A DNA stretch of 64,000 nt from Sulfuritalea sp. (GTDB lineage Bacteria > Pseudomonadota > Gammaproteobacteria > Burkholderiales > Rhodocyclaceae). The stretch covers positions 1 through 64,000 of the forward strand of contig JAUSCI010000072.1 of assembly GCA_030651305.1 (NCBI GenBank). Reading direction: 5' to 3'. A program made the translations under genes and the position numbers. The notes beneath the pieces are model-generated. The model had not been told where the DNA came from. It made no database searches and saw nothing but the letters and a program-made list of their open reading frames with translations. The number at the start of each line of letters is the position of its first letter. Position 1 is the first letter of the stretch. Shown here piece by piece: positions 1-64,000 of the stretch.

Positions 1-428
1 CGGAAATCAACCTGCGCGTGCCGGCGCTCTTGACCAACGACTATTGCCCCGACGTGCATGAGCGCCTGACCCTGTACAAGCGCCTGGCCAACTGCGACAG
101 CGACGACGACCTGCGCGACATGCAGGAGGAACTGATCGATCGCTACGGCGAGATGCCGGCGCAGACCCTGGCCCTGATGGAAACCCACCGCCTGCGCCTG
201 GCCGGCCGCGCCCTGGGTCTGGCCAAGCTGGATGCCGGGCCGCAAGCGATCCAGGTGCAGTTCATCAAGAACCCGCCGCTCGACCCGGCCGACATCATCT
301 TCCTGATCCAGTCCGACCGCAGCTTCAAGCTCGCCGGCCCGGACAAGCTCACCTGGCAGAAGCCGACCGCTGCGCTCAAGGAGCGGGTGGCGGCGGTGAA
401 GGAACTCTTCCGCCGTCTCAAGCGCTGA
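1..428 (+). CDS. mfd: Transcription-repair coupling factor Mfd, C-terminal fragment
   Basis: This is the end of Mfd, the ATP-driven DNA translocase that dislodges RNA polymerase stalled at lesions and recruits UvrA. The window opens inside the gene; the reading frame starts at base 3 and runs about 141 residues to the TGA at 426-428. What is visible is the C-terminal TRCF domain, recognisable from EINLRVPALL, then LYKRLA, then ELIDRYGEMP, and a basic end (ELFRRLKR). The helicase motor lies upstream, outside the window. The stop is followed within a few bases by a dispersed repeat and then by an accessory stretch. The call is firm for this family; only the fragment can be judged. Confidence 0.93.
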   Translation, partial: EINLRVPALLTNDYCPDVHERLTLYKRLANCDSDDDLRDMQEELIDRYGEMPAQTLALMETHRLRLAGRALGLAKLDAGPQAIQVQFIKNPPLDPADIIFLIQSDRSFKLAGPDKLTWQKPTAALKERVAAVKELFRRLKR

Positions 429-432
429 GTAG

Positions 433-494
433 AAAAGTTATGTCTGCAGCGAAGCCGGAGACGGGATCCCTTGCGGGCGGCGCTGGCGGGACGG
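433..494 (+). repeat. Dispersed repeat, copy A
   Basis: This sequence begins AAAAGTTATG and continues through GCGAAGC, GGGATCCC and GGCGCTGGCGGGACG. The same blocks in the same order occur inside purL (48424-48468), and a third relative lies upstream of dadA (54615-54664). It starts five bases after the mfd stop. The short self-complementary blocks suggest a REP-like hairpin repeat, but only three copies are visible here. Confidence 0.6.
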
Positions 495-550
495 CGACAG
501 GGATATTGCGAAGCACTGGTTCGCGCCTTCGCCGGGCGAAAAACCAGGGC

Positions 551-820
551 TCAGCCTAGGCGATTGCCCGGTTGTTGCGAAACGGCATCCTCCCGACCCA
601 AGACGACCCCCTCGATGATTTCGCCGGTTTCACCGGACCGGACTTCTTCCTGCTGGCATCCCGCTTCGCCGCCAGCGATGCTGCGAACGCCGCATCTGCC
701 GCTCTTGCAACTGCCCGGGGCAGCGATTTCCACGCCGTCCTGCCCCATGCTCTTCAAAAGGAAATAGATGGCGCCGACAGAGGCAATCAGCAGGGCGATG
801 GCTACAAGTGCAATCAGCAT
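551..820 (-). CDS. Small membrane-anchored protein, function unknown
   Basis: I do not recognise a named family. The 89-residue product opens with one strong hydrophobic helix (about residues 1-22, MLIALVAIALLIASVG) followed by a short linker and a soluble tail. The tail starts with a GSCKSGRCGV segment and carries a third cysteine, so it may be redox-active or bind a metal; that is inference. I chose the ATG at 820 because translation then begins directly at the membrane helix. A TTG at 850 in the same frame would add ten residues. The gene is transcribed towards mfd. It could be a chance frame, but the helix plus the cysteine pair make a real gene more likely than not. Confidence 0.5.
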   Translation of the reverse strand: MLIALVAIALLIASVGAIYFLLKSMGQDGVEIAAPGSCKSGRCGVRSIAGGEAGCQQEEVRSGETGEIIEGVVLGREDAVSQQPGNRLG

Positions 821-1193
821 GGTTCCAGCTCTCGAAATTTGGAACGCCAACTATATCCTACGCAGTGCCTTGTGTCGGGCAGGCTGCTGGCCGGCAAGTA
901 CGATTCAGAAAGCTGGCCGCGAGGTTCGGTTTGTCAGCCTGAACGGGCAATGGCTTGGTTCGGATGAACTACCGCTCCGTGCCCATAAGAGCCGGTGGTG
1001 AAACCCAGGAGCGGCCGTTCGCCGGGAACCCAGAAAATGCGGGAGCTGCCATTCGCTATGCGTAAGTGATATTCTTGACGTGAAGGCGGCTACGCAGCGT
1101 AACCGGTCGGTGAGTTTAAATGACTTAGGGATATGATCCGTGCAGCGAGACTCGCTGAGATCGGTTTTCTGAAGGGCCCACCAAGGAGATTGT
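821..1193. other. Stretch without a gene, containing imperfect repeat copy 1 (976-1131)
   Basis: I see no convincing gene here. Bases 976-1131 form an imperfect direct repeat with 1847-1998: both contain TCCGTGCCCATAA, a GCGGCC[G/A]TTCG block, CATTCGCTATGCG, AAGGCGGC and ATGACTTAGG in the same order. The end of the stretch holds the ribosome binding site of the next gene (AGGAG at 1184-1188). Confidence 0.6.
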
Positions 1194-1685
1194 GTGGAGA
1201 CACTAAGCGGAACTGTGAGCAACTTTGCAACCACCAAATTTGACTATCCGGTCTCAAAAAGCCGGCCAAGAAAGACGGTCTACACCGAGAGATTCGAAAT
1301 CGGTGGCCGGAAGATCCGCTACGAGGCGGCTCAACCGCTGAAAAGCCAGGCGCTCAATGAAGGTGATGAAGTGATGGTTGCAGGCGTGGTTCAAAATGGA
1401 ACCTTTAATGCGCTTGCCTTGAAGAATTTCACCACGGGTGTCGCCAGTCACCAAAGTTTCTTCTTTATGTTCCTTGGTGGGATGCTCTTTTCATCTGCCG
1501 GGATTTTTGTTCTCATTGCATACGGTTCCCAATTCCTTGGTGGCGGTTTGCTCGGCCTAGCCGTTCTCGCGGTGTTCCCCGGCATATTTTTTCTCTTTAG
1601 CGGCGGTTTGCTTTATTTCGGCTACCGAACGGTGCGAGCCGTCATTGCCGTGCGTGCTGGTCCCGTAAGTCGTCTTCATTCGTAA
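1194..1685 (+). CDS. Two-helix membrane protein with N-terminal beta domain, function unknown
   Basis: The product has 163 residues and no family I can name. Residues 1-80 look like a small beta-rich domain of OB type (EGDEVMVAGVVQNG, then LALKNF). Residues about 88-110 and 113-143 are hydrophobic and should form two membrane helices joined by a glycine-rich turn. This layout recalls membrane proteins that pair two helices with an OB-like domain, but the order is reversed from NfeD. The start is a GTG at 1194, chosen because AGGAG at 1184-1188 sits five bases upstream. The gene lies between two imperfect repeat copies (976-1131 and 1847-1998), so gene plus repeat may have moved or been duplicated as a unit. 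Confidence 0.7.
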   Translation: METLSGTVSNFATTKFDYPVSKSRPRKTVYTERFEIGGRKIRYEAAQPLKSQALNEGDEVMVAGVVQNGTFNALALKNFTTGVASHQSFFFMFLGGMLFSSAGIFVLIAYGSQFLGGGLLGLAVLAVFPGIFFLFSGGLLYFGYRTVRAVIAVRAGPVSRLHS

Positions 1686-2015
1686 GCTGCCATTCGCTTC
1701 AACAGGCCATGACTTGCAGCTGGCATTGATCTGCCCGACAGCAATCAGTCTGTAGTACTCATTCAGGCAAGAAAACGGTGAAACCCCACGCCAGCGGCTG
1801 TTCCAGACTGGGAAGAGACACTCAGGTTTCGGCGCTATCGGGCCGGTCCGTGCCCATAACTGCCAGTCGAGGAAAATGGAAGCGGCCATTCGTCAGGAAT
1901 GCTGAAAATTAGGAAGCCGACATTCGCTATGCGCTGGTGGTATTCGTGTCGCCAAGGCGGCAATGAAGCGGTTTCTGTCATTGACGATGACTTAGGAATG
2001 CGAAATCGACATCAA
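1686..2015. other. Stretch without a gene, containing imperfect repeat copy 2 (1847-1998)
   Basis: No gene is supported. Bases 1847-1998 repeat 976-1131 imperfectly. A shorter echo of the same repeat (GCTGCCATTCGC) lies at about 1685-1696, directly after the stop of the 163-residue gene. I looked for integron attC core sites in both copies and found none. Confidence 0.55.
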
Positions 2016-2636
2016 TCATTTGGTGGCAGCAGTTGGGAAACCCGAATACCAGTCCGAATGGTCTCCGTCGTGATTTGGCATGTTGGGTTTTGTAAGGCAA
2101 CCCTTTGGTGGAATGTAGCTATCAATACGTCGCTCCGGATGCTCATGCCACCGGATATTGAATGCCGCCAATTTCGGGAAGAAATACAAGCTGGAATAGG
2201 GTAAGTGATCGTGAATCCACCAAGCCATCGCGCGCCAATCAGCACCATTCGCATAGCAATCTGCAAACCAGGGAATGACTATGCATGCGGTGGCTCCCAT
2301 GTGGCCTTTTGCATCTAGGCGATCCCAAATGTGGGCCGCATAGTTTTTTTCGTTGGAAGCGCAATTGAGTTTGTTTTTGTTGCCGAAATCGTTGATAGCC
2401 GATGATCGGTACGCCGAACGGATGGCGATGCGCCCGAATGTGTCTTGTAGCGGCTCTAGCAACTCCTCACACAGGAGTCGGCCAGCGGTAATCGCCAAAT
2501 CCGGATCGTCCGGAAGATTCGGCATGCCGTACAGGTTGCCGATCTCACTGTAAAGGAACTCCCGAAAATAGAATGTCTTCGAAAGTCGCACCCGACCCAA
2601 GTCTTCCAAGGCCGATACAGAGGTCACTTTTTGCAT
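2016..2636 (-). CDS. M15 peptidase-like protein, conserved hypothetical
   Basis: The 206-residue product resembles the D-Ala-D-Ala metallopeptidase (M15) fold. A LLEPLQ helix is followed by the IRSAYRSSAIN segment, which matches the family's SGYRS element. Then come an AAHIWD stretch, a GHMGATACIVIP segment where the family has HxxGxAxD, and a final IRWHEH where the family has its last zinc histidine. The usual aspartate after GxA is a cysteine here, so zinc binding may differ or be lost. I prefer the ATG at 2636 because GGGAG (2643-2647) sits six bases upstream; an ATG at 2642 would abut it. The gene is 15 bp downstream of the nuclease-like gene, so the two probably form one transcript. A chromosomal peptidase role is not established. 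Confidence 0.65.
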   Translation of the reverse strand: MQKVTSVSALEDLGRVRLSKTFYFREFLYSEIGNLYGMPNLPDDPDLAITAGRLLCEELLEPLQDTFGRIAIRSAYRSSAINDFGNKNKLNCASNEKNYAAHIWDRLDAKGHMGATACIVIPWFADCYANGADWRAMAWWIHDHLPYSSLYFFPKLAAFNIRWHEHPERRIDSYIPPKGCLTKPNMPNHDGDHSDWYSGFPTAATK

Positions 2637-2651
2637 GCCCATCTCCCGCTT

Positions 2652-3695
2652 TCAGGGGTGTGTGGTTGCCATTCCATCTCGGTTGAGGTAAATCAGGCCA
2701 TTGCCCAAGTTTTGGCTCTCGTCGATCAGGGTTTGCACCGATGCCTTGGCTAGTCCCTTGGTTCGGCCGTCGACACCGAGGAACACGGTCTGTAGTCGTG
2801 TTTCGCCACGAGCTTGCTTGGCACGATCACGCCAATCTTTGAGCTTCTTGAGATCGGCGAGGTAATCCTTCATGACTGCATTGTCACTCTTTTTGTTCAT
2901 CGATGAGCCGCCTTTCACTTCGAAGATCGCCTGGATGTGCGCCAGTTTGTGCTGGTCGTTGGACATCGAGACGTTGCCCCTCTTGTAGAGATTGAAACGG
3001 CCATCGAAGTCGGCATCAAACACCACGAGATCCGGACGATCCTGCATCCGGGATCCTGATTTTGCGGCGAACGAGAAGTAGGTTTCCAGAGAAAGCTGGG
3101 ATACACCGAAGTCAGCACTACGAAGGCAATCGTAAAGCAGGGCAGTGATGTTGGCCTCATGCCCACTTACAGACAAGCACTTGCGGGACAGTGCTGCAAG
3201 CTTCGGATTGTTTTGGGCAAAAAGGAATTCGATACCGGCGCGACTGGATGTGTTCGTCGCCTCGGCGATGGGGAACGTAGTCAGCTTTTGTTTGCTATTG
3301 CTAACTTGAAATGTCGCCTCGCCTTGGCAGTAGTAGGCGAAGGCTAATCCATGTTTTGCACATTGTTCGGCCACCAGGGTGACTTTGAGGGGGCTCACGG
3401 CGCGGCCCAGTTCCGGCATGTCAACACAGATGAACCATGATTCGATGCCGCGCGCCACTTCCGGCTTGAGTTTGGCCATATCAGTGCAGTAGCCGCTGGC
3501 ATCGATCGTGTCTTTAAGTGCATTTCGGTCGCCATAGGCTCCGCCCTTGACCTCGATTGTCACCAGTGGTTTCTTATTGGTATCTGAGAAGTCATCCGTC
3601 ATGTCGTTGCCGAACAGTACAAGATCTACTCTATTGTTGCCCAAGGGCTGTTCTCGTGCCAACCGGTTCACGGCAATCGCACACACATGCGTCAT
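2652..3695 (-). CDS. Duplicated PD-(D/E)xK-type nuclease-like protein, probably 5'-truncated
   Basis: The product (347 residues from the ATG at 3695) has two similar halves, each with a restriction-endonuclease-like core. In the first, NRVDLVLFG is followed by VTIEVKGG. In the second, RPDLVVFDADFDGRF is followed by IFEVKGG. D followed by ExK is the PD-(D/E)xK catalytic pattern, so both halves could keep an active site; DNA cleavage is inferred. Reading upstream in frame there is a TAG only two codons before the ATG, and the IS transposase stop lies 15 bp away. The protein begins in mid-domain style (MTHVCAIAVNRLAREQ). I infer that the IS insertion removed the original N-terminus. The gene shares a transcript with the M15-like gene. 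Confidence 0.65.
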   Translation of the reverse strand: MTHVCAIAVNRLAREQPLGNNRVDLVLFGNDMTDDFSDTNKKPLVTIEVKGGAYGDRNALKDTIDASGYCTDMAKLKPEVARGIESWFICVDMPELGRAVSPLKVTLVAEQCAKHGLAFAYYCQGEATFQVSNSKQKLTTFPIAEATNTSSRAGIEFLFAQNNPKLAALSRKCLSVSGHEANITALLYDCLRSADFGVSQLSLETYFSFAAKSGSRMQDRPDLVVFDADFDGRFNLYKRGNVSMSNDQHKLAHIQAIFEVKGGSSMNKKSDNAVMKDYLADLKKLKDWRDRAKQARGETRLQTVFLGVDGRTKGLAKASVQTLIDESQNLGNGLIYLNRDGMATTHP

Positions 3696-3710
3696 GACCT
3701 ACGCCTGAAT

Positions 3711-4832
3711 TCATTGCCGCGGCTGGAGTCCGAGGAGTTCAACGCGGTAGTCCGGGCGGCGGTCGGCGAGTTTGCGGCGACGGCGCAGACTGCGATCAGG
3801 GTGGGTCTTGTCGTTGCGTAAAGCAGAGAGCGCGAATTTGCGGATGGCCGACAGGTTGCGTGCGGCGTGGCCCTTGCGCACGCGACAGTCGTCCTCGCGG
3901 AAAGTCACATCAAGCACCCAGTGCATGGCTTCCACGCCCCAGTGAGCCCGCGCCGCGAGGGCGAACTGCTCAACTGTCTTCACTCCGGCACTGACGATGA
4001 AGTAGCGACGTTCGACGCTGACCTTACCTTTGGTCTCCTGCTCGGACTCGATCATGCCGACGGCGGCCAGCTTCTTCCAGTTCTCGCGCATCGGCTTGTC
4101 CATCCAGGACACGTCGGTGACGAAAGCCGCCCGGCGTGTTTCGAGGCGGCCATGATCCTTCTCGACCCAGACACGTTTTTGCACGTCGATGTTGCGAAAC
4201 TCAAACGCTTCGGCGGTCGCGAAGAACTCGACGATGGCCTGCGACAGGTGCTTCTGGTTGTCCTTCACCGCCAAGACGTAATCGCCGCCTTGGGCAACGA
4301 TTCTCTCAGCAACGTCCGTCTGGCACCCCAGGGCGTCCATGGTGACGATACATCCCTTGAGCACCAGCGTATCCAGCAGCGCCTTGATCGCGACCAGTTC
4401 ATTGCCCTTGCCCGCCGAGCCTTCCTGTCCCAACGACACGCCCAGTTCCGTAGCGTAGGCGCTGACCATGTGCAACGCTGTATTCGGGCCGTCCTTCGAT
4501 CCTCGCACGGTCTTGCCGTCGAACGCTACCACGCCTTCGACGACACCAACGATGCTGGCAATCCACTGCCGAAAGCAGCTTTCGAACACCTTCGCGTCCA
4601 GCACCCGAAACACCTCGCCAAACGTGTCGTGAGAAGGGGTGCCCTTCGCCAGTTCCAGGAAGCTCCTCAGCCAGCCTTCCTCTTCTTCGCACCAGTCCGC
4701 GACATCGACCCAACCATCACAACCACACAGCACCGCGCATATCGCCATCACGATCATTTCCTTCAGATCGTGCCGCACCGCCGGTCCCCGACGGTGATCC
4801 TTTACCTGCGAAAATGCCTCCTGCAACGTCAT
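3711..4832 (-). CDS. ISAs1-family transposase
   Basis: The 373-residue protein is a DDE transposase of the ISAs1 (H-repeat) family. The N-terminus has the DHRRGPAVRHDL segment and the IVMAICAVLCGCDGW helix typical of this family's N-terminal domain. The catalytic core shows VVAFDGKTVRGSKD, VTMDALGCQTDVAE and YVLAVKDNQ, and the last acidic region is HWGVEAMHWVLDVTFREDDCR. Length is normal and the frame is intact, so it is likely functional. The TCA at 3711-3713 is its stop. The element abuts the truncated end of the nuclease-like gene. Transposases of this family are hard to date from sequence alone. Confidence 0.93.
   Translation of the reverse strand: MTLQEAFSQVKDHRRGPAVRHDLKEMIVMAICAVLCGCDGWVDVADWCEEEEGWLRSFLELAKGTPSHDTFGEVFRVLDAKVFESCFRQWIASIVGVVEGVVAFDGKTVRGSKDGPNTALHMVSAYATELGVSLGQEGSAGKGNELVAIKALLDTLVLKGCIVTMDALGCQTDVAERIVAQGGDYVLAVKDNQKHLSQAIVEFFATAEAFEFRNIDVQKRVWVEKDHGRLETRRAAFVTDVSWMDKPMRENWKKLAAVGMIESEQETKGKVSVERRYFIVSAGVKTVEQFALAARAHWGVEAMHWVLDVTFREDDCRVRKGHAARNLSAIRKFALSALRNDKTHPDRSLRRRRKLADRRPDYRVELLGLQPRQ
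3711..4832 (-). mobile_element. Insertion sequence of the ISAs1 family (core only; ends not located)
   Basis: The transposase gene defines the element. I compared the flanks at 3690-3715 and 4833-4930 for terminal inverted repeats and target duplications and could not fix either end. The left end should lie within about 15 bp of the transposase stop, because the neighbouring nuclease frame begins at 3695. Confidence 0.75.
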
Positions 4833-4875
4833 TTTCAGCTCCCGACAAAAATCGAGAGTAGACGCTATTTCGCAC

Positions 4876-4916
4876 CCGTTTACAAGTTAATGTCATATCT
4901 CATTGACTGTAAACGG
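4876..4916. repeat. Inverted repeat upstream of the transposase
   Basis: CCGTTTACA (4876-4884) and TGTAAACGG (4908-4916) are perfect inverted copies separated by 23 bp of AT-rich sequence. They lie upstream of the transposase start and about 105 bp upstream of the DHH gene. They could be part of the IS end, a regulator site, or a weak hairpin; the sequence does not decide. Confidence 0.4.
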
Positions 4917-5020
4917 CTTTTCGAAGGGGTTTACGATGTTTGCGTAAGCGATTGCCGTGGGCATCCTCACGAGTCTGGAATACAATCCTGTTTTTAGCCG
5001 AGTTTTCCGGGGGTAGGGAC

Positions 5021-5953
5021 ATGTCAGACAAGAAATATCGTCTCGTGACACGCAGCGATTTCGACGGTCTGGCCTGCGCCGTACTGCTCAACGAACTCAA
5101 GATGATCGGCGAAATCAAGTTCGTCCATCCGAAGGACATGCAGGACGGCAAGATCGAGATTTCCGAAAACGACATCACCACCAATCTGCCCTTTGTCCCC
5201 GGCGTGCATCTGGCCTTCGATCATCACCTCTCGGAGACCTTCCGCAGCCCCGGCGAACGCCCCAATCACATCATCTGGCCGGACGCGCCGTCCGCCGCGC
5301 GCGTGGTGTTCGAGCACTACGGCGGCAAGAACTGTTTTCCCGCCTCCTTCGCCGCGATGATGGCTGCCGTCGACAAGAGCGACTCGGCCAATTTCACGCG
5401 CGAGGAAATCCTCGAACCGAAAGACTGGGTGCTGCTCAACTACCTGATGGATTCGCGCACCGGGCTCGGCCGCTTCCGCGAGTTCCGCGTCAGCAACTAC
5501 CAGCTCATGATGGATCTGATCGCCTACTGCGGCACCCACGGCATCGACGAAATCCTGGCCTTGCCGGACGTCAAGGAACGTGTCGATCTCTACTTCGAGC
5601 ATGTCGAAATCGGCAAGGAACAGATCAGGCGCTGCACCAGGGTATACAACAACCTCGCGGTACTCGACCTGCGCCGCGAGCCGATCATCTTTGCCGTCAA
5701 TCGCTTCATGATTTATGCGCTGTTTCCGGAGGTCAATATCTCCATCCATGTCCTGTGGGGCGTGCAGCAGCAGAACACGGTATTCGCCGTCGGCAAGTCG
5801 ATCCTGAATCGCACGTCGAACACCAACATCGGCGAGTTGATGCTGTTCTACGGCGGTGGCGGGCACGAAAATGCCGGTACCTGCCAGATCGTCAACGACA
5901 GGGCGGATATCGTGCTTAACGAGTTGATCACCGCCATCAACGACGATGGCTGA
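5021..5953 (+). CDS. DHH/DHHA1-family phosphoesterase
   Basis: The 310-residue protein belongs to the DHH superfamily of manganese-dependent phosphoesterases, which includes exopolyphosphatases, nanoRNases and cyclic di-AMP phosphodiesterases. Residues near the start give SDFDGLACA, the first metal-binding aspartate pair. HLAFDHHLSE near residue 70 is the DHH motif, and YGGGGHENAGTCQI near residue 280 is the DHHA1 glycine-rich substrate loop. The start ATG at 5021 follows a purine-rich GGGGTAGGG. The gene is read in the same direction as the MBL-hemerythrin fusion 66 bp downstream. I cannot tell the substrate: polyphosphate, short oligonucleotides and cyclic dinucleotides are all possible for the family. 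Confidence 0.85.
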   Translation: MSDKKYRLVTRSDFDGLACAVLLNELKMIGEIKFVHPKDMQDGKIEISENDITTNLPFVPGVHLAFDHHLSETFRSPGERPNHIIWPDAPSAARVVFEHYGGKNCFPASFAAMMAAVDKSDSANFTREEILEPKDWVLLNYLMDSRTGLGRFREFRVSNYQLMMDLIAYCGTHGIDEILALPDVKERVDLYFEHVEIGKEQIRRCTRVYNNLAVLDLRREPIIFAVNRFMIYALFPEVNISIHVLWGVQQQNTVFAVGKSILNRTSNTNIGELMLFYGGGGHENAGTCQIVNDRADIVLNELITAINDDG

Positions 5954-6019
5954 AATTCCAGCGGCATTCGGCACTGCGCATTCGGAGCCTGTTCTGGATG
6001 GTATTTTGGAGCAGGGCGA

Positions 6020-8635
6020 ATGACGGAAATCAACAAGGTCAGCGTTGCCAGCGGAATCCAGTGGGTGGATATTCCGGGGGCGGGCCTGCGCGTCCTCTGC
6101 GGCTGTCCGGCGGATGCGGTAAAGCATCTGGCGAAGCGCGGGCTGATCCTGCCGCACGAGGTCAATGGCGTCGCCTGCGAAACCGGGCCCAATGCCATCC
6201 TGCTCTCGGATAATCCGCTGCAGAACGGAGAGTTCGCCAATCTTGCCGAATTCCCGGTATTGCAGATGCTCTACAAGCAGGGCCTGATCATTCCCGGGCA
6301 TCCCAACAACACCGGGTCGAAGCCGATGCTGATTGGTTCGATCGAGCAGGTCGAATCGCAGATGCGCTACATCTACCGGGGAAATTACGGGCTGGTGTCG
6401 CGCGAGGAGATGATCCAGGCTGGCACATCAGGCGAGCAGGCCACCCAAATGATGCGCCTGAAACTGCGCTTCGCATTTGGCCGCATTCGGCCGACCGGCG
6501 ACTTCCTCGACACCCGATCGCTAGGCGAAGAATCGCTGGAACTGGCGGCTGGGGTGGGCCTGCGCCGAGTGCGGCCCAACGTCTTCGAGTTCAGTTTTCG
6601 CGGCGAGACGGTCGTCGTCGACCTCAATCTGCGGCCCGGCGAAAGTTATCAATGCGCCTATCCGCTGGGATATCACCGCTTCAAGCCGGAATATTTCTCT
6701 GTCATTCACTCGGGTGAAGGCGACGGCTGGGATGTCAATCGACCGTGCATGTCGAGCATCATCACCCATCAGGGCCGTATCTTTCTGATCGATGCCGGTC
6801 CGCGCCTGGCGGACACCATGGCGGCACTGGGCATAGGCATCGACCAGGTCGACGCCATTTTCCATACCCACGCCCATGATGACCACTTCGCCGGCATGAC
6901 GGCGTTGCTGCGTGCCGGCCGGCGCATCCGCTACTTTGCGACGCCCCTGGTGCGGGCCTCCACGGCAAAGAAACTGGCTGCCTTGCTGGGGGTGGAGGAG
7001 GAGCGCTTCGGTGATTATTTCGAGACCAGCGATCTGGTAGTCGACCAGTGGAACGGTATCGAGGGACTGGAGGTGATGCCGATTGTTTCGCCGCATCCGG
7101 TCGAGGCCAACGTATTGGTGTTTCGCACCCTGTGGGGCGACGGCTATCGCAGCTACGCCCATTTTGCCGACATCGTCTCGCTCGACGTGCTGGAGGGCAT
7201 GGTCACCGCCGACGCCGAGGCGCCCGGGCTGGATCGCGAAGCGTTCGAGCGCGTCCGTGCCGACTACATGGTGGCGGCCGACCTGAAGAAGATCGATATC
7301 GGCGGCGGCATGATCCATGGCGACGCCAAGGATTTCCGTGCCGACCCATCGACCCAGATTCTGCTTGCCCATCGCGCCAGCGAGTTGACGCCGGAAGAAA
7401 AGGAGATTGGTTCCAGCGCCGCATTCGGCAGTGTCGATGTCCTGGTGGCGGGCCAATCCGATGAACTGCGCCACCTGGCTTTTGGCTATCTGCGGGCACA
7501 TCTGCCGGGGGTGCCGCTGCACGACATGCGCATGCTGGTCAACCATCCCATGACGGAGATCAACCCGGGCTCCATCATCCTCAGGGAGGGAGAAAGCCCC
7601 GGCGAGGTGTTTCTGCTGGTCAGCGGACTGGTGGAAAAGCTGCGCACCCGCGACAAACTGTACGGCAGCCTGCCGGTCGGCTCGCTGATCGGCGGCAGCG
7701 CCATGCTCGACAACCGTCCGTCCCGGCATACCTATCGCGCCTCGTCCTTTGTGCGCGTGCTGCCGCTGCCGGCGGGTCTCTTTGCGTCCGTGGTGAAGCG
7801 CAACGGCCTGCTCGATCGCGTGCGCCGCGCGGCGGACCTGAGCGCCTTTCTCGATACCACGAACCTGTTCGGCGACGGTCTCCAGGTCGCCGTGCTGGGG
7901 CGCATCATCGACAGTGCGTCGGAGATGCGCTTCAGCCCCGGGGACACCGTTGTTGGCCATGATATTTCGGTGTTCAACATCATCCGCTCCGGTCGGGTCG
8001 AACGCCTGGTTGGCCGCAGGGTCGTGGATGTCCTTCAGCAACGTGATTTCTTTGGTGAAGAAGCAGCGGTGTTCGGCGATCCGTGCCTGTTCCGCATCCA
8101 CGTCCTGGAAGAAACGGCGGTGATCCAGATTCCCGGAGAGGTTCTGCGGGATGTGCCGATCCTGCGCTGGAAACTCTTCGAGAATTGTCAGCAACGCGCG
8201 GCCCGCTTTGCCCACGGCTGCGATGCCGCTGCGGGAATCATCTGGAATAACGATCTTTCCGTCCACGTCGCCCACATGGATCTGCAGCACAAGCGCCTGA
8301 TCGAGATTGCCAACGTGATCGCGGAGTATCTGTACCCCGGCGCCGACCGCTCTGCCCTGACCAATGCCTACGACGCGCTGGTCGAATACACGCGGTATCA
8401 CTTCGCCGCCGAAGAGACGCTGATGGCGCTCTACCACTATCCCGACGCTGCCGGACATTGCCTGGAGCACACCAATCTGCTCAGCGAGGTGAGCGACTGT
8501 GCGACCAGGGTGCGGGCCGGAAGTGTTTTCGACAGCGCGGCATTCCTTGGCTCCTTCCAGTCCTGGCTGCTGCGGCACATCGACGATCAGGACCGCGACT
8601 ACGGCGCATTCCTCAATGCACGAGGGGTGTATTAG
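6020..8635 (+). CDS. Multidomain sensor: MBL-fold, two cNMP-binding-type domains, bacteriohemerythrin
   Basis: The 871-residue protein joins four modules. Residues about 1-230 are an N-terminal region I do not recognise. Residues about 235-440 are a metallo-beta-lactamase fold with HTHAHDDH (HxHxDH) near 281 and further metal-type histidines (SYAHFAD, MIHGDAKD). Two cyclic-nucleotide-binding-type domains follow at about 509-605 and 620-720; the first has IILREGESPGEVFLLVSG. Residues about 737-871 are a bacteriohemerythrin domain with HMDLQHKRL, HFAAEETLM, HCLEH and LLRHIDDQD, so the diiron ligand set appears complete. There are no membrane helices, so the protein should be cytoplasmic. Oxygen or nitric oxide sensing through the diiron site coupled to hydrolase activity is inference. 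It is likely co-transcribed with the DHH gene. Confidence 0.88.
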   Translation: MTEINKVSVASGIQWVDIPGAGLRVLCGCPADAVKHLAKRGLILPHEVNGVACETGPNAILLSDNPLQNGEFANLAEFPVLQMLYKQGLIIPGHPNNTGSKPMLIGSIEQVESQMRYIYRGNYGLVSREEMIQAGTSGEQATQMMRLKLRFAFGRIRPTGDFLDTRSLGEESLELAAGVGLRRVRPNVFEFSFRGETVVVDLNLRPGESYQCAYPLGYHRFKPEYFSVIHSGEGDGWDVNRPCMSSIITHQGRIFLIDAGPRLADTMAALGIGIDQVDAIFHTHAHDDHFAGMTALLRAGRRIRYFATPLVRASTAKKLAALLGVEEERFGDYFETSDLVVDQWNGIEGLEVMPIVSPHPVEANVLVFRTLWGDGYRSYAHFADIVSLDVLEGMVTADAEAPGLDREAFERVRADYMVAADLKKIDIGGGMIHGDAKDFRADPSTQILLAHRASELTPEEKEIGSSAAFGSVDVLVAGQSDELRHLAFGYLRAHLPGVPLHDMRMLVNHPMTEINPGSIILREGESPGEVFLLVSGLVEKLRTRDKLYGSLPVGSLIGGSAMLDNRPSRHTYRASSFVRVLPLPAGLFASVVKRNGLLDRVRRAADLSAFLDTTNLFGDGLQVAVLGRIIDSASEMRFSPGDTVVGHDISVFNIIRSGRVERLVGRRVVDVLQQRDFFGEEAAVFGDPCLFRIHVLEETAVIQIPGEVLRDVPILRWKLFENCQQRAARFAHGCDAAAGIIWNNDLSVHVAHMDLQHKRLIEIANVIAEYLYPGADRSALTNAYDALVEYTRYHFAAEETLMALYHYPDAAGHCLEHTNLLSEVSDCATRVRAGSVFDSAAFLGSFQSWLLRHIDDQDRDYGAFLNARGVY

Positions 8636-9025
8636 AAGCGCCGTGCCGGGAGCGACTCGGGGCTTCGCGATGATGTTCGAAACGGCATGATTCGCCGTCC
8701 TGCCAGCGCCGACTTTCGGGAACGACCAACGCCGAGCCAACCCAGGGCGACGCTTGATCGCGCTGTCGGCGCAGGCTTGCCAACGGCATGAATCGCGACT
8801 ATTCTCGGAATAAATATAGACGTTCAGTAGTTGCCGAACGCAAAGCAGGGAGGAGTGCAGTGGCCGTCAGCCCAACCGTCCGTCGTCAACCGGCATTGTC
8901 GTCAGGCATTGACACACCATCAGGCGGGGTCGTGCTCAAGAAACTGTCGCCTGCCGCAGCCTTACGTCAAACCACAAAGGCTTGGAGCTACTGTGTTTTC
9001 GGTTTGATTAAGCGTTAAAGGAACT
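8636..9025. other. 390-bp stretch without a recognisable gene
   Basis: A short open frame exists (8788-9018) but its arginine/serine/alanine composition and lack of a ribosome binding site look like chance. Bases 8702-8716 carry the short dispersed motif GCCAGCGCCGACTTT, also found after dadA. The end holds a good binding site (AAAGGA) for the next gene. Confidence 0.5.
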
Positions 9026-9922
9026 ATGACTAAGCAATGTCAAAGGCTAGTTGGATTCATCGCGACCTTAGTTCTCGCAAGCTATTCGTACGCTCAGAGC
9101 GAAGCCGACAGCGTCTTACGAACTACATGGTATGGCAAAGGATCGATCCTGCAGGATCTAGCCATTTATTTTGGGGATAACGGGATCCTGCACTATGAGA
9201 CGATTAGCGGCATTCACACGAAAGGAAAATGGACCCAAACCGGGAATCAAATCTATTTTGAGGTCAACAACAAATACGTAGAGCACCAAGGTCTCATACG
9301 CGGAAATGACATGGGTGGGGAAGATTGGAATGTAAAGGGTAAACGCGGTACTTGGACAGCAATCAGACAAAAGAGCAACCGTGCTGTGCTGGTTGCGGGA
9401 AATTTACCGGTTGGCGAGCCACTGCTATTCGTCCCTTGGGTTGGCGTGGAGGCGTTTGATGGAAGTTTTGAAACAAAGATACGGGAAACTCTAGACGGAA
9501 AGACTTCCTTTAAGAAGATTCAAGTACGTTGCAAGGCATCGTCGGGTTGTACCCTAAATATCGATGGTTTTCCCACGGAGATTTTTGACAAGGTCATTCC
9601 ATTGCGTGGTCAGGAGTTCGCGCAAGCGCGGTTTGCATTGCTATATGCGAAAGATCACGCTAACGCAGCCGTACCGCTTAATCCCAGTCTTTCTCCGCTA
9701 CTAAGTTCGAACGCTGATATTCAGTATTGTCAAGACCTCGCACACACTGCCCGCTCGGTCCCTGGTGCCACAATTCCTGGCTATCAAATCGTGTGCAAGG
9801 TGAGTCCAAACCCTTGGAACAAGCCAGCCGTAATCTTCATGGGTACGGACTTAGCTAATTGTGGAACTGCATTTTGCCGGTATGGGTTGATACCGTTGTT
9901 CGAAGCAAGCTCAGACAAGTGA
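9026..9922 (+). CDS. Secreted protein of unknown function
   Basis: The 298-residue product starts with a typical signal peptide (basic start, hydrophobic core FIATLVLASYSYAQS, cleavage near residue 23), so it should be exported to the periplasm or outside. The first 100 mature residues look like a small beta-barrel of lipocalin-like type (TWYGKGSI, GKWTQTGNQIYFEV). The remainder has at least six cysteines that could form disulfides. I do not recognise a family. The gene is visibly AT-richer than its neighbours and stands alone between intergenic stretches, which suggests acquisition by transfer. The start ATG has AAAGGA just upstream. Confidence 0.65.
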   Translation: MTKQCQRLVGFIATLVLASYSYAQSEADSVLRTTWYGKGSILQDLAIYFGDNGILHYETISGIHTKGKWTQTGNQIYFEVNNKYVEHQGLIRGNDMGGEDWNVKGKRGTWTAIRQKSNRAVLVAGNLPVGEPLLFVPWVGVEAFDGSFETKIRETLDGKTSFKKIQVRCKASSGCTLNIDGFPTEIFDKVIPLRGQEFAQARFALLYAKDHANAAVPLNPSLSPLLSSNADIQYCQDLAHTARSVPGATIPGYQIVCKVSPNPWNKPAVIFMGTDLANCGTAFCRYGLIPLFEASSDK

Positions 9923-10077
9923 CTTCAGATGGACTCGTGGATACAACGTTGAAGGGCAACAAGTCTTGGGACGATGACAAGTCTCCAGTGGGGTTTTTCT
10001 ACGACCACGTTGGGCGTCGTGGAGTCAGCATCTGCGCGGCGTGGTGACAAAAGGCACACAGCAGCGTAAACTGCCTC

Positions 10078-10371
10078 ATGAAACCATTTCGCTGGAGTCC
10101 GGAGAAAAACCAGACCGTCAAGGCCGAGCGGGGAATTTCGTTTGAGAGCGTTGTTGTCTCAATCGAGGCTGGTGGGTTGCTGGACATTTTGGCTCACCCG
10201 AAGCAGGCGAAATATTCCGGGCAGCGCGTTCTCGTCGTCGCGTGTGACAACTACGCCTATTTGGTACCGTTTATCGAAGAGGAAGACTATTTCTTCCTCG
10301 AGACCGTAATCCCGGGCCGCAAGGCGACGCGGGACTATTTGAATCAAGGTGAAGCCGATGCCGAAAATTGA
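10078..10371 (+). CDS. BrnT-like toxin of a toxin-antitoxin pair
   Basis: The 97-residue product has the compact RelE/BrnT-like layout: an N-terminal FRWSPEKNQTVKAERGISFE segment resembling the BrnT start, then short beta strands (RVLVVACDNYAYLVPF) and a basic end with ETVIPGRKATRDYL. In this fold the toxin is a ribonuclease acting on mRNA; the activity here is inferred. Its stop overlaps the next gene by 14 bp, which is the usual toxin-first arrangement for BrnT-type pairs. No strong ribosome binding site is visible before the ATG. It differs from the second BrnT-like locus at 11318 and is not a recent copy of it. Confidence 0.65.
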   Translation: MKPFRWSPEKNQTVKAERGISFESVVVSIEAGGLLDILAHPKQAKYSGQRVLVVACDNYAYLVPFIEEEDYFFLETVIPGRKATRDYLNQGEADAEN

Positions 10372-10681
10372 TGCCTACGAACATGAAGTCCTCACCGCCT
10401 TTGAGAAAGGCCAATTGAAGTCTGTTGCGACGAAGGCCGAGCTTGCGATATTCAAGGCGGCAGCGCGCGCTACCGGCATTAAGGACCGCCGGGTCAACAT
10501 CCGGCTGTCTTCTGGCGATTTGAGCGACATTCAAGTTAAGGCACTCGAAGAAGGTGTGCCGTACCAAACGCTTATCGCCAGCGTTCTTCACAAGTACGTT
10601 ACGGGCCGCTTGGCCGAGCCGCGCACAACCAGGCAATCAACCCGCGCCGCGACAAAGCGCCGCGCCACGTCTGGCAGTTGA
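10358..10681 (+). CDS. Antitoxin partner of the BrnT-like toxin
   Basis: The 107-residue product is likely the cognate antitoxin. Residues about 45-90 hold DRRVNIRLSSGDLSDIQVKA followed by GVPYQTLIASVLHKYVTG. That is a beta strand plus two helices of ribbon-helix-helix type, which would bind the operon's own promoter. The N-terminal 40 residues are the probable toxin-binding arm. The tail is basic and low in complexity. I chose the ATG at 10358; an in-frame GTG at 10349 is possible but leaves no room for the binding site AAGGTGAAG. The gene starts inside the toxin's last codons, so translation is probably coupled. Confidence 0.68.
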   Translation: MPKIDAYEHEVLTAFEKGQLKSVATKAELAIFKAAARATGIKDRRVNIRLSSGDLSDIQVKALEEGVPYQTLIASVLHKYVTGRLAEPRTTRQSTRAATKRRATSGS

Positions 10682-10740
10682 GTGTTCGCTTTGGCGCCGA
10701 CGCCCAGCCCTGCGGTGCGGACCTTTTGGAGAGCAAGACC

Positions 10741-11199
10741 TTGCGCCTTTGGACACTACATCCTCGTTACCTGGACTCTCGTGGCCTGGTAGCTCTCTGG
10801 CGCGAGGGACTTCTGGCGCAAGCTGTTCTCGGTGGGCAGACGCGTGGCTATACCCATCATCCCCAGTTGCGTCGCTTCGTCGACGCTCCATGGCCGATGG
10901 CGGCGATCGCAACATATTTGCATGGCGTCCAATCAGAGGCGACTGTGCGGGGGTACCGTTTCAATGCAGCGAAGATTGTCTCTGACCGGAGTGCGGCACC
11001 CATCGTCGTCAGTCGCGGGCAGCTTGGCTACGAGTGGGCGCACCTGGTTGCAAAGCTGCGTGTTCGTGAGCCTTCATGGCTGGAACAATTCGTCACACTA
11101 CCCGAGCCCGAACCACATCCTTTGTTCCAGCTTGTCCCCGGCCCCGTCGCAGAGTGGGAGGTCACACGGCCCATTCATCAACACGGACTGGCGCGATAA
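10741..11199 (+). CDS. Pyrimidine dimer DNA glycosylase (endonuclease V type)
   Basis: The 152-residue protein matches the Pyr_excise family related to phage T4 endonuclease V, which cuts the glycosyl bond at UV-induced pyrimidine dimers. The family's conserved opening is clear: RLWTLHPRYLDSRGLVALWR, followed by EGLLAQAVLGGQTRGY and a THHPQLRRF segment. I place the start at the TTG at 10741 because the protein then begins exactly as the family does (RLWTLHP), and GGAG at 10728-10731 lies nine bases upstream. An upstream TTG at 10678 would add 21 unrelated residues. The gene sits between two toxin-antitoxin loci. Its role in UV repair is known for the family and inferred here. Confidence 0.78.
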   Translation: MRLWTLHPRYLDSRGLVALWREGLLAQAVLGGQTRGYTHHPQLRRFVDAPWPMAAIATYLHGVQSEATVRGYRFNAAKIVSDRSAAPIVVSRGQLGYEWAHLVAKLRVREPSWLEQFVTLPEPEPHPLFQLVPGPVAEWEVTRPIHQHGLAR

Positions 11200-11317
11200 A
11201 GCCGCGCAGCGTCGGTCACCTTGAACGATCGCCCTCACTTTCAGGCGAATACGCTGGATGTATTTGTGCATACAATAAACATTGACGTACCACCTATTTG
11301 TGCATACACGCTAGTCC

Positions 11318-11596
11318 GTGAAAGTCGACTTTGATCCGATCAAGAATGAGAGAAACATCAAAGAGCGCGAACTCTCGTTCGAACGTGTCGCAGAAGTCGA
11401 TTTCAATACTGCGCTGGTGTTTCCTGACATCCGAAAGGCATAAGGCGAAACCCGTTACATCGCGCTGTGCTACCTGGACCGCCGGCTGCATGTGCTGTGT
11501 TTTACCGAGACTGGGACGGGTATTCGGGTAATCAGCTTCCGTAAGGCAAATGCGAGAGAGGCAAATAGATATGGCAAGCCGCAAACCCTTGATTGA
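11318..11596 (+). pseudogene. brnT: brnT toxin gene interrupted by an in-frame TAA
   Basis: Read from the GTG at 11318, the frame encodes KVDFDPIKNERNIKERELSFE, then a TAA stop at 11441-11443, then ETRYIALCYLDRRLHVLCF, TGIRVISFRKANAREA and a normal stop at 11594-11596. The order and content match the BrnT ribonuclease toxin across the whole 93-codon frame, with only the one stop interrupting it. The family usually has an aromatic or charged residue at that point, so a single base change of a tyrosine codon could explain it. The intact antitoxin gene overlaps the 3' end. A sequencing error is the main alternative. Confidence 0.75.
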
Positions 11597-11846
11597 CACT
11601 GACGGCGAGGTCCGCGAACTGACCGCCGAAGATATGGCGAAGTTCAAGCCGGCCGTTGAAATATTGCCGCTGTCGCTGAGGAAGAAACTGGCCGTTCGTG
11701 GTCCTCAGAAGACACCGACCAAAGAGCGGATCACCATCAGGTTGTCGCGAGAAGTGGTAGAGCAATTCCGCGAAAGCGGGGAGGGCTGGCAAACCCGCGT
11801 CGATGCTGCCTTGCGCGAGTGGCTCAAGAATCATTCTCCGGCGTAA
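11571..11846 (+). CDS. brnA: BrnA-family antitoxin
   Basis: The 91-residue product is the antitoxin of a BrnT/BrnA pair. The first 45 residues carry the acidic toxin-binding segment (ELTAEDMAKFKPA) and PLSLRKKLAVRG. Residues about 52-88 are a ribbon-helix-helix DNA-binding domain (KERITIRLSREVVEQF, then GWQTRVDAALREWLK) that represses its own promoter in the family. I chose the ATG at 11571 because GAGAGG at 11556-11561 lies nine bases upstream; another ATG at 11550 would add seven residues. The start overlaps the end of the broken brnT frame by 26 bp. It appears intact, so it may survive as an orphan regulator. Confidence 0.82.
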   Translation: MASRKPLIDTDGEVRELTAEDMAKFKPAVEILPLSLRKKLAVRGPQKTPTKERITIRLSREVVEQFRESGEGWQTRVDAALREWLKNHSPA

Positions 11847-11964
11847 GCCATTGTTCTATTCACACGCAGGGTCGCACCCATCATTCCACCGTACGCGGCG
11901 CAATAAGGCCGCGCCGGTTACCTCGAACCACAAGGAAGTCTCAATCTTGCAGGAGAAACCAGTC

Positions 11965-12393
11965 GTGAAGAAATTTGCAATCCTCATCGCGCTGCTGCTC
12001 AAGGGAAGTCTTCCAGCGTATGCGGCGCCTTCAACGGTACCGGCAGTCAGCCATCCAATTGTCGGCAAATGGCAGTGGACGCGCAGCACCAACAACTGCA
12101 CGGAAATCTACGACTATCGCGCCGATGGAACGATCTTCGCCATAAGCGGCGCTGAGGAAACCACCAGCACCTACAAGATTGCCGAGCGCCCGAATTCAAA
12201 TGGCTTCTATGCGCTGACGTCCCGCTTGGTAAAGACCAATGGCGCCCAGGATTGTTCGGACAACCCGCCGAGCGCGGATACTGCTCCTTATACCATCTAC
12301 ATTCTTTTACACAGGAGTCAAACGACCTATATGGTTTGCCTGACGCCCGCACTGGATCGATGCGCCGGGCCGCTGCGAAGAATGCCGCCTTGA
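11965..12393 (+). CDS. Small secreted protein of unknown function
   Basis: The 142-residue product starts with a signal peptide (KKFAILIALLLKGSLPAYA), with cleavage likely after AYA near residue 20. The mature part opens with HPIVGKWQW and CTEIYDYRADGTIF. This resembles small lipocalin-like or stress-associated beta proteins whose first strand carries GxW; no named family is certain. Four cysteines in the mature part could pair in the periplasm. The GTG at 11965 is supported by AGGAG at 11951-11955, nine bases upstream. The gene ends 13 bp before the convergent glnD end. Confidence 0.62.
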   Translation: MKKFAILIALLLKGSLPAYAAPSTVPAVSHPIVGKWQWTRSTNNCTEIYDYRADGTIFAISGAEETTSTYKIAERPNSNGFYALTSRLVKTNGAQDCSDNPPSADTAPYTIYILLHRSQTTYMVCLTPALDRCAGPLRRMPP

Positions 12394-12406
12394 GCCGACG
12401 CCAGGA

Positions 12407-15013
12407 TCAAACCTGCAACGCGGTCAGCAGATCCTGTTCGAGCCTTACCAGCGTAGCCGTCTGCGCCAGTTCATTGCCGCTGATGAGGAACACGTCTTCG
12501 ACGCGTTCGCCGAGGGTGGCGATCTTCGCGGTGTGCAGGGTGATGCCATGCTGGCCGAGGACGCGGGCGATGGCATAGAGGAGTCCCGGACGGTCGGCGG
12601 CACTGATCGACATGAGGTATTGACTGCCGCGCTCGTCGGCGCGGATTTCGACTTCCGGGGTGACCGGGAAGTGACGTACCTGGCGCGACAGACGCCCACT
12701 GACGCCGGCCGGCAGCGGCGGCAGGGTGTTGAGTTGCTCCAGTATTCCGTGTTCGATCAGGGCGATCATGTCGCGGTAGGGCTGGGTCGCGTCGAAGGCG
12801 AAAATCACGAAACTGTCCAGCGCATAGCCATGGCGCGTGGTGTGGATCTTGGCATCGACGATGCTGTAGCCGAGTCGTGCGAAAAAGCCGCAGAGGCGGG
12901 CAAACAGCAGGGGCTGATCCTGGACATAGGCCATCACTTGCAGGCCTTCGCCCATAGGGTTGAGACGCGCGCGCACCACCGGCTGCGCGCTGGCCGGACG
13001 ATGGTAGAGGACGCGCGTATGCCAGGCGATTTCATCGGCGGCGTGGCGCATGAAATAGCCGGTGTCGAGCTGGCTCCATAGCTCGAGTTCGACGTCGGGT
13101 CGCAGGCCGTGGTAGCGCAGGATGCGGCGCGCTTGTTCCTGCCGCTCGGCGACGCCGGTGAGCTGGAGCACCGCGGTGCCGCCCAGGACGCTCGCCGTCA
13201 TGCGGAACAGGTCTTCGAGCAGTTTGCCTTTCCAGGCGTTCCACACCTTCGGGCTGGTGCCGCGAATGTCGGCGACGGTGAGCAGGTAGAGCGCGGTGAG
13301 CCGGCGCAGGTCGCCGACCTTGCGGGCAAAGGCGAGGACGACCTCGGGATCGGCCAGGTCCTGTTTCTGCGCGACTTGCGACATGGTCAGGTGCTGTTCG
13401 ACGAGGAAGGTCACCAGATCGGCATCGGCGCCGGTGATGCCATGGTCGCGGCAGAAGCGCGTGGCTTCCCTTTTTCCGAGTTGCGAGTGATCGCCGCCGC
13501 GACCTTTGGCGATGTCGTGGAACAGGGCGGCGACGTACAGCAGCCAGCGATTCTCGAAGCCGGCCATCAGCCGCGAACAGAACGGGTACTCGTGGGCCAG
13601 TTCGGGCATGGCAAAGCGCCGCAGGTTGCGCATCACCTGCAGGATGTGCTGATCGACGGTGTAGACATGGAACAGGTCATGCTGCATCTGGCCGACGATG
13701 TGGCCGAAGGCGGGCAGATAGCGGCCCAGGATGTCGTACTGATTCATGCGTCGCAGCGGGTGGATCAGGTGTTGCTGCTGGAACAATTGCAGAAACAGCA
13801 CGCGGTTTTCCGGATCGCGGCGAAATCCGGCATCGATGCCTCCCTGGGCGCGCCACAGGGCGCGCAAGGTGCGCGGCGTCATGCCCTTCAGCTCGGAACG
13901 CTGCATTTGCAGCAGGAAGCATTCGAGTATGGCGCGCGGATAGCGCTGGAAGACCTCTTCGTCGCGCACGTCGAGGTGCTCGCGCACCATCTGGAAGTGG
14001 GCGTCGATGACGATCGGCGGCCCCTGTCGCGCCGGTAGCAGGCGATCGGCCAGCACCTGCATCACCAGTGAATTGAGCTGGATGACCAGCTTGGCATTCT
14101 GGTAGTAACGCTGCATCAACACTTCGGACGCGCGTTTGCTGTGGGTGGCGGCGATGCCCATGGCACCGGCGAGCTTTTCCTGGTGGTCGAACAGCACTCG
14201 ATCTTCGCGGCGGCCGGCTACCAGGTGCAATTCGATCCGCAGGTCGCGCAAAAAGCCGTCGACGCGTTCGAACTGGCGTACTTCGGGCGCCGTAATCAGT
14301 CCGGCCTGTGCCAGCGCTTTCCAGTCGTCGCCGATGCCCGCCGCGCGCGCCACCCACTGGAGCACTTGCAGATCGCGGCGGCCGCCGGGGCTTTCCTTGC
14401 AGTTGGGTTCGAGGCTGTAGGGCGTGTCGTTGAACCTGGCGTAGCGCTCGTCCTGCTCGAGTTGCTTGGCTCTGAAGAAGACCGCGGGTTCCAGGGTGGC
14501 GCGGTAGCTTTGCTGGAACTTGTCGCAGAGCGTCCGCGCCCCGGCCAGATAGCGTGCTTCGAGCAACGCGGTCTGTACCGTGATGTCGCTTCCGGCCTGT
14601 TCCAGGCACTCGCTGACGCTGCGCACGCTGTGGCCGATGTCGAGGCCGATGTCCCACAGCAGGCCGATCAGCTGCTCGATTTGCGGCGCCGCGATCGTGC
14701 CATGTGCGGCGTGGACTTCATCCGGCACCAGGATCAACAGATCGACGTCGGAGCCGGGATAGAGTTCGCCGCGGCCATAGCCGCCAACGGCCGCCAGGGC
14801 ATAGTCTGGCGGCATCGCGAGCGCCGCCCAGACTTCCTGCAGCACGCTGTCCACCAGTGTTGCACGGCCGCCGAGCAGGGCAGGACCGCGTTTGTTTTTC
14901 CGCCAGGCCGCGGCCAGTGCCTGTTGTCCTTCGGTCAGGCGCCGCCGCGCCGCGGCGGCGAGTTCGCCCGGATCGCTCATGCGGTCGGAAGGGGCAATCG
15001 CCTGAGCCGTCAT
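12407..15013 (-). CDS. glnD: Bifunctional uridylyltransferase / uridylyl-removing enzyme GlnD
   Basis: GlnD adds UMP to, or removes it from, PII signalling proteins in response to glutamine, setting glutamine synthetase activity. The 868-residue length is normal. Near residue 80 the nucleotidyltransferase motif GGYGRGELYPGSDVDLL is clear. The central HD hydrolase domain shows LFHDIAKGRGGDHSQLG near residue 500. Two ACT domains at the C-terminus bind glutamine (ADRPGLLYAIARVLGQHGI is in the last). I chose the ATG at 15013 (MTAQAIAP); longer in-frame readings run into map and encode arginine-rich noise. The gene follows map with only two bases between them, so the two are probably co-transcribed. 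Confidence 0.95.
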   Translation of the reverse strand: MTAQAIAPSDRMSDPGELAAAARRRLTEGQQALAAAWRKNKRGPALLGGRATLVDSVLQEVWAALAMPPDYALAAVGGYGRGELYPGSDVDLLILVPDEVHAAHGTIAAPQIEQLIGLLWDIGLDIGHSVRSVSECLEQAGSDITVQTALLEARYLAGARTLCDKFQQSYRATLEPAVFFRAKQLEQDERYARFNDTPYSLEPNCKESPGGRRDLQVLQWVARAAGIGDDWKALAQAGLITAPEVRQFERVDGFLRDLRIELHLVAGRREDRVLFDHQEKLAGAMGIAATHSKRASEVLMQRYYQNAKLVIQLNSLVMQVLADRLLPARQGPPIVIDAHFQMVREHLDVRDEEVFQRYPRAILECFLLQMQRSELKGMTPRTLRALWRAQGGIDAGFRRDPENRVLFLQLFQQQHLIHPLRRMNQYDILGRYLPAFGHIVGQMQHDLFHVYTVDQHILQVMRNLRRFAMPELAHEYPFCSRLMAGFENRWLLYVAALFHDIAKGRGGDHSQLGKREATRFCRDHGITGADADLVTFLVEQHLTMSQVAQKQDLADPEVVLAFARKVGDLRRLTALYLLTVADIRGTSPKVWNAWKGKLLEDLFRMTASVLGGTAVLQLTGVAERQEQARRILRYHGLRPDVELELWSQLDTGYFMRHAADEIAWHTRVLYHRPASAQPVVRARLNPMGEGLQVMAYVQDQPLLFARLCGFFARLGYSIVDAKIHTTRHGYALDSFVIFAFDATQPYRDMIALIEHGILEQLNTLPPLPAGVSGRLSRQVRHFPVTPEVEIRADERGSQYLMSISAADRPGLLYAIARVLGQHGITLHTAKIATLGERVEDVFLISGNELAQTATLVRLEQDLLTALQV

Positions 15014-15015
15014 GC

Positions 15016-15825
15016 TCAAGGATTGATCCGTATGTGGGCCGGGCAGGGAGGGGTGCCGGCGGAGATCGTCATCACCTCGACGCCGGTGTCGGTAACGCGG
15101 ACCGTGTGTTCCCATTGCGCGGAAAGACTGCGATCCTTGGTGACGATGGTCCAGCCGTCCGGCAGTTCCGAGATCGCCGCCTTGCCGGCGTTGATCATCG
15201 GCTCGATGGTGAACACCATGCCGGGCACCAGCACCGGGCCATCCATCGCCCTGCCATAGTGCAGTACCTGCGGTTCTTCGTGGAAATTGAGGCCGATGCC
15301 GTGGCCGCAGAACTCGCGCACTACTGAATACCCGGCACCTTCGGCATGCCTCTGTATCGCCGCACCGATCGCGCCAAGATGGACCCCGGGCCTGACCTGG
15401 GCGATGCCGACCCACATGCATTCGTGTGTCATGGAGACCAGGCGCCGGGCCAGGATCGATGTTTCACCGACGCAGAAAGTGCGGCTGGTATCGCCGTGCC
15501 AGCCATCCTTGATGGTGGTGATGTCAAGATTGACGATGTCGCCTTTCTTCAGCGCGCGATCATTGGGGACGCCGTGGCAGACTTGATGGTTGATGGATGC
15601 GCAGATCGATTTGGGATAAGGCGCATAGCCGGGGGGCGCATAGTTGAGCGGCGCCGGGATGCAGCCCTGAACGTCGACCATGTAGTCGTGACAAAGGCGA
15701 TCCAGTTCGGCCGTGGTGATGCCCGGCTTGACGAAAGGATCGATGTAGTCGAGGACTTCGGCCGCCAGGTGGCAGGCGACGCGCATCTCGACGATGTCTT
15801 GCGCGGTCTTGATGGAAATGGCCAT
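15016..15825 (-). CDS. map: Methionine aminopeptidase, type I
   Basis: Map removes the initiator methionine from new proteins. The 269-residue length and motifs match type I: EICDYNF-like placement is seen as NLDITTIKDGWHGDTSRTF (two metal aspartates), then GHGIGLNFHEEPQVLHYG (histidine and glutamate), and TIEPMINAGK and QWEHTVRVTDTG (metal glutamates). The start ATG at 15825 gives MAISIKTAQDIVEM. The gene heads the map-glnD unit on the minus strand, divergent from rpsB with a cyclase gene in between. This is the standard betaproteobacterial arrangement apart from the cyclase. Confidence 0.96.
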   Translation of the reverse strand: MAISIKTAQDIVEMRVACHLAAEVLDYIDPFVKPGITTAELDRLCHDYMVDVQGCIPAPLNYAPPGYAPYPKSICASINHQVCHGVPNDRALKKGDIVNLDITTIKDGWHGDTSRTFCVGETSILARRLVSMTHECMWVGIAQVRPGVHLGAIGAAIQRHAEGAGYSVVREFCGHGIGLNFHEEPQVLHYGRAMDGPVLVPGMVFTIEPMINAGKAAISELPDGWTIVTKDRSLSAQWEHTVRVTDTGVEVMTISAGTPPCPAHIRINP

Positions 15826-15921
15826 GAATGCTGGACAGGAGTGGGGAACAGCATTTTACCCGCAGGCCACCTGCGGCGGGTGTTTCAAGCAGGAATCCGG
15901 CGCGGCCTCGCCGCCAGGTCT

Positions 15922-16683
15922 TCAGTAAAACAGCCGTTCGTCTTCCCTGTAGAACTCCACGGCATAGGCAACCTGCCCTTGTGGGTATTCCTTGGTTGCA
16001 ATTGATTTCTTCTCGACCTGGTAGGCAAGATCTTCCGAAAGGTGGCCGACAACGGTTGGCATGCCTTCCACCAGACGGCTGCCGGGGTAGGCGTTGAGTA
16101 TCAGATGGTACGGCGGGCAGGTCTCGCACATCCGCACTGATCCGACGATGGGAGAGCCGATGATGGTGAGGTCGCCGACAATCGGCGTCAGGTAGCAGGG
16201 GCCGGCGTCCACGCCAATGGAGAGACCGATTCCGGCGGGTTCGTTGCGCATGTTGGCGACAAACGCCGGGTAATAGTAGGTGCGGAAGTTATCCATCACC
16301 GAACAGCAGAAATCGAGCACGGTGTCCATGTGATCGGCAAACGAGTGCTCCATCAGCCAGTAGCAGATGAAGCCATCCCCGGTGAACTTGTCGAACCAGC
16401 CGCCGTGGTAGTGCAGCACGGTACGGAACTCGGCGACGAAATCGTCGAGAATTCTGGCGTAGGCAGGTATGTCGATGGATTCCTTGAGGACGCAGGATGA
16501 ACGCCGGATATCCACAGTGAGCACGATGGCTTCGATGGCCGATACTTCGCTGATCGACTTCCGGATTTCGGGCGAAACATTGGTCCGCGTCGGATCAAAG
16601 CGATCAACAGGCGCATGGCTGCGAAACTGGTGTTCGATATCTCCGCCGTCGCCAGCGAGACGATTCATGGCAAATAGGCTCAC
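15922..16683 (-). CDS. Class III nucleotidyl cyclase domain protein, catalytic site atypical
   Basis: The 253-residue soluble protein is essentially one class III adenylate/guanylate cyclase domain. The first metal aspartate is in IVLTVDIRRSS near residue 57. The second, with the purine-selecting lysine before it, is in GGWFDKFTGDGFICYW near 100. A GLSIGVDAGPCY strand follows. The region that normally reads like GDxVNxAARL is GSPIVGSVRMCE here, so the base-selecting aspartate is a serine and the transition-state asparagine is a valine, although the arginine remains. It may be inactive, or use a different nucleotide. Start is GTG at 16683, with an ATG at 16668 as an alternative. It lies between map and rpsB, divergent from rpsB. 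Confidence 0.82.
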   Translation of the reverse strand: MSLFAMNRLAGDGGDIEHQFRSHAPVDRFDPTRTNVSPEIRKSISEVSAIEAIVLTVDIRRSSCVLKESIDIPAYARILDDFVAEFRTVLHYHGGWFDKFTGDGFICYWLMEHSFADHMDTVLDFCCSVMDNFRTYYYPAFVANMRNEPAGIGLSIGVDAGPCYLTPIVGDLTIIGSPIVGSVRMCETCPPYHLILNAYPGSRLVEGMPTVVGHLSEDLAYQVEKKSIATKEYPQGQVAYAVEFYREDERLFY

Positions 16684-16817
16684 GGTTAAGTGCCCTCAAG
16701 ATTGGCCCGTTGCAGGGTCTTGCACTACGTGTGAATTATTTCACACTATATCGCAGGAAATCATCTAAATCGCTTTCATTCGATTCTGGCGTTTCAGATC
16801 GAAAAGCTCCGCGCAGC

Positions 16818-16847
16818 TTGTGTCGGACCGCAAGAGACGGCTATAAT
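16818..16847 (+). promoter_or_regulatory. Putative sigma-70 promoter for the rpsB operon
   Basis: A perfect -10 box TATAAT (16842-16847) is preceded by TTGTGT (16818-16823) with an 18-bp spacer. The start of transcription would be near 16854, leaving a leader of about 120 bases before rpsB. In other bacteria this leader can carry S2 feedback control; I cannot show a fold by eye. The rpsB ribosome binding site is CGGAGA. Confidence 0.6.
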
Positions 16848-16976
16848 CCCATGCTTGTTCGGGGTGGTCCCGGGCAAAATCCACACGCCCGGCGCCGATA
16901 GGGTGGCTTCCCGCACGGAATTCAGCGCGAAGCAGCACGGCCAGGCGGAGGTTTAACCCATATCGGAGATAGTTCT

Positions 16977-17726
16977 ATGAGCACTACCATGCGCCAGATG
17001 CTGGAGGCCGGCGTTCATTTCGGCCACCAGACCCGCTTCTGGAACCCAAAAATGGCCCCGTCCATCTTCGGCAATCGCAACAAGATCCACATCATCAACC
17101 TCTTAAAAACCCTGGCCAAGTATCAGGAAGCCATCGCTTTCGTGAGGAAGATGGCGGCCAAGAAGGGCACCATCCTGTTTGTCAGCACCAAGCGCCAGGC
17201 GCGCGAAATCATTGCCGAGGAAGCCCAGCGCTGCGGCATGCCTTTCGTCGACGACCGCTGGCTCGGCGGCATGATGACCAACTTCAAGACGCTCAAGATT
17301 TCCGTCAAGCGCTTGAAGGATCTGGAACAGTCCATGCTGGACGGCAACTTCGAGAAGCTGTCAAAGAAGGAAACCCTGACCTTGCAGCGCGAGATGGACA
17401 AGCTGAGAAAGTCCATCGGCGGCATCAAGGACATGGGCGGTTTGCCCGATGCGATCTTCGTTATCGATGTCGGCTATCACAAGATTGCGATTACCGAAGC
17501 CGGCAAGCTGGGTATTCCGGTGATCGGCGTGGTCGATACCAACCATTCTCCCGAAGGCGTCGCTTACGTGATCCCCGGCAATGACGATTCCTCCGGCGCG
17601 ATCCGCCTCTATGCCCGCGGCGTGGCCGATGCCATTCTCGAAGGCAAGAGCCAGGGGATCAACGAGGTGGTGCAGCAACTGGCGGGCGACGACGAGTTCG
17701 TTGAAGTCGAGGACGCGGCGGAGTAG
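16977..17726 (+). CDS. rpsB: 30S ribosomal protein S2
   Basis: S2 binds late to the 30S subunit and helps recruit S1. The 249-residue protein has the family's opening [20 protein letters not shown], the [18 protein letters not shown] block and the [11 protein letters not shown] segment. The RRRxxx-free acidic C-terminus ([12 protein letters not shown]) is normal for proteobacteria. The gene starts the translation-to-lipid-A cluster and is followed after 121 bp by tsf, as in most bacteria. The inter-gene region carries an unusual inverted repeat. Confidence 0.97.
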
Positions 17727-17738
17727 TTTTAAATTCAT

Positions 17739-17834
17739 GTGAAATGTGAAACGTGAAACGTGATGCGTTCCGCCGCGGGCGGTATGCAGCCACATCAATG
17801 GTTTTCGTTTCACTTTTCACTTTTCACGTTTCAC
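17739..17834. repeat. Inverted repeat built of GTGAAAN heptamers between rpsB and tsf
   Basis: The left arm (17739-17767) is a run of GTGAAA units spaced seven bases apart. The right arm (17806-17834) is the inverted version, TTTCAC units at the same spacing. The arms would pair over about 29 bases with a few mismatches around a 38-base loop. No T-run follows, so a simple terminator is unlikely. The layout looks like a dispersed hairpin repeat that settled between two genes. It ends 13 bases before tsf. Confidence 0.7.
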
Positions 17835-17847
17835 TGGAGTCAAGCAA

Positions 17848-18747
17848 ATGGCGGAAATTACCGCAAGCATGGTCAAGGAACTGCGCGAGAAGACCGACGC
17901 GCCGATGATGGAATGCAAGAGGGCGCTGACCGAGGCTGTCGGCGACATGGCGAAAGCCGAGGAAATCCTGCGCGTCAAGCTGGGCAACAAGGCCAGCAAG
18001 GCGGCGACCCGCATCGCCGCGGAAGGTGTGGTGGCGATTCACATCGCCGCCGACGGCAAGCTGGGCAGCATTTTCGAGATCAACAGCGAAACCGACTTCG
18101 TCGCCAAGAACGATGAGTTCCTCAAGCTGGCCGGCGATTGCGCCCGGCTGGTGGTCGACCAGGATCCGGCCGACGTTGCGGCACTCTCCGCGCTCGCCAT
18201 GGGCGACGGCACGGTCGAATCCACCCGCACCGCGCTGGTGGGCAAGATCGGCGAGAACATGAGCATTCGCCGTTTCACCCGCATTGCCGCAAAGGGCAAG
18301 CTGGCGTCCTACATCCACGGCGGCTCGAAGATCGGCGTGTTGGTCGACGTGGTTGGCGGCGACGATCAACTGGCGAAAGATCTTGCGATGCACATCGCTG
18401 CGTCGAAGCCGAAGTCGCTGGATTCGTCGGGCGTGTCGGCGGCGCTGCTGGATACCGAGCGTCGCATCGCCATCGAAAAGGCGCGCGAAGCCGGCAAGCC
18501 GGAAGCGATGCTGGAAAAGATTGCCGAAGGCACGGTGCAGAAGTATCTGAGGGATGTGACGTTGCTGGGGCAGGTGTTCGTCAAGGCCGAGGACGGCAAG
18601 CAGACCATCGAACAACTGCTGAAGGCAAGGGGCGCATCGGTTGCTGCGTTCGCGCTGTATATCGTCGGCGAAGGCATCGAAAAGAAGGTGAATGATTTCG
18701 CCGCCGAAGTCGCTGCGCAGGCGGCCGCTGCCGCAGGCAACAAATAG
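17848..18747 (+). CDS. tsf: Elongation factor Ts
   Basis: EF-Ts regenerates EF-Tu-GTP by nucleotide exchange. The 299-residue length is typical. The N-terminal UBA-like part shows [20 protein letters not shown], and the core signature is [20 protein letters not shown] dimerisation and coiled-coil part follows, with the end [14 protein letters not shown]. The start is ATG at 17848 after a GGAGTC site. It is the second gene of the rpsB cluster and 15 bp precede pyrH. Confidence 0.97.
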
Positions 18748-18762
18748 AGGCCCCGCAAGACG

Positions 18763-19479
18763 ATGACTGCGCCGAAATTCCGCCGCATTTTGCTCAAGCT
18801 TTCGGGCGAGGCGCTGATGGGCGATGATGCTTATGGCATCAACCCGAAAGTGCTGGGCGCCGTCGTGGCGGAAATCAAGGCGGTGACCGATCTCGGCGTC
18901 GAACTTGGCGTCGTCATCGGCGGCGGCAACATCTTTCGCGGCATCGGCGGTACCGCCACCGGCATGGATCGCGCCACCGCCGACTACATGGGCATGCTGG
19001 CGACGGTGATGAATGCCATGGCGCTGTCGGATGCCATGCGTCAGGCCGGGATCAACGCCCGCGTCCAGTCGGCGCTGAACATCGAACAGGTGGTCGAGCC
19101 CTATATTCGCGGCAAGGCGATTCGCTACCTGGAAGAAGGCAAGGTGGTGATTTTCGGCGCCGGCACCGGCAACCCCTTTTTCACCACCGATACGGCGGCG
19201 GCATTGCGCGGCTCGGAAATCGGCGCTGAAATCGTGCTCAAGGCGACCAAGGTCGATGGCATTTATAGCGCAGATCCGAAGAAGGATCCGGCGGCCACTC
19301 GCTTCAATCGTATCAGCTTCGATGAGGCGATCAACAGCAACTTGGCGGTCATGGATGCAACGGCGTTTGCGCTGTGTCGCGACCAGAAGCTGCCGATCAA
19401 CGTGTTCTCGATCTTCAAGGCCGGTGCGCTGAAGCGCGTGGTAATGGGCGAGGACGAGGGCACACTGGTTCACGTCTAG
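18763..19479 (+). CDS. pyrH: UMP kinase
   Basis: PyrH phosphorylates UMP to UDP with ATP, feeding pyrimidine nucleotides. The 238-residue protein shows the amino-acid-kinase fold: [13 protein letters not shown] at the start (the phosphate-binding lysine), [30 protein letters not shown] and [16 protein letters not shown]. Its end DEGTLV is family-typical. It lies between tsf and frr with short spacers, so is likely on the same transcript. Confidence 0.97.
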
Positions 19480-19497
19480 GACTTTAGGAGTGGGAGC

Positions 19498-20055
19498 ATG
19501 ATTCCCGAACTGAAAAAGACTTCTGAACAGAAGATGCAAAAGAGCCTTGAGGCACTGAAAGCCGACTTGGGCAAGGTACGCACCGGCCGGGCGCATACCG
19601 GCATCCTCGATCACGTGCAGGTCGATTACTACGGTTCGTTGGTGCCGATCACGCAGGTGGCCAACGTAACCCTGATCGATGCCCGCACCATAGGCGTGCA
19701 GCCGTGGGAAAAGCCGATGGTGGCCAAGGTGGAAAAGGCGATTCGCGATTCCGATCTGGGGCTCAATCCGTCGAGCCAGGGCGAGATTATTCGCGTGCCG
19801 ATGCCGGCCCTGACCGAAGAACGACGCCGCGATCTGATCAAGGTCATCAAGCATGAAGGCGAGAATGCCAAGGTGGCGATTCGCAACCTGCGCCGCGACG
19901 CGATTGCGCACTTGAAAGAAGCCCTGAAGAAGAAGGAAATCGCCGAGGACGACGAGCGCCGCGCCCTGGACGACATGCAGAAATTGACGGACCGCTATGT
20001 CGCCGAGGTCGACCGGGCTTTGGCGGACAAAGAGAAAGACCTGATGGCGATCTGA
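19498..20055 (+). CDS. frr: Ribosome recycling factor
   Basis: RRF, with EF-G, splits the post-termination ribosome. The 185-residue length is exact for the family. Recognisable parts are [20 protein letters not shown] in helix 1, then the domain II strands with TIGVQPWEK, and the final three-helix bundle with [20 protein letters not shown]. The start ATG at 19498 follows TTAGGAGTGGG. It sits in the standard position after pyrH. Confidence 0.97.
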
Positions 20056-20100
20056 TTTCGTTCGCTCCGCAGGTCCATTCACAGGCTCTGAGAGGGTGTC

Positions 20101-20922
20101 ATGGCAGGAAAATTCACCAGCTCGACGCAGGCAATTCCAAATGTGGCCAATGTCCCGCGCCATATTGCCATCATCATGGACGGCAACGGGCGCTGGGCCA
20201 AGAAGCGCTTCATGCCACGCGTCGCCGGCCACACCCGTGGCGTCGAGACGGTGCGGGCGATGGTCAAGGCATGTATTGCGCGCGGGGTGAACTATCTGAC
20301 CTTGTTCGCCTTTTCTTCGGAGAACTGGCGGCGTCCGGCAGAGGAAGTCTCTTTCCTCATGAACCTTTTTATCAGCGCCTTGCAGGGTGAAATCGGCAAG
20401 CTGCATGCCAACGGCGTGCGACTCAAGGTGGTCGGCGATCTTGCGGCCTTCGAGCCCCGGCTGGTTGCCCTGATTCGCGAAGGCGAGGCCAAAACAGCCA
20501 ACAATTCCCGCCTGACGCTGACCATCGCCGCCAACTATGGTGGCCGCTGGGACATCCTGCAGGCGATGAATCAACTGGCGCTGGCGCATCCGGAAAAGGC
20601 CGGTTGCTATGGTGAGGCCGACCTCGCCCCGCACCTGATGATGGCCTATGCGCCGGAGCCCGATCTCTTCATTCGCACCGGCGGCGAGGAGCGCATCAGC
20701 AACTTCCTGCTCTGGCAACTGGCCTATAGCGAGTTGCATTTCACCGAGACGCTATGGCCGGATTTCGACGACGCGGCGCTGGATACCGCGATCGGTTCGT
20801 ATCGCCGGCGCGAGCGCCGGTTTGGGCGAACCAGTGAACAACTTGGCGGGCAGGCCGGCGAGCAGATGCGCGCCGTAGCGCCAGAGCCGACTGCTGTGCC
20901 AGGCACGGATCAAGATGCTTAG
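20101..20922 (+). CDS. uppS: Undecaprenyl diphosphate synthase
   Basis: UppS condenses eight isopentenyl units onto farnesyl diphosphate to make the C55 carrier lipid for cell-wall sugars. The 273-residue protein has the catalytic opening [27 protein letters not shown] in the middle, and the late segment [20 protein letters not shown] followed by TLWPDF. The C-terminal 25 residues are extra and low in complexity. Its last bases overlap the start of cdsA by 8 bp, which suggests translational coupling. Confidence 0.96.
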
Positions 20923-21727
20923 GACGCGGGTCATTACCGCGCTGTTGCTGGTTGCAGGCCTTGCGCTGATTCTGTTTGTCATGCCGCCGCTGGCGGCGGT
21001 GCTCACTTTTGCCGCGGTCGCCGCGCTGGCGGCATGGGAATGGGGCGGCTTGATGAAGCAGGACCAGCCGGCGCGGGTGATGTATGCTTTTGTGCTGCTG
21101 CTGTTCTGCTGGCAACTGACGGTAGCGGCGCCCGAACTCGTCCCGGGATTGCTGGGCCTGTCGGCGGCATTCTGGATTCTTGTCGTGCCCTTTTGGTTTC
21201 GCTACAAATGGGCGCTGGCCGGCAACGACTTCTTCGGCTACCTGATCGGCGCCCTGGTGATTCTGCCGACATGGGCCGCGATGGTGGCCCTGCACGCGGT
21301 CAGCACCTGGCTGATGCTCGCCGTCATGGCACTGGTCTGGGTCGCCGACATTTCGGCCTATTTCGCCGGCCGGGCTTTTGGTAAGCACGGCAAACGAAAA
21401 CTTGCACCGACCATCAGTCCCGGTAAGACCTGGGAAGGGGTGGCCGGGGCGGTGGTCGGCGTATTGATCTACGGCAGCATCGTGCTGGGATTCTCGCCAC
21501 TGGGCGAAAAGATTCCGCTGGCATGGCCGCTGTTGGGCTTGCTGCTGATCCTGCTTACGGCGGTGAGCGTCATGGGCGACCTGTTCGAGTCCCTGTTGAA
21601 GCGCCAGGCCGGGATCAAGGACAGCAGCGGTCTGCTGCCGGGCCACGGCGGGGTGCTCGACCGCATCGATGCACTGACCTCGACCCTGCCGCTGGCGGCG
21701 CTGATCCTGTATTTCGTCCGCTCATGA
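20915..21727 (+). CDS. cdsA: Phosphatidate cytidylyltransferase
   Basis: CdsA makes CDP-diacylglycerol, the branch point for phospholipids, at the inner membrane. The 270-residue protein has about eight hydrophobic segments. The CTP_transf_1 signature is at the C-terminal end: [18 protein letters not shown] near residue 165, then [20 protein letters not shown] and [15 protein letters not shown] near 240. It overlaps uppS by 8 bp and dxr by 4 bp (ATGA). Confidence 0.96.
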
Positions 21728-22911
21728 AACTGACTGTACTTGGTGCCACCGGTTCGATAGGCGTCAGCACGCTCGACGTGGTGGCGCGGCACCCGGATCG
21801 CTTCGAGGTGGTGGCGCTGACCGGACATAGCCAGGTGGATGTTCTTGCCGCGCAGTGCCGGAAGTTCCATCCCGCCTACGCGGTGATGGGCGGTGCAGTT
21901 GATGCACAGCGTCTTGCGCTGCTGCTGAAGGATGCGGGCGTGCGCACCGAGGTGCTGCACGGCGCAGAGGCGCTGGTGCAGGTCGCGGGCCTGCCTGAAG
22001 TGGATGCGGTGATGGCCGCCATCGTCGGTGCGGCGGGACTGCCGCCGACGCTGGCTGCCGCACGTGCCGGCAAACGCGTGCTGCTTGCCAACAAGGAAGC
22101 GCTGGTGATGGCCGGCGCGGTATTCATGGCCGAGGCGCGTCGTGCCGGTGCCTTGCTGCTGCCGATCGACAGCGAGCACAACGCGGTATTCCAATCGATG
22201 CCGCACAACTATGCGGGAGACATGGCGCACGGCGGAGTAAGACGGATTTTGCTGACCGCCTCGGGCGGCCCGTTTCGTACCACGCCGCTTGACGTGCTGG
22301 CCGCGGTGACGCCCGAGCAGGCAGTCGCGCATCCCAACTGGTCCATGGGCAGAAAGATTTCCGTTGATTCGGCGACCATGATGAACAAGGGCCTTGAAGT
22401 GATCGAGGCGCACTGGTTGTTCAACGCCCCGGCCGATCGCATTGAGGTGGTGATTCATCCGCAGAGCGTAATTCACTCCCTGGTTGACTACGAAGACGGT
22501 TCGGTGCTCGCCCAGCTTGGCAATCCCGACATGCGAACGCCGATCGCCCACGCCCTGGCCTGGCCGGAACGCATCGATTCGGGCGTGGCGGCACTGGATC
22601 TTTTCGCCGTCGCGCGACTCGACTTCGAACGTCCCGATCCGAAGCGCTTTCCGTGTCTTGATCTGGGCTATCGAGCTTTGCGTGCCGCGGGCAATGCGGC
22701 CGCCGTGCTGAATGCCGCCAACGAAGTGGCGGTGGCAGCTTTTCTTGAGCGCCGTTTGTCCTTCCTTGGCATCGCCGATCTGATTGCCGCGACGCTCGAC
22801 GCCGTGCCTCATGCAGCCGTGCCGGATCTTGCCGCCGTGCTGGAAGCCGACCGTCAGGGACGCGCGGCTGCACTTGATCTGCTCGACCGCAGCGGTGCCA
22901 GGTCAGCATGA
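21724..22911 (+). CDS. dxr: 1-deoxy-D-xylulose 5-phosphate reductoisomerase
   Basis: Dxr converts DXP to 2-C-methylerythritol 4-phosphate, the committed step of the MEP isoprenoid route. The 395-residue protein begins with the NADPH site [20 protein letters not shown]. It keeps [12 protein letters not shown], the substrate segments [10 protein letters not shown] and TASGGPFR, and the metal/flexible-loop part [19 protein letters not shown]. The start overlaps the cdsA stop as ATGA; longer in-frame readings intrude into cdsA and are not family-like. Its product feeds UppS substrates made elsewhere. Confidence 0.97.
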
Positions 22912-24284
22912 TGAAGCCTGAATTTCTGGCGTGGTATGCGGGCGCATTCCTGCTGGCGCTGGCGGTGCTGGTGGTGGTGCACGAGATGGGCCACTATCTG
23001 GCGGCGCGCGCCTGCAATGTCAAGGTATTGCGTTTTGCATTTGGCTTCGGCAAGGTGATCTGGATGCGGCGCCATGGGCGCGACGGCACCGAGTGGGCAA
23101 TCTCGGCGTTTCCGCTAGGTGGTTACGTCAAGATGTTGGATGAACGCGAGGGCGCGGTCGCCGCGCAGGAATTGCCCCGGGCGTTCAATCGTCTGCCCGT
23201 CGGCCGCCGTGCGTTTATCGTTGCGGCAGGACCGGCGGCGAATTTTCTGCTGGCGATCGTGCTGTACTGGTTATTGTTCATGCACGGCGTGACCGAACTC
23301 AAACCCCGTCTCGGACCTCCGCCCGCCGACACTCCGGCGGCGATGGCCGGCCTTGGCGAAGGCGGGACGGTCCGTGCGGTGAATGGCCATGCCATCGAGA
23401 CCTGGCAGCAACTGCGCTGGGAAGTCATGCGGCGGGCGCTGGACAAGGAGCCATTGCAACTCGAAGTCATCAGTCCGCAACGGGAGATTGGAGTCTACCG
23501 GATTGCCAGTGATCGCTTTGATCTGGAGGAACTCGAAAAGGATCCTTTGCGCTCACTTGGACTCGTGCTTTACCGGCCTCGCCTGCCTGCCGTGATAGGC
23601 AGTGTGCTGCCTGATTCGGCCGGAGAACTGGCAGGATTTCGCGACGGCGATCGAGTACTGTCGATCGACGGCAAGGCGATTGCCGAATGGTCAGAACTGG
23701 CCGCCATCGCACGTGCTGCGGCGGGACGCCAGCTAAGATTCGCCGTCGAGCGCGACAGTCGTCCACTTGAACTTTCTGCCGTTCCGCGTCTGGCGGAGGA
23801 GGGCGGGCATAAGTTCGGACGCCTGGGTCTGATGGCAAGGGAAGGCAAGGGCGAAGCCTTCGAGATGACTACCGTCGTCAGTTACGGCCCGCTCGAATCG
23901 GTCAGCCAGGCACTGGCGCAGACCTGGGATACCTCGATCCTGAGCCTGCGCATGATAGGCCGCATGCTTACCGGCGAGTTGTCGTGGAAGAATCTCTCGG
24001 GGCCGGTGACCATCGCCGATTACGCGGGACAGTCGGCGCGGCTCGGCGCCAGCTACTACCTGCGTTTTATCGCACTGATCAGCATCAGTCTTGGCGTGCT
24101 CAATCTGCTGCCCGTACCTGTTCTGGACGGAGGGCATTTGATGTATTATCTCGTCGAGTTTATCAAGGGTGGCCCGGTGTCAGAACGGGCTCTGGAAATC
24201 GGTCAGCAGATTGGTTTTGCCTTGCTGGCGCTGCTGATGGCTTTTGCTTTCTACAACGATATCAACCGTCTTGTTTCCGGCTAA
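22908..24284 (+). CDS. rseP: RIP metalloprotease RseP
   Basis: RseP is the site-2 protease that cuts anti-sigma factors within the inner membrane. The 458-residue protein has the zinc motif [13 protein letters not shown] in the first helix near residue 26 and the second-site motif [19 protein letters not shown] near residue 410. Two PDZ domains lie between, at about 115-200 and 215-300, the second starting near [19 protein letters not shown]. The start ATG at 22908 overlaps the dxr stop by 4 bp. BamA follows 15 bp downstream, consistent with a joint envelope-stress role. Confidence 0.96.
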
Positions 24285-24299
24285 TTTTTGTCCAATCAC

Positions 24300-26579
24300 A
24301 TGAATAGAAAACTGCTTGCCGGTCTGGTCTCCACCCTGCTGGCTCATTCCGCTTGGGCGTTTGATGCATTTCAGATAAAGGATATCCGGGTCGAGGGTAT
24401 TCAGCGCACCGAGGCCGGCACTGTGTTCTCCTACCTGCCGGTCAAGGTGGGCGACACCATGAACGACGAGAAAGCGGCGGCGGCGATCAAGACCCTGTTC
24501 GCTACCGGCTTCTTCAAGGATGTGCGGCTGGAGATAGACGGCCAGGTGCTGGTGGTTGTACTGGAAGAGCGTCCGGCAATCGCCTCGCTTGAATTTACCG
24601 GTCTCAAGGCATTCAAGCCGGAAGACCTGAAAAAATCGCTGCGCGAAGTCGGTCTCGCCGAATCGCGCATTTTTGATCGCGCCATGGTCGAGCGCGCCGA
24701 GCAGGAACTCAAGCGTCAGTATCTTGCCCAGGGGCACTATGCGGTGCAGGTGACGACCACCATCACGCCACTGGAACGCAACCGGGTCGGCGTGAATTTT
24801 GCCGTTGTCGAGGGAGATATCGCCAAGATCAAGCAGATCAACATCATCGGCGCCGCCTCCGAGAAGGAGACCGACCTGCTCGATCTGATGGTGTTGCGCA
24901 CGCCAGGCTGGCTGACGTGGTACACAAAGAACGATCAGTACTCCAAGCAGAAGCTTTCGGGTGACCTGGAGACGCTGCGCTCCTATTACCTCGATCGCGG
25001 CTACCTCGAATTCAATATCGAGTCGACTCAGGTGTCGATTTCCCCGGACAAGCAGGAGATTTACATCACCATCAATGTCACCGAGGGTGAAAAGTACATT
25101 CTTTCCTCGGTCAAACTGGCTGGTCAATTGTTGTTGCCGGAAGAGGAGTTGACCAAGCTGGTGAAGGTCAAGCCCGGCGAGGTGTTCTCGCGCGAGAAGA
25201 TGAGCGAGACCACCAAGGCGATCAGCGAGCGTCTGGGCAACGAGGGCTATGCGTTCGCCAACGTCAATGCTTCGCCGGAACTTGACAAGGAAAAGCGCCA
25301 GGTGGCGTTCACCGTTTTCATTGATCCGGGACGCCGCGTCTATGTGCGTCGCATCAATGTGTCAGGCAACACGAGGACACGCGATGAGGTGATTCGACGC
25401 GAGATGCGCCAGACCGAAACCGGCTGGTACGATGGCGAAAAGATCAACAAGTCGCGCACGCGAGTGGATCGACTGGGCTATTTTGACGAGGTGACAGTGG
25501 AAACGCCGCCCGTCGCCGGGACTACCGATCAGGTAGACATGGAGGTCAAGGTCAAGGAAAAGCCGACCGGCAACATCATGCTGGGGGCAGGCTTTTCCAG
25601 CGCCGAGAAATTCACCGTGTCGGGCTCGGTACAGCAGCAGAACCTGTTCGGCAGTGGCAAGCACGTTGGCGTCCAGGTCAGCACCAGTGCGTCGAACAAG
25701 GTCTATTCCCTGTCGCATACCGATCCGTATTTTACGGTCGATGGAGTCAGCCAGGGTTTTGACATCTATACGCGCAAGACCGACACCAGTACATTGGCGG
25801 TCGGCAGCTTCGGTTCGGATGCGGTAGGTGGCGGTGTACGCTGGGGGCTTCCGGTTGCCGAGGACGACTACGTCAATCTTGGTCTTTCGGTTGACCGCAC
25901 TACGCTCAAGCTCGATGCCAACAGCCCTCTGCGCTATCAGGACTATGTCACGCAATTCGGCGCGACGGGAAATACCTTTCTCACCACCGTCGGTTGGCAG
26001 AAGGATGGCCGCGACAGCCTGCTGGTGACCACGCAGGGCGTTTATCGCAGGGCGGTACTCGAACTTTCATTGCCGGGCAGCACGGCGACCTATGTCCGCG
26101 CCACTTATCAGCATCAGCATTTCTTCCCGCTGGATCGCAAGCTGACGCTGGCGCTGAATGGCGAGGTGGGTCTGGCCAAATCCTACGGCAACAAGGATCT
26201 GCCCTTCTTCAAGAATTTTTACGCTGGCGGTATTGGATCGGTGCGCGGCTTCGACTCGAACGCCCTGGGTCCTCGCGATCTGGCCACAAGCGAGGCGCTG
26301 GGCGGTGACAAGCGGCTGGTCGGCAATGCCGAGTTGCTGTTTCCGGTGCCGGGCATGGGGCGCGACAATTCGATGCGCTTGAGCGCTTTTTTCGATGCCG
26401 GCAACGTCTGGGGCTACGACAGCAAGTTCAGCCTCGGCAGCATGAGATACAGCGCGGGTGTTGCCCTGGCCTGGAATTCACCGATGGGCCCGCTGAAATT
26501 TTCCTTCGGCAATCCATTCAACAAGAAGGCTGAAGACAAGGTGCAGCGTCTGCAGTTTCAGATGGGCTCGGTCTTTTGA
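24300..26579 (+). CDS. bamA: Outer membrane protein assembly factor BamA
   Basis: BamA inserts beta-barrel proteins into the outer membrane. The 759-residue protein starts with a signal peptide (LLAGLVSTLLAHSAWA, cleavage near residue 21). Five POTRA domains follow (the first opens with FQIKDIRVEGIQRTEAG), then a 16-strand barrel from about residue 420. The lid-lock motif is near the C-terminus: FYAGGIGSVRGFDSNALGPR. The protein ends in QFQMGSVF with a terminal aromatic residue, the outer membrane targeting signal. I chose the ATG at 24300; a TTG at 24288 adds four residues. Confidence 0.97.
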   Translation: MNRKLLAGLVSTLLAHSAWAFDAFQIKDIRVEGIQRTEAGTVFSYLPVKVGDTMNDEKAAAAIKTLFATGFFKDVRLEIDGQVLVVVLEERPAIASLEFTGLKAFKPEDLKKSLREVGLAESRIFDRAMVERAEQELKRQYLAQGHYAVQVTTTITPLERNRVGVNFAVVEGDIAKIKQINIIGAASEKETDLLDLMVLRTPGWLTWYTKNDQYSKQKLSGDLETLRSYYLDRGYLEFNIESTQVSISPDKQEIYITINVTEGEKYILSSVKLAGQLLLPEEELTKLVKVKPGEVFSREKMSETTKAISERLGNEGYAFANVNASPELDKEKRQVAFTVFIDPGRRVYVRRINVSGNTRTRDEVIRREMRQTETGWYDGEKINKSRTRVDRLGYFDEVTVETPPVAGTTDQVDMEVKVKEKPTGNIMLGAGFSSAEKFTVSGSVQQQNLFGSGKHVGVQVSTSASNKVYSLSHTDPYFTVDGVSQGFDIYTRKTDTSTLAVGSFGSDAVGGGVRWGLPVAEDDYVNLGLSVDRTTLKLDANSPLRYQDYVTQFGATGNTFLTTVGWQKDGRDSLLVTTQGVYRRAVLELSLPGSTATYVRATYQHQHFFPLDRKLTLALNGEVGLAKSYGNKDLPFFKNFYAGGIGSVRGFDSNALGPRDLATSEALGGDKRLVGNAELLFPVPGMGRDNSMRLSAFFDAGNVWGYDSKFSLGSMRYSAGVALAWNSPMGPLKFSFGNPFNKKAEDKVQRLQFQMGSVF

Positions 26580-26600
26580 TCTCCTAATAGTGAGACAGTT

Positions 26601-27101
26601 ATGCTAAAGAAATATCTACTTGCAAGTGCCGTTCTGTTGTCGTTCTCTGCCGGCGTCCTGGCGGAGGGCAAGATTGGCTTTGTCAATAGCCAGAAGATAC
26701 TGAATGATGCCCCGCAAGCGGCGCGCGCAAAGAAGAAGATCGAAAAGGATTTCGAAAAACGCGATCAGGATCTGCAGCGTATTGCCAAGCAGTTGCAGGG
26801 CATGCAGGAGAATCTCGACAAGAATGCGGTGACCATGGCCGAGGGCGAGCGTCGTACCAAGGAGCGCGAGTTCGCCGATCTCAACCGCGATTTTCAGCGC
26901 AAGCAGCGCGAATTCCGCGAGGATCTCAGCCAGCGCCAGAATGAGGAAATGGCGGCGATTTTCGAACGCGTGAACAAGATCATCAAACAGATCGCCGAAG
27001 CCGAAAAGTACGACATCATTTTCCAGGAGGCGGTCTACGCCAACCCGCGCATCGACATCACCGAGAGGGTGATCAAGGCGCTGGGCGACGGCACCAAATA
27101 A
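26601..27101 (+). CDS. skp: Periplasmic chaperone Skp/OmpH
   Basis: Skp is the trimeric periplasmic chaperone that carries unfolded outer membrane proteins. The 166-residue protein has a signal peptide (KKYLLASAVLLSFSAGVLA) and a mature start AEGKIGFVNSQKIL, followed by long charged coiled-coil arms (residues about 45-130). It is 21 bp after bamA, the usual partner. The fold and place leave little doubt; client range is inferred. Confidence 0.93.
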   Translation: MLKKYLLASAVLLSFSAGVLAEGKIGFVNSQKILNDAPQAARAKKKIEKDFEKRDQDLQRIAKQLQGMQENLDKNAVTMAEGERRTKEREFADLNRDFQRKQREFREDLSQRQNEEMAAIFERVNKIIKQIAEAEKYDIIFQEAVYANPRIDITERVIKALGDGTK

Positions 27102-27211
27102 TTCCATCCCCATATCATCGGTGACTTTGTCGACTTCGCCTTGCCGTGCAATGCGCACTGTCTGCGGCTCGTCTTCGCGTCACAAATGATCTGGAAATGG
27201 AATAGGACGCT

Positions 27212-28243
27212 TTGGCGGTGATGTTGCGGCTCGACCAGATCGTCGCCCGTTTCGGCGGCGAAATAGTCGGCGCTGGCGATACGGTGATTTCCCGGATTGA
27301 CACGCTCGAGAATGCCGGTCCCGGCGACTTGGCTTTTCTCGCCAATCCAAAATATCGTTGTCAGTTGGCGACCACCCGCGCCGCCGCCGTGATCATGGCG
27401 CCGCCGGCAGCGGAGGGACCGGCGGCGGCAATCCTGACGCCGCAACCCTATCTCTATTACGCTCGTGTCGCGCAGTGGCTCAATCCGCAACCCGCCGCCG
27501 AACCCGGCGTGCATTCGAGCGCAGTGGTCGAGGGTGAGGTCGCGGCCAGCGCCAGTATCGGACCCAACGTCTGGATCGGCGCCGGCGCGAAGATCGGCGA
27601 TGGGGTCATGATTGCCGCCAATTGCAGCGTTGGCGCGGGGGTCGAGATTGGATCCGGCAGCCGGCTGGCGGCCAATGTGGCGATTTATCCGGGCAGTCGT
27701 CTGGGTCGGCGTTGCCTGGTTCATTCCGGGGCGGTGATCGGCGCCGATGGTTTCGGTTTCGCGCGCGAAGTGACGGGCGCCTGGGTCAAGATTCCCCAGA
27801 TCGGGCGGGTGCTGATAGGTGACGACGTCGAGATCGGTGCCGGCACCACCATCGATCGCGGCGCCCTGGGTGACACCGTCATTGCCGACGGCGTCAAGCT
27901 CGACAATCAGATACAGGTCGGCCACAACGTGCAGATTGGCGCCCATACGGCGATGGCCGGCTGTGTCGGGATTGCCGGCAGTGCCGTGGTCGGCGCTCGC
28001 TGCACGGTGGGTGGCGGCGCGGTGATTCTCGGCCACCTGCACATCGCCGATGACGTAAATGTGGCGGCCGGGACGCTGGTGATGAAATCGATCGAGAGCG
28101 CAGGTACCTATAGCGGAGCCGTGCCCTTCCTCGAACATCGGCAATGGCTCAGAAATTTTTCGCGGCTGCGCCACCTTGATGCGATGGCCGATAAAATTCG
28201 TGCCCTCGAACAGCGGCTTGCCGCACTGGAGAAGAAAGCATGA
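27212..28243 (+). CDS. lpxD: UDP-3-O-(3-hydroxyacyl)glucosamine N-acyltransferase LpxD
   Basis: LpxD adds the second hydroxyacyl chain in lipid A synthesis. The 343-residue protein has an N-terminal uridine-binding domain ([16 protein letters not shown]) and then a left-handed beta helix made of hexapeptide repeats from about residue 105 to 300, with [18 protein letters not shown] in the middle. The catalytic histidine is in [10 protein letters not shown] near residue 240. The start is uncertain: TTG at 27212 has AGGA five bases upstream, and an ATG at 27221 would match the family start equally well. fabZ overlaps its stop as ATGA. Confidence 0.95.
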
Positions 28244-28716
28244 GCGAAGCAAGCATCGGCGGGGTGGCCGACTCCCGCATGGATATCCACGAAATTCTGG
28301 ACTACCTGCCGCATCGTTACCCGTTTCTGCTGGTCGACCGCGTGCTCAACGTGGTTCCTGGCGAGCGGATTACCGCGCTCAAAAATGTAAGCATGAATGA
28401 GCCGTTTTTCCCCGGCCACTACCCTCATCATCCGGTGATGCCCGGCGTGTTGGTGGTCGAGGCGATGGCGCAGACAGCAGCGATTCTTGCCTTCAAGACC
28501 ATGGGCAGCAAACCCGACAACAAGTCTGTTTACTACTTTGTCGGCATTGACAATGCGCGCTTCAAGAAGCCGGTCGGGCCTGGCGACCAATTGCTGCTCG
28601 CCGTTACGCTGACGTTCAGCAAGCGCGGCATCTGGAAATTTTCCGCCACCGCGACGGTAGATGATCAACTCGTGGCGGAAGCCGACCTGATTTGCGCTGT
28701 CCGCCCCACGCCCTGA
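28240..28716 (+). CDS. fabZ: 3-hydroxyacyl-ACP dehydratase FabZ
   Basis: FabZ removes water from 3-hydroxyacyl-ACP in fatty acid synthesis and competes with LpxA for the C14-type substrate. The 158-residue protein keeps the hot-dog fold signature [15 protein letters not shown] and the catalytic segment [20 protein letters not shown] (histidine and glutamate). It carries about a dozen extra residues at the N-terminus before MDIHEIL, so a start at the internal ATG 28279 is possible. It overlaps lpxD by 4 bp and lpxA by 1 bp. Confidence 0.96.
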
Positions 28717-29489
28717 TGAGCGTCCATTCCACAGCCATCGTCCATCCCGCAGCGAGGCTCGGCAAGGGCGTCGTTGTTGGGCCCTATTCCCTGGTCGGCG
28801 AGCATGTCGAGATCGGCGATCACACCGTGATCGGGCCTCACGTCGTCGTCTCCGGTCACACCAGGATCGGTCGCGAAAATCGCATCTTCCAGTTTTGTTC
28901 GATCGGCGAGCAGCCGCAGGACAAGAAGTACGCGGGCGAGCCGACGCGGCTGGAAATCGGCGACCGCAACACCATTCGCGAGTTCTGCACATTCAATTGC
29001 GGCACCGCTCAGGATGCCGGTGTGACGCGGCTGGGTAATGACAACTGGATCATGGCCTATGTCCATCTGGCGCATGACTGTCAGGTGGGCAACCAGACCA
29101 TTTTTGCCAACAACGCGCAGTTGGCCGGTCATGTGAAGGTCGGCGACTGGGCCATCCTCGGCGGCTTCACGGTGGTGCATCAGTTCGTGCGCATAGGCGC
29201 CCACAGCATCACGGCGATGGGCACGATCCTGTTCCAGGATCTGCCGCCGTTTATCATGGCCGCCGGCAACCCGGCCGAGCCACGGAGCATCAATGCCGAG
29301 GGTCTCAAGCGGCGTGGTTTTACCGCGGATGCCGTAGCTGCGGTGAGACGCGCCTACAAGACCGTGTACAAGAGCGGCATGAAGCTCGACGAGGCGCGCG
29401 CCGACATCGAAGCAGAGTCGGCCGGCGTGCCTGAGCTGGCATTGCTTGCCGGCTTTCTCGCCGTTCCCGGGCGCGGGATCATTCGCTGA
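28716..29489 (+). CDS. lpxA: UDP-N-acetylglucosamine acyltransferase LpxA
   Basis: LpxA starts lipid A synthesis by O-acylating UDP-GlcNAc. The 257-residue protein is a left-handed beta helix: hexapeptide repeats from [17 protein letters not shown] through about residue 185, with the catalytic histidine in [14 protein letters not shown] near residue 120. A helical C-terminal part ([20 protein letters not shown]) follows. I set the start at the ATG overlapping the fabZ stop (28716). It and lpxB share one base. Confidence 0.96.
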
Positions 29490-30631
29490 TGACAAGGATT
29501 GCGATGGTGGCGGGCGAAGCTTCCAGCGATCAGTTGGCAGCGCATTTGATCATCGCGTTGCAGCAGCACCTGCCAGATGCGCAGTTTTACGGCATCGGCG
29601 GCCCCAGGATGCAGCGCGAGGGCTTCGATTCGCTTTGGCCGGCAGAGAGGCTTGCCGTCCGCGGCTATGCCGAAGTGCTGCGGCACTATCGGGCCATCAC
29701 CAGCATGCGGCGACAGCTCTTGCGCCGCTTGCTGAAAGACCGGCCGGATGTTTTCATCGGCGTCGACGGTTCCGATTTCAACTTGTGGCTGGAGAAGCGT
29801 CTCAAACGCAGCGGAATTCCCACCATCCACTTTGTCAGTCCGTCGATCTGGGCCTGGCGCAAGAACCGCTTGAACAGGATCGTCCAGTCGGTGGCGCACA
29901 TCCTTGCCCTGTATCCGTTTGAACCCGATCTGTATCGCGGTACCACCGTCAAATGCAGCTATGTCGGCCATCCGCTTGCCGATGTGATTCCGCTCGAAAT
30001 CGATCAGCAAGTGGCGCGCGAGCGGCTCGGCCTGCCGCCGGATGGGCCGGTGATTGCGTTATTGCCGGGCAGTCGCCAATCCGAGTTGCACTTCATGGCC
30101 GAGACATTTGTCGAAGCCGCCAAGCTGCTGCTGGCGAGCCATCCGGGCGTGCAGTTTCTGGTGCCCCTGGTGTCGCGGGAAACGCGACTGCAATTCGAAA
30201 CCGCATTATGGAAGCTGAAAGCAGATGAAATGCCTTTCACCCTGATGTTTGGCCACGCCACGGAAGCGGTGGCCGCCAGCGATGCGGTGCTTGTGGCGAG
30301 CGGCACCGCGACCCTGGAAACCGCGCTGGTCGGGCGGCCCATGGTGATTGCCTACAAAATGTCGCCATGGTCCTGGTGGATGATGCGACGCATGCGCTAC
30401 CTGCCCTGGGTGGGACTGCCGAATATTCTCGCCGGGCGCTATGTCGTTCCCGAGTTTCTGCAGGAGGACGCGACACCGGAGAACCTGGCCCAGGCGCTGG
30501 GCAACCTGCTGGTCGACCGTCAGGCGCGCGCCGCCATCACGCGCGTATTCGACGGCATCCATCGAATGCTGCGCCAGGACACCGCGCAGAAAGCCGCCGC
30601 TGCCGTGCTGCCTTATCTGCAGAAAGCATGA
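29489..30631 (+). CDS. lpxB: Lipid-A-disaccharide synthase LpxB
   Basis: LpxB joins UDP-diacylglucosamine and lipid X into the lipid A disaccharide at the inner membrane. The 380-residue protein is a GT-B glycosyltransferase of family GT19. [16 protein letters not shown] opens the N-terminal domain, [12 protein letters not shown] follows, and the sugar-nucleotide part shows [14 protein letters not shown]-like sequence ([11 protein letters not shown]) and [19 protein letters not shown]. It is coupled to lpxA (1-bp overlap) and rnhB (4-bp overlap). Confidence 0.96.
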
Positions 30632-31203
30632 TCCATTTGGTCTGTGGCGTCGACGAGGCCGGACGTGGTCCTCTCGCCGGACCGGTCTATGCCGCGGCCG
30701 TAATCCTCGATCCGGCGCGGCCTATCGCGGGTTTGGCCGACTCAAAAAAGCTGTCCGCGCGCAAGCGCGAGCGCTTGTCCATTGAAATCCGCGAAAGGGC
30801 ATTGGCATACGGTATCGCATTTGCATCGGTCGAGGAGATCGACAGCATCAACATCCTGCAGGCGACGCTGCTGGCCATGCGGCGCGCTGTCGATGCCCTC
30901 CCGGTAATGGCTTCACAAGCGCTGATCGACGGCAACCGCTGCCCGCCGCTGGCGATGCCGGCTCGCGCCATCGTCCGTGGCGATGCCACGGAACCGGCGA
31001 TTTCGGCCGCATCGATTCTCGCCAAGACGGCACGTGATGCCGAAATGCGGCGCATCCACGATATATTTCCGCAGTACGGGCTCGATCGTCACAAGGGCTA
31101 TGACACCGTTGGGCATCGCGCCGCGCTGGCGCTGCATGGTCCGGCGGGCTTTCACCGCAAGAGCTTCGCACCGATAAGAGCGCTGCTCGAAGGTCGCGGA
31201 TGA
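30628..31203 (+). CDS. rnhB: Ribonuclease HII
   Basis: RNase HII cuts RNA embedded in DNA and removes misplaced ribonucleotides. The 191-residue protein has the acidic catalytic start [41 protein letters not shown] and [14 protein letters not shown], covering the DEDD residues. The C-terminal [20 protein letters not shown] is family-standard. I chose the ATG overlapping the lpxB stop; it also overlaps the next gene by 4 bp. The lpxA-lpxB-rnhB order is widespread in proteobacteria. Confidence 0.96.
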
Positions 31204-32018
31204 GAGATCCACGCTACATCAGTTCGCGTGACAATCCGGTTGTCAAGGCGCTGCGCGTGCTGGCGGATGATCCGCGCCGTCAGGGACAGGCGCTGATTGA
31301 CGGGATTCATCTGGTGGCGATGGCTCTTGCCCGCGGCGTCAGTGTCGCCAGGCTGCTGGTGAGTGAAGGCGGGCAGCAGAATGCCGAGATAGTCGCCTTG
31401 CAGCGCCGCGCTGCGGGAGTCGATTGCGTGATCCTGCGCGACGGCCTGTTTCGGGAAATTTCCGGAGTCAGTACCCCGACCGGCATTGCCGCGGTGATCG
31501 ACATACCGCTAGTCCCCGAGGGCCCCATCCCGGGAGATGCCGTGCTGCTCGACGCGGTTCAGGATGCCGGCAACGTGGGCGCCATCCTGCGTACCGCGGC
31601 GGCGGCTGGTGTGCGCGACGTGCTGCTGGGTCCGGGCTGCGCCGGCGCCTGGACACCGCGCGTCCTGCGCGCCGGGCAGGGAGCGCATTTCTCGCTGGCG
31701 ATTCGCGAACAGGTCGATCTAACTGCATCGCTGGCGTTCTGCTGCGGCACCTCGATCGCCACCGTCGCCCGCGGCGCTGCGAGTCTCTATGAGTTCGATC
31801 TCACCGGACCGATAGTCTGGCTGGTGGGCAACGAAGGTGCAGGGCTGTCCGCGGAACTCATTGCGGCGGCGAGTGCGTGCGCCACGATTCCGCTTGCCCG
31901 CGGCAGCGAATCGCTCAACGTGGCTGCGGCAACCGCCGTGTGTCTGTTCGAGGCGAGTCGCCAGCGCTTCATAAACAAGCCCGCACAAGGCGGGCCTGAA
32001 AGCAACCTGAAACGCTGA
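31200..32018 (+). CDS. TrmH/SpoU-family RNA methyltransferase
   Basis: The 272-residue protein is a SAM-dependent 2'-O-methyltransferase with a deep trefoil knot. An N-terminal substrate-binding part ([14 protein letters not shown]) is followed by the SPOUT core: [20 protein letters not shown], then [17 protein letters not shown] and [20 protein letters not shown], which are motifs 1 to 3. The exact target RNA (tRNA or 23S rRNA) cannot be told. It overlaps rnhB by 4 bp. Its last codons contain a hairpin that probably terminates the convergent hup gene. Confidence 0.9.
31970..31995 (-). terminator. Rho-independent terminator for hup, inside the 3' end of the methyltransferase gene
   Basis: On the minus strand GCCCGC and GCGGGC pair around a five-base loop (31979-31984 with 31990-31995) and are followed by TTGTTTATG, a T-rich tail. 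The site is about 27 bp past the hup stop and within the coding part of the convergent gene. Confidence 0.7.
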
Positions 32019-32021
32019 TTC

Positions 32022-32318
32022 CTACTTCTTCTTGGCGGCCTTCTTGCCGGCAACGGCAGCCTTGAAGTTTGCACCGGCGGTGAAGCGTGGCACGGTGGTG
32101 GCGGCAATCTTGAGTTCCTTGCCGGTCTGCGGATTGCGGCCGATGCGTGCGGCGCGCTTGGATGACTTGAAGCTGCCGAAGCCAACCAGGGTAACGGAGT
32201 CACCCTTGGATACGGCCTTGACGATGGCGGCTATGACAGCTGACAGCGCCTTCTCGGCGGCGGCCTTGCTGATATCGGCTTCTTTGGCGGTGATTTCGAT
32301 CAGTTCAGACTTGTTCAT
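32022..32318 (-). CDS. hup: DNA-binding protein HU
   Basis: HU is the small histone-like dimer that bends and compacts DNA. The 98-residue protein shows MNKSELIEITAKEADISKAA at the start and the signature GFGSFKSSKRAARIGRNPQTG with the arm that grips DNA. The tail is lysine/alanine-rich (AVAGKKAAKKK), a feature of some betaproteobacterial HU proteins. It is convergent with the methyltransferase gene, only 3 bp apart, and divergent from nfeD. Confidence 0.93.
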   Translation of the reverse strand: MNKSELIEITAKEADISKAAAEKALSAVIAAIVKAVSKGDSVTLVGFGSFKSSKRAARIGRNPQTGKELKIAATTVPRFTAGANFKAAVAGKKAAKKK

Positions 32319-32658
32319 GTGTGACCTCGTGGAAGTGATGATGGTAGCGGCGGTGGAATTCTAGGTGAATGGTAACGCAGAGTGATGGACAATTTTCGAA
32401 CGGGATCAAGGTTTTTGAAAATTGTATCAAGCCTTGAGAGAGTCGAGCACAAGTTCAAGCCATCGCTTTCGCGTCGCTCCCAACGCCTCGACGTGTGAAC
32501 AGTCGCTGAATAATCTCCTGACGGGGAAAGGCTCGCAAGACAAACGCGATAAAATGTCCCCCGGTTTCAGGTAACCGACTTCGGCGACGGAAGTTCGCTG
32601 ATTCCGCATGGCGGGTCATCGACAACGGGAAGTCGTCAAGGAAAAGGACGCGAAGACA
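32319..32658. other. 340-bp divergent intergenic region between hup and nfeD
   Basis: No gene is supported. CAATTTTC (32390-32397) and GAAAATTG (32417-32424) form a perfect 8-bp inverted repeat around 19 bases. It lies about 70-105 bp upstream of hup and could be a regulator site for it. A frame at 32427-32609 on the minus strand looks like chance. I could not place -10/-35 boxes with correct spacing. Confidence 0.45.
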
Positions 32659-33111
32659 ATGGAACTTGCCTGGTGGCAATGGATGATCCTCGGGCTCGGG
32701 CTGGGTTTGCTCGAACTCTTCGTGCCCAGCTTTTTCATGATCTGGTTTGGCCTGGGCGCACTGCTGGTAGGTGTCGCGCTGCTGGTGATGCCGGGCATGG
32801 CGTTCAGCACGCAGATTCTGCTGTGGACCGCAGCTTCGGTGGCGATGACGGTGCTTTGGTTCCGGGTCTTGCGCAAGGACGCCGGCAAGACCCGCTCCGG
32901 CCAGGCCGATGCGGCGCTCGGCGAGATAGGCGTGCTGGTGCGGTCGATCGAGCCTCCTGGCGTTGAGCCGGGGCGCGGCGAAGTGCGCTTCCAGAAGCCG
33001 GTAATGGGCTCCGATGTCTGGCCTTGCCTGGCCGATGAGGTGATTGCTGCCGGGGAGCGGGTCAAGGTACTGGCGGTCGACGGCCAGTTGTTGAAAGTTG
33101 GCAAGTGCTGA
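32659..33111 (+). CDS. NfeD-family membrane protein
   Basis: The 150-residue protein is a short NfeD. Two hydrophobic regions (ILGLGLGLLELFVPSFFMIW and LLVGVALLVMPGMAF with a following helix) are followed by a C-terminal OB-fold domain (ALGEIGVLVRSIEPPG to VKVLAVDGQLLKVG). Such proteins pair with stomatin-like SPFH proteins, and one follows 10 bp downstream. I chose the ATG at 32659, giving MELAWWQWM, because an AAGG site is just upstream; the earlier ATG at 32608 adds a charged stretch unlike the family. The role is probably membrane-domain organisation, inferred from the pair. Confidence 0.9.
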   Translation: MELAWWQWMILGLGLGLLELFVPSFFMIWFGLGALLVGVALLVMPGMAFSTQILLWTAASVAMTVLWFRVLRKDAGKTRSGQADAALGEIGVLVRSIEPPGVEPGRGEVRFQKPVMGSDVWPCLADEVIAAGERVKVLAVDGQLLKVGKC

Positions 33112-33121
33112 GGGGCAGGTC

Positions 33122-33982
33122 ATGGGCGATTTCGCATTCTTTGTAATTGCAGTATTTGTTTTTGTCGCCGTCACGATCGCCAAGGGCGTTCGCATCGTGC
33201 CGCAGGGTGAGGAGTGGATCGTCGAGCGCATGGGGAAATATCACACCACGCTGCTTCCCGGTCTCAACATCATCATTCCCTACCTTGACCAGGTGCGCTA
33301 CAAGCTGACCACCAAGGACATCATTCTCGATGTGCAGGAGCAGGAGGTGATCACCAAGGACAACGCGGTGATCCTGACCAACGCCATCGCCTTCATCAAG
33401 GTGACCGATCCGATCAAGGCGGTTTACGGCGTGACGGATTTCTCCGAAGCGATCCGCAACATGATCATGACCACCTTGCGCTCGATCATTGGCGAGATGA
33501 CGCTCGATGAAGCGCTTTCCAATCGGGACAAGATCAAGGCCCGCCTGCGGGAAGGCGTTGCCGACGAGGCCATCGACTGGGGCCTGACGGTGAAGTCGGT
33601 CGAGATCCAGGACATCAACCCATCCGAATCCATGCAAAAGGCCATGGAGGCGCAGGCTTCCGCCGAGCGCGAGCGCAAGGCCATGGTGACCAAGGCCGAG
33701 GGTACCAAGCAGTCCACCATCCTCAACGCCGAAGCGCAGTTGCAGGCTGCACGCCTGCAAGCCGAAGCACAGGTGACCCTGGCCGATGCCTCGGCCGAGG
33801 CAATCAGGCGCGTCGCCGCCGCGATTGGCACCGAGGACGCGCCGATGCGCTATATGCTAGGCGAGAAATACATTCATGCCATCGGCAATCTGGCCAAGTC
33901 GGACAATGCCAAGACGGTATTGATTCCCGCCGACATCCAGGAAACGCTGCGCGGGATCCTCGGCAGCCGCAAGCAGGCCTGA
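33122..33982 (+). CDS. SPFH/stomatin-like protein (QmcA-type)
   Basis: The 286-residue protein has one N-terminal membrane helix (DFAFFVIAVFVFVAVTIA) and then an SPFH (band 7) domain. The family start is clear: GVRIVPQGEEWIVERMGKYH followed by LLPGLNIIIPYLDQV. A long coiled-coil rich in alanine, glutamate and lysine follows (residues about 175-235), suited to oligomer formation. It forms an operon with the NfeD gene upstream. QmcA-type proteins associate with membrane quality control in related bacteria; the role here is inferred. Confidence 0.92.
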   Translation: MGDFAFFVIAVFVFVAVTIAKGVRIVPQGEEWIVERMGKYHTTLLPGLNIIIPYLDQVRYKLTTKDIILDVQEQEVITKDNAVILTNAIAFIKVTDPIKAVYGVTDFSEAIRNMIMTTLRSIIGEMTLDEALSNRDKIKARLREGVADEAIDWGLTVKSVEIQDINPSESMQKAMEAQASAERERKAMVTKAEGTKQSTILNAEAQLQAARLQAEAQVTLADASAEAIRRVAAAIGTEDAPMRYMLGEKYIHAIGNLAKSDNAKTVLIPADIQETLRGILGSRKQA

Positions 33983-34001
33983 CTGGCAACCTGCACACCC
34001 G

Positions 34002-34691
34002 ATGCGTCTGCTGGCTTTCGAGACCGCGACACGGCGCCTGTCGGTTGCGCTGTGGCAGGACGGCGAGGTGATCGAACGTGCGGAGGAACTACCTAACGGT
34101 GGTTCTGAGCGCCTGTTGCCCTGGGTGCATGAGTTGCTGGTGGAGGCCGGGATAACACTGGCCCGGATCGATGGCATAGCTTTCGGTGCAGGTCCCGGCG
34201 GCTTCACCGGTCTGCGTCTGGCTTGTGGGGTGGCGCAGGGATTGGCTTATGGACTTGATCTGCCGGTGGTGCCGGTGTCGACCCTGGAAGCGCTGGCACT
34301 GGCATCCGGCGAGCGCAATGTCTGGGCCTGTCTCGATGCGCGCATGAACGAGGTGTATGGCGCCGCCTATGTGGTCGAAGGGGACCGCGTCCAACAAGTC
34401 ATGGCGCCCGTTTGCCTGCCGCCCGCCGTAGTGCCAGTACCGACTTTCGCCGGCGGCTGGGGTGTGGGTGACGCCTTTGGCAACTATCGTCAACTGCTGC
34501 TGGCGCGGAAACCCGACCTTGAGGGCATGCGTGCCGATGTGTTTCCGACCGCCGTTGCATTGTCGCGCCTCGCCGCACCGGTTTTTGCGCGTGGCGCGGG
34601 GGTCGACGCCGCTCTGGCGCAGCCGGTCTATGTGCGCAACAAAGTGGCATTGACGACAGCCGAACGGATTGCGCGTGGCGGTGCAAGATAG
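34002..34691 (+). CDS. tsaB: tRNA threonylcarbamoyladenosine protein TsaB
   Basis: TsaB is the scaffold partner of TsaD in making t6A37 in ANN-decoding tRNAs. The 229-residue protein shows MRLLAFETATRRLSVALWQD (ASKHA fold) and IDGIAFGAGPGGFTGLRLAC, the family signature. The C-terminal part is alanine-rich and less conserved, as usual. The stop overlaps the GTG start of rimI by one base. The tsaB-rimI order is common in proteobacteria. Confidence 0.94.
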   Translation: MRLLAFETATRRLSVALWQDGEVIERAEELPNGGSERLLPWVHELLVEAGITLARIDGIAFGAGPGGFTGLRLACGVAQGLAYGLDLPVVPVSTLEALALASGERNVWACLDARMNEVYGAAYVVEGDRVQQVMAPVCLPPAVVPVPTFAGGWGVGDAFGNYRQLLLARKPDLEGMRADVFPTAVALSRLAAPVFARGAGVDAALAQPVYVRNKVALTTAERIARGGAR

Positions 34692-35131
34692 TGCTTCACT
34701 ACCTGCCAATGACCGACGCTGATCTCGATGCGGTGGCCGAGGCGGAGCGGCACATCTATGCCTTTCCCTGGACGCGAGGCAATTTTGCGGATTCACTGGC
34801 GGCCGGCCACGGGGCCTGGCTGGCGCGGGAGGACGACCGCATGACCGGCTATGCAGTCATGATGCAGGCGCTGGACGAAGTCCACCTGCTCAACATCAGT
34901 GTGCTGCCTGAAGCGCAGGGCGCCGGTCGTGGTTCGGCACTGCTGGGCCACCTGTTCGATCTTGCCCGGATGCGAGCGGCGACACGCATGCTGCTCGAAG
35001 TGCGTCCCGGCAATGTTTCCGGGCAGGGCTTTTACCAGCGTCACGGCTTCGTCGAAATCGGTCGTCGCCGCGACTATTATCCGGCGCATGAAGGTCGTGA
35101 GGATGCCATCGTGATGGTGTGCGAGCTATGA
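34691..35131 (+). CDS. rimI: Ribosomal protein S18-alanine N-acetyltransferase
   Basis: RimI acetylates the N-terminal alanine of ribosomal protein S18. The 146-residue GNAT-fold protein shows AEAERHIYAFPWTRGNFADS at the start, the beta-strand LLNISVLPEAQGAGRGSALL with the acetyl-CoA loop (QGxGxG-like), and the terminal segment GNVSGQGFYQRHGFVEIGRR. The start is a GTG sharing its first base with the tsaB stop. The next gene overlaps its stop by 4 bp (ATGA). Confidence 0.92.
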   Translation: MLHYLPMTDADLDAVAEAERHIYAFPWTRGNFADSLAAGHGAWLAREDDRMTGYAVMMQALDEVHLLNISVLPEAQGAGRGSALLGHLFDLARMRAATRMLLEVRPGNVSGQGFYQRHGFVEIGRRRDYYPAHEGREDAIVMVCEL

Positions 35132-35853
35132 CAGCGGACGATATTCTGCGTGAAATGGGTCTGGGGCCTGTCTGGAAATTGCGTGCAACGCCGGCGGCAG
35201 CACCGGTCGAGGAATCTGCCGCATCATCACCTGCTGCTTTCCCGTCGGTGCAGGAGATTGCGCCGGCCTGTGTGACGGCGGTGGACGCCGCCATGACTTG
35301 GGATGAACTCGCGACGACCGTGGCGGCGTGCCGCCAGTGCCGGCTTTGCGAGGCACGCAAACAGGCGGTACTGGGTGTCGGCGATGCCAACGCCGACTGG
35401 CTGTTCGTCGGCGAGGGACCGGGCGCCGAAGAAGACCAGCGCGGCGAGCCCTTCGTCGGTCAGGCCGGCAAACTGCTCGACAACAGGCTGGCCGCGATCG
35501 GCCTCAGACGTGGCGAGAATGTGTATATCGCCAACGCCGTCAAGTGCCGGCCGCCAGAGAACCGCACACCGGCGCCGGAAGAGGCGGCTGCCTGCCGGCC
35601 GTATCTGGAGCGGCAGATCGAATTGATCCGGCCGAAGCTGATTGTCGCGCTCGGCCGTCCGGCGGCGCAGACGCTGTTGCAGACAGAAGTCAAGATCGGC
35701 GCAGCGCGCGGCAAGCTGCACGACTATCGTGGCATCCCGCTGATCGTCACCTATCATCCCGCCTATCTGCTGCGCACCCTGCTGGACAAGGCCAAGGCCT
35801 GGGAGGATCTTTGTTTCATGCGACGGACCATGCAAGCGCGGAAGGGCGGCTGA
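35128..35853 (+). CDS. Uracil-DNA glycosylase, family 4 (iron-sulfur type)
   Basis: The 241-residue protein removes uracil from DNA. It belongs to the Fe-S family rather than Ung. The first cysteines of the 4Fe-4S cluster are in CRQCRLCEARK, with two more around KCRPP and ACRPYLE. Motif A is GEGPGAEEDQRGEPFVGQAG; motif B is YHPAYLLR with a catalytic histidine. An N-terminal alanine-rich linker of about 50 residues precedes the domain. I chose the ATG overlapping the rimI stop. It overlaps the transporter gene by 3 bp. Confidence 0.92.
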   Translation: MTADDILREMGLGPVWKLRATPAAAPVEESAASSPAAFPSVQEIAPACVTAVDAAMTWDELATTVAACRQCRLCEARKQAVLGVGDANADWLFVGEGPGAEEDQRGEPFVGQAGKLLDNRLAAIGLRRGENVYIANAVKCRPPENRTPAPEEAAACRPYLERQIELIRPKLIVALGRPAAQTLLQTEVKIGAARGKLHDYRGIPLIVTYHPAYLLRTLLDKAKAWEDLCFMRRTMQARKGG

Positions 35854-36767
35854 TGTCCCACGGCAGCGAAGGCTCGCTACGGGCAATTTTCTACGCCTTG
35901 GGGGCAAACTTCGGCATCGCGGTTTCGAAGTATCTTGCCGCGTTCTGGACCGGTTCCGGTTCGATGCTGGCCGAGGCGATCCACTCCACCGCCGACTGCG
36001 CCAATCAACTGCTGTTGCTGCTCGGTTTGAAGCAGGCGCGCCGTCCCGCCAGCGCCGACTTTCCACTTGGCCATCATCGCGTCACCTACTTCTGGTCGAT
36101 GATCGTGGCGTTGCTGCTGTTCTTCATGGGCGGGGCGTTTTCCGTCTATGAAGGCATCGAACGGCTGCTGCATCCGCAACCGCTGCAACACGGCTTGATC
36201 GCCATGGCCGTGCTCGCCGGCGCGGTGGTGCTGGAGGCATTTTCGCTGTGGGGTGCGCTCAAGGAGATCCGCAAGATTTCGGGACACCAGCCTTTCCTGG
36301 TCTGGTTCCGCGAAACGCGCCAGTCCGAGTTGATGGTAGTGGCCGGCGAAGACATCGCCGCCTTGCTCGGCCTCACCCTGGCTTTCGTCGCCGTAGCTGC
36401 CAGCGTCGTCACCGGCAACCCCTTGTGGGATGCCCTGGGGACGCTGGCGATCGGTATCGTGCTGATGGTTATCGCGATTGCCGTGATGATCGAGGTCAAG
36501 GGCCTGATCGTTGGCGAATCGGCCGCGCCGCAACTTCGCTCCGAGATCGAAGCTTTTGTTGCCGCCCAACCGGAAGTGGAACTGGTGCTCAATGTCATCA
36601 CCCTGGCCTGGGGCGACAAGGTGGTGATTGCGGTCAAGGCGCGCATGAGTGGCATGGAAACCCAGACTGGATTGCAGATGGTCGATGCCATCAACGCGGT
36701 CGAAGCGCGAATGCAGGAACGCTTTCCAGCAGCACAGTGGGTCTTCTTCGAGCCGGATGTACGTTAA
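35853..36767 (+). CDS. Cation diffusion facilitator transporter, ZnT9-like site
   Basis: The 304-residue protein is a CDF metal/proton antiporter of the inner membrane with about six helices and a cytoplasmic C-terminal domain. Helix 2 carries HSTAD (HxxxD) near residue 44. Helix 5 has GEDIAALLG where many zinc transporters have HxxxD, so the second half of the site is acidic, as in the SLC30A9-like branch. The metal is therefore uncertain. The C-terminal part (PEVELVLNVITLAWGD) is a ferredoxin-like domain. It begins 1 bp into the stop of the preceding gene, so coupling is likely. Confidence 0.85.
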   Translation: MSHGSEGSLRAIFYALGANFGIAVSKYLAAFWTGSGSMLAEAIHSTADCANQLLLLLGLKQARRPASADFPLGHHRVTYFWSMIVALLLFFMGGAFSVYEGIERLLHPQPLQHGLIAMAVLAGAVVLEAFSLWGALKEIRKISGHQPFLVWFRETRQSELMVVAGEDIAALLGLTLAFVAVAASVVTGNPLWDALGTLAIGIVLMVIAIAVMIEVKGLIVGESAAPQLRSEIEAFVAAQPEVELVLNVITLAWGDKVVIAVKARMSGMETQTGLQMVDAINAVEARMQERFPAAQWVFFEPDVR

Positions 36768-36782
36768 GCGGTAGTTGCGACC

Positions 36783-37682
36783 GTGCACCTGGATCGCTAC
36801 GTCAACACCCTCGGCAAACATCTCAAGGCCCGCTTCGGCCAGCACGTGCGGAAGCTGGCGCTGGATGCGGGATTTACCTGTCCAAATCGCGATGGAACAC
36901 TGGGGCGCGGCGGCTGCACATTCTGCAGCGTGCCCTCCTTCAACCAAGGCGATTCGCGGATTCCGGTCGGCGAGCAACTCGCGGCGCGCAGGATGGAACT
37001 CAAGCGCGCCAGCCGCTATATCGCCTACTTCCAGGCCTACACCAGCACCTATACCGAGGTGGAGGAGTTGCGCCGCCTCTACGCCGAGGCCACAAGCCAG
37101 GCGGATATTGTCGGCCTTTGCGTCGGCACCCGACCCGATTGCGTGCCGGACTCGGTGCTCGACATCCTCGCCGACTATCGCCGGCGAGGCTACGAGGTGT
37201 GGCTTGAACTCGGCTTGCAAAGCGCCCACGACGAGACTCTGCGCCGGATCAATCGCGGGCACGATTTTTCTGCCTACGCGGATGCCGTTTCACGGGCCCA
37301 TCATCATGGCGTCCCCGTTTGCACGCACTTGATCATCGGCCTGCCGGGAGAATCGGCGGCCATGTGCCGCGAGACTCACGCCCGGGTTCTCGGCCTCGGT
37401 GTCGCGGGTCTCAAGCTGCATCCGCTGATGATCGTCAGGGGCAGCACCATGGCCGCCGATTATTCGCGCGGTGAACTGCCGCCGCTGCCCATCGAAGACT
37501 ATGCCGCGATAGCGGCGGGATTGATCCGGCACACGCCGCCGGACGTGGTATTTCATCGTGTGACGGCCACGGCACGGGAACCGACGCTGATTGCGCCCGA
37601 CTGGTGCCACACTTCATGGCCGGCGATTCACGCCATCTGCGAGGACCTGATGCGCAACGGCGTTCAGGGGTGCCGCGTTTAG
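36783..37682 (+). CDS. Radical SAM protein, YhcC-like (TIGR01212 family)
   Basis: The 299-residue protein belongs to the YhcC/TIGR01212 family of radical SAM enzymes. The Fe-S cysteines are in TCPNRDGTLGRGGCTFC near residues 30-46, with LGLQSAHDETL and HLIIGLPGES further on. Relatives of this family are linked to oxidation of small molecules or tRNA, but I cannot name the substrate. The start is a GTG at 36783, and the gene follows the CDF transporter by 15 bp. Confidence 0.88.
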   Translation: MHLDRYVNTLGKHLKARFGQHVRKLALDAGFTCPNRDGTLGRGGCTFCSVPSFNQGDSRIPVGEQLAARRMELKRASRYIAYFQAYTSTYTEVEELRRLYAEATSQADIVGLCVGTRPDCVPDSVLDILADYRRRGYEVWLELGLQSAHDETLRRINRGHDFSAYADAVSRAHHHGVPVCTHLIIGLPGESAAMCRETHARVLGLGVAGLKLHPLMIVRGSTMAADYSRGELPPLPIEDYAAIAAGLIRHTPPDVVFHRVTATAREPTLIAPDWCHTSWPAIHAICEDLMRNGVQGCRV

Positions 37683-37688
37683 ATTCTC

Positions 37689-38954
37689 TCAGTGCAGTGC
37701 CGCGTCGTCCAGGTGCGCGACGTCGTCGCGCTGGCGCTGGTTGATCTCGTGCTGGCGCTTGACCAGCCACATCGTGCCGGCGACGAACAGACCGAACAGG
37801 ATGATGATCCAGTAAATCGACAAATGAGCCTTGAGCAGCGCGGAGTAGGTGCTGGTCATGATCAATATCGAAATGTTCTCGTTGAAGTTTTGCACGGCGA
37901 TGGAATGGCCCGCACCCATCAGGATGTGACCCCGGTGCTGCAGGAGTGCGTTCATCGGCACCACGAAGAAGCCCGAGAAAATTCCCACCAGCACCAGAAG
38001 CGGTACCGCTAGCCACATGTCGCGCACGGCGATCATGGCAATGACGCCAACGCCCATGGCGATGCCCAGCGGAATCACGCGCACCGACTTCTTCAGGGTG
38101 ATCATCCGTGCCGCCATCACCGCGCCGATGGCTACGCCGAGGGCCACCACGCCTTGCAGCATGCTGGCCTTCGACAAATCCAGATTCAAGGCAACCCTGG
38201 CCCATTCCAGCACGATGAATTGCAGCGTCGCGCCGGCGCCCCAGAACAGGGTGGTCACTGCCAGCGAGATCTGGCCCAGCCGGTCGCGCCACAGCAACTT
38301 GAGGCAATGGTTGAATTCATGGAACAGGTATACCGGGTTTTTCTTCAGCGGCTTGTGATCGACTCCGGTATCCGGAACGTAGAGATTGAACAATGCGGCG
38401 ATCAGGTAGAACCCGCCGACGACGACCAGGGTCATCTCGCCCACGGTATCGACGCCGGTCTCGATCAGCGGAAAATCAAGCGAGAGCAGCGAGTGCGCAA
38501 TCTCCGGCCGGATCAGCGCGCCGCCCAGTACCACGCCGAGGATGATTGCGCAGACCGTGAGGCCTTCTATCCAGCCATTGGCGACCACCAGCAGCCGGTG
38601 CGGCAGGTATTCGGTGAGGATGCCATACTTGGCCGGAGAGTAGGCGGCAGCGCCAAGGCCGACTACGGCATAGGCCAGCAGTGGATGCATGTCGAAGAAC
38701 ATCAGGCTGCAGCCAAGAATCTTGATGCCGTTGCTGATGAACATGACCCGCCATTTGGGCATCGAATCGGCAAACGCCCCGACGAAGGCCGCCAGTGCAA
38801 CGTAGGACACCGTGAAGAAGGTCTTCAGCAAAGGCTCATATTCTGCCGGGGCATGCATGTCGCGCAGGATGGCAATGGCGGCGATCAGCAGGGCGTTGTC
38901 GGCCAGCGCAGAAAAAAATTGCGCTGCCATGATGATGTAGAAACCTGTAGTCAT
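37689..38954 (-). CDS. lplT: Lysophospholipid transporter LplT
   Basis: LplT is a major facilitator transporter that flips lysophospholipids across the inner membrane for re-acylation. The 421-residue protein has about 12 hydrophobic helices; the first reads FYIIMAAQFFSALADNALL, close to the family. The usual partner, the acyltransferase Aas, is not in the window. The gene ends 6 bp from the convergent radical SAM gene and starts 211 bp from the divergent LysR gene. Confidence 0.9.
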   Translation of the reverse strand: MTTGFYIIMAAQFFSALADNALLIAAIAILRDMHAPAEYEPLLKTFFTVSYVALAAFVGAFADSMPKWRVMFISNGIKILGCSLMFFDMHPLLAYAVVGLGAAAYSPAKYGILTEYLPHRLLVVANGWIEGLTVCAIILGVVLGGALIRPEIAHSLLSLDFPLIETGVDTVGEMTLVVVGGFYLIAALFNLYVPDTGVDHKPLKKNPVYLFHEFNHCLKLLWRDRLGQISLAVTTLFWGAGATLQFIVLEWARVALNLDLSKASMLQGVVALGVAIGAVMAARMITLKKSVRVIPLGIAMGVGVIAMIAVRDMWLAVPLLVLVGIFSGFFVVPMNALLQHRGHILMGAGHSIAVQNFNENISILIMTSTYSALLKAHLSIYWIIILFGLFVAGTMWLVKRQHEINQRQRDDVAHLDDAALH

Positions 38955-39165
38955 TGATCAGGTCGGTGGTCCGACCGTGTTTTGGCCTGCGGGTTTATAT
39001 CATGAAAGGAGTGCCGCCATCAGGATGCTGCGCTGCCGCAGAGGTCATATCCGCAAGGGATACCGGCTCCGGCGCAGGCGCCAGAGCCATAAAGTGCGCT
39101 CATGATGTGCTATTTGTGATTGAATACAGCCAATACAACAGATGTTCAATTCGGAGGTAGTAGTC

Positions 39166-40080
39166 ATGGCGGATCGCCGGCTCCAGGTCTTTCATGCGGT
39201 GGCCAAGCAGTTGTCGTTTACCAAGGCGGCCGAAGTGCTGTTCATGACGCAACCGGCGGTGACTTTTCAGATAAAGCAACTTGAAGAGCACTTCAATACG
39301 CGGCTGTTTGACCGTGGCCACGGGCGTATAGCGCTGACGCCGGCGGGCGAGGTGGTGCTCGGCTACGCGGAACGAATTCTCGGACTGGGTGCGGAAATGG
39401 ACGTGCGCCTGTCGGAATTGACCGGCGAGATCGGCGGATCCCTCATGGTTGGCGCATCGACCACAATCGCCGAATTCATGCTGCCGGGCATTCTCGGGGA
39501 ATTCAAGTCGACCTATCCCAACGTGCGCTCGCGCCTGATGGTCGGCAACTCGGAGGCGATCGAGAACCGCGTTATCGAACACACCATCGACATCGGCTTC
39601 ATCGAATCGCTCTCGCACGAACCTAATCTCGAATGCGAGGTGTGCTGCGACGACGAACTGGTGGTGATCTGCCATCCGCGCTTTCCCTTGGCGCGGCACA
39701 AGGAGCTGACCCCGCAGAAACTGCTGGAGCACGCGTATATTTCGCGCGAGCCGGGTTCGGGGACGCGCGAATTCACGGAAAGCTATCTGCGCCATTCCGG
39801 GATCGTACTCGACCAGATGAACGTGGTGATGGAACTGGGCAGCCCGATCGCGCTCAACGGTGTCGTCGAAACCGGGCTGGGCTTTGCGATCGCCTCGCGC
39901 GCTTCGGTGACCAGGGAACAGCGCCTGGGGGACATCGTGGCGATACCGCTCAAGCCGCGCCTGATCCGCACGCTTTCGATGGTCTATCCGAAAGAGAAAT
40001 TCCGCTCGCGGCTGGTGGCCACCTTCGTCGAATTCGCTTCCCTGCGGCTGCGTCAGCTAATCTCGAAGAAGCCGGCATAG
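39166..40080 (+). CDS. LysR-family transcriptional regulator
   Basis: The 304-residue protein has an N-terminal winged helix-turn-helix (LQVFHAVAKQLSFTKAAEVL, then TQPAVTFQIKQLEEHF) and a periplasmic-binding-like effector domain from about residue 92 (GSLMVGASTTIAEFMLPGIL). I cannot name its effector. I start it at the ATG at 39166, with GGAGG at 39153-39157 eight bases upstream; an earlier ATG at 39142 precedes that site. It is divergent from lplT, suggesting it may control that gene or itself, and sits 8 bp before alr. Confidence 0.92.
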   Translation: MADRRLQVFHAVAKQLSFTKAAEVLFMTQPAVTFQIKQLEEHFNTRLFDRGHGRIALTPAGEVVLGYAERILGLGAEMDVRLSELTGEIGGSLMVGASTTIAEFMLPGILGEFKSTYPNVRSRLMVGNSEAIENRVIEHTIDIGFIESLSHEPNLECEVCCDDELVVICHPRFPLARHKELTPQKLLEHAYISREPGSGTREFTESYLRHSGIVLDQMNVVMELGSPIALNGVVETGLGFAIASRASVTREQRLGDIVAIPLKPRLIRTLSMVYPKEKFRSRLVATFVEFASLRLRQLISKKPA

Positions 40081-40088
40081 GGCGAAGC

Positions 40089-41180
40089 ATGTCGCGACCG
40101 ATACGCGCCCGCCTGGATTGGTCGGCGCTGCGTCACAACCATCATGTTGTGCGGCAACACGTAGGCGGCGCAAGGGTCTGGAGCGTAGTCAAGGCCGACG
40201 CCTATGGCCATGGCCTGGCGTCCGCGGCCCGTGCCGTGATGGATACGACCGACGGTTTTGCGCTGGTGGAACTGGAAGGTGCCATGGCGCTGCGCGACGC
40301 CGGAATTGCCCATCCCATCCTGATGCTGGAAGGCCCTTACCAGGCCGATGAGTTGCCTTTGTTCGCCGAACTTGAACTGACGCCGGTGCTGCACACGATG
40401 TGGCAGGTCAATGCACTGCTCGACGCCTGCCTGCCGACGCGTTTGGCGGTCTATCTCAAGCTCAATACCGGCATGAACCGTCTCGGATTCAATGTGGATG
40501 AATTCACCGCGGTGCTGGCCAGGCTGGCCGCAGCCGAGTGCACGACATCGGTGACGTTGATGACTCATTTCGCCGATGCCGACGAAGCGCACGGCATCGA
40601 ACAGCAACTCGCTCGCTTTCGCGTCATGATCGGCGCTGGCAAGTTGCCCGTGTCGATGGCCAATTCCGCTGCGCTGTTGCGTTTTCCCGAGGCCATCGGC
40701 GATTGGGTGCGCCCAGGGATCATGCTCTACGGCTCGTCACCTTTCCCGGCCATGCAAAGCGCCGCTGAACTTGGTCTGCGCCCGGTGATGACCATGGAAA
40801 GCGAGTTGATTGCGGTGCGCGAGATCGGCCCTGGCGACACCATCGGCTACGGCAGCAGCTTCACTGCGGAAAATGCCATGCGCGTTGGCGTGGTGGCCTG
40901 CGGCTATGCCGACGGCTATCCGCGTCATGCGCCGACCGGAACGCCGGTACAGGTTGCCGGGCGGCGTACGCGCACGCTGGGCCGCGTCTCGATGGACAAG
41001 ATCTGCATCGACCTCAGCGAACTGCCGGCAACAGTCGGCGTTGGCGATACGGTGACACTGTGGGGTGGCCAGGGAGAAATGTACGTGCCGGCCGACGAGG
41101 TAGCCGCTGCCGCCGGTACCGTGGCCTACGAATTGTTCTGTGCTCTGGCTGCGCGCGTGCCGGTCATCGAAGTTAATTGA
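40089..41180 (+). CDS. alr: Alanine racemase
   Basis: Alr interconverts L- and D-alanine with PLP, supplying D-Ala for peptidoglycan. The 363-residue protein has the PLP lysine in VVKADAYGHGLASAA near residue 37 and the second catalytic tyrosine in DTIGYGSSF near 258. Also visible are LKLNTGMNRLGF and VACGYADGYPR. The start ATG at 40089 gives MSRPIRARLDWSALRHNH, the normal start. It is 8 bp after the LysR gene, and radA follows 10 bp later. Confidence 0.96.
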   Translation: MSRPIRARLDWSALRHNHHVVRQHVGGARVWSVVKADAYGHGLASAARAVMDTTDGFALVELEGAMALRDAGIAHPILMLEGPYQADELPLFAELELTPVLHTMWQVNALLDACLPTRLAVYLKLNTGMNRLGFNVDEFTAVLARLAAAECTTSVTLMTHFADADEAHGIEQQLARFRVMIGAGKLPVSMANSAALLRFPEAIGDWVRPGIMLYGSSPFPAMQSAAELGLRPVMTMESELIAVREIGPGDTIGYGSSFTAENAMRVGVVACGYADGYPRHAPTGTPVQVAGRRTRTLGRVSMDKICIDLSELPATVGVGDTVTLWGGQGEMYVPADEVAAAAGTVAYELFCALAARVPVIEVN

Positions 41181-41190
41181 AAATGCGTTG

Positions 41191-42558
41191 ATGGCCAAGG
41201 CAAAGACGCAATATTCCTGCACCGAGTGCGGTGCCAGTTCGCCCAAGTGGCAGGGGCAGTGTCCCGGCTGCGGACAGTGGAACACCCTGGTCGAGGCGGT
41301 GATCGAAGCCGCCCAGCCGGCCGGGCGCAACTTTGCCACGCCGGGCAGTCCCAGCGGAGTGCAGATGCTGGCGGGAATTCGTCCGCGCGACGAACCGAGG
41401 CAGCCCACCGGTGTCGAGGAGTTCGACCGGGTGCTGGGCGGCGGGCTGGTGGCCGGCGGCGTGGTGCTGATCGGCGGCGACCCCGGCATCGGCAAATCGA
41501 CGCTGCTGTTGCAGGCCCTGGCACGACTGGCCCAGTCCGGTGAAAACGTGCTGTATGTGTCCGGCGAAGAGTCGGGCGAGCAGGTCGCCTTGCGCGCCCG
41601 GCGATTGCAGCTCGATGTCGGTGGCATGCAGTTGCTGGCCGAGATCAATCTGGAAAAGATACTCGCCACGCTGATCGGCCTGCGGCCCGCCGTGGCGGTG
41701 ATCGACTCGATCCAGACGGTCTGGTCGGATGCCATGCAGTCGGCGCCCGGCTCGGTAGCGCAGGTGCGCGAATGCGCCGCCCAGCTGACACGCTTCGCCA
41801 AGCAAAGCGGCACCTGCGTGATACTCGTCGGCCATGTCACCAAGGAAGGCAGCCTGGCCGGCCCGCGCGTGCTGGAACATATGGTCGATACCGTGCTCTA
41901 CTTCGAGGGCGATACGCATTCGAGTTTTCGTCTGGTGCGCGCGGTCAAAAACCGCTTTGGCGCGGTCAATGAGCTGGGCGTGTTCGCCATGACCGAGAAG
42001 GGTCTGCGCGGCGTCGCCAATCCCTCGGCCCTGTTCCTCTCGCAGCATTCGCTGGACGTTGCCGGCTCCTGCGTGCTGTGCACCCAGGAAGGCACACGGC
42101 CCCTGCTGGTGGAGATCCAGGCGTTGGTCGACAGTTCGCAGATGCCCAATCCGCGCCGGCTCACGGTCGGCCTCGAACAGAACCGTCTGGCGATGCTGCT
42201 GGCGGTATTGCATCGTCATGCCGGCATCGTCTGCAGCGATCAGGACGTGTTCGTCAATGCCGTCGGCGGCGTCAAGATCGCCGAACCGGCAGCCGACCTG
42301 GCGGTGTTGCTGGCCATCGTATCGTCTCTGCGCAACAAGCCGCTGCCGGGCAAGCTGGTGGTGTTTGGCGAGGTCGGCCTGGCCGGCGAGATCCGCCCCG
42401 CGCCGCGCGGTCAGGAGCGCCTCAAGGAGGCCGCAAAGCTTGGCTTCAGCCATGCCATCGTGCCCAAGGCCAACGCGCCGCGACAGGCCATCAAGGGCAT
42501 CGAGGTGATCGCCCTCGACCGCATCGAGCAGGCCATTGAGCAGATGCGAAGCTGGTGA
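41191..42558 (+). CDS. radA: DNA repair protein RadA
   Basis: RadA is an ATP-driven branch-migration protein used in recombination. The 455-residue protein starts with a zinc finger (CTECGASSPKWQGQCPGCGQ), followed by the Walker A motif GGDPGIGKSTLLLQ near residue 98 and the hallmark KNRFGAVNELG segment near 255. The last 170 residues form a Lon-type domain (VAIVSSL-like, with GEVGLAGEIRPA). Every part is present and the length is normal. Confidence 0.96.
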   Translation: MAKAKTQYSCTECGASSPKWQGQCPGCGQWNTLVEAVIEAAQPAGRNFATPGSPSGVQMLAGIRPRDEPRQPTGVEEFDRVLGGGLVAGGVVLIGGDPGIGKSTLLLQALARLAQSGENVLYVSGEESGEQVALRARRLQLDVGGMQLLAEINLEKILATLIGLRPAVAVIDSIQTVWSDAMQSAPGSVAQVRECAAQLTRFAKQSGTCVILVGHVTKEGSLAGPRVLEHMVDTVLYFEGDTHSSFRLVRAVKNRFGAVNELGVFAMTEKGLRGVANPSALFLSQHSLDVAGSCVLCTQEGTRPLLVEIQALVDSSQMPNPRRLTVGLEQNRLAMLLAVLHRHAGIVCSDQDVFVNAVGGVKIAEPAADLAVLLAIVSSLRNKPLPGKLVVFGEVGLAGEIRPAPRGQERLKEAAKLGFSHAIVPKANAPRQAIKGIEVIALDRIEQAIEQMRSW

Positions 42559-42570
42559 AAGCAAACCATG

Positions 42571-42648
42571 AGCCACAGAGGACACAGAGGGCACAGAGAA
42601 AATCGCGCAGATTTGCTTACCTCTGTGATTTCTGTGTCCTCTGTGGCT
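42571..42648. repeat. Palindromic dispersed repeat with 28-base arms
   Basis: The left arm (42571-42598) begins AGCCACAGAGGACACAGA and the right arm (42621-42648) ends with its exact complement, TCTGTGTCCTCTGTGGCT. The outer 18 bases pair perfectly, and the inner CACAGAG/CTCTGTG pair continues the stem after a three-base mismatch. This ACAGAGGACACAGAG type is known as a dispersed intergenic hairpin in many bacteria. It fills the space between radA and the permease gene. Confidence 0.85.
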
Positions 42649-42659
42649 AAAAGGTCTTC

Positions 42660-45161
42660 ATGATCTCCCTGCGGCTGGCGCTGCGCATGCTGGCCCGTGA
42701 CTGGCGCGCCGGCGAGCTGACGGTGCTGGGCATCGCCCTGATGCTGGCCGTCGCCGCCCTGACCAGCGTTGGTTTTCTCACCGATCGCGTCGAGCAGGCG
42801 CTGAAGCTCGAATCGCACCAACTGCTCGGCGGCGATCTGCTGCTGACGGCCGATCATCCCTGGGCTGACAGTTTTCGCCGGGAGGCGGCAATGCGTGGCC
42901 TGAAACAGGCCGAGAGCGCCACCTTTCCTAGCATGGTCAGCCTGGGCAGCGCTGCCCTGCTCGCCGAGATCAAGGCCGTGTCAGCGGGTTATCCGTTGCG
43001 CGGGGCCTTGCGCACCGCACCGCTACTGAACGCGCCGGATGCCGAGAATCCGCTTGTGCCGCAAGCCGGCGAAGCCTGGCCCGACGAGCGCCTGGCGACG
43101 ACCCTGAGCCTCGCCCCGGGTACCGCGCTGGCGCTCGGCCGCATTTCGCTGGTCAGCGGTCCGGTGCTGACCCTGGAACCGGATCGTGGCATGAACGTGT
43201 TTGCACTCGCGCCGCGCCTGATGATCAACTTCGCCGACCTGCCGGCCACTGGTCTGATTCAGAGCGGTAGCCGGGTTCACTATCGCCTGCATCTGGCTGG
43301 CGACATGGCGACGGTGGCGGCGTTCGAGACCTGGGCCAGGACGCAGCTTGGGCGGGGCGAGAAGATCGAAAGCCTGGACAACGCCCGGCCCGAAATTCGC
43401 AATGTGACGGAACGGGCACAACGCTTTCTGCGACTGGCAGCGCTGCTGGCGGTGATCCTTGCTGCGGTCGCGGTGGCGCTGGCCGCCGAGCGCTACATGC
43501 GGCGGCATCTCGACGGCTGCGCGGTGATGCGCTGCATGGGCGCCTCGGGGCCACAATTGCTGCTGATTCATGGCGGCGAATTCCTGCTGTTCGGCCTTGG
43601 CGCGACGCTGGCGGGCTGCGCCGTGGGCTATGCCGTGCAGGCGGCGCTGCAACAACTGCTCGCCGGCTTGCTGGTGACGAGGCTGCCAGCCCCATCCCTG
43701 TTGCCCTGGGCGCATGGCCTGCTGGTCGGACTCACGCTGATCATCGGCTTCGCCCTGCCGCCCTTGCTGCGCCTGAAACGCGTGCCGACGATACGCGTCC
43801 TGCGCCGCGAGTGGAGCGGGTCCGAATTTTCCTCACTGTCGGCGTCGGTCGGCGCCTACCTGCTCGGCGCATTGGTGCTGGCAGGGCTGATGCTGTGGAT
43901 GGCGGGAGACCTGCGCCTGGGCCTGATCGTGCTGGCCGGCTTCATGATCGCCCTCGGCTTTTTCGCGCTGATGGCGCGGCTGCTGCTTGCCGCCCTGGGT
44001 CGTTTGCGTCCGGCGGGCAGAGGATACGGCTGGCGCCACGGGCTGGCCAATCTGCGCCGACGGCTTGCCGCAACCCTGGTGCAGGCGGTGGCCCTGGCGC
44101 TGGGCCTGACGGCCTTGCTGCTGCTTACCGTCGCGCGCGGCGATTTGCTCGACAGCTGGCAGGCAAGGGTTCCGGCCAATGCGCCGAATCGCTTTGCGAT
44201 CAACATTCAGGGCGATCAGCGTGTCGCCATCGCCGACTTCTTCAAGGCGCGCGGGCTGGCGGCGCCGGAACTGGAGCCGATGGTGCGGGGTCGCCTGGTA
44301 CTGGTGAACGGCCAGGCGGTGGGGCCGGAGAACTATGCCGATGATCGCGCCCAGCGTCTCGTCGATCGCGAATTCAATCTGTCGTGGTCGGCCCAGCTTC
44401 CCCCCGGCAATACCGTCAGCGGCGGGCGCTGGCACGGCGCCACGCGGGCAGCGGAGTTCTCGGTCGAGCAGGGCCTGGCCGAGACGCTGAATCTCAAGCT
44501 CGGCGATCGCCTGGCCTATGACATTGCCGGCAATCGGGTCGAGGCCGTGATCACCAGCCTCAGAAAACTCGATTGGGATTCGATGCGCGTCAATTTCTTT
44601 GTCATGTCACCGCCCGGTGTGCTGGACAATTTTCCTGTCAGCTACATCACCAGCTTCCACCTGCCGACCGACAAGGCCGGCGCCATACCCGAACTGGTGC
44701 GGGCCTTCCCCAACCTGACCGTGATCGATGTCGCCGCCCTGGTCAAGCAACTGCATGCGACCATCGATCAGGTCGCCCGCGCCGTGCAACTGGTGTTCGG
44801 CTTCGCCGTGCTGGCCGGGTTGGCGGTGCTCTACGCGGCGCTGCAGGCCAGCAGCGATGAGCGTCGTCACGAACTGGCCGTGCTGCGCGCCCTGGGCGCC
44901 CGCAGTCGCCAATTATCCAGTGCGTTGCTGGCCGAGTTTGCCGCCCTTGGCGCGCTCGCCGGCCTGCTTGCCGGCATCGCCGCCAGCCTCATCGGCTGGG
45001 GCCTGGCGCGCTTCGCCTTTCGCCTCGACTACCTGCCGCAGCCGGGGCTGTGGCTTATCGGACTGTTGGCCGGGGCCGTGCTGGTAATCGTTGCCGGTTG
45101 GCTGGGTGCTTCATCCATGCTGCGCCAGTCGGCGCTGCCGGCCTTGCGGGCGGCGCAATAG
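42660..45161 (+). CDS. ABC-type permease with two FtsX-like domains (YbbP-like)
   Basis: The 833-residue inner membrane protein has the layout of the YbbP/MacB-type large permeases. One N-terminal helix (ALRMLARDWRAGELTVLGIA) is followed by a periplasmic domain, then FtsX-like three-helix blocks at about 255-375 and 695-830. The last opens with VQLVFGFAVLAGLAVLYAAL and ends with HELAVLRALGARSRQLSSAL before it. The ATPase that should partner it is not adjacent, so it must be encoded elsewhere. Substrate is unknown. Lipoprotein or lysophospholipid handling is seen in relatives. Confidence 0.85.
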   Translation: MISLRLALRMLARDWRAGELTVLGIALMLAVAALTSVGFLTDRVEQALKLESHQLLGGDLLLTADHPWADSFRREAAMRGLKQAESATFPSMVSLGSAALLAEIKAVSAGYPLRGALRTAPLLNAPDAENPLVPQAGEAWPDERLATTLSLAPGTALALGRISLVSGPVLTLEPDRGMNVFALAPRLMINFADLPATGLIQSGSRVHYRLHLAGDMATVAAFETWARTQLGRGEKIESLDNARPEIRNVTERAQRFLRLAALLAVILAAVAVALAAERYMRRHLDGCAVMRCMGASGPQLLLIHGGEFLLFGLGATLAGCAVGYAVQAALQQLLAGLLVTRLPAPSLLPWAHGLLVGLTLIIGFALPPLLRLKRVPTIRVLRREWSGSEFSSLSASVGAYLLGALVLAGLMLWMAGDLRLGLIVLAGFMIALGFFALMARLLLAALGRLRPAGRGYGWRHGLANLRRRLAATLVQAVALALGLTALLLLTVARGDLLDSWQARVPANAPNRFAINIQGDQRVAIADFFKARGLAAPELEPMVRGRLVLVNGQAVGPENYADDRAQRLVDREFNLSWSAQLPPGNTVSGGRWHGATRAAEFSVEQGLAETLNLKLGDRLAYDIAGNRVEAVITSLRKLDWDSMRVNFFVMSPPGVLDNFPVSYITSFHLPTDKAGAIPELVRAFPNLTVIDVAALVKQLHATIDQVARAVQLVFGFAVLAGLAVLYAALQASSDERRHELAVLRALGARSRQLSSALLAEFAALGALAGLLAGIAASLIGWGLARFAFRLDYLPQPGLWLIGLLAGAVLVIVAGWLGASSMLRQSALPALRAAQ

Positions 45162-45297
45162 GGACGCGTACCGGCGCCGAGGCCGGCCGGGCCAACCGGC
45201 GTCAGGCGGAAATGCCTTGCTTGAGAAGCGGCGGGGGGGACCGGACACAGCGCGCCCGGTACTGAGTGACGCAGCTTGGTCTGATGCATAATGAAGC

Positions 45298-47022
45298 ATG
45301 CGTGCGCCACTGAATCGCTCATTCATGCACGACAGTCTGTCTCCATTGTGGACTCGCGCTGCGATCATGTTCGCCGTGGTCGCCATTGGCGTGCTGGCTT
45401 CACTTGTCGTCGCCTGGAGACACGCCGAGGTCAATATGCAGTCGGTGGCGCGCGAACGCGGTGCCGCGCTGTTCCGGTTGGTGGAGATAACGCGTGACTG
45501 GAACCATCGTCACGGTGGTGTCTATGTTCCGGTTACGAAGGCCATGCAGCCGAGTCATTTCCTTGAGCACAAGCGGCGCGATGTGGTAACGCAGGACGGA
45601 CTTGAGCTGACGCTGATCGATTCTGCCTTCATGACCCGGCAGATCGCCGAGATCGCGCAGCAGGCTGAAGGCGTTCATTTGCACCTCACCAGCCTCAAGC
45701 CGCTGCGCCCGGCCAATGCCGCGGACGCGTGGGAGACTGATGCGCTCAACCGCTTCGAGGGCGGTTTGGCCGAGATCGTCGAACTGATTCCGGGTGCGAC
45801 GCCCGTGCATCGCTACATGGCGCCGCTCAAGATTTCCGAACCGTGCATGCTTTGTCACGAGACACAGGGCTATCACCTGGGGCAGGTTCGCGGCGGGATT
45901 TCCGTCACCATGCCGGCCGCGGATCTGCTGGCAATTCGTGACAGCGCGCGCATCCGCTCGACGGTAATTCACGGTTTGATGCTTGCCGTGGTCTCCGCCT
46001 TGCTGCATTTGCTGGTGAATCGCACGCGAGACCATGTAACGGTCCTGGAACGGCTCGCTCGGGACCAGGAGCGAGTGATCGCCGAGCGCACCGGCGCCTT
46101 GTCGGACGCAAATGAAGAACTGGGACGTCAACTGGCCAACCGCGAGTTGGATGCAGTCGTATTCGACAACGCGGCGGAGGCGATCATCGTTACCGACGAA
46201 GCGGGCCTCATCGTTCAGGTCAATCCGGCTTTTTCCATCATTACCGGCTATGCCGCCAGCGAGGCGCAGGGGCGGTCCGTGTCGATCCTCAAGTCGAGCC
46301 GGCATCCACCGGAGTTCTTCGTCGACATGTGGCAAGCCCTGAAGCGCGAGGGCCGCTGGCAAGGCGAGGTCTGGAATCGACGCAAGAACGGCGAACTATT
46401 CGTGGTCTGGATGGCCATTGGCAGAATCACTGCCGGCGGCCAACCGGTACGCTACGTGGCGACGCTGACCGACATCACGCGGCGCAAGGAACTGGAGGAG
46501 GAACTGCGGCACCGGGCCTATCACGATCCGCTGACCGACCTGCCCAATCGCGCGCTGTTCGCCGATCGCCTGCGAGTTGCGCTCTTGCAGGCCCAGCGCC
46601 ATGGCCGCGGCTTTGCCCTCTGTTTCATCGATCTGGACTACTTCAAGCAGGTCAACGACAAGTTCGGCCATGCCGCCGGCGACGACTTGCTGGTCGAGAC
46701 TGCCGGACGCCTGCGCAGGACTGTGCGTGCCGCCGATACGATTGCGCGGCTTGGCGGCGACGAGTTTGCCGCGATCCTTACGGAAGCCGGCTCACGCCCC
46801 GAAATCGAAGAGGTAGCCGCACGCGTCGTCGCCGATCTGGCGCGGCCCTTCGAGTTGAATGCCGGCACCGCGCATATCTCATGCAGCATTGGTATCGCCG
46901 TGTTTCCGGAGCACGGCATGGATGTTGAAGTGCTGCAGCACAACGCCGATGCCGCGCTCTACGAAGTGAAGAACTCGAGCCGCAATGCCTATCGCATTGG
47001 CGTGAAGGACGCGGCAGGCTGA
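45298..47022 (+). CDS. Membrane diguanylate cyclase with DUF3365-type sensor, CxxCH motif and PAS
   Basis: The 574-residue protein makes cyclic di-GMP. An N-terminal helix (residues about 22-42) is followed by a periplasmic DUF3365-like sensor containing CMLCH near residue 183, a covalent haem c motif. A second helix (about 220-240) and a short coiled coil precede a PAS domain (about 280-395), which has VNPAFSIITGYAASEAQG. The GGDEF domain follows, with YHDPLTDLPNRALF and LGGDEFAAI. An inhibitory I-site RAAD lies five residues before GGDEF. I infer redox or gas sensing by haem. The start at 45298 (ATG) is used; an ATG at 45325 is possible. Confidence 0.9.
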   Translation: MRAPLNRSFMHDSLSPLWTRAAIMFAVVAIGVLASLVVAWRHAEVNMQSVARERGAALFRLVEITRDWNHRHGGVYVPVTKAMQPSHFLEHKRRDVVTQDGLELTLIDSAFMTRQIAEIAQQAEGVHLHLTSLKPLRPANAADAWETDALNRFEGGLAEIVELIPGATPVHRYMAPLKISEPCMLCHETQGYHLGQVRGGISVTMPAADLLAIRDSARIRSTVIHGLMLAVVSALLHLLVNRTRDHVTVLERLARDQERVIAERTGALSDANEELGRQLANRELDAVVFDNAAEAIIVTDEAGLIVQVNPAFSIITGYAASEAQGRSVSILKSSRHPPEFFVDMWQALKREGRWQGEVWNRRKNGELFVVWMAIGRITAGGQPVRYVATLTDITRRKELEEELRHRAYHDPLTDLPNRALFADRLRVALLQAQRHGRGFALCFIDLDYFKQVNDKFGHAAGDDLLVETAGRLRRTVRAADTIARLGGDEFAAILTEAGSRPEIEEVAARVVADLARPFELNAGTAHISCSIGIAVFPEHGMDVEVLQHNADAALYEVKNSSRNAYRIGVKDAAG

Positions 47023-47037
47023 ATCAGTGCCGGAATG

Positions 47038-47901
47038 TCAGTTCAGGGTTCGTGCCAACCGGATGCGGAATTCGCGTACCAGATCGTCATGCTGCGGGTC
47101 GCCGCCCAATAGCGTGAATAGATCGACCATGGTCTTGCGCGCAGCTTCTTCCTGCCATGTGCGTTCGCGGCGGACGATCTCCAGCAAGTGCTCCAGCGCG
47201 GCACGGTAGTCGTGCGCCAGCGCCAGCGTGTGGGCCAGTTGCAGGCGGGCGTCGAGATCGCTGGCGTTGGCGTCGATGCGGGCTTTGAGCGTGACCGGGT
47301 CGGCGCCCGCGCCGGCAGTCACCAGCTTGAGTCGGGCTTGCAGCGCGCGCATGCGATCGATCCCCTGGGCTGTGTGCTCAAGCGCGTCGAGGATGGCTCG
47401 CGCGGCGTCGACATTGTGCATGTCGATGTAAATTTCGGCGAGATCGAGTTGCACGGTCTCGTTGGCCGGATCGAGTTGCGCGGCATCGACCAGCAGCGAG
47501 CAAGCAAGCTCTGCCTCGCCCCTGGCGCGTGCTTCCAGCGCGGCGACGCGCAGCGGTTCGGCGCGAGAAGGCATGAGGTCGTCGATGAAGGCGCGGATCT
47601 GCGCTTCGGGCAGCACGCCGGTGAATTCCCTGGCCAACTTGCCGTTGACGAAAGCCTTGACACTGGGGATGCTGCGCACGCCATAGTGCGCAGCGAGTTC
47701 CTGATGCTGGTCGGAATTTACCTTGGCCAGAATGAAACGCCCGCCGTACTCGACTGCCAGCTTTTCCAGCACCGGTTTCAGGGTTCGGCAGGGCGCGCAC
47801 CACTCCGCCCAGAAGTCCACCAGGACCGGGGTATGGAGCGAGGCGTCGATGACTTTTTGCTGAAAGTCGGCGACACCGACATCGAGTGAAAACCTGTTCA
47901 T
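47038..47901 (-). CDS. Thioredoxin-TPR co-chaperone (CnoX/YbbN-like)
   Basis: The 287-residue protein has a thioredoxin domain (residues about 1-110) with FWAEWCAPCRTLKP and a cis-proline segment VRSIPSVKAFVNG. A tetratricopeptide part follows (about 120-285, ACSLLVDAAQLDPANETVQL). This arrangement matches CnoX/YbbN, a redox-linked holdase that passes clients to GroEL. Here the active site is CxxC rather than the SxxC of E. coli CnoX, so thiol oxidoreductase activity is plausible. I chose the ATG at 47901; readings 28 codons longer look unrelated. It is divergent from purL. Confidence 0.9.
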   Translation of the reverse strand: MNRFSLDVGVADFQQKVIDASLHTPVLVDFWAEWCAPCRTLKPVLEKLAVEYGGRFILAKVNSDQHQELAAHYGVRSIPSVKAFVNGKLAREFTGVLPEAQIRAFIDDLMPSRAEPLRVAALEARARGEAELACSLLVDAAQLDPANETVQLDLAEIYIDMHNVDAARAILDALEHTAQGIDRMRALQARLKLVTAGAGADPVTLKARIDANASDLDARLQLAHTLALAHDYRAALEHLLEIVRRERTWQEEAARKTMVDLFTLLGGDPQHDDLVREFRIRLARTLN

Positions 47902-48053
47902 GAGCCGCGTGGGTCCGGTGTTTATTGTCTTGCCGCAGTTTCTCAGGCTTGGCCGCCGAATGCAATTCGGCGCCGAAGCCGACATTCGGGTCAGGGTATA
48001 ATTCCCTGCCTTGGATTTTCATCCCGCCTTCCACCCGCCCCGGTCCGTCCATC

Positions 48054-51000
48054 ATGGCTGAATTCCTTGCCCTGCGCGGTTCTGCTGCGTTTTCGGCGTC
48101 CCGCCTTGCGCGCCTGCAACAGGCTGTCGGCGAAACAATTTCCGGTATTCGACTGGCCGCCGAGCACTGGTATTTTGTCGAGATCGACGCACCGCTGAAC
48201 GCGGACGAACAAGGTCGGCTGAAGGATTTGCTGGGAATTCCCGTCAAGCTTCCGCTGGCGCCCGATGGAGATCTGCTGCTGGTTACGCCGCGCCTGGGCA
48301 CCATTTCGCCATGGAGTTCAAAGGCCACCGACATCGCGCGAAATTGCGGGTTTGTCACGGTCAGGCGCGTCGAGCGCGCTGTGGCCTACCATGCGGCTTT
48401 TCGTGTTTCCAGCAAGCTCGGGCAAAAGTTATGCGAAGCGGTATCCCCTGGTGGGACGGCGCTGGCGGCACGCCTCCACGATCGCATGACCGAGTCCGTG
48501 CTCGATTCCGTCGATGCAGCCGCAGCCCTGTTCCATCATGTCGCGCCGCAACCGCTGACCAGCATTGACCTGCTGGGCGGTGGCCGCGATGCGCTGGTCG
48601 ATGCCAATACCGAACTGGGCCTGGCGCTTTCCGCCGACGAGATGGATTATCTGGTGGAGAATTTTGCCAGGCTGCAACGCAATCCGACCGACGTCGAACT
48701 CATGATGTTCGCCCAGGCCAATTCCGAGCATTGCCGGCACAAGATTTTCAATGCGAGCTGGACGGTGGATGGAGAGCACCAGCCATTGTCCCTGTTCGGC
48801 ATGATCCGCGAAACGCACAAGGCGCATCCCGAAGGCACCGTGGTGGCCTATTCGGACAACGCGGCGGTGATCGAGGGCGCGTCGATCAGGCGTTTCTACC
48901 CCCGTGCCGACGGCGCCTACGCCTACAGCGAGCAGACCACGCACATCCTGGCCAAGGTCGAGACACACAATCATCCCACCGCGATTTCGCCTTTCCCCGG
49001 CGCAGCAACCGGTTCGGGCGGCGAGATTCGCGACGAAGGCGCCACCGGGCGCGGCTCCAAGCCGAAGGCCGGCCTGTGCGGTTTTTCGGTGTCCGACCTG
49101 CGCATTCCCGGCTACGCGCAAGCGTGGGAATCGAACTACGGCAAACCCGAGCGAATCGCTTCGGCACTCGATATCATGATCGAAGGCCCGCTCGGTGCCG
49201 CCGCCTTCAACAACGAGTTCGGCCGGCCCAATCTGGCCGGCTATTTCCGCAGCTTCGAGCAGGATTTCAACGGCGAGATGCGCGGCTATCACAAGCCGAT
49301 CATGATTGCCGGCGGCATGGGCAACATCGCCGCCGAAGATTCCTTCAAGATCAAGTTTCCGGCGGGCACCTTGCTGATCCAGTTGGGCGGCCCAGGCATG
49401 CTGATTGGATTGGGCGGCGGCGCCGCGTCGTCGATGGCGACCGGCTCCAATACGGCGGACCTCGACTTTGCCTCGGTGCAGCGCGGCAATCCGGAGATCC
49501 AGCGCCGCGCGCAGGAAGTCATAGACAGGTGCTGGCAGCAGGGCGACAGCAATCCGATCCTCGCCATCCACGATGTCGGCGCCGGCGGCATTTCGAACGC
49601 CATGCCGGAACTCGCCCACGATGCGGGCCGCGGCGCGGCCTTTGATCTGCGCGCCATTCCGAGTGAAGAGCCGGGCATGAGTCCCCGCGAAATATGGAGC
49701 AACGAGGCGCAGGAACGCTACGTGCTGGCCATCGCGCCCGAACGTCTGCCCGAATTCCGCAGCCTGTGCGAACGCGAGCGCTGTCCCTTTGCGGTGCTCG
49801 GCGTCGCCACCGATGACGGCCAACTCACGGTGAAGGATGATCACTTCGGCAACATGCCGGTCGATATGCCGATGGAAGTCCTGCTCGGCAAGGCGCCGAA
49901 GCTGCATCGCGATGCGCAACGCCAGGCGGTTTCGATGCCGCCGCTGAATGTCGCCGATATCGACCTGCAGGAGGCGGCGCTGCGCGTGCTGCGGCTGCCG
50001 GCGGTGGCATCGAAGAATTTTCTGATCACCATTGGTGATCGCAGCGTCGGCGGCCTTACGGCGCGCGACCAGATGGTCGGCCCCTGGCAGGTTCCGGTGG
50101 CGGATGTAGCCGTCACCACGATGGGCTACGACACGCTGTGCGGCGAGTGTTTTGCCATGGGCGAGCGTACGCCGTTGGCATTGCTCGATGCGCCGGCCTC
50201 GGGCCGCATGGCGGTGGGCGAGGCGATCACCAATCTGGCCGCGGCCGCAATTGGGGAAATGAGCGGCGATATCGGACGCATCAAACTTTCCGCCAACTGG
50301 ATGGCGGCCGCCGGCCACGGCCATGAGGATGCGGCGCTGTTCGATACGGTCAAGGCCGTTGGCATCGACTTCTGTCCGGCGCTCGGTGTCTCGATTCCGG
50401 TCGGCAAGGATTCCCTGTCGATGCGCACAAAATGGGACGAGCAGGGCGCACAGAAACAGGTCACTGCGCCGCTCTCCTTGATCGTCACGGCCTTTGCCCC
50501 GGTCGAGGACGTCCGCCGCACGCTGACGCCGCAACTGCGGCCCGATGCCGAGGCGGGCGAAACCGAACTGGTCCTGATCGATCTCGGTTTTGGCCGAAAC
50601 CGTCTCGGCGGCTCGGCGCTGGCGCAGGTGTATGGCGTCAGCGGCGACCTGACGCCGGACGCCGAAGCCGCCTCGCTTAAAGCGTTTTTTGGTGCAATTC
50701 AAGGGCTGAACCGCGACGGAAGAATTCTCGCCTACCATGATCGCTCCGACGGCGGCTTGTTCGCGACCGTGTGCGAGATGAGCTTCGCTGCGCACGTCGG
50801 CGTCTCGCTCGATCTCGACGGACTTTGCGACGGATCATCGCTTGCCGCGCTGTTCAACGAGGAACTTGGCGCCGTGCTGCAGATACGACGGGCGGACCGC
50901 CCGATTGTCGTGCGGACGCTGCGCGATGCCGGCCTGGATGGCTGCACCCATGTCATCGGCATCACCAACGCGGCGGACGAAGTACGCATCTCGCGCAAGG

Positions 51001-52016
51001 CGAAGACGATTTTCACCGCCCGCCGCCACGACTTGCAGCGCACCTGGAGCGAGGTCAGCTTCCAGATCGCCCGACTGCGCGACGACCCGGTCTGCGTCCA
51101 GGAGGAGTTCGATGCCCTGCTCGACGCCGACAATCCTGGCCTGTCGATGGTTCCGACAGTCTCTGCCGGCGCCGCCGGCAGCCAATCAATAGCCCTCTCC
51201 CCCGGGGAGGGGGATGGGGGAAGGGCTCAAGTTTTGCCGCAGACAATCCGAGGCCAACGGCCGAGGATTGCGATTCTCCGTGAGCAAGGTGTCAATGGGC
51301 ATGTGGAAATGGCCGCTGCCTTCGAGCGCGCCGGATTTGCTCCGTACGACGTACACATGTCCGACCTGCAGGCCGGGCGCGTGCATCTGGCCGGGTTCAA
51401 GGGGCTGGCCGCGTGCGGCGGCTTTTCCTACGGCGACGTGCTCGGCGCGGGGCAGGGCTGGGCCAAGTCGGTGCTGTTCAACAATCGCTTGCGCGACGAA
51501 TTCGCCGCCTTCTTCGGTCGCGCCGACAGCTTTGCACTGGGTGTCTGCAACGGTTGCCAGATGATGGCGCATTTGGCTCCCATCATCCCCGGCGCCGAGC
51601 AGTGGCCGACTTTTCAGCGCAACCGCAGCGAGCAGTTCGAGGCGCGGGTGGTGATGGTCGAAATTCCCCAATCGGCGTCGATATTCCTTGCCGGCATGGC
51701 CGGCTCGAAACTGCCCGTGGTGGTCAGCCACGGCGAGGGTCGCGCCGAATTTGCCGCCAGTCAGACTGGCAAGGCGCTGGTCGCGATGCGCTACATCGAC
51801 AATCGCGGCGCGGTGGCGACTTCCTACCCCTTCAATCCCAATGGCTCACCGGACGGTTTGGCCGGCGTGACCACCGCCGATGGCCGTTTCACCATCATGA
51901 TGCCGCATCCGGAACGCACGTTTCGCACAGTCCAGATGTCATGGCATCCCGCGGGCCTGGGCGACGACGCACCGTGGCTCGCCATGTTCCGCAACGCGCG
52001 GCGGTGGCTGGGATAA
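48054..52016 (+). CDS. purL: Phosphoribosylformylglycinamidine synthase PurL (large, fused type)
   Basis: PurL converts FGAR to FGAM in purine synthesis using glutamine. The 1320-residue protein fuses the synthetase and amidotransferase. Landmarks are [20 protein letters not shown] near residue 80, [11 protein letters not shown] near 143, [16 protein letters not shown] near 220, [16 protein letters not shown] near 303, AVPIVGNKD-like [13 protein letters not shown] near 780, and the glutaminase [14 protein letters not shown] near 1075 with [11 protein letters not shown] (catalytic cysteine) near 1165. I chose the ATG at 48054 (MAEFLALRG). Two short segments look derived from repeats: 48424-48468 and 51190-51245. 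Both stay in frame. Confidence 0.96.
48424..48468 (+). repeat. Dispersed repeat copy B, inside purL
   Basis: The coding sequence here holds AAAAGTTATG followed by CGAAGC, CGGTATCCCCTGGTGGGA and GGCGCTGGCGG. The 18-base CGGTATCCCCTGGTGGGA occurs identically upstream of dadA (54647-54664), and GGCGCTGGCGG follows the same blocks after mfd. It encodes about 15 residues ([14 protein letters not shown]) between recognisable PurL parts. The frame is kept. Confidence 0.6.
51190..51227 (+). repeat. Hairpin-like G/C-run repeat in the PurL linker
   Basis: CCCTCTCCCCC faces GGGGAGGGGG and a further GATGGGGGAAGGG in a stretch with the look of an intergenic repeat. It sits in the PurL linker just before the amidotransferase domain and encodes GEGDGG and nearby residues, followed by an unusual LPQTIRGQ before [14 protein letters not shown]. 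Typical linkers are shorter. The reading frame passes through it. Confidence 0.55.
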
Positions 52017-52122
52017 GAGTCGGCGCTGGGCGTAGGCGGGAATTCGCGGAGCACTGCTCCGCGCCGCCGTAGCCGGCCGACTGTGCAAAGTCGGCCGTGG
52101 AGGGACGGCGCTGAAATAAAAA

Positions 52123-52142
52123 ACGGGAGCTGCGGCTCCCGT
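52123..52142. terminator. Bidirectional rho-independent terminator between purL and the PpiC gene
   Basis: ACGGGAGC (52123-52130) and GCTCCCGT (52135-52142) pair around a TGCG loop, with A-rich sequence on the left and a run of seven T on the right. It should terminate purL on the plus strand and the peptidyl-prolyl isomerase gene on the minus strand. Confidence 0.92.
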
Positions 52143-52165
52143 TTTTTTGATGCCGTCGTTTGTGC

Positions 52166-52963
52166 TTAGTCGACCTTGGCCTTGGCGCGCAATTCGTCGA
52201 TATGCTTTTGCACCATGCGCTGCGTCAGTTGCTGGCCGATCTGGCCCTTGGCTTCGTCGATCCCCGGCAGCTTCAGTTCGCGGGTGTCTTCCAACTGGAT
52301 CACGTGCCAGCCGAAGTCGCTCTTCACCGGGGTTTCGGTGAACTTGCCCTTTTCCAGCTTGGTCATGGCCGCCGAGAAAGGCGGAACGAAAGAGGCAGGG
52401 TTGGCCCAGCCGAGATCGCCGCCGCGTTCCTTGGAACCGGGGTCCTTGGATTCCTTGGCCAGGTCTTCGATCTTTTCGCCCTTCTTCATCTTGGCGATGA
52501 TCGCCTTGGCGTCGTCTTCCTTCTCGACCAGGATGTGACGGGCCTTGTATTCCTTGTTGCCTAGCTTGGCCTTGATGTCCTCGTATTCCTTCTTGATCTG
52601 ATCCTCGGTGACCGGATGCCCCTTCACGTAGTCGTTGAGGTAGGCGCCGATCAGCACACCCTGGCGGGCGAGGTCGATCTGACCTTGGACTTCCGCTTTC
52701 TTGTCGAAGCCCTTCTTGATGGATTCCTGCGTCAGAACCTCGCGGCGAACGAGTTCCTCGGTCACGGCCTTGCGCAGTTCCGGAGAATCAGGCTGTCCTT
52801 GTGCCGCCTGACCGGCAATCAGCGCATCGGCACGGATCTTGGGGATGGCCTTGCCATTGACGGTGGCGAATGCCGTCGAGTCTTTCTTCTGGGCAAAGGC
52901 GGGAGCTGCGCTGATCGATACGGCGAAGGCAAGCAGCAGGGCATGGCGGAGAGTACGATTCAT
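52166..52963 (-). CDS. Periplasmic PpiC-type peptidyl-prolyl isomerase
   Basis: The 265-residue protein is a secreted parvulin: a signal peptide (RHALLLAFAVSISAAPAFA), a helical N-terminal SurA-like part (about 30-130) with KIRADALIAGQ, and the rotamase domain (about 130-225) with KARHILVEKEDDAKAI and SDFGWHVIQLEDTREL. It acts on outer membrane proteins in the periplasm by analogy. I chose the ATG at 52963; a longer frame from 52999 adds a non-signal stretch. It is the last gene of a minus-strand cluster led by msrB. Confidence 0.9.
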   Translation of the reverse strand: MNRTLRHALLLAFAVSISAAPAFAQKKDSTAFATVNGKAIPKIRADALIAGQAAQGQPDSPELRKAVTEELVRREVLTQESIKKGFDKKAEVQGQIDLARQGVLIGAYLNDYVKGHPVTEDQIKKEYEDIKAKLGNKEYKARHILVEKEDDAKAIIAKMKKGEKIEDLAKESKDPGSKERGGDLGWANPASFVPPFSAAMTKLEKGKFTETPVKSDFGWHVIQLEDTRELKLPGIDEAKGQIGQQLTQRMVQKHIDELRAKAKVD

Positions 52964-52995
52964 TTTGGTTCCTGAATTGTGTTGTGCGGAAGGTG

Positions 52996-53262
52996 TCATT
53001 TTTCGTCTGGAGTTCTGGCGGAAATGCTGAGCGCGTGAATTTCCTGCCTCATCAACGGGCCCAGCGCATCATACACCAAGCGGTGTCTTTCCATTGTCCG
53101 GAACCCGGCGAATCGGGACGAGACAATGGTCAGCCGGAAGTGGCCGCCACCGCCTCTGGCGCCGGCGTGGCCGGCATGCTTTGCCGAGTCGTCCGTGATC
53201 TCGATGGACACAGGGTCGAGCGCGGCAAGGCGAGCCCGCATTGCATCCATGACGGCGTTCAT
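52996..53262 (-). CDS. BolA/IbaG-family protein
   Basis: The 88-residue protein has the BolA KH-like fold. The conserved part is [20 protein letters not shown], with the histidine and RH used for Fe-S binding in BolA-glutaredoxin complexes. The C-terminal segment is [10 protein letters not shown]. The family acts with monothiol glutaredoxins in iron-sulfur trafficking. It overlaps the YciI gene by 4 bp, so the two are probably coupled. Confidence 0.9.
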
Positions 53263-53564
53263 GACTTGGGCAATACCTGCCTGAACGGGCGCACCGTGAC
53301 GCGGGCATAGACGCCGGCGGCGACATAGGGATCGGCGTCGGCCCAGGCTTGCGCCGCGGCAAGCGAGTCAAATTCGGCAACGATCAGGCTGCCGGAAAAT
53401 CCGGCCGGTCCCGGATCTGCGCTGTCAATCGCGGGAAACGGACCACCCAGAACCATGCGCCCGGCGGCTTCCAGTTCGAGCAGGCGGGCGAGGTGGGCGG
53501 GGCGGCTGGCGACGCGCTGTTCAAGACTGTTCGGCACATCTTCGCCGACGATGGCGTAGAGCAT
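53259..53564 (-). CDS. YciI-family protein
   Basis: The 101-residue protein matches the YciI/YCII fold, a ferredoxin-like dimer with conserved histidine and aspartate of unknown substrate. Here the landmarks are [40 protein letters not shown] and [17 protein letters not shown]. It shares one base with the septation protein gene upstream and overlaps the BolA gene, which is a recurring betaproteobacterial cluster. The biological role is not established for this branch. Confidence 0.88.
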
Positions 53565-54130
53565 CAGGGCTTCTCCGAAGGGGCCCGGGGGGATGGTTCC
53601 TGCTCCTCGGGAAGATACTTGGCGAGCACGATGCCCTGGAGAACAATGAAGAAAATCATCAAGCCCATGCCGCCGAAAAGTTTGAAGCTGACCCAGGTGT
53701 CGGTGCTGAAATTGAACGCGACATACAGGTTAAGCACGCCCATCACCGCGAAGAACCCCATCCATGCGAAATTGAGCCTGCCCCACAGCGTCTCGGGCAG
53801 TTGCACCTGCTTGTCGAGCATGGCGCGGATCAGGTTCTTGCCAAAAAACCGCGCGGAACAGAACAGCGTCACCGCGAACAGCCAGTAAAGCACCGTCGGT
53901 TTCCACTTGATGAAGGTTTCGTCGTGCAGGATCAACGTCGCGCCGCCGAACACGACTACCAGCGCCAGGCTGACCCAGAGCATGGTGTCCACCTTGCCGT
54001 GGCGATGCCAGACCCAGCCGATCTGCGACGCCGTAGCGGCGATCACCACCCCGGTGGCGATGTAGATGTCGAAGACCTTGAAGGCGACAAAGAAGAGAAT
54101 GATCGGGAAGAGGTCGAATAGAAATTTCAT
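53564..54130 (-). CDS. yciB: Inner membrane-spanning protein YciB (septation protein A)
   Basis: The 188-residue protein has about five to six membrane helices and matches YciB/Isp[21 protein letters not shown] at the start, then [20 protein letters not shown] and [19 protein letters not shown]. The family is linked to cell length, septation and envelope integrity. The start ATG at 54130 gives a normal beginning. The gene is 17 bp downstream of msrB and coupled to the YciI gene. Confidence 0.93.
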
Positions 54131-54147
54131 GGAGCGGATTGTAGCCG

Positions 54148-54552
54148 TTAAGCCTGTTTGTCGAGGTCGATCGAGGCCGAGTTTATGCAGTAACGCAAGC
54201 CGGAGGGTGCCGGTCCGTCGGTGAAGACGTGGCCGAGGTGGGCGCCGCAGTGGCTGCAGATGACCTCGGTGCGGCGCATGAAAAGGCTCTGGTCGGCGAT
54301 CTCGGTGATGCCCTGGCTGGCCACGGGTGCAGTAAAGCTGGGCCAGCCGCAGCCGGAATCGAATTTCGCGGCCGATTCGAACAGCGGCTCGCCGCAACCG
54401 ATGCAGCGATACGTGCCGGGGTCCTTGCAGTCCCAGTATTCGCCGCTGAAGGCGCGCTCGGTGCCTTTCTCGCGGGCAACGTGGTATTGCATGGGCGTGA
54501 GTTGCGCGCGCCATTCCGCTTCGGTCTTGCTGATCTTTGGCCTATCGCTCAT
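54148..54552 (-). CDS. msrB: Peptide-methionine (R)-S-oxide reductase MsrB
   Basis: MsrB reduces the R form of methionine sulfoxide in proteins. The 134-residue protein has two zinc CxxC pairs (CIGCGEPLF and [12 protein letters not shown]), a [11 protein letters not shown] loop, and the catalytic cysteine in [13 protein letters not shown] chose the ATG at 54552 ([14 protein letters not shown]); longer frames lose similarity. It heads the minus-strand cluster running to the PpiC gene. Confidence 0.95.
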
Positions 54553-54614
54553 AAGGGCCTCCGGGGGCTGACTATAATTGGGGCCATGGCTTTTCAGATC
54601 AAGCAGCATATACA

Positions 54615-54664
54615 AAAAGTTATGTCCCCGGAGCTTGCGACGGGGACGGTATCCCCTGGTGGGA
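54615..54664 (+). repeat. Dispersed repeat copy C, upstream of dadA
   Basis: AAAAGTTATG (54615-54624) and CGGTATCCCCTGGTGGGA (54647-54664) are both found in the same order inside purL. Between them GTCCCC and GGGGAC pair, so the element can fold as a small hairpin. It lies between the divergent msrB and dadA genes, 13 bp before dadA. Confidence 0.7.
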
Positions 54665-54677
54665 TCAGGACAATGCG

Positions 54678-55931
54678 ATGCGGGTGACCGTGCTTGGTGC
54701 CGGCGTGGTCGGCGTGACCAGTGCCTGGTACCTGGCCGCGGAGGGCCATGAGGTCACGGTCATCGACCGTCAGCCGCAGCCCGCGCAGGAGACCAGCTTC
54801 GCCAACGGTGGCCAGATATCGGTCAGCCATGCCGAGCCTTGGGCCAATCCGCAAGCGCCGTTGAAGGCCCTGAAATGGATGGGGCGCGAGGATGCGCCCT
54901 TGTTGTGGCGCTTGCGTGTCGATCCTGCGCAGTGGGCTTGGGGCTTGCGTTTTCTGCGCGAATGTACGGCGGCGCGGGCGCGGGCCAATGTCGGCGCCAT
55001 CGTGAGCCTCGGGCTGGCCAGCCGCACCGCCTTGCAGTCCCTGCGACGCGAGCTGGCGCTCGAATACGATCATCTGGAACGCGGCATCCTGCATTTCTAT
55101 ACCGATCCCCGTGAATTCGAGCACGCGCTGCCGCAGGCGGCGCTGATGCGCGAGTTCGGCTGCGACCGGGTGCCGAAGACGGCGGCGGAGTGCCTTGCCA
55201 TCGAGCCGGCGCTGACGGATTCTCGGGTGCCGGTGGTGGGCGGAACCTATACCGCCGGCGACGAATCCGGCGATGCGCGGCGATTCACCGAGGCTCTGGC
55301 AAAACATGCCGTGGCGCGCGGCGTGCGCTTCCGCTTCGGCGAAACCGTGGCGGCGCTGCAGCGCCAAGGCGATCGATTGGCCGGCGTGCTTCTGGCCTCC
55401 GGGGAACAGGTGCGCGCCGACATGACCGTACTGGCGCTGGGCAGCTATGCGCCGCTGCTGTTGCGACCGCTGGGGGTACGCCTGCCGGTGTACCCGGCCA
55501 AGGGCTATTCGGCAACGCTGACCCTGCCTGAAGGCGCGGTGGCGCCTTCGGTAAGCCTTACCGACGATGGTCACAAAATCGTTATTTCGCGTCTCGGGCA
55601 GTCTCTGCGCGTGGCCGGCACGGCAGAGTTCAACGGCTACGATACCTCGCTCAACGCCGCACGCTGCGCAGCCCTGTTGCGCCGTACCTGCGAAATATTT
55701 CCGGGGCTGGCGGCGGCGAGTGCTGTCGACTACTGGGCCGGACTGCGGCCGGCGACACCCGGCAATGTGCCACTGATCGGCGACATGGCCGCCGCCGGTC
55801 TGGCTGGTTTGTGGCTCAACAGCGGCCATGGCACGCTGGGCTGGACGCTGGCTTGCGGTTCGGCGCGATTGCTGGCCGATCTGGCGGCAGGCCGCGATCC
55901 GGGGCTGGACGCGGCACCCTACCGGTTCTGA
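54678..55931 (+). CDS. dadA: D-amino acid dehydrogenase, small-subunit type
   Basis: DadA oxidatively deaminates D-amino acids (notably D-alanine) with FAD and passes electrons to the respiratory chain. The 417-residue protein starts with the FAD dinucleotide fold [20 protein letters not shown]. It shows [18 protein letters not shown] near residue 35 and the C-terminal FAD segment [20 protein letters not shown] near residue 385. It is complete. Its last 20 codons and the bases after the stop are repeated, in 86 bp, at 56837-56922 on the other side of a toxin-antitoxin module. Confidence 0.94.
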
Positions 55932-55960
55932 AAATAGGCGTGTTGCCAGCGCCGACTTCT
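55875..55960. repeat. Direct repeat, left copy: dadA 3' end and following bases
   Basis: This covers the last 57 bases of dadA plus 29 bases beyond. It matches 56837-56922 over 86 bases with seven mismatches and no gap. The repeat unit is 962 bp apart and encloses the PIN/AbrB module. It also includes the short motif GCCAGCGCCGACTT. Confidence 0.93.
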
Positions 55961-56064
55961 GCGGTCGCAGCCTTGGCCTCGGGCGGCGCGAGCGGCTGAT
56001 CGGGCTGCTTGGAGCCATTGGAAACCGTGGTCTGTAGACCCCTGCTGTTCCCGCAACGACGCCA

Positions 56065-56496
56065 TCACCGGTCGATATCGAGCGTACTCAAGAACTGACC
56101 CGCACCGAGGATCGGGCAGGCCAATTTGCCGGCGAGGCTGAGCAGATCCATGTCGCCGGTCACCAGCGCATTGGCTTTTCCGGCGAGTGCCAATTCCAGA
56201 AAAGGCACATCGAATGCGTCCCGACAGGGCGGCGTAGCCGGTGGCGGAGCGGGGATGCGCACCGTTTCGCAATAGGGAAGGTAGTCCGCCAGCAATTCTT
56301 CCTGCTCATGCGCGGCAAGCTTGAACTTGGGGTAGGCCAGGGTACGGATCAACTCGGCGGCCGTGGCTCTCGATACCAGCGGCACCACGCGCTGGCCCTG
56401 CCAGGCGAGGCGCAAGGGCGCAAGCTGGCCACCCGTAAACACCAGCGCCGACAGCACCAGATTGGTGTCGATCACCACCCGTGGCCGATGCTTCAT
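56065..56496 (-). CDS. PIN-domain toxin (putative VapC-like RNase)
   Basis: The 143-residue protein is a PIN-family toxin. The acidic catalytic residues are visible in VVIDTNLVLSALVF, AAELIRTLAYPKF, CRDAFDVPFLELAL and NALVTGDMDLLSL. In this family the four acidic residues hold magnesium and cut RNA; target is unknown. I chose the ATG at 56496 (MKHRPRVVIDTN), just overlapping the stop of the antitoxin gene by 4 bp. A 14-residue longer frame is possible but lacks family similarity. Confidence 0.88.
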   Translation of the reverse strand: MKHRPRVVIDTNLVLSALVFTGGQLAPLRLAWQGQRVVPLVSRATAAELIRTLAYPKFKLAAHEQEELLADYLPYCETVRIPAPPPATPPCRDAFDVPFLELALAGKANALVTGDMDLLSLAGKLACPILGAGQFLSTLDIDR

Positions 56497-56741
56497 TTCC
56501 TGCGCGCAGGCTTGCCGGCGGCAGCCTTCCGCGCCCATGTCACGGCATCGGCAGTGTCCTGTTCCTGCAGGTCAAGCTCGGCGAGCTTGGCGCGCACCGC
56601 ATCGCCGCGCTGGATGCGCACCGGCGTCAGCACGATCCGGCCATTGCTGGCTTCGACTTCGAAATATTCCGCGGCACCGATTGCGGCGGTGATGCTCTTC
56701 GGCAAGGTCAACTGGTTTTTCGAGGTGAGTTTGGCAAGCAT
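56493..56741 (-). CDS. AbrB/SpoVT-type antitoxin
   Basis: The 82-residue protein has the swapped-hairpin AbrB DNA-binding domain at its N-terminus (LAKLTSKNQLTLPKSITAAI), which binds a palindromic operator. The C-terminal half is basic and likely contacts the toxin. It is transcribed before and coupled to the PIN toxin. The perfect palindrome at 56757-56781 lies 15 bases upstream of its start and fits autoregulation. Confidence 0.88.
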   Translation of the reverse strand: MLAKLTSKNQLTLPKSITAAIGAAEYFEVEASNGRIVLTPVRIQRGDAVRAKLAELDLQEQDTADAVTWARKAAAGKPARRK

Positions 56742-56756
56742 GGCGATGGGTGCCAG

Positions 56757-56781
56757 GTAAAGTAAGGAATCCTTACTTTAC
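56757..56781 (-). promoter_or_regulatory. Operator palindrome of the AbrB/PIN module
   Basis: GTAAAGTAAGGA and TCCTTACTTTAC are perfect inverted 12-base arms around one central base. The site lies 15 bases upstream of the antitoxin start. This is the normal place for an autoregulatory AbrB-type operator, so I infer that the antitoxin or toxin-antitoxin complex binds here. Confidence 0.82.
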
Positions 56782-56836
56782 TCCAATAATGCGGAATCGA
56801 CCAGCGCTTCGAACATTGGGATCGGACTAAATTCTC

Positions 56837-56922
56837 GCCGATCTGGCGGCAAGCCGCGATCCGGGGCTGGACGCAGCACCTTACCGGTTCTGAAAATCGG
56901 CGTGCAGCCAGCGCCGACTTTT
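56837..56922. repeat. Direct repeat, right copy: duplicated dadA 3' end
   Basis: Partner of 55875-55960 (79 of 86 bases identical). The copy no longer belongs to an open dadA frame; it keeps the stop region and the motif GCCAGCGCCGACTTT (56907-56921). It runs up to the stop of the DUF2863 gene. Confidence 0.93.
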
Positions 56923-58093
56923 AATGCAGATGTCGCGGCGCGGTTTCGGCCTGCTCTTCCGGCAGTTCCGCGTGTACCGGTTCGCCTTCGGGATTGGGAT
57001 AGAGCGGGGCGCCGCAGTCGTCGCAAAACTCCAGCGGGAAACGCTGGTCGAGCATCAGTACGTTGGCGACCCCGGCTTCGCGCAGCGTGGCTTCGATCTG
57101 CGCCGGTGCATCGTGGTTTTCATCTTCGTTCTCGAGCAAGGGCCACACTACGCCGTGCACCACGTCGCTGCTGCCGCGCTGGGTGAAACCGATGCGGAAT
57201 TCTTCAAGTTGGCGGTCATGGAAAGGCGCCACCACGGCGCGAAGTTCGGCCGCCGACTGATTCAGCACGGTTTGCAGGAAGGCCACGGCAGCGCGCAGCG
57301 ACCAGGGTCGCGAGGCGCGGTCGGCGTCGCGCACGGCGGCATGGTAAGCCAGTACCGGCAGGAACTCGACGGCGCAGGCAGGCAGCAGCGGACGCAGCGC
57401 CTCGCCGCCCTGCAGCGCCCATTGGCGGAAGGATTCGGCCGGATCGCCATCGTCTTCCTGCCAGCGGAACAGCGCCGCGCCACGCGGAGCGGCGACCGCG
57501 CCAATCAGGTAGCGGGTATCGGACAGGAAAGTCATGGTTTCGGCGAGCTGCGCCGCGTCGATTTTCAGGTTGCGGCCATGAACCGCCGCTTTGGCCAGCT
57601 TTTCCGTCAATTGCGCCGTGTCGACATAGTTCTGCGGCAACTGGTCGGGACTGTACAGGATATCGCTGAGGCCAAGCTTGGCGTCGGCCGCCAGCACATG
57701 GGCCTGCAGGTGCACCCGCACCGCATCCATTTGTGCCGGTGGGATGCTGCCCGAGGGAATCTGGAAGCGTGACCAGGCCAGCAGCGGCACGGCGATCATC
57801 ACTACATCGAGCCCGCTGTTGCCCTCGGCGCGACGGGTTTCCGCGCAGGATTCGATCATGTCGGCCAGTTCGTCATAGGCTCGCGCCCCGCCGTTGTACA
57901 GTTGATCGAGCACGGCGACCAGTGTGTCCTCGCCGTTGTCGGCCAGCAGGTGGTCTATGTGAGTTGCCAGGCGGGTTTCCCAGTAGGCATCCTCAACCCG
58001 GTTGGACGACTGGCTGAGTCGCGTTGCGAGGCGGGTGAGAAGCTCGGAGTCCGGCGTCTGGCGCGCGCGGCGCGGGAGGCGGTTGCGTTTCAT
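56921..58093 (-). CDS. DUF2863-family protein
   Basis: The 390-residue cytoplasmic protein belongs to the betaproteobacterial DUF2863 family, whose function is unknown. Recognisable pieces are the basic start MKRNRLPRRARQTPDSELL, then VVMIAVPLLAWSRFQIPSG, YLIGAVAAPRGAALFRWQ and the C-terminal FCDDCGAPLYPNPEG with a CxxC pair that may bind zinc. I chose the ATG at 58093. Longer in-frame readings overlap the DUF47 gene on the other strand and are not family-like. It is divergent from DUF47. Confidence 0.88.
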   Translation of the reverse strand: MKRNRLPRRARQTPDSELLTRLATRLSQSSNRVEDAYWETRLATHIDHLLADNGEDTLVAVLDQLYNGGARAYDELADMIESCAETRRAEGNSGLDVVMIAVPLLAWSRFQIPSGSIPPAQMDAVRVHLQAHVLAADAKLGLSDILYSPDQLPQNYVDTAQLTEKLAKAAVHGRNLKIDAAQLAETMTFLSDTRYLIGAVAAPRGAALFRWQEDDGDPAESFRQWALQGGEALRPLLPACAVEFLPVLAYHAAVRDADRASRPWSLRAAVAFLQTVLNQSAAELRAVVAPFHDRQLEEFRIGFTQRGSSDVVHGVVWPLLENEDENHDAPAQIEATLREAGVANVLMLDQRFPLEFCDDCGAPLYPNPEGEPVHAELPEEQAETAPRHLH

Positions 58094-58228
58094 GGGAGGA
58101 TGGGGCCGAAAAATGAACCGGCAGAAGCGGCAAGGAGGAATTCTACCAGTTGACCGCATGACCGGAAGCGGGGCTGGGCGCGATTTGCTGATAAACTCCG
58201 CGTGTTTTTTTGCCAGCGGCGGTGACCG

Positions 58229-58867
58229 ATGTTCTCCAAGTTGATGCCCAGAGAGGCCAAGTTCTTCGATCTGTTCAATGCCCACGCTGATCTCATAGTC
58301 AAGGGCGGCCGGCAACTGGTGGCACTGGTGGAGGATCTGGGGAAAGGCCACGATGTGCTGGCGCAGCATGTGCAGGCCATCGACGAGATCGAGACGACGG
58401 CCGACAAGATCACCCATCAAACCATTGCGCTGCTGCATACCTCGTTCAACACGCCGCTGGATCGCGACGAGATTCATCACTTGATCATGCGCATGGACGA
58501 TATCCTCGACCTGATCCAGGATTTCGCCGAGGCGATGTATCTCTATGACATCCGCGAATTGACGCCCGAAGCCACGCAGCTCGCGACCATCGTCGTTTCC
58601 AGTTGCGAGCGCGTGCGGTCCGCCGTGATCCTGCTGCACAAGATGGACAACGCGCCGGCCATGCTCAAGCTGTGTCGCGAGATAGACCAACTCGAATCCG
58701 ATGCCGATCGCGCCATGCGCACCGGCATTACCAAGCTGTTCCGCGACGACGTCGATGTCAAGCACTTGATCAAGATGAAGGGCATCTACGAGCTGCTGGA
58801 GTCGGTGACCGACAGAGCCGAGGACGTCGCCAACATCATCGAGGGCATCATCCTCGAGAACTCCTGA
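58229..58867 (+). CDS. DUF47-family phosphate transport regulator (PhoU-like)
   Basis: The 212-residue all-helical protein resembles PhoU and is typical of the DUF47 family that partners PiT phosphate transporters. Parts seen are REAKFFDLFNAHADLIVKGG at the start, then ITHQTIALLHTSFNTPLDRD and LYDIRELTPEATQLATIV. The helices carry acidic patches that may bind metal. It is followed by the PiT gene after 9 bp, so the two form an operon. Confidence 0.93.
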   Translation: MFSKLMPREAKFFDLFNAHADLIVKGGRQLVALVEDLGKGHDVLAQHVQAIDEIETTADKITHQTIALLHTSFNTPLDRDEIHHLIMRMDDILDLIQDFAEAMYLYDIRELTPEATQLATIVVSSCERVRSAVILLHKMDNAPAMLKLCREIDQLESDADRAMRTGITKLFRDDVDVKHLIKMKGIYELLESVTDRAEDVANIIEGIILENS

Positions 58868-58876
58868 TTTGCCGTC

Positions 58877-59884
58877 ATGCAAGCGGTCGAGATGAGTCTG
58901 ACGGTGATCGTGGTGCTGGTGCTGCTGGCGCTGGTCTTCGATTTCATGAACGGTTTTCACGACGCGGCAAATTCGATAGCCACCATCGTTTCCACCGGCG
59001 TGCTGAAGCCGCAGCAAGCCGTGGTCTGGGCGGCCTTCTTCAACGTTGTGGCGATTGCGGTGTTCCAGTTGAAAGTGGCCAGCACGATCGGCAAGGGCAC
59101 CATCGATCCGGCCATCGTCGATCACTATGTGGTTTTTGGCGCCTTGATCGGCGCAATTGCCTGGAACATCATCACCTGGTACTACGGCATTCCTTCAAGT
59201 TCGTCCCACGCCCTTATCGGCGGGCTGGCCGGCGCCGCGATAGCCAAAGCGGGCACCGGCTCTTTGGTCTGGGCCGGCATCGGCAAGGTGGTTGCCTTCA
59301 TCCTGATCGCGCCGCTGCTCGGTTTTATCCTCGGTGGCAGCATGATGGTGGCGGTATCCTGGCTGTGCAACCGAAGTACGCCGCGCAAGGTTGACAAGAG
59401 TTTCCGCCGTCTGCAACTCGTGTCAGCGGCTTTCTATAGTGTTGGCCACGGGGGAAATGATGCGCAAAAAACCATTGGCATCATCTGGATGCTGTTGATC
59501 GCCGCCGGTATTTCGAAGACCGGCGAATCGGTGCCAGTGTGGGTGATCGTTTCCTGTTATACGGCGATGGGTCTGGGCACGATGTTTGGTGGCTGGCGTA
59601 TCGTCAAGACCATGGGCCAGCGCATCACCAAGTTGCGCCCCGTAGGCGGCTTCTGCGCCGAGACCGGAGGCGCGATTACCTTGTTCATGGCCACCATGCT
59701 GGGCATTCCGGTATCGACGACGCACACCATTACCGGTGCCATCGTCGGCGTCGGCACCTCCAAGGGTCCCAGCAACGTGCGCTGGGGGGTTGCCGGCGGT
59801 ATCGTCTGGGCCTGGGTCCTGACCATTCCGGCCAGCGCGCTGATAGCGGCCATTGCCTGGTGGATCGGCCGGCTGGTGCTGTGA
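58877..59884 (+). CDS. Inorganic phosphate transporter, PiT family
   Basis: The 335-residue inner membrane protein imports phosphate (with metal ions) by the PiT mechanism. The two inverted halves carry the family signatures FDFMNGFHDAANSIATIVS and GHGGNDAQKTIGIIWM. About ten hydrophobic helices are present. It is paired with the DUF47 gene just upstream. Whether it is symport with proton or sodium cannot be read from the sequence. Confidence 0.94.
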   Translation: MQAVEMSLTVIVVLVLLALVFDFMNGFHDAANSIATIVSTGVLKPQQAVVWAAFFNVVAIAVFQLKVASTIGKGTIDPAIVDHYVVFGALIGAIAWNIITWYYGIPSSSSHALIGGLAGAAIAKAGTGSLVWAGIGKVVAFILIAPLLGFILGGSMMVAVSWLCNRSTPRKVDKSFRRLQLVSAAFYSVGHGGNDAQKTIGIIWMLLIAAGISKTGESVPVWVIVSCYTAMGLGTMFGGWRIVKTMGQRITKLRPVGGFCAETGGAITLFMATMLGIPVSTTHTITGAIVGVGTSKGPSNVRWGVAGGIVWAWVLTIPASALIAAIAWWIGRLVL

Positions 59885-59936
59885 GCGCGCGTCGGGCGCG
59901 CGGCGATCATCCGCCGCGTCCGAGTCCCGCTACCGC

Positions 59937-60821
59937 ATGAACAAGCGCATCGCTCCCGGTCCCGCAGCCTTCGGCCTGATGGTGCTGCTTTGCGCCGTCT
60001 GGGGCATGCAGCAAGTGGCGATCAAGGTCGCCAGTCCCGGCATCAGTCCCATCATGCAAGCCGCATTGCGTTCCGGAATTGCCGCCGTGCTGGTTTTCGC
60101 CTGGGCGCACTGGCGCGGCATTGCCCTGTTCGCGCGTGATCGGTCGCTGCGGCCGGGCTTGCTCGCCGGACTGCTGTTCGGCCTTGAATTCGTCTTCATC
60201 TTCGTCGGCGTCGACCACACCACGGTGTCGCGCATGGTGGTGTTCCTGTACACCGCGCCCTGCTTTACCGTGTTGGGACTGCACTTCTTCGTGCCCGGCG
60301 AGTGCATGGGCTTGCGGCAATGGGCCGGCGTTCTGCTGGCTTTCGCCGGCCTGGTGCTGGCCTTCATCGACAAGGCGTCGGGCGGCAGCTTGCTGGGGGA
60401 TGCGTTTGGCGTGCTGGCGGCACTGTTCTGGGCAGCGACGACGGTGTTGATCCGCGCCACTGCGCTGGCAAAAGTGACGGCCACCAAAGTCCTGCTGTAT
60501 CAACTGGTGGTGTCGGCCGCGATAATGTTTCCGCTCTCCTGGCTGGTCGGCGAGCGCGGTATCGGCGTGCTGTCAGCGCCGACTCTTTGGGCCATGGCCT
60601 ATCAGATCGTGATCGTCGCCTTCATCAGCTACCTGGCCTGGTTCTGGCTGCTGACGCGCTACCTTGCCGGCCGGCTGCTGGTGTTCTCCTTCCTGACTCC
60701 CCTGTTCGGCGTCCTCTTCGGCATGCTGCTGATGGGCGACCAGCCGAGCCTGCATTTCTTCATTGCCGCCGCGATGGTGGTGGGCGGCATCGTCCTCGTC
60801 AATCTGCCGGCACGCCGATGA
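59937..60821 (+). CDS. EamA-family (DMT) transporter
   Basis: The 294-residue protein has ten hydrophobic helices in two EamA repeats: AAFGLMVLLCAVWGMQQVAI opens the first and GDAFGVLAALFWAATTVLI the second. Such transporters move metabolites or amino acids outwards. Substrate is unknown. The gene follows pit by 52 bp, and its stop overlaps the azlC start by 4 bp, so a co-transcript with azlCD is likely. Confidence 0.9.
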   Translation: MNKRIAPGPAAFGLMVLLCAVWGMQQVAIKVASPGISPIMQAALRSGIAAVLVFAWAHWRGIALFARDRSLRPGLLAGLLFGLEFVFIFVGVDHTTVSRMVVFLYTAPCFTVLGLHFFVPGECMGLRQWAGVLLAFAGLVLAFIDKASGGSLLGDAFGVLAALFWAATTVLIRATALAKVTATKVLLYQLVVSAAIMFPLSWLVGERGIGVLSAPTLWAMAYQIVIVAFISYLAWFWLLTRYLAGRLLVFSFLTPLFGVLFGMLLMGDQPSLHFFIAAAMVVGGIVLVNLPARR

Positions 60822-61513
60822 GACCCGCCGAGTCGTTTGTCCTCGGCCTGAGATCGGTCATGCCGATGTTGCTGGGCGTCGCGCCGTTCGGCGTGATCTA
60901 TGGCGTGGTGGCGCTGCAGAGCGGAATTCCAGCCCTGGCGGCGATGGCGATGTCGTCGATTGTGTTTGCCGGTTCAGCGCAGTTTTTGCTGGCGCAACTG
61001 GTCGGCGCCGGCGCGCCGCTGTTGCTCACCGTCGGCGCGGTCGGCCTGGTGAATCTGCGCCATGCGCTCTACAGCGCTTCTGTCGCGCCCGTGCTGGCGC
61101 ATCTGCCGCGGCGCTGGAAAATCCTGCTGGCCTATCTGCTGACCGACGAGGCCTATGCGGCGGCGATTCCGCATCTGATGGCGGTCAAGCCGGATTCTCC
61201 GCAAGCAACACAGGCGCACTGGATCCTGTTCGGCTCTGGCTTCGGCCTCTGGGCCGGCTGGCAACTGGCGACGCTGGCGGGAGTGCTGCTCGGTGCGCAA
61301 CTGCCGTCGAATCTCGGGCTGGAATTCGCGCTGCCGCTGACTTTCATCGCCATCGTGGTGCCGATGATCGACAGCCGCGCCCGTCTGATGGCCGCTCTGG
61401 TCGCGGCGGCGGCGGCTGTCGTCCTGGCCGCGATGCCCTACAAGCTTGGCTTGTTCATTGCCGTTATGGCCGGGCTTGTCGCCGGCGTCGCCATGCCGCG
61501 GAGGGTCAATTGA
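60818..61513 (+). CDS. azlC: Branched-chain amino acid exporter subunit AzlC
   Basis: AzlC is the larger subunit of the AzlCD exporter, which removes branched-chain or related amino acids. The 231-residue protein has LLGVAPFGVIYGVVALQSGI near residue 20, SSIVFAGSAQFLLAQLVG and NLRHALYSASVAPVL, all family-typical, with about seven helices. The start ATG overlaps the EamA stop; its stop overlaps azlD. Confidence 0.94.
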   Translation: MRPAESFVLGLRSVMPMLLGVAPFGVIYGVVALQSGIPALAAMAMSSIVFAGSAQFLLAQLVGAGAPLLLTVGAVGLVNLRHALYSASVAPVLAHLPRRWKILLAYLLTDEAYAAAIPHLMAVKPDSPQATQAHWILFGSGFGLWAGWQLATLAGVLLGAQLPSNLGLEFALPLTFIAIVVPMIDSRARLMAALVAAAAAVVLAAMPYKLGLFIAVMAGLVAGVAMPRRVN

Positions 61514-61821
61514 ATCTCTGGTGGCTGATGCTGGTATGCGGCGTGATTACCTTCGGCATACGCTATTCCTTCATTGCCGCGGAAGGCCACTATCAGCCTC
61601 CGACCTGGTTTCGGCGGCTGCTGCCTTTCGTGCCGATTGCCGCATTGACAGCGATTGCGGCGCCAGAACTGGCACTGGTGCAAGGTGAGATCATCCTCGG
61701 CGGTGGCAATCCGCGCCTGTGGGCCGGACTGGTGGCGATCATCGTTGCCGCGCTGTGGCGCAACACCCTGCTGACGATCGGTTGCGGGTTTCTGGCCCTG
61801 TTCGCATTGCAGCGTATTTGA
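61510..61821 (+). CDS. azlD: AzlD-family subunit
   Basis: The 103-residue protein has four hydrophobic segments and follows azlC with the standard layout (WWLMLVCGVITFGIRYSFIA, PTWFRRLLPFVPIAALTAI and LWRNTLLTIGCGFLALF). I chose the TTG at 61510 as the start because it overlaps the azlC stop as TTGA; no ATG is placed well. AzlC and AzlD work as one complex. The gene ends 4 bp from the convergent senA. Confidence 0.9.
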   Translation: MNLWWLMLVCGVITFGIRYSFIAAEGHYQPPTWFRRLLPFVPIAALTAIAAPELALVQGEIILGGGNPRLWAGLVAIIVAALWRNTLLTIGCGFLALFALQRI

Positions 61822-61825
61822 GTGC

Positions 61826-63028
61826 TCAGTCGGCCTTACAACTGCGGAAGCCGACGAAAATGTCGTCACGCTGCGGTTCGTAGTAGTTGCGGTAGCGCGG
61901 CTTGCGCATGCGCTCATGCGTGGCGAAAGAACCGCCGCGTACGCTGCGGTGGGTGTGGAAAAATGGCGCAGAGTATTCGGCGTAGGGGTCGGGGCTGAAG
62001 CCCGGATAAGGCGCAAACGCGCTGGCGGTCCATTCCCAGACTTGCGTTCCCCAGTCGAAATTGGGGGTGTGAAGGGCGGCATATTCCCACTCCGCTTCGC
62101 TCGGCAGGCGGCGGCCGGCCCAGCAGCACCAGGCTTCGGCTTCATGCGCCGTGACGTGCATCGCCGCTTGTGCGGGCGCCAGGTCGATCCATGACGCGAA
62201 GCGCCGCTGTTGCCAGATTCCTTCCTTGTTGCGCCAGTAGCGCGGCATGGTTTGGCCCGTGGCGGCGAGCCATGCCTGGCCGCTTGCCGACCACCAGTGC
62301 GGCTGTCGATAGCCACCTGCCTCGACGAATTGCAGATAGTCCGAATTTCTCACCGGCGTCATTGAAATTGCAAAGCTTTCGACGCGCAGCGGATATGCCC
62401 ACTTCTCGTTGTCGAAGAAGAAGCCCTTGCCTGTCGGCGAGCTGCCCATCAGGAACTCGCCGCCGGGCAGCGTGATGTCGCGCGCCGGCGGCAAGTCGCC
62501 CAGTTCATCCGGAGCCGGCCAGGCCAGCGTTTGCCGGGTATAGCGGAAGGCCTCGTCGTGCATGTCCTCATGGAACAGTGCCAAGCGGTGAAAGTAGAGC
62601 GCGGGGTCCGTGTCCGGCAAAGCCTGCAAGGTGCCCAGCGCGCCGTCGAGCGTATCGTCGAGATAACGCTGGGTGGTATCCCAGTCCGGCAGATCGAGCT
62701 GCCAGCGGCTGTCATGCGGGACATGGACCGAGTCGTACCAGCGGTCGGCGTCCGGCAGGCGGGAAGGGCGCGGCGCCGCCGCTTCGCCCCGGTAACGCTG
62801 ACACCAGTACTCCATGAACCAGGCGACGTGGCCGAGTTCCCACAGCGGCGGGTTGATGATGGCAAGGCAGGGTACGCGCAAGGGATCGGGCGAGTTGGCG
62901 CCTTCGACGCTGACGCCATCCGTCCAGGCCGCGAACTCGTCGAGCACGCTGATCGTATAATCGCGTGCATCCTGCAGTGCTCCGGCGAGTAGTGTTTTGT
63001 CGGCAGTTCTCAAATCCGGCATGGCCAT
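61826..63028 (-). CDS. senA: Selenoneine synthase SenA (EgtB-like)
   Basis: The 400-residue protein is an EgtB-type non-haem iron enzyme. An N-terminal DinB-like domain holds the iron ligands in WELGHVAWFMEYW and the HxxxH of LFHEDMHDEAF. A C-terminal FGE-sulfatase-like domain has ITLPGGEFLMGS, LPSEAEWEYAAL and RSVRGGSFATHERM. EgtB-like enzymes join sulfur or selenium donors to hercynine. I prefer SenA over EgtB because a SenB-type glycosyltransferase lies divergently next to it. SenA couples a selenosugar to hercynine. No EgtD is present in the window, so hercynine must come from elsewhere. Its ribosome binding site AGGAGG (63036-63041) lies inside the senB coding sequence, seven bases before the ATG at 63028. 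Confidence 0.82.
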   Translation of the reverse strand: MAMPDLRTADKTLLAGALQDARDYTISVLDEFAAWTDGVSVEGANSPDPLRVPCLAIINPPLWELGHVAWFMEYWCQRYRGEAAAPRPSRLPDADRWYDSVHVPHDSRWQLDLPDWDTTQRYLDDTLDGALGTLQALPDTDPALYFHRLALFHEDMHDEAFRYTRQTLAWPAPDELGDLPPARDITLPGGEFLMGSSPTGKGFFFDNEKWAYPLRVESFAISMTPVRNSDYLQFVEAGGYRQPHWWSASGQAWLAATGQTMPRYWRNKEGIWQQRRFASWIDLAPAQAAMHVTAHEAEAWCCWAGRRLPSEAEWEYAALHTPNFDWGTQVWEWTASAFAPYPGFSPDPYAEYSAPFFHTHRSVRGGSFATHERMRKPRYRNYYEPQRDDIFVGFRSCKAD

Positions 63029-63029
63029 G
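63020..63029. other. Palindrome shared by the senA and senB start codons
   Basis: CATGGCCATG is its own reverse complement and supplies two ATG triplets to each strand. The plus-strand ATGs are at 63021 and 63027; the minus-strand ATGs are at 63028 and 63022. The two divergent genes therefore overlap at their 5' ends and have no intergenic promoter space. Confidence 0.9.
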
Positions 63030-63995
63030 ACATCTCCTCCTTCCGTCGTCATTATCAGCCCGGCGCTGGCCAGCGCCAACAACGGCAACTGGCATACGGC
63101 GAGACGCTGGGCGCGCTGCCTCGCTCCCCAAGCGAGAGTGCGTATCGAGCGCGAATGGAGCGGTGCCGCTGACGACCTGATGATCGCCCTCCATGCGCGG
63201 CGCTCGGCGGCTTCGATAGCGGCGTTTGCGGCACGCTATCCGCAGCGGCCGGTGGCACTGGTGCTGACCGGCACCGATCTCTACCGCGACATTCGCGTCG
63301 ATGAACAGGCGCAGCGCTCGCTGCTGCTGGCGGACCGCCTGATACTGCTGCAGGCAGAGGGCGTGCACGAGTTGTCGCCGGAGTATGCCGCCAAGGCCAT
63401 GGTGATATACCAGTCGGCACGTGCGCTGGCGCCGGCCCGGCGCAGCCGGCGTCACTTCGATCTGGCGCTGGTCGGACATCAGCGGCCCGAGAAGGATCCG
63501 CTCACCGCCATCCGCGCCTTGTTGCGCCTGCCCGCCGACCTGCCGGTGCGCCTGTTTCATGTCGGCGGCATGCTGGACGCCGAATTGGCCCAGCACGTGG
63601 CTGAGTTGGGCGCGCGGGACATCCGTTACCACTGGCTCGGCGCCTTGTCGCAGGCGGCAACACGCCAGCGCATCAAACGTTGCCACCTGCTGCTGCTGCC
63701 CTCGCTTATGGAAGGCGGCGCCAACGTATTGATCGAAGCCGTGACCAGCGGCGTGCCGGTATTGGGCAGCGATATTCCCGGCAATCGCGGCATGCTCGGC
63801 GCCGACTATCCCGGCTGGTTTCCGGTCGGCGATGCACAGCGACTGACACAACTGATCCTGGCGGCGGTACGCGATCCGCATTACTACGCAGACTTGTCCC
63901 GACGCTGCGCCGAGCGGGTATCCTTGTTCACCCCGGCGCACGAATGCGCCGCTGTTTGCAGTCTTCTTGAAATGACCAGGTTACCGAAACAATGA
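63027..63995 (+). CDS. senB: Selenosugar synthase SenB (GT-B glycosyltransferase)
   Basis: The 322-residue protein is a retaining-type GT-B glycosyltransferase of the SenB group. It opens PPSVVIISPALASANNGNWH, then MIALHARRSAASIAAF and ALVLTGTDLYRDI, the last being a hallmark. The C-terminal half has LVGHQRPEKDPLTAIRALLR and EGGANVLIEAVTSGVPVL, which bind the sugar nucleotide. SenB makes a selenosugar from selenophosphate and a UDP-sugar. I chose the ATG at 63027; ATG 63021 or TTG 62997 are alternatives, as no clear ribosome binding site precedes any of them. The next gene starts within its stop (ATGA). Confidence 0.82.
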   Translation: MTSPPSVVIISPALASANNGNWHTARRWARCLAPQARVRIEREWSGAADDLMIALHARRSAASIAAFAARYPQRPVALVLTGTDLYRDIRVDEQAQRSLLLADRLILLQAEGVHELSPEYAAKAMVIYQSARALAPARRSRRHFDLALVGHQRPEKDPLTAIRALLRLPADLPVRLFHVGGMLDAELAQHVAELGARDIRYHWLGALSQAATRQRIKRCHLLLLPSLMEGGANVLIEAVTSGVPVLGSDIPGNRGMLGADYPGWFPVGDAQRLTQLILAAVRDPHYYADLSRRCAERVSLFTPAHECAAVCSLLEMTRLPKQ

Positions 63996-64000
63996 ACTCC
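63992..64000 (+). CDS. Start of a third gene, probably selD/senC (truncated by window end)
   Basis: An ATG at 63992 overlaps the senB stop as ATGA, and three codons (Met-Asn-Ser) are visible. The overlap indicates translational coupling with senB. In known selenoneine clusters a selenophosphate synthetase gene accompanies senA and senB, so I expect selD here. The identification is context only. Confidence 0.35.

Follow-up and report, generated by a model that had tools for sequence, protein, structure and literature searches.

The sen gene cluster was reportedly described in Variovorax paradoxus by Kayrouz in 2022. The locus analysed here, from a Sulfuritalea sp., shares with that cluster the SenA, SenB and SenC/SelD families and the order of senB followed by selD, whereas the start codons of senA and senB overlap here, and SenB carries the motif EGGANV in place of EGGAHV, which is reported together with a catalytic lysine (K158) in the available part of PMC10891094. 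The gene orientation, start overlap and promoters of the sen cluster are not described in PMC9814287 or in the available parts of PMC10702425 and PMC10891094, and no title on the regulation of sen genes stands among the matches listed for selenoneine or the sen genes.

For the arrangement itself, three systems can be compared, each as given in the accessible part of its source. In Streptomyces coelicolor, the scbA and scbR transcripts overlap over 53 bp beginning at the sites where they start, and both collisions and sense–antisense pairing have been modelled (PMC3134472). The senA and senB transcripts would likewise overlap from their starts (by an inferred length of about 77), but for scbA and scbR reported starts are available and one of the products, ScbR, is a regulator, whereas here both products are enzymes, the starts are predicted and the coding sequences overlap too. 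In P2-like phages, e.g., pR–pL of phage 186, face-to-face promoters are situated 40–60 bp apart (PMC7498355), which resembles the opposed, closely spaced promoters predicted here; however, the phage pair forms a lysis–lysogeny switch with dedicated repressors, and no such regulator was identified at this locus. Finally, divergent gene overlaps number 457, about 1% of the overlaps counted in PMC2478687, and all 75 of those longer than 60 bp were called misannotations. The 5′ coding ends overlap in the short divergent cases as they do here, and, unlike the overlaps above 60 bp, that of senA and senB is short and conserved.

The window, that is, the whole stretch of 64,000 nucleotides that was analysed (contig JAUSCI010000072.1 of assembly GCA_030651305.1), is followed by a further 357 bases of the same contig, and its features are collected in Table 1. 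The gene calls of the preliminary description, senA and senB, are upheld by curated equivalog profiles: SenA scores 522 bits against NF041186 (cut-off 420) and 233 bits against the EgtB profile, under the cut-off of 360, and SenB scores 400 bits against TIGR04348 (cut-off 300). The stop of senB and the start of senC (selD) overlap as ATGA, with the senC frame opening at ATG 63992; the gene beyond this point, which the preliminary description expected to be SelD, does match TIGR00476 (175.8 bits, cut-off 125) over positions 1–112 only, where the contig stops at 64357. EgtD, the source of hercynine, is present in the same genome on a separate contig (G000:C64:4170-5075, 375 bits, cut-off 290.9). 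In addition, a second, full selD with about 78% DNA identity to the start of senC shares that contig with egtD (L134, G000:C64:1-6000), and in several relatives egtD lies just past senC on the opposite strand.

Table 1. Observed and predicted features of the senA/senB junction, in window coordinates.
Feature	Position	Strand	Remarks
senA, selenoneine synthase (predicted)	63028..61826	-	ATG 63028 (or 63022); NF041186 match, ORF
senB, selenosugar synthase (predicted)	63021..63995	+	ATG 63021 (or 63027); TIGR04348 match
senC/selD start	63992..64000 in window, on to contig end 64357	+	SelD N-terminus, TIGR00476
Shared start block CATGGCCATG	63020..63029	both	start overlap possible in 24/24 close loci, exact palindrome in 1/24
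senA Shine-Dalgarno AAGGAGG	63036..63042	-	within senB codons 6-8; match of 5-7 bases in 24/24 close loci
Predicted senA -10 GATAAT	63051..63056	-	within senB codons 11-12
Predicted senA -35 TTGGCG (TTGGCA in 19/24)	63074..63079	-	17-nt spacer; last base confounded with hairpin
Predicted senB -10 TATAAT	62956..62961	+	within codons 23-25 of senA; -35 not recognisable
Inferred region transcribed on both strands	62968..63044	both	77 nt, between predicted transcription starts
Inverted repeat / predicted mRNA hairpin	63069..63093	+	senB codons 17-25, overlaps predicted senA -35

Relatives of the locus were taken from two samples. In the first, the best 80 of 103 confirmed senB relatives were fetched, a sample tilted to close relatives in which L069 is a duplicate of L068; senA is present in 74 of these 80 loci and divergent from senB in all 74, and it was not found within the stretch examined in the other six. 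In the second, a phylum-wide sample of 398 genomes, 12 carry senB besides the source genome: senA is divergent in seven of them and on the same strand in none, and for the other five no senA was found within the short flanking sequences. The preliminary description had regarded the divergent layout as unusual, which these counts contradict; divergent senA and senB are the rule in the sampled loci. The distance between the two genes is about 2.2 kb in eight Polaromonas loci, in one of which (L036, 1550-3421) the interval contains an ORF of 623 aa. The close comparisons below are based on 24 loci including the window, with SenB identity of at least 74% and duplicates removed (L052, a senB fragment, was dropped, as were L001 and the loci from L085 onward where they duplicate an included locus). 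The distant set consists of 73 of 74 loci, L115 being left out because it has no core match, and its members mostly have a gap between the extrapolated senA and senB starts.

SenB itself varies across these sets. EGGANV is found in 24/24 close and 23/73 distant loci, EGGAHV in 27/73 distant loci and EGGAQV in 12 distant loci; the histidine of EGGAHV is not universal. In 97 of 98 loci there is an EK-P match, which was judged by eye to be the context of K158 and is unaligned to the V. paradoxus SenB. The senB type of the window (at least 75% identity) occurs in 23 of the 31 genomes of one genus and a type with 48–52% identity in seven (G007, G008, G016, G022, G026, G027 and G030), while G067, of another genus, has the type of the window, a distribution that suggests replacement or transfer. 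Furthermore, in L013, L094 and partly L017, a near-identical sequence starting with GAAAACGAAGTTTCAGTGGAGGCT, perhaps a small repeat element, lengthens the C-terminus of senB before senC.

The starts of senA and senB overlap, as the preliminary description had claimed. On the + strand, the shared block contains ATG at 63021 and 63027 in the senB frame, and on the - strand ATG at 63028 and 63022 in the senA frame. An overlap of 8 or 2 bp is possible in all 24 close loci and unavoidable among the considered starts in 18 of them; in the window and five other close loci, the innermost start pair (senA 63022 with senB 63027 in the window) would give a 4-bp gap. ATG 63028 of senA is found in 22/24 close loci, with L011 and L021 starting only at 63022, and senB begins with GTG or ATG at 63021, or with ATG at 63027. 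In the window, senB has no further start codon from 63027 to codon 40, and the TIGR04348 alignment of its product begins at residue 9; the earliest later start in the close loci is a TTG at codon 16, in three of them (L018, L019 and L076). Two upstream candidates were rejected: ATG 63052 for senA, which is separated from the gene by a stop in the same frame in L022 and L076 and does not exist in L021, and TTG 62997 for senB, which is missing in 11/24 close loci. The overlap is thus conserved and not a choice of annotation, the window being among the 6/24 loci with a possible 4-bp gap, and conservation concerns the overlapping of the starts and not the start codons, which vary.

The ribosome sites of the two genes differ. 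AAGGAGG ends 7 nt ahead of the senA ATG 63028, and within 20 nt the match to the Shine-Dalgarno consensus in the close loci is 5 bases in 15, 6 in one and 7 in eight; codon S8 of senB, which overlies this site, is TCC in 23/24. No consensus match of at least 3 bases is found in the 20 nt before 63021, so senB is probably weakly translated in the window. Among the 24 close loci, such a match before senB is lacking in eight including the window and is 3 bases long in ten, 4 in one and 5 in five. Both observations of the preliminary description, a strong senA site within senB and no clear site for senB, hold for the window, although some relatives lack the clear contrast between the two genes that is seen there.

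Candidate promoters of the sigma-70 type converge from the two sides of the starts, that of senA with a -10 and a -35 and that of senB with a -10 only. When the loci are placed side by side, TTGGCA-17-GATAAT is seen antisense to senB and CGTATAAT antisense to senA, and the consensus of the senA site, TTGGCR-17-GATAAT, lies antisense to senB codons 11-20. Its conservation was assessed by a permutation in which whole codon columns were swapped between those positions of senA, senB and senC that encode an identical amino acid, so that protein and relatedness were kept; the highest-scoring site within the first 60 codons was counted, for a motif that had been spotted before testing. Antisense to senB codons 1-60, one site reaches a mean of 9.58/12 matches, a value equalled in 0/2000 permutations; the sense strand of the same codons gives 6.67/12, and the senC control is ordinary (1591/2000). 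The senA -10 alone is marginal (85/2000), and when the S18 base is ignored or held native, the senA promoter is reached by 4/1000 permutations, which is weaker than 0/2000. A score of at least 9/12 is found in 21/24 close loci vs 5/73 distant loci, with weaker -10 elements in L011, L021 and L019. A consensus promoter scan of the window picks up the senA site as well as a promoter-like site on the + strand at 63027-63055, within senB.

For senB, TATAAT is present at the -10 position in 22/24 close loci (all except L010 and L023), and antisense to senA it reaches a mean of 5.63/6, equalled in 5/2000 permutations. No -35 was found for senB: the 12-base promoter score is reached by 171/2000 permutations, and the senB -10 is absent from the output of the consensus scan of the window. 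As a separate observation, many distant loci (several of L024-L039) have TGTGCGATAGT shortly before the GTG or ATG of senB, which resembles an extended -10 from which senB mRNA would start without a leader. The results of 0/2000 and 5/2000 lend comparative support to the proposal in the preliminary description that the promoters lie within the opposite reading frames, which is probably the case.

Promoter-like hexamers are conserved at codon level, and among the first 60 codons of senB those that are near-fixed (at least 85%) although in the minority overall (less than 35%) are S8, I11 and S18, which map onto the Shine-Dalgarno, -10 and -35 of senA, respectively; over senA, senB and senC together, 31 of 763 columns are of this kind. 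It is possible, if doubtful, that the overlap is real while these codons serve the folding of senB mRNA or provide, in the inverted repeat at 63069-63093, a site for DNA binding, the promoters being weak, unmarked or elsewhere. The hairpin, with the stem GCCAGUGCC-N6-GGCAACUGGC closed in senB mRNA by S18 AGT, speaks for this explanation: equal stability of codons 17-25 is reached in 0/300 permutations, they form the most stable 9-codon window of senB examined, and in 22/24 close loci the hairpin ranks among the strongest 5% of synonymous versions, being weaker elsewhere (20/65 and 4/8). S18 AGT strengthens the 5′ fold of senB in 17/18 loci, and its change to AGC weakens the leader fold by a mean of 2.5 kcal/mol; codon S18 is accordingly ambiguous, serving either as a base of the senA -35 or as a base of the hairpin. 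However, the same explanation leaves I11 ATT and the TATAAT in senA unaccounted for. The folding of senB mRNA does not explain I11 ATT: altering this codon alone has little consistent influence, with a stronger fold in six of 22 loci, a weaker one in four and no difference in 12. Moreover, the centre of the hairpin lies about 60 nt into senB, outside the initiation window, and the native codons hardly alter that window (unchanged in 20/24, weaker in four). The native senB leader with 26 codons folds more strongly in 22/24 close loci, and the idea that codons were selected to loosen the mRNA around the starts was set aside as unsupported. The one Rfam match was below threshold (E 0.46) and was taken as chance.

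It is improbable that the conserved sequences reflect only protein conservation, codon bias and shared ancestry, with no special marking of promoters. Low synonymous change is also seen in other windows of senB and senC, some of them equally or more conserved, and in distant loci the protein motif alone gives about 7/12 matches at the senA site, both of which fit such an origin. Nevertheless, the permutation of whole columns, in which ancestry and protein are kept, fails to reproduce the sites (0 and 5/2000), and the near-fixed codons are minority ones, e.g., AGT with 11% and ATT with 26% of overall usage. Sliding-window synonymous conservation was rejected as proof of the promoters, as it is not significant: senA codons 22-30 are at 268/1000 permutations, and the minimum over all windows falls at senB 295-302, away from the junction, with 89/1000. 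Rare codons are near-fixed in a second stretch, close to the 3′ end of senB at 63897-63956 (codons 293-312, GGGTATCCTTGTT), with V300 as GTA in 21/21 and L302 as TTG in 20/23.

As for the start block, the window holds a single copy of CATGGCCATG against a chance expectation of 0.20, and at least one copy occurs in 17/100 shuffles, so that the string by itself is unremarkable. That the palindrome is an operator or the core of a single bidirectional promoter co-controlling senA and senB is scarcely credible: its symmetry about the junction and its single copy in the window would suit such a role, but the conservation comparison proposed in the preliminary description contradicts it, because the palindrome is exact only in the window among the 24 close loci (the equivalents elsewhere being CGTGTCCATC, CATTTCCATG, CATGACTAAT and others) and CATG is inherently palindromic. 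It is a coincidence of start codons, without a role of its own.

The reading with overlapping starts and embedded, facing promoters is judged moderately likely as a whole, including mutual hindrance. In this reading, the junction would consist of the 5′ ends of a standard divergent locus, senA on one side and senB-senC on the other, with no intergenic space left, the start codons overlapping by 2–8 bp throughout one Sulfuritalea-like lineage; therefore each promoter would sit in the codons of the other gene. SenA would be transcribed from TTGGCR-17-GATAAT (63079..63051, -) with a leader of about 16 nt, little beyond its Shine-Dalgarno, whereas the leader of senB-senC, transcribed from the TATAAT at 62956-62961, would measure about 53 nt. 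Transcription may start near 63044 (-) and 62968 (+), placed about 7 nt downstream of each -10. Since the predicted promoters face each other, the senA and senB mRNAs would be complementary over about 77 nucleotides at their 5′ ends; polymerases would stand opposed across about 77 bp, and the firing of one promoter should hinder the other. This predicted geometry favours transcriptional interference between senA and senB.

A further step can be put forward tentatively, as a rather unlikely extension: senA and senBC may form a self-opposing switch lying wholly in coding sequence, with convergent promoters placed where the N-termini of SenB and SenA are encoded. The mRNAs would then be complementary over about 77 nt at their 5′ ends, a stretch that takes in the senA ribosome site and the start codons of the two genes, and the inverted repeat on the senA -35 would act as operator or hairpin. 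Such a switch would set the ratio between the supply of selenosugar (SenB/SenC) and its use (SenA), and would limit free reactive selenosugar. If the embedded promoters are real, about 140 bp would encode two enzyme N-termini, two promoters and one ribosome site, and the locus would be a clean case for the evolution of promoters in coding sequence and for opposed transcription that balances a pathway.
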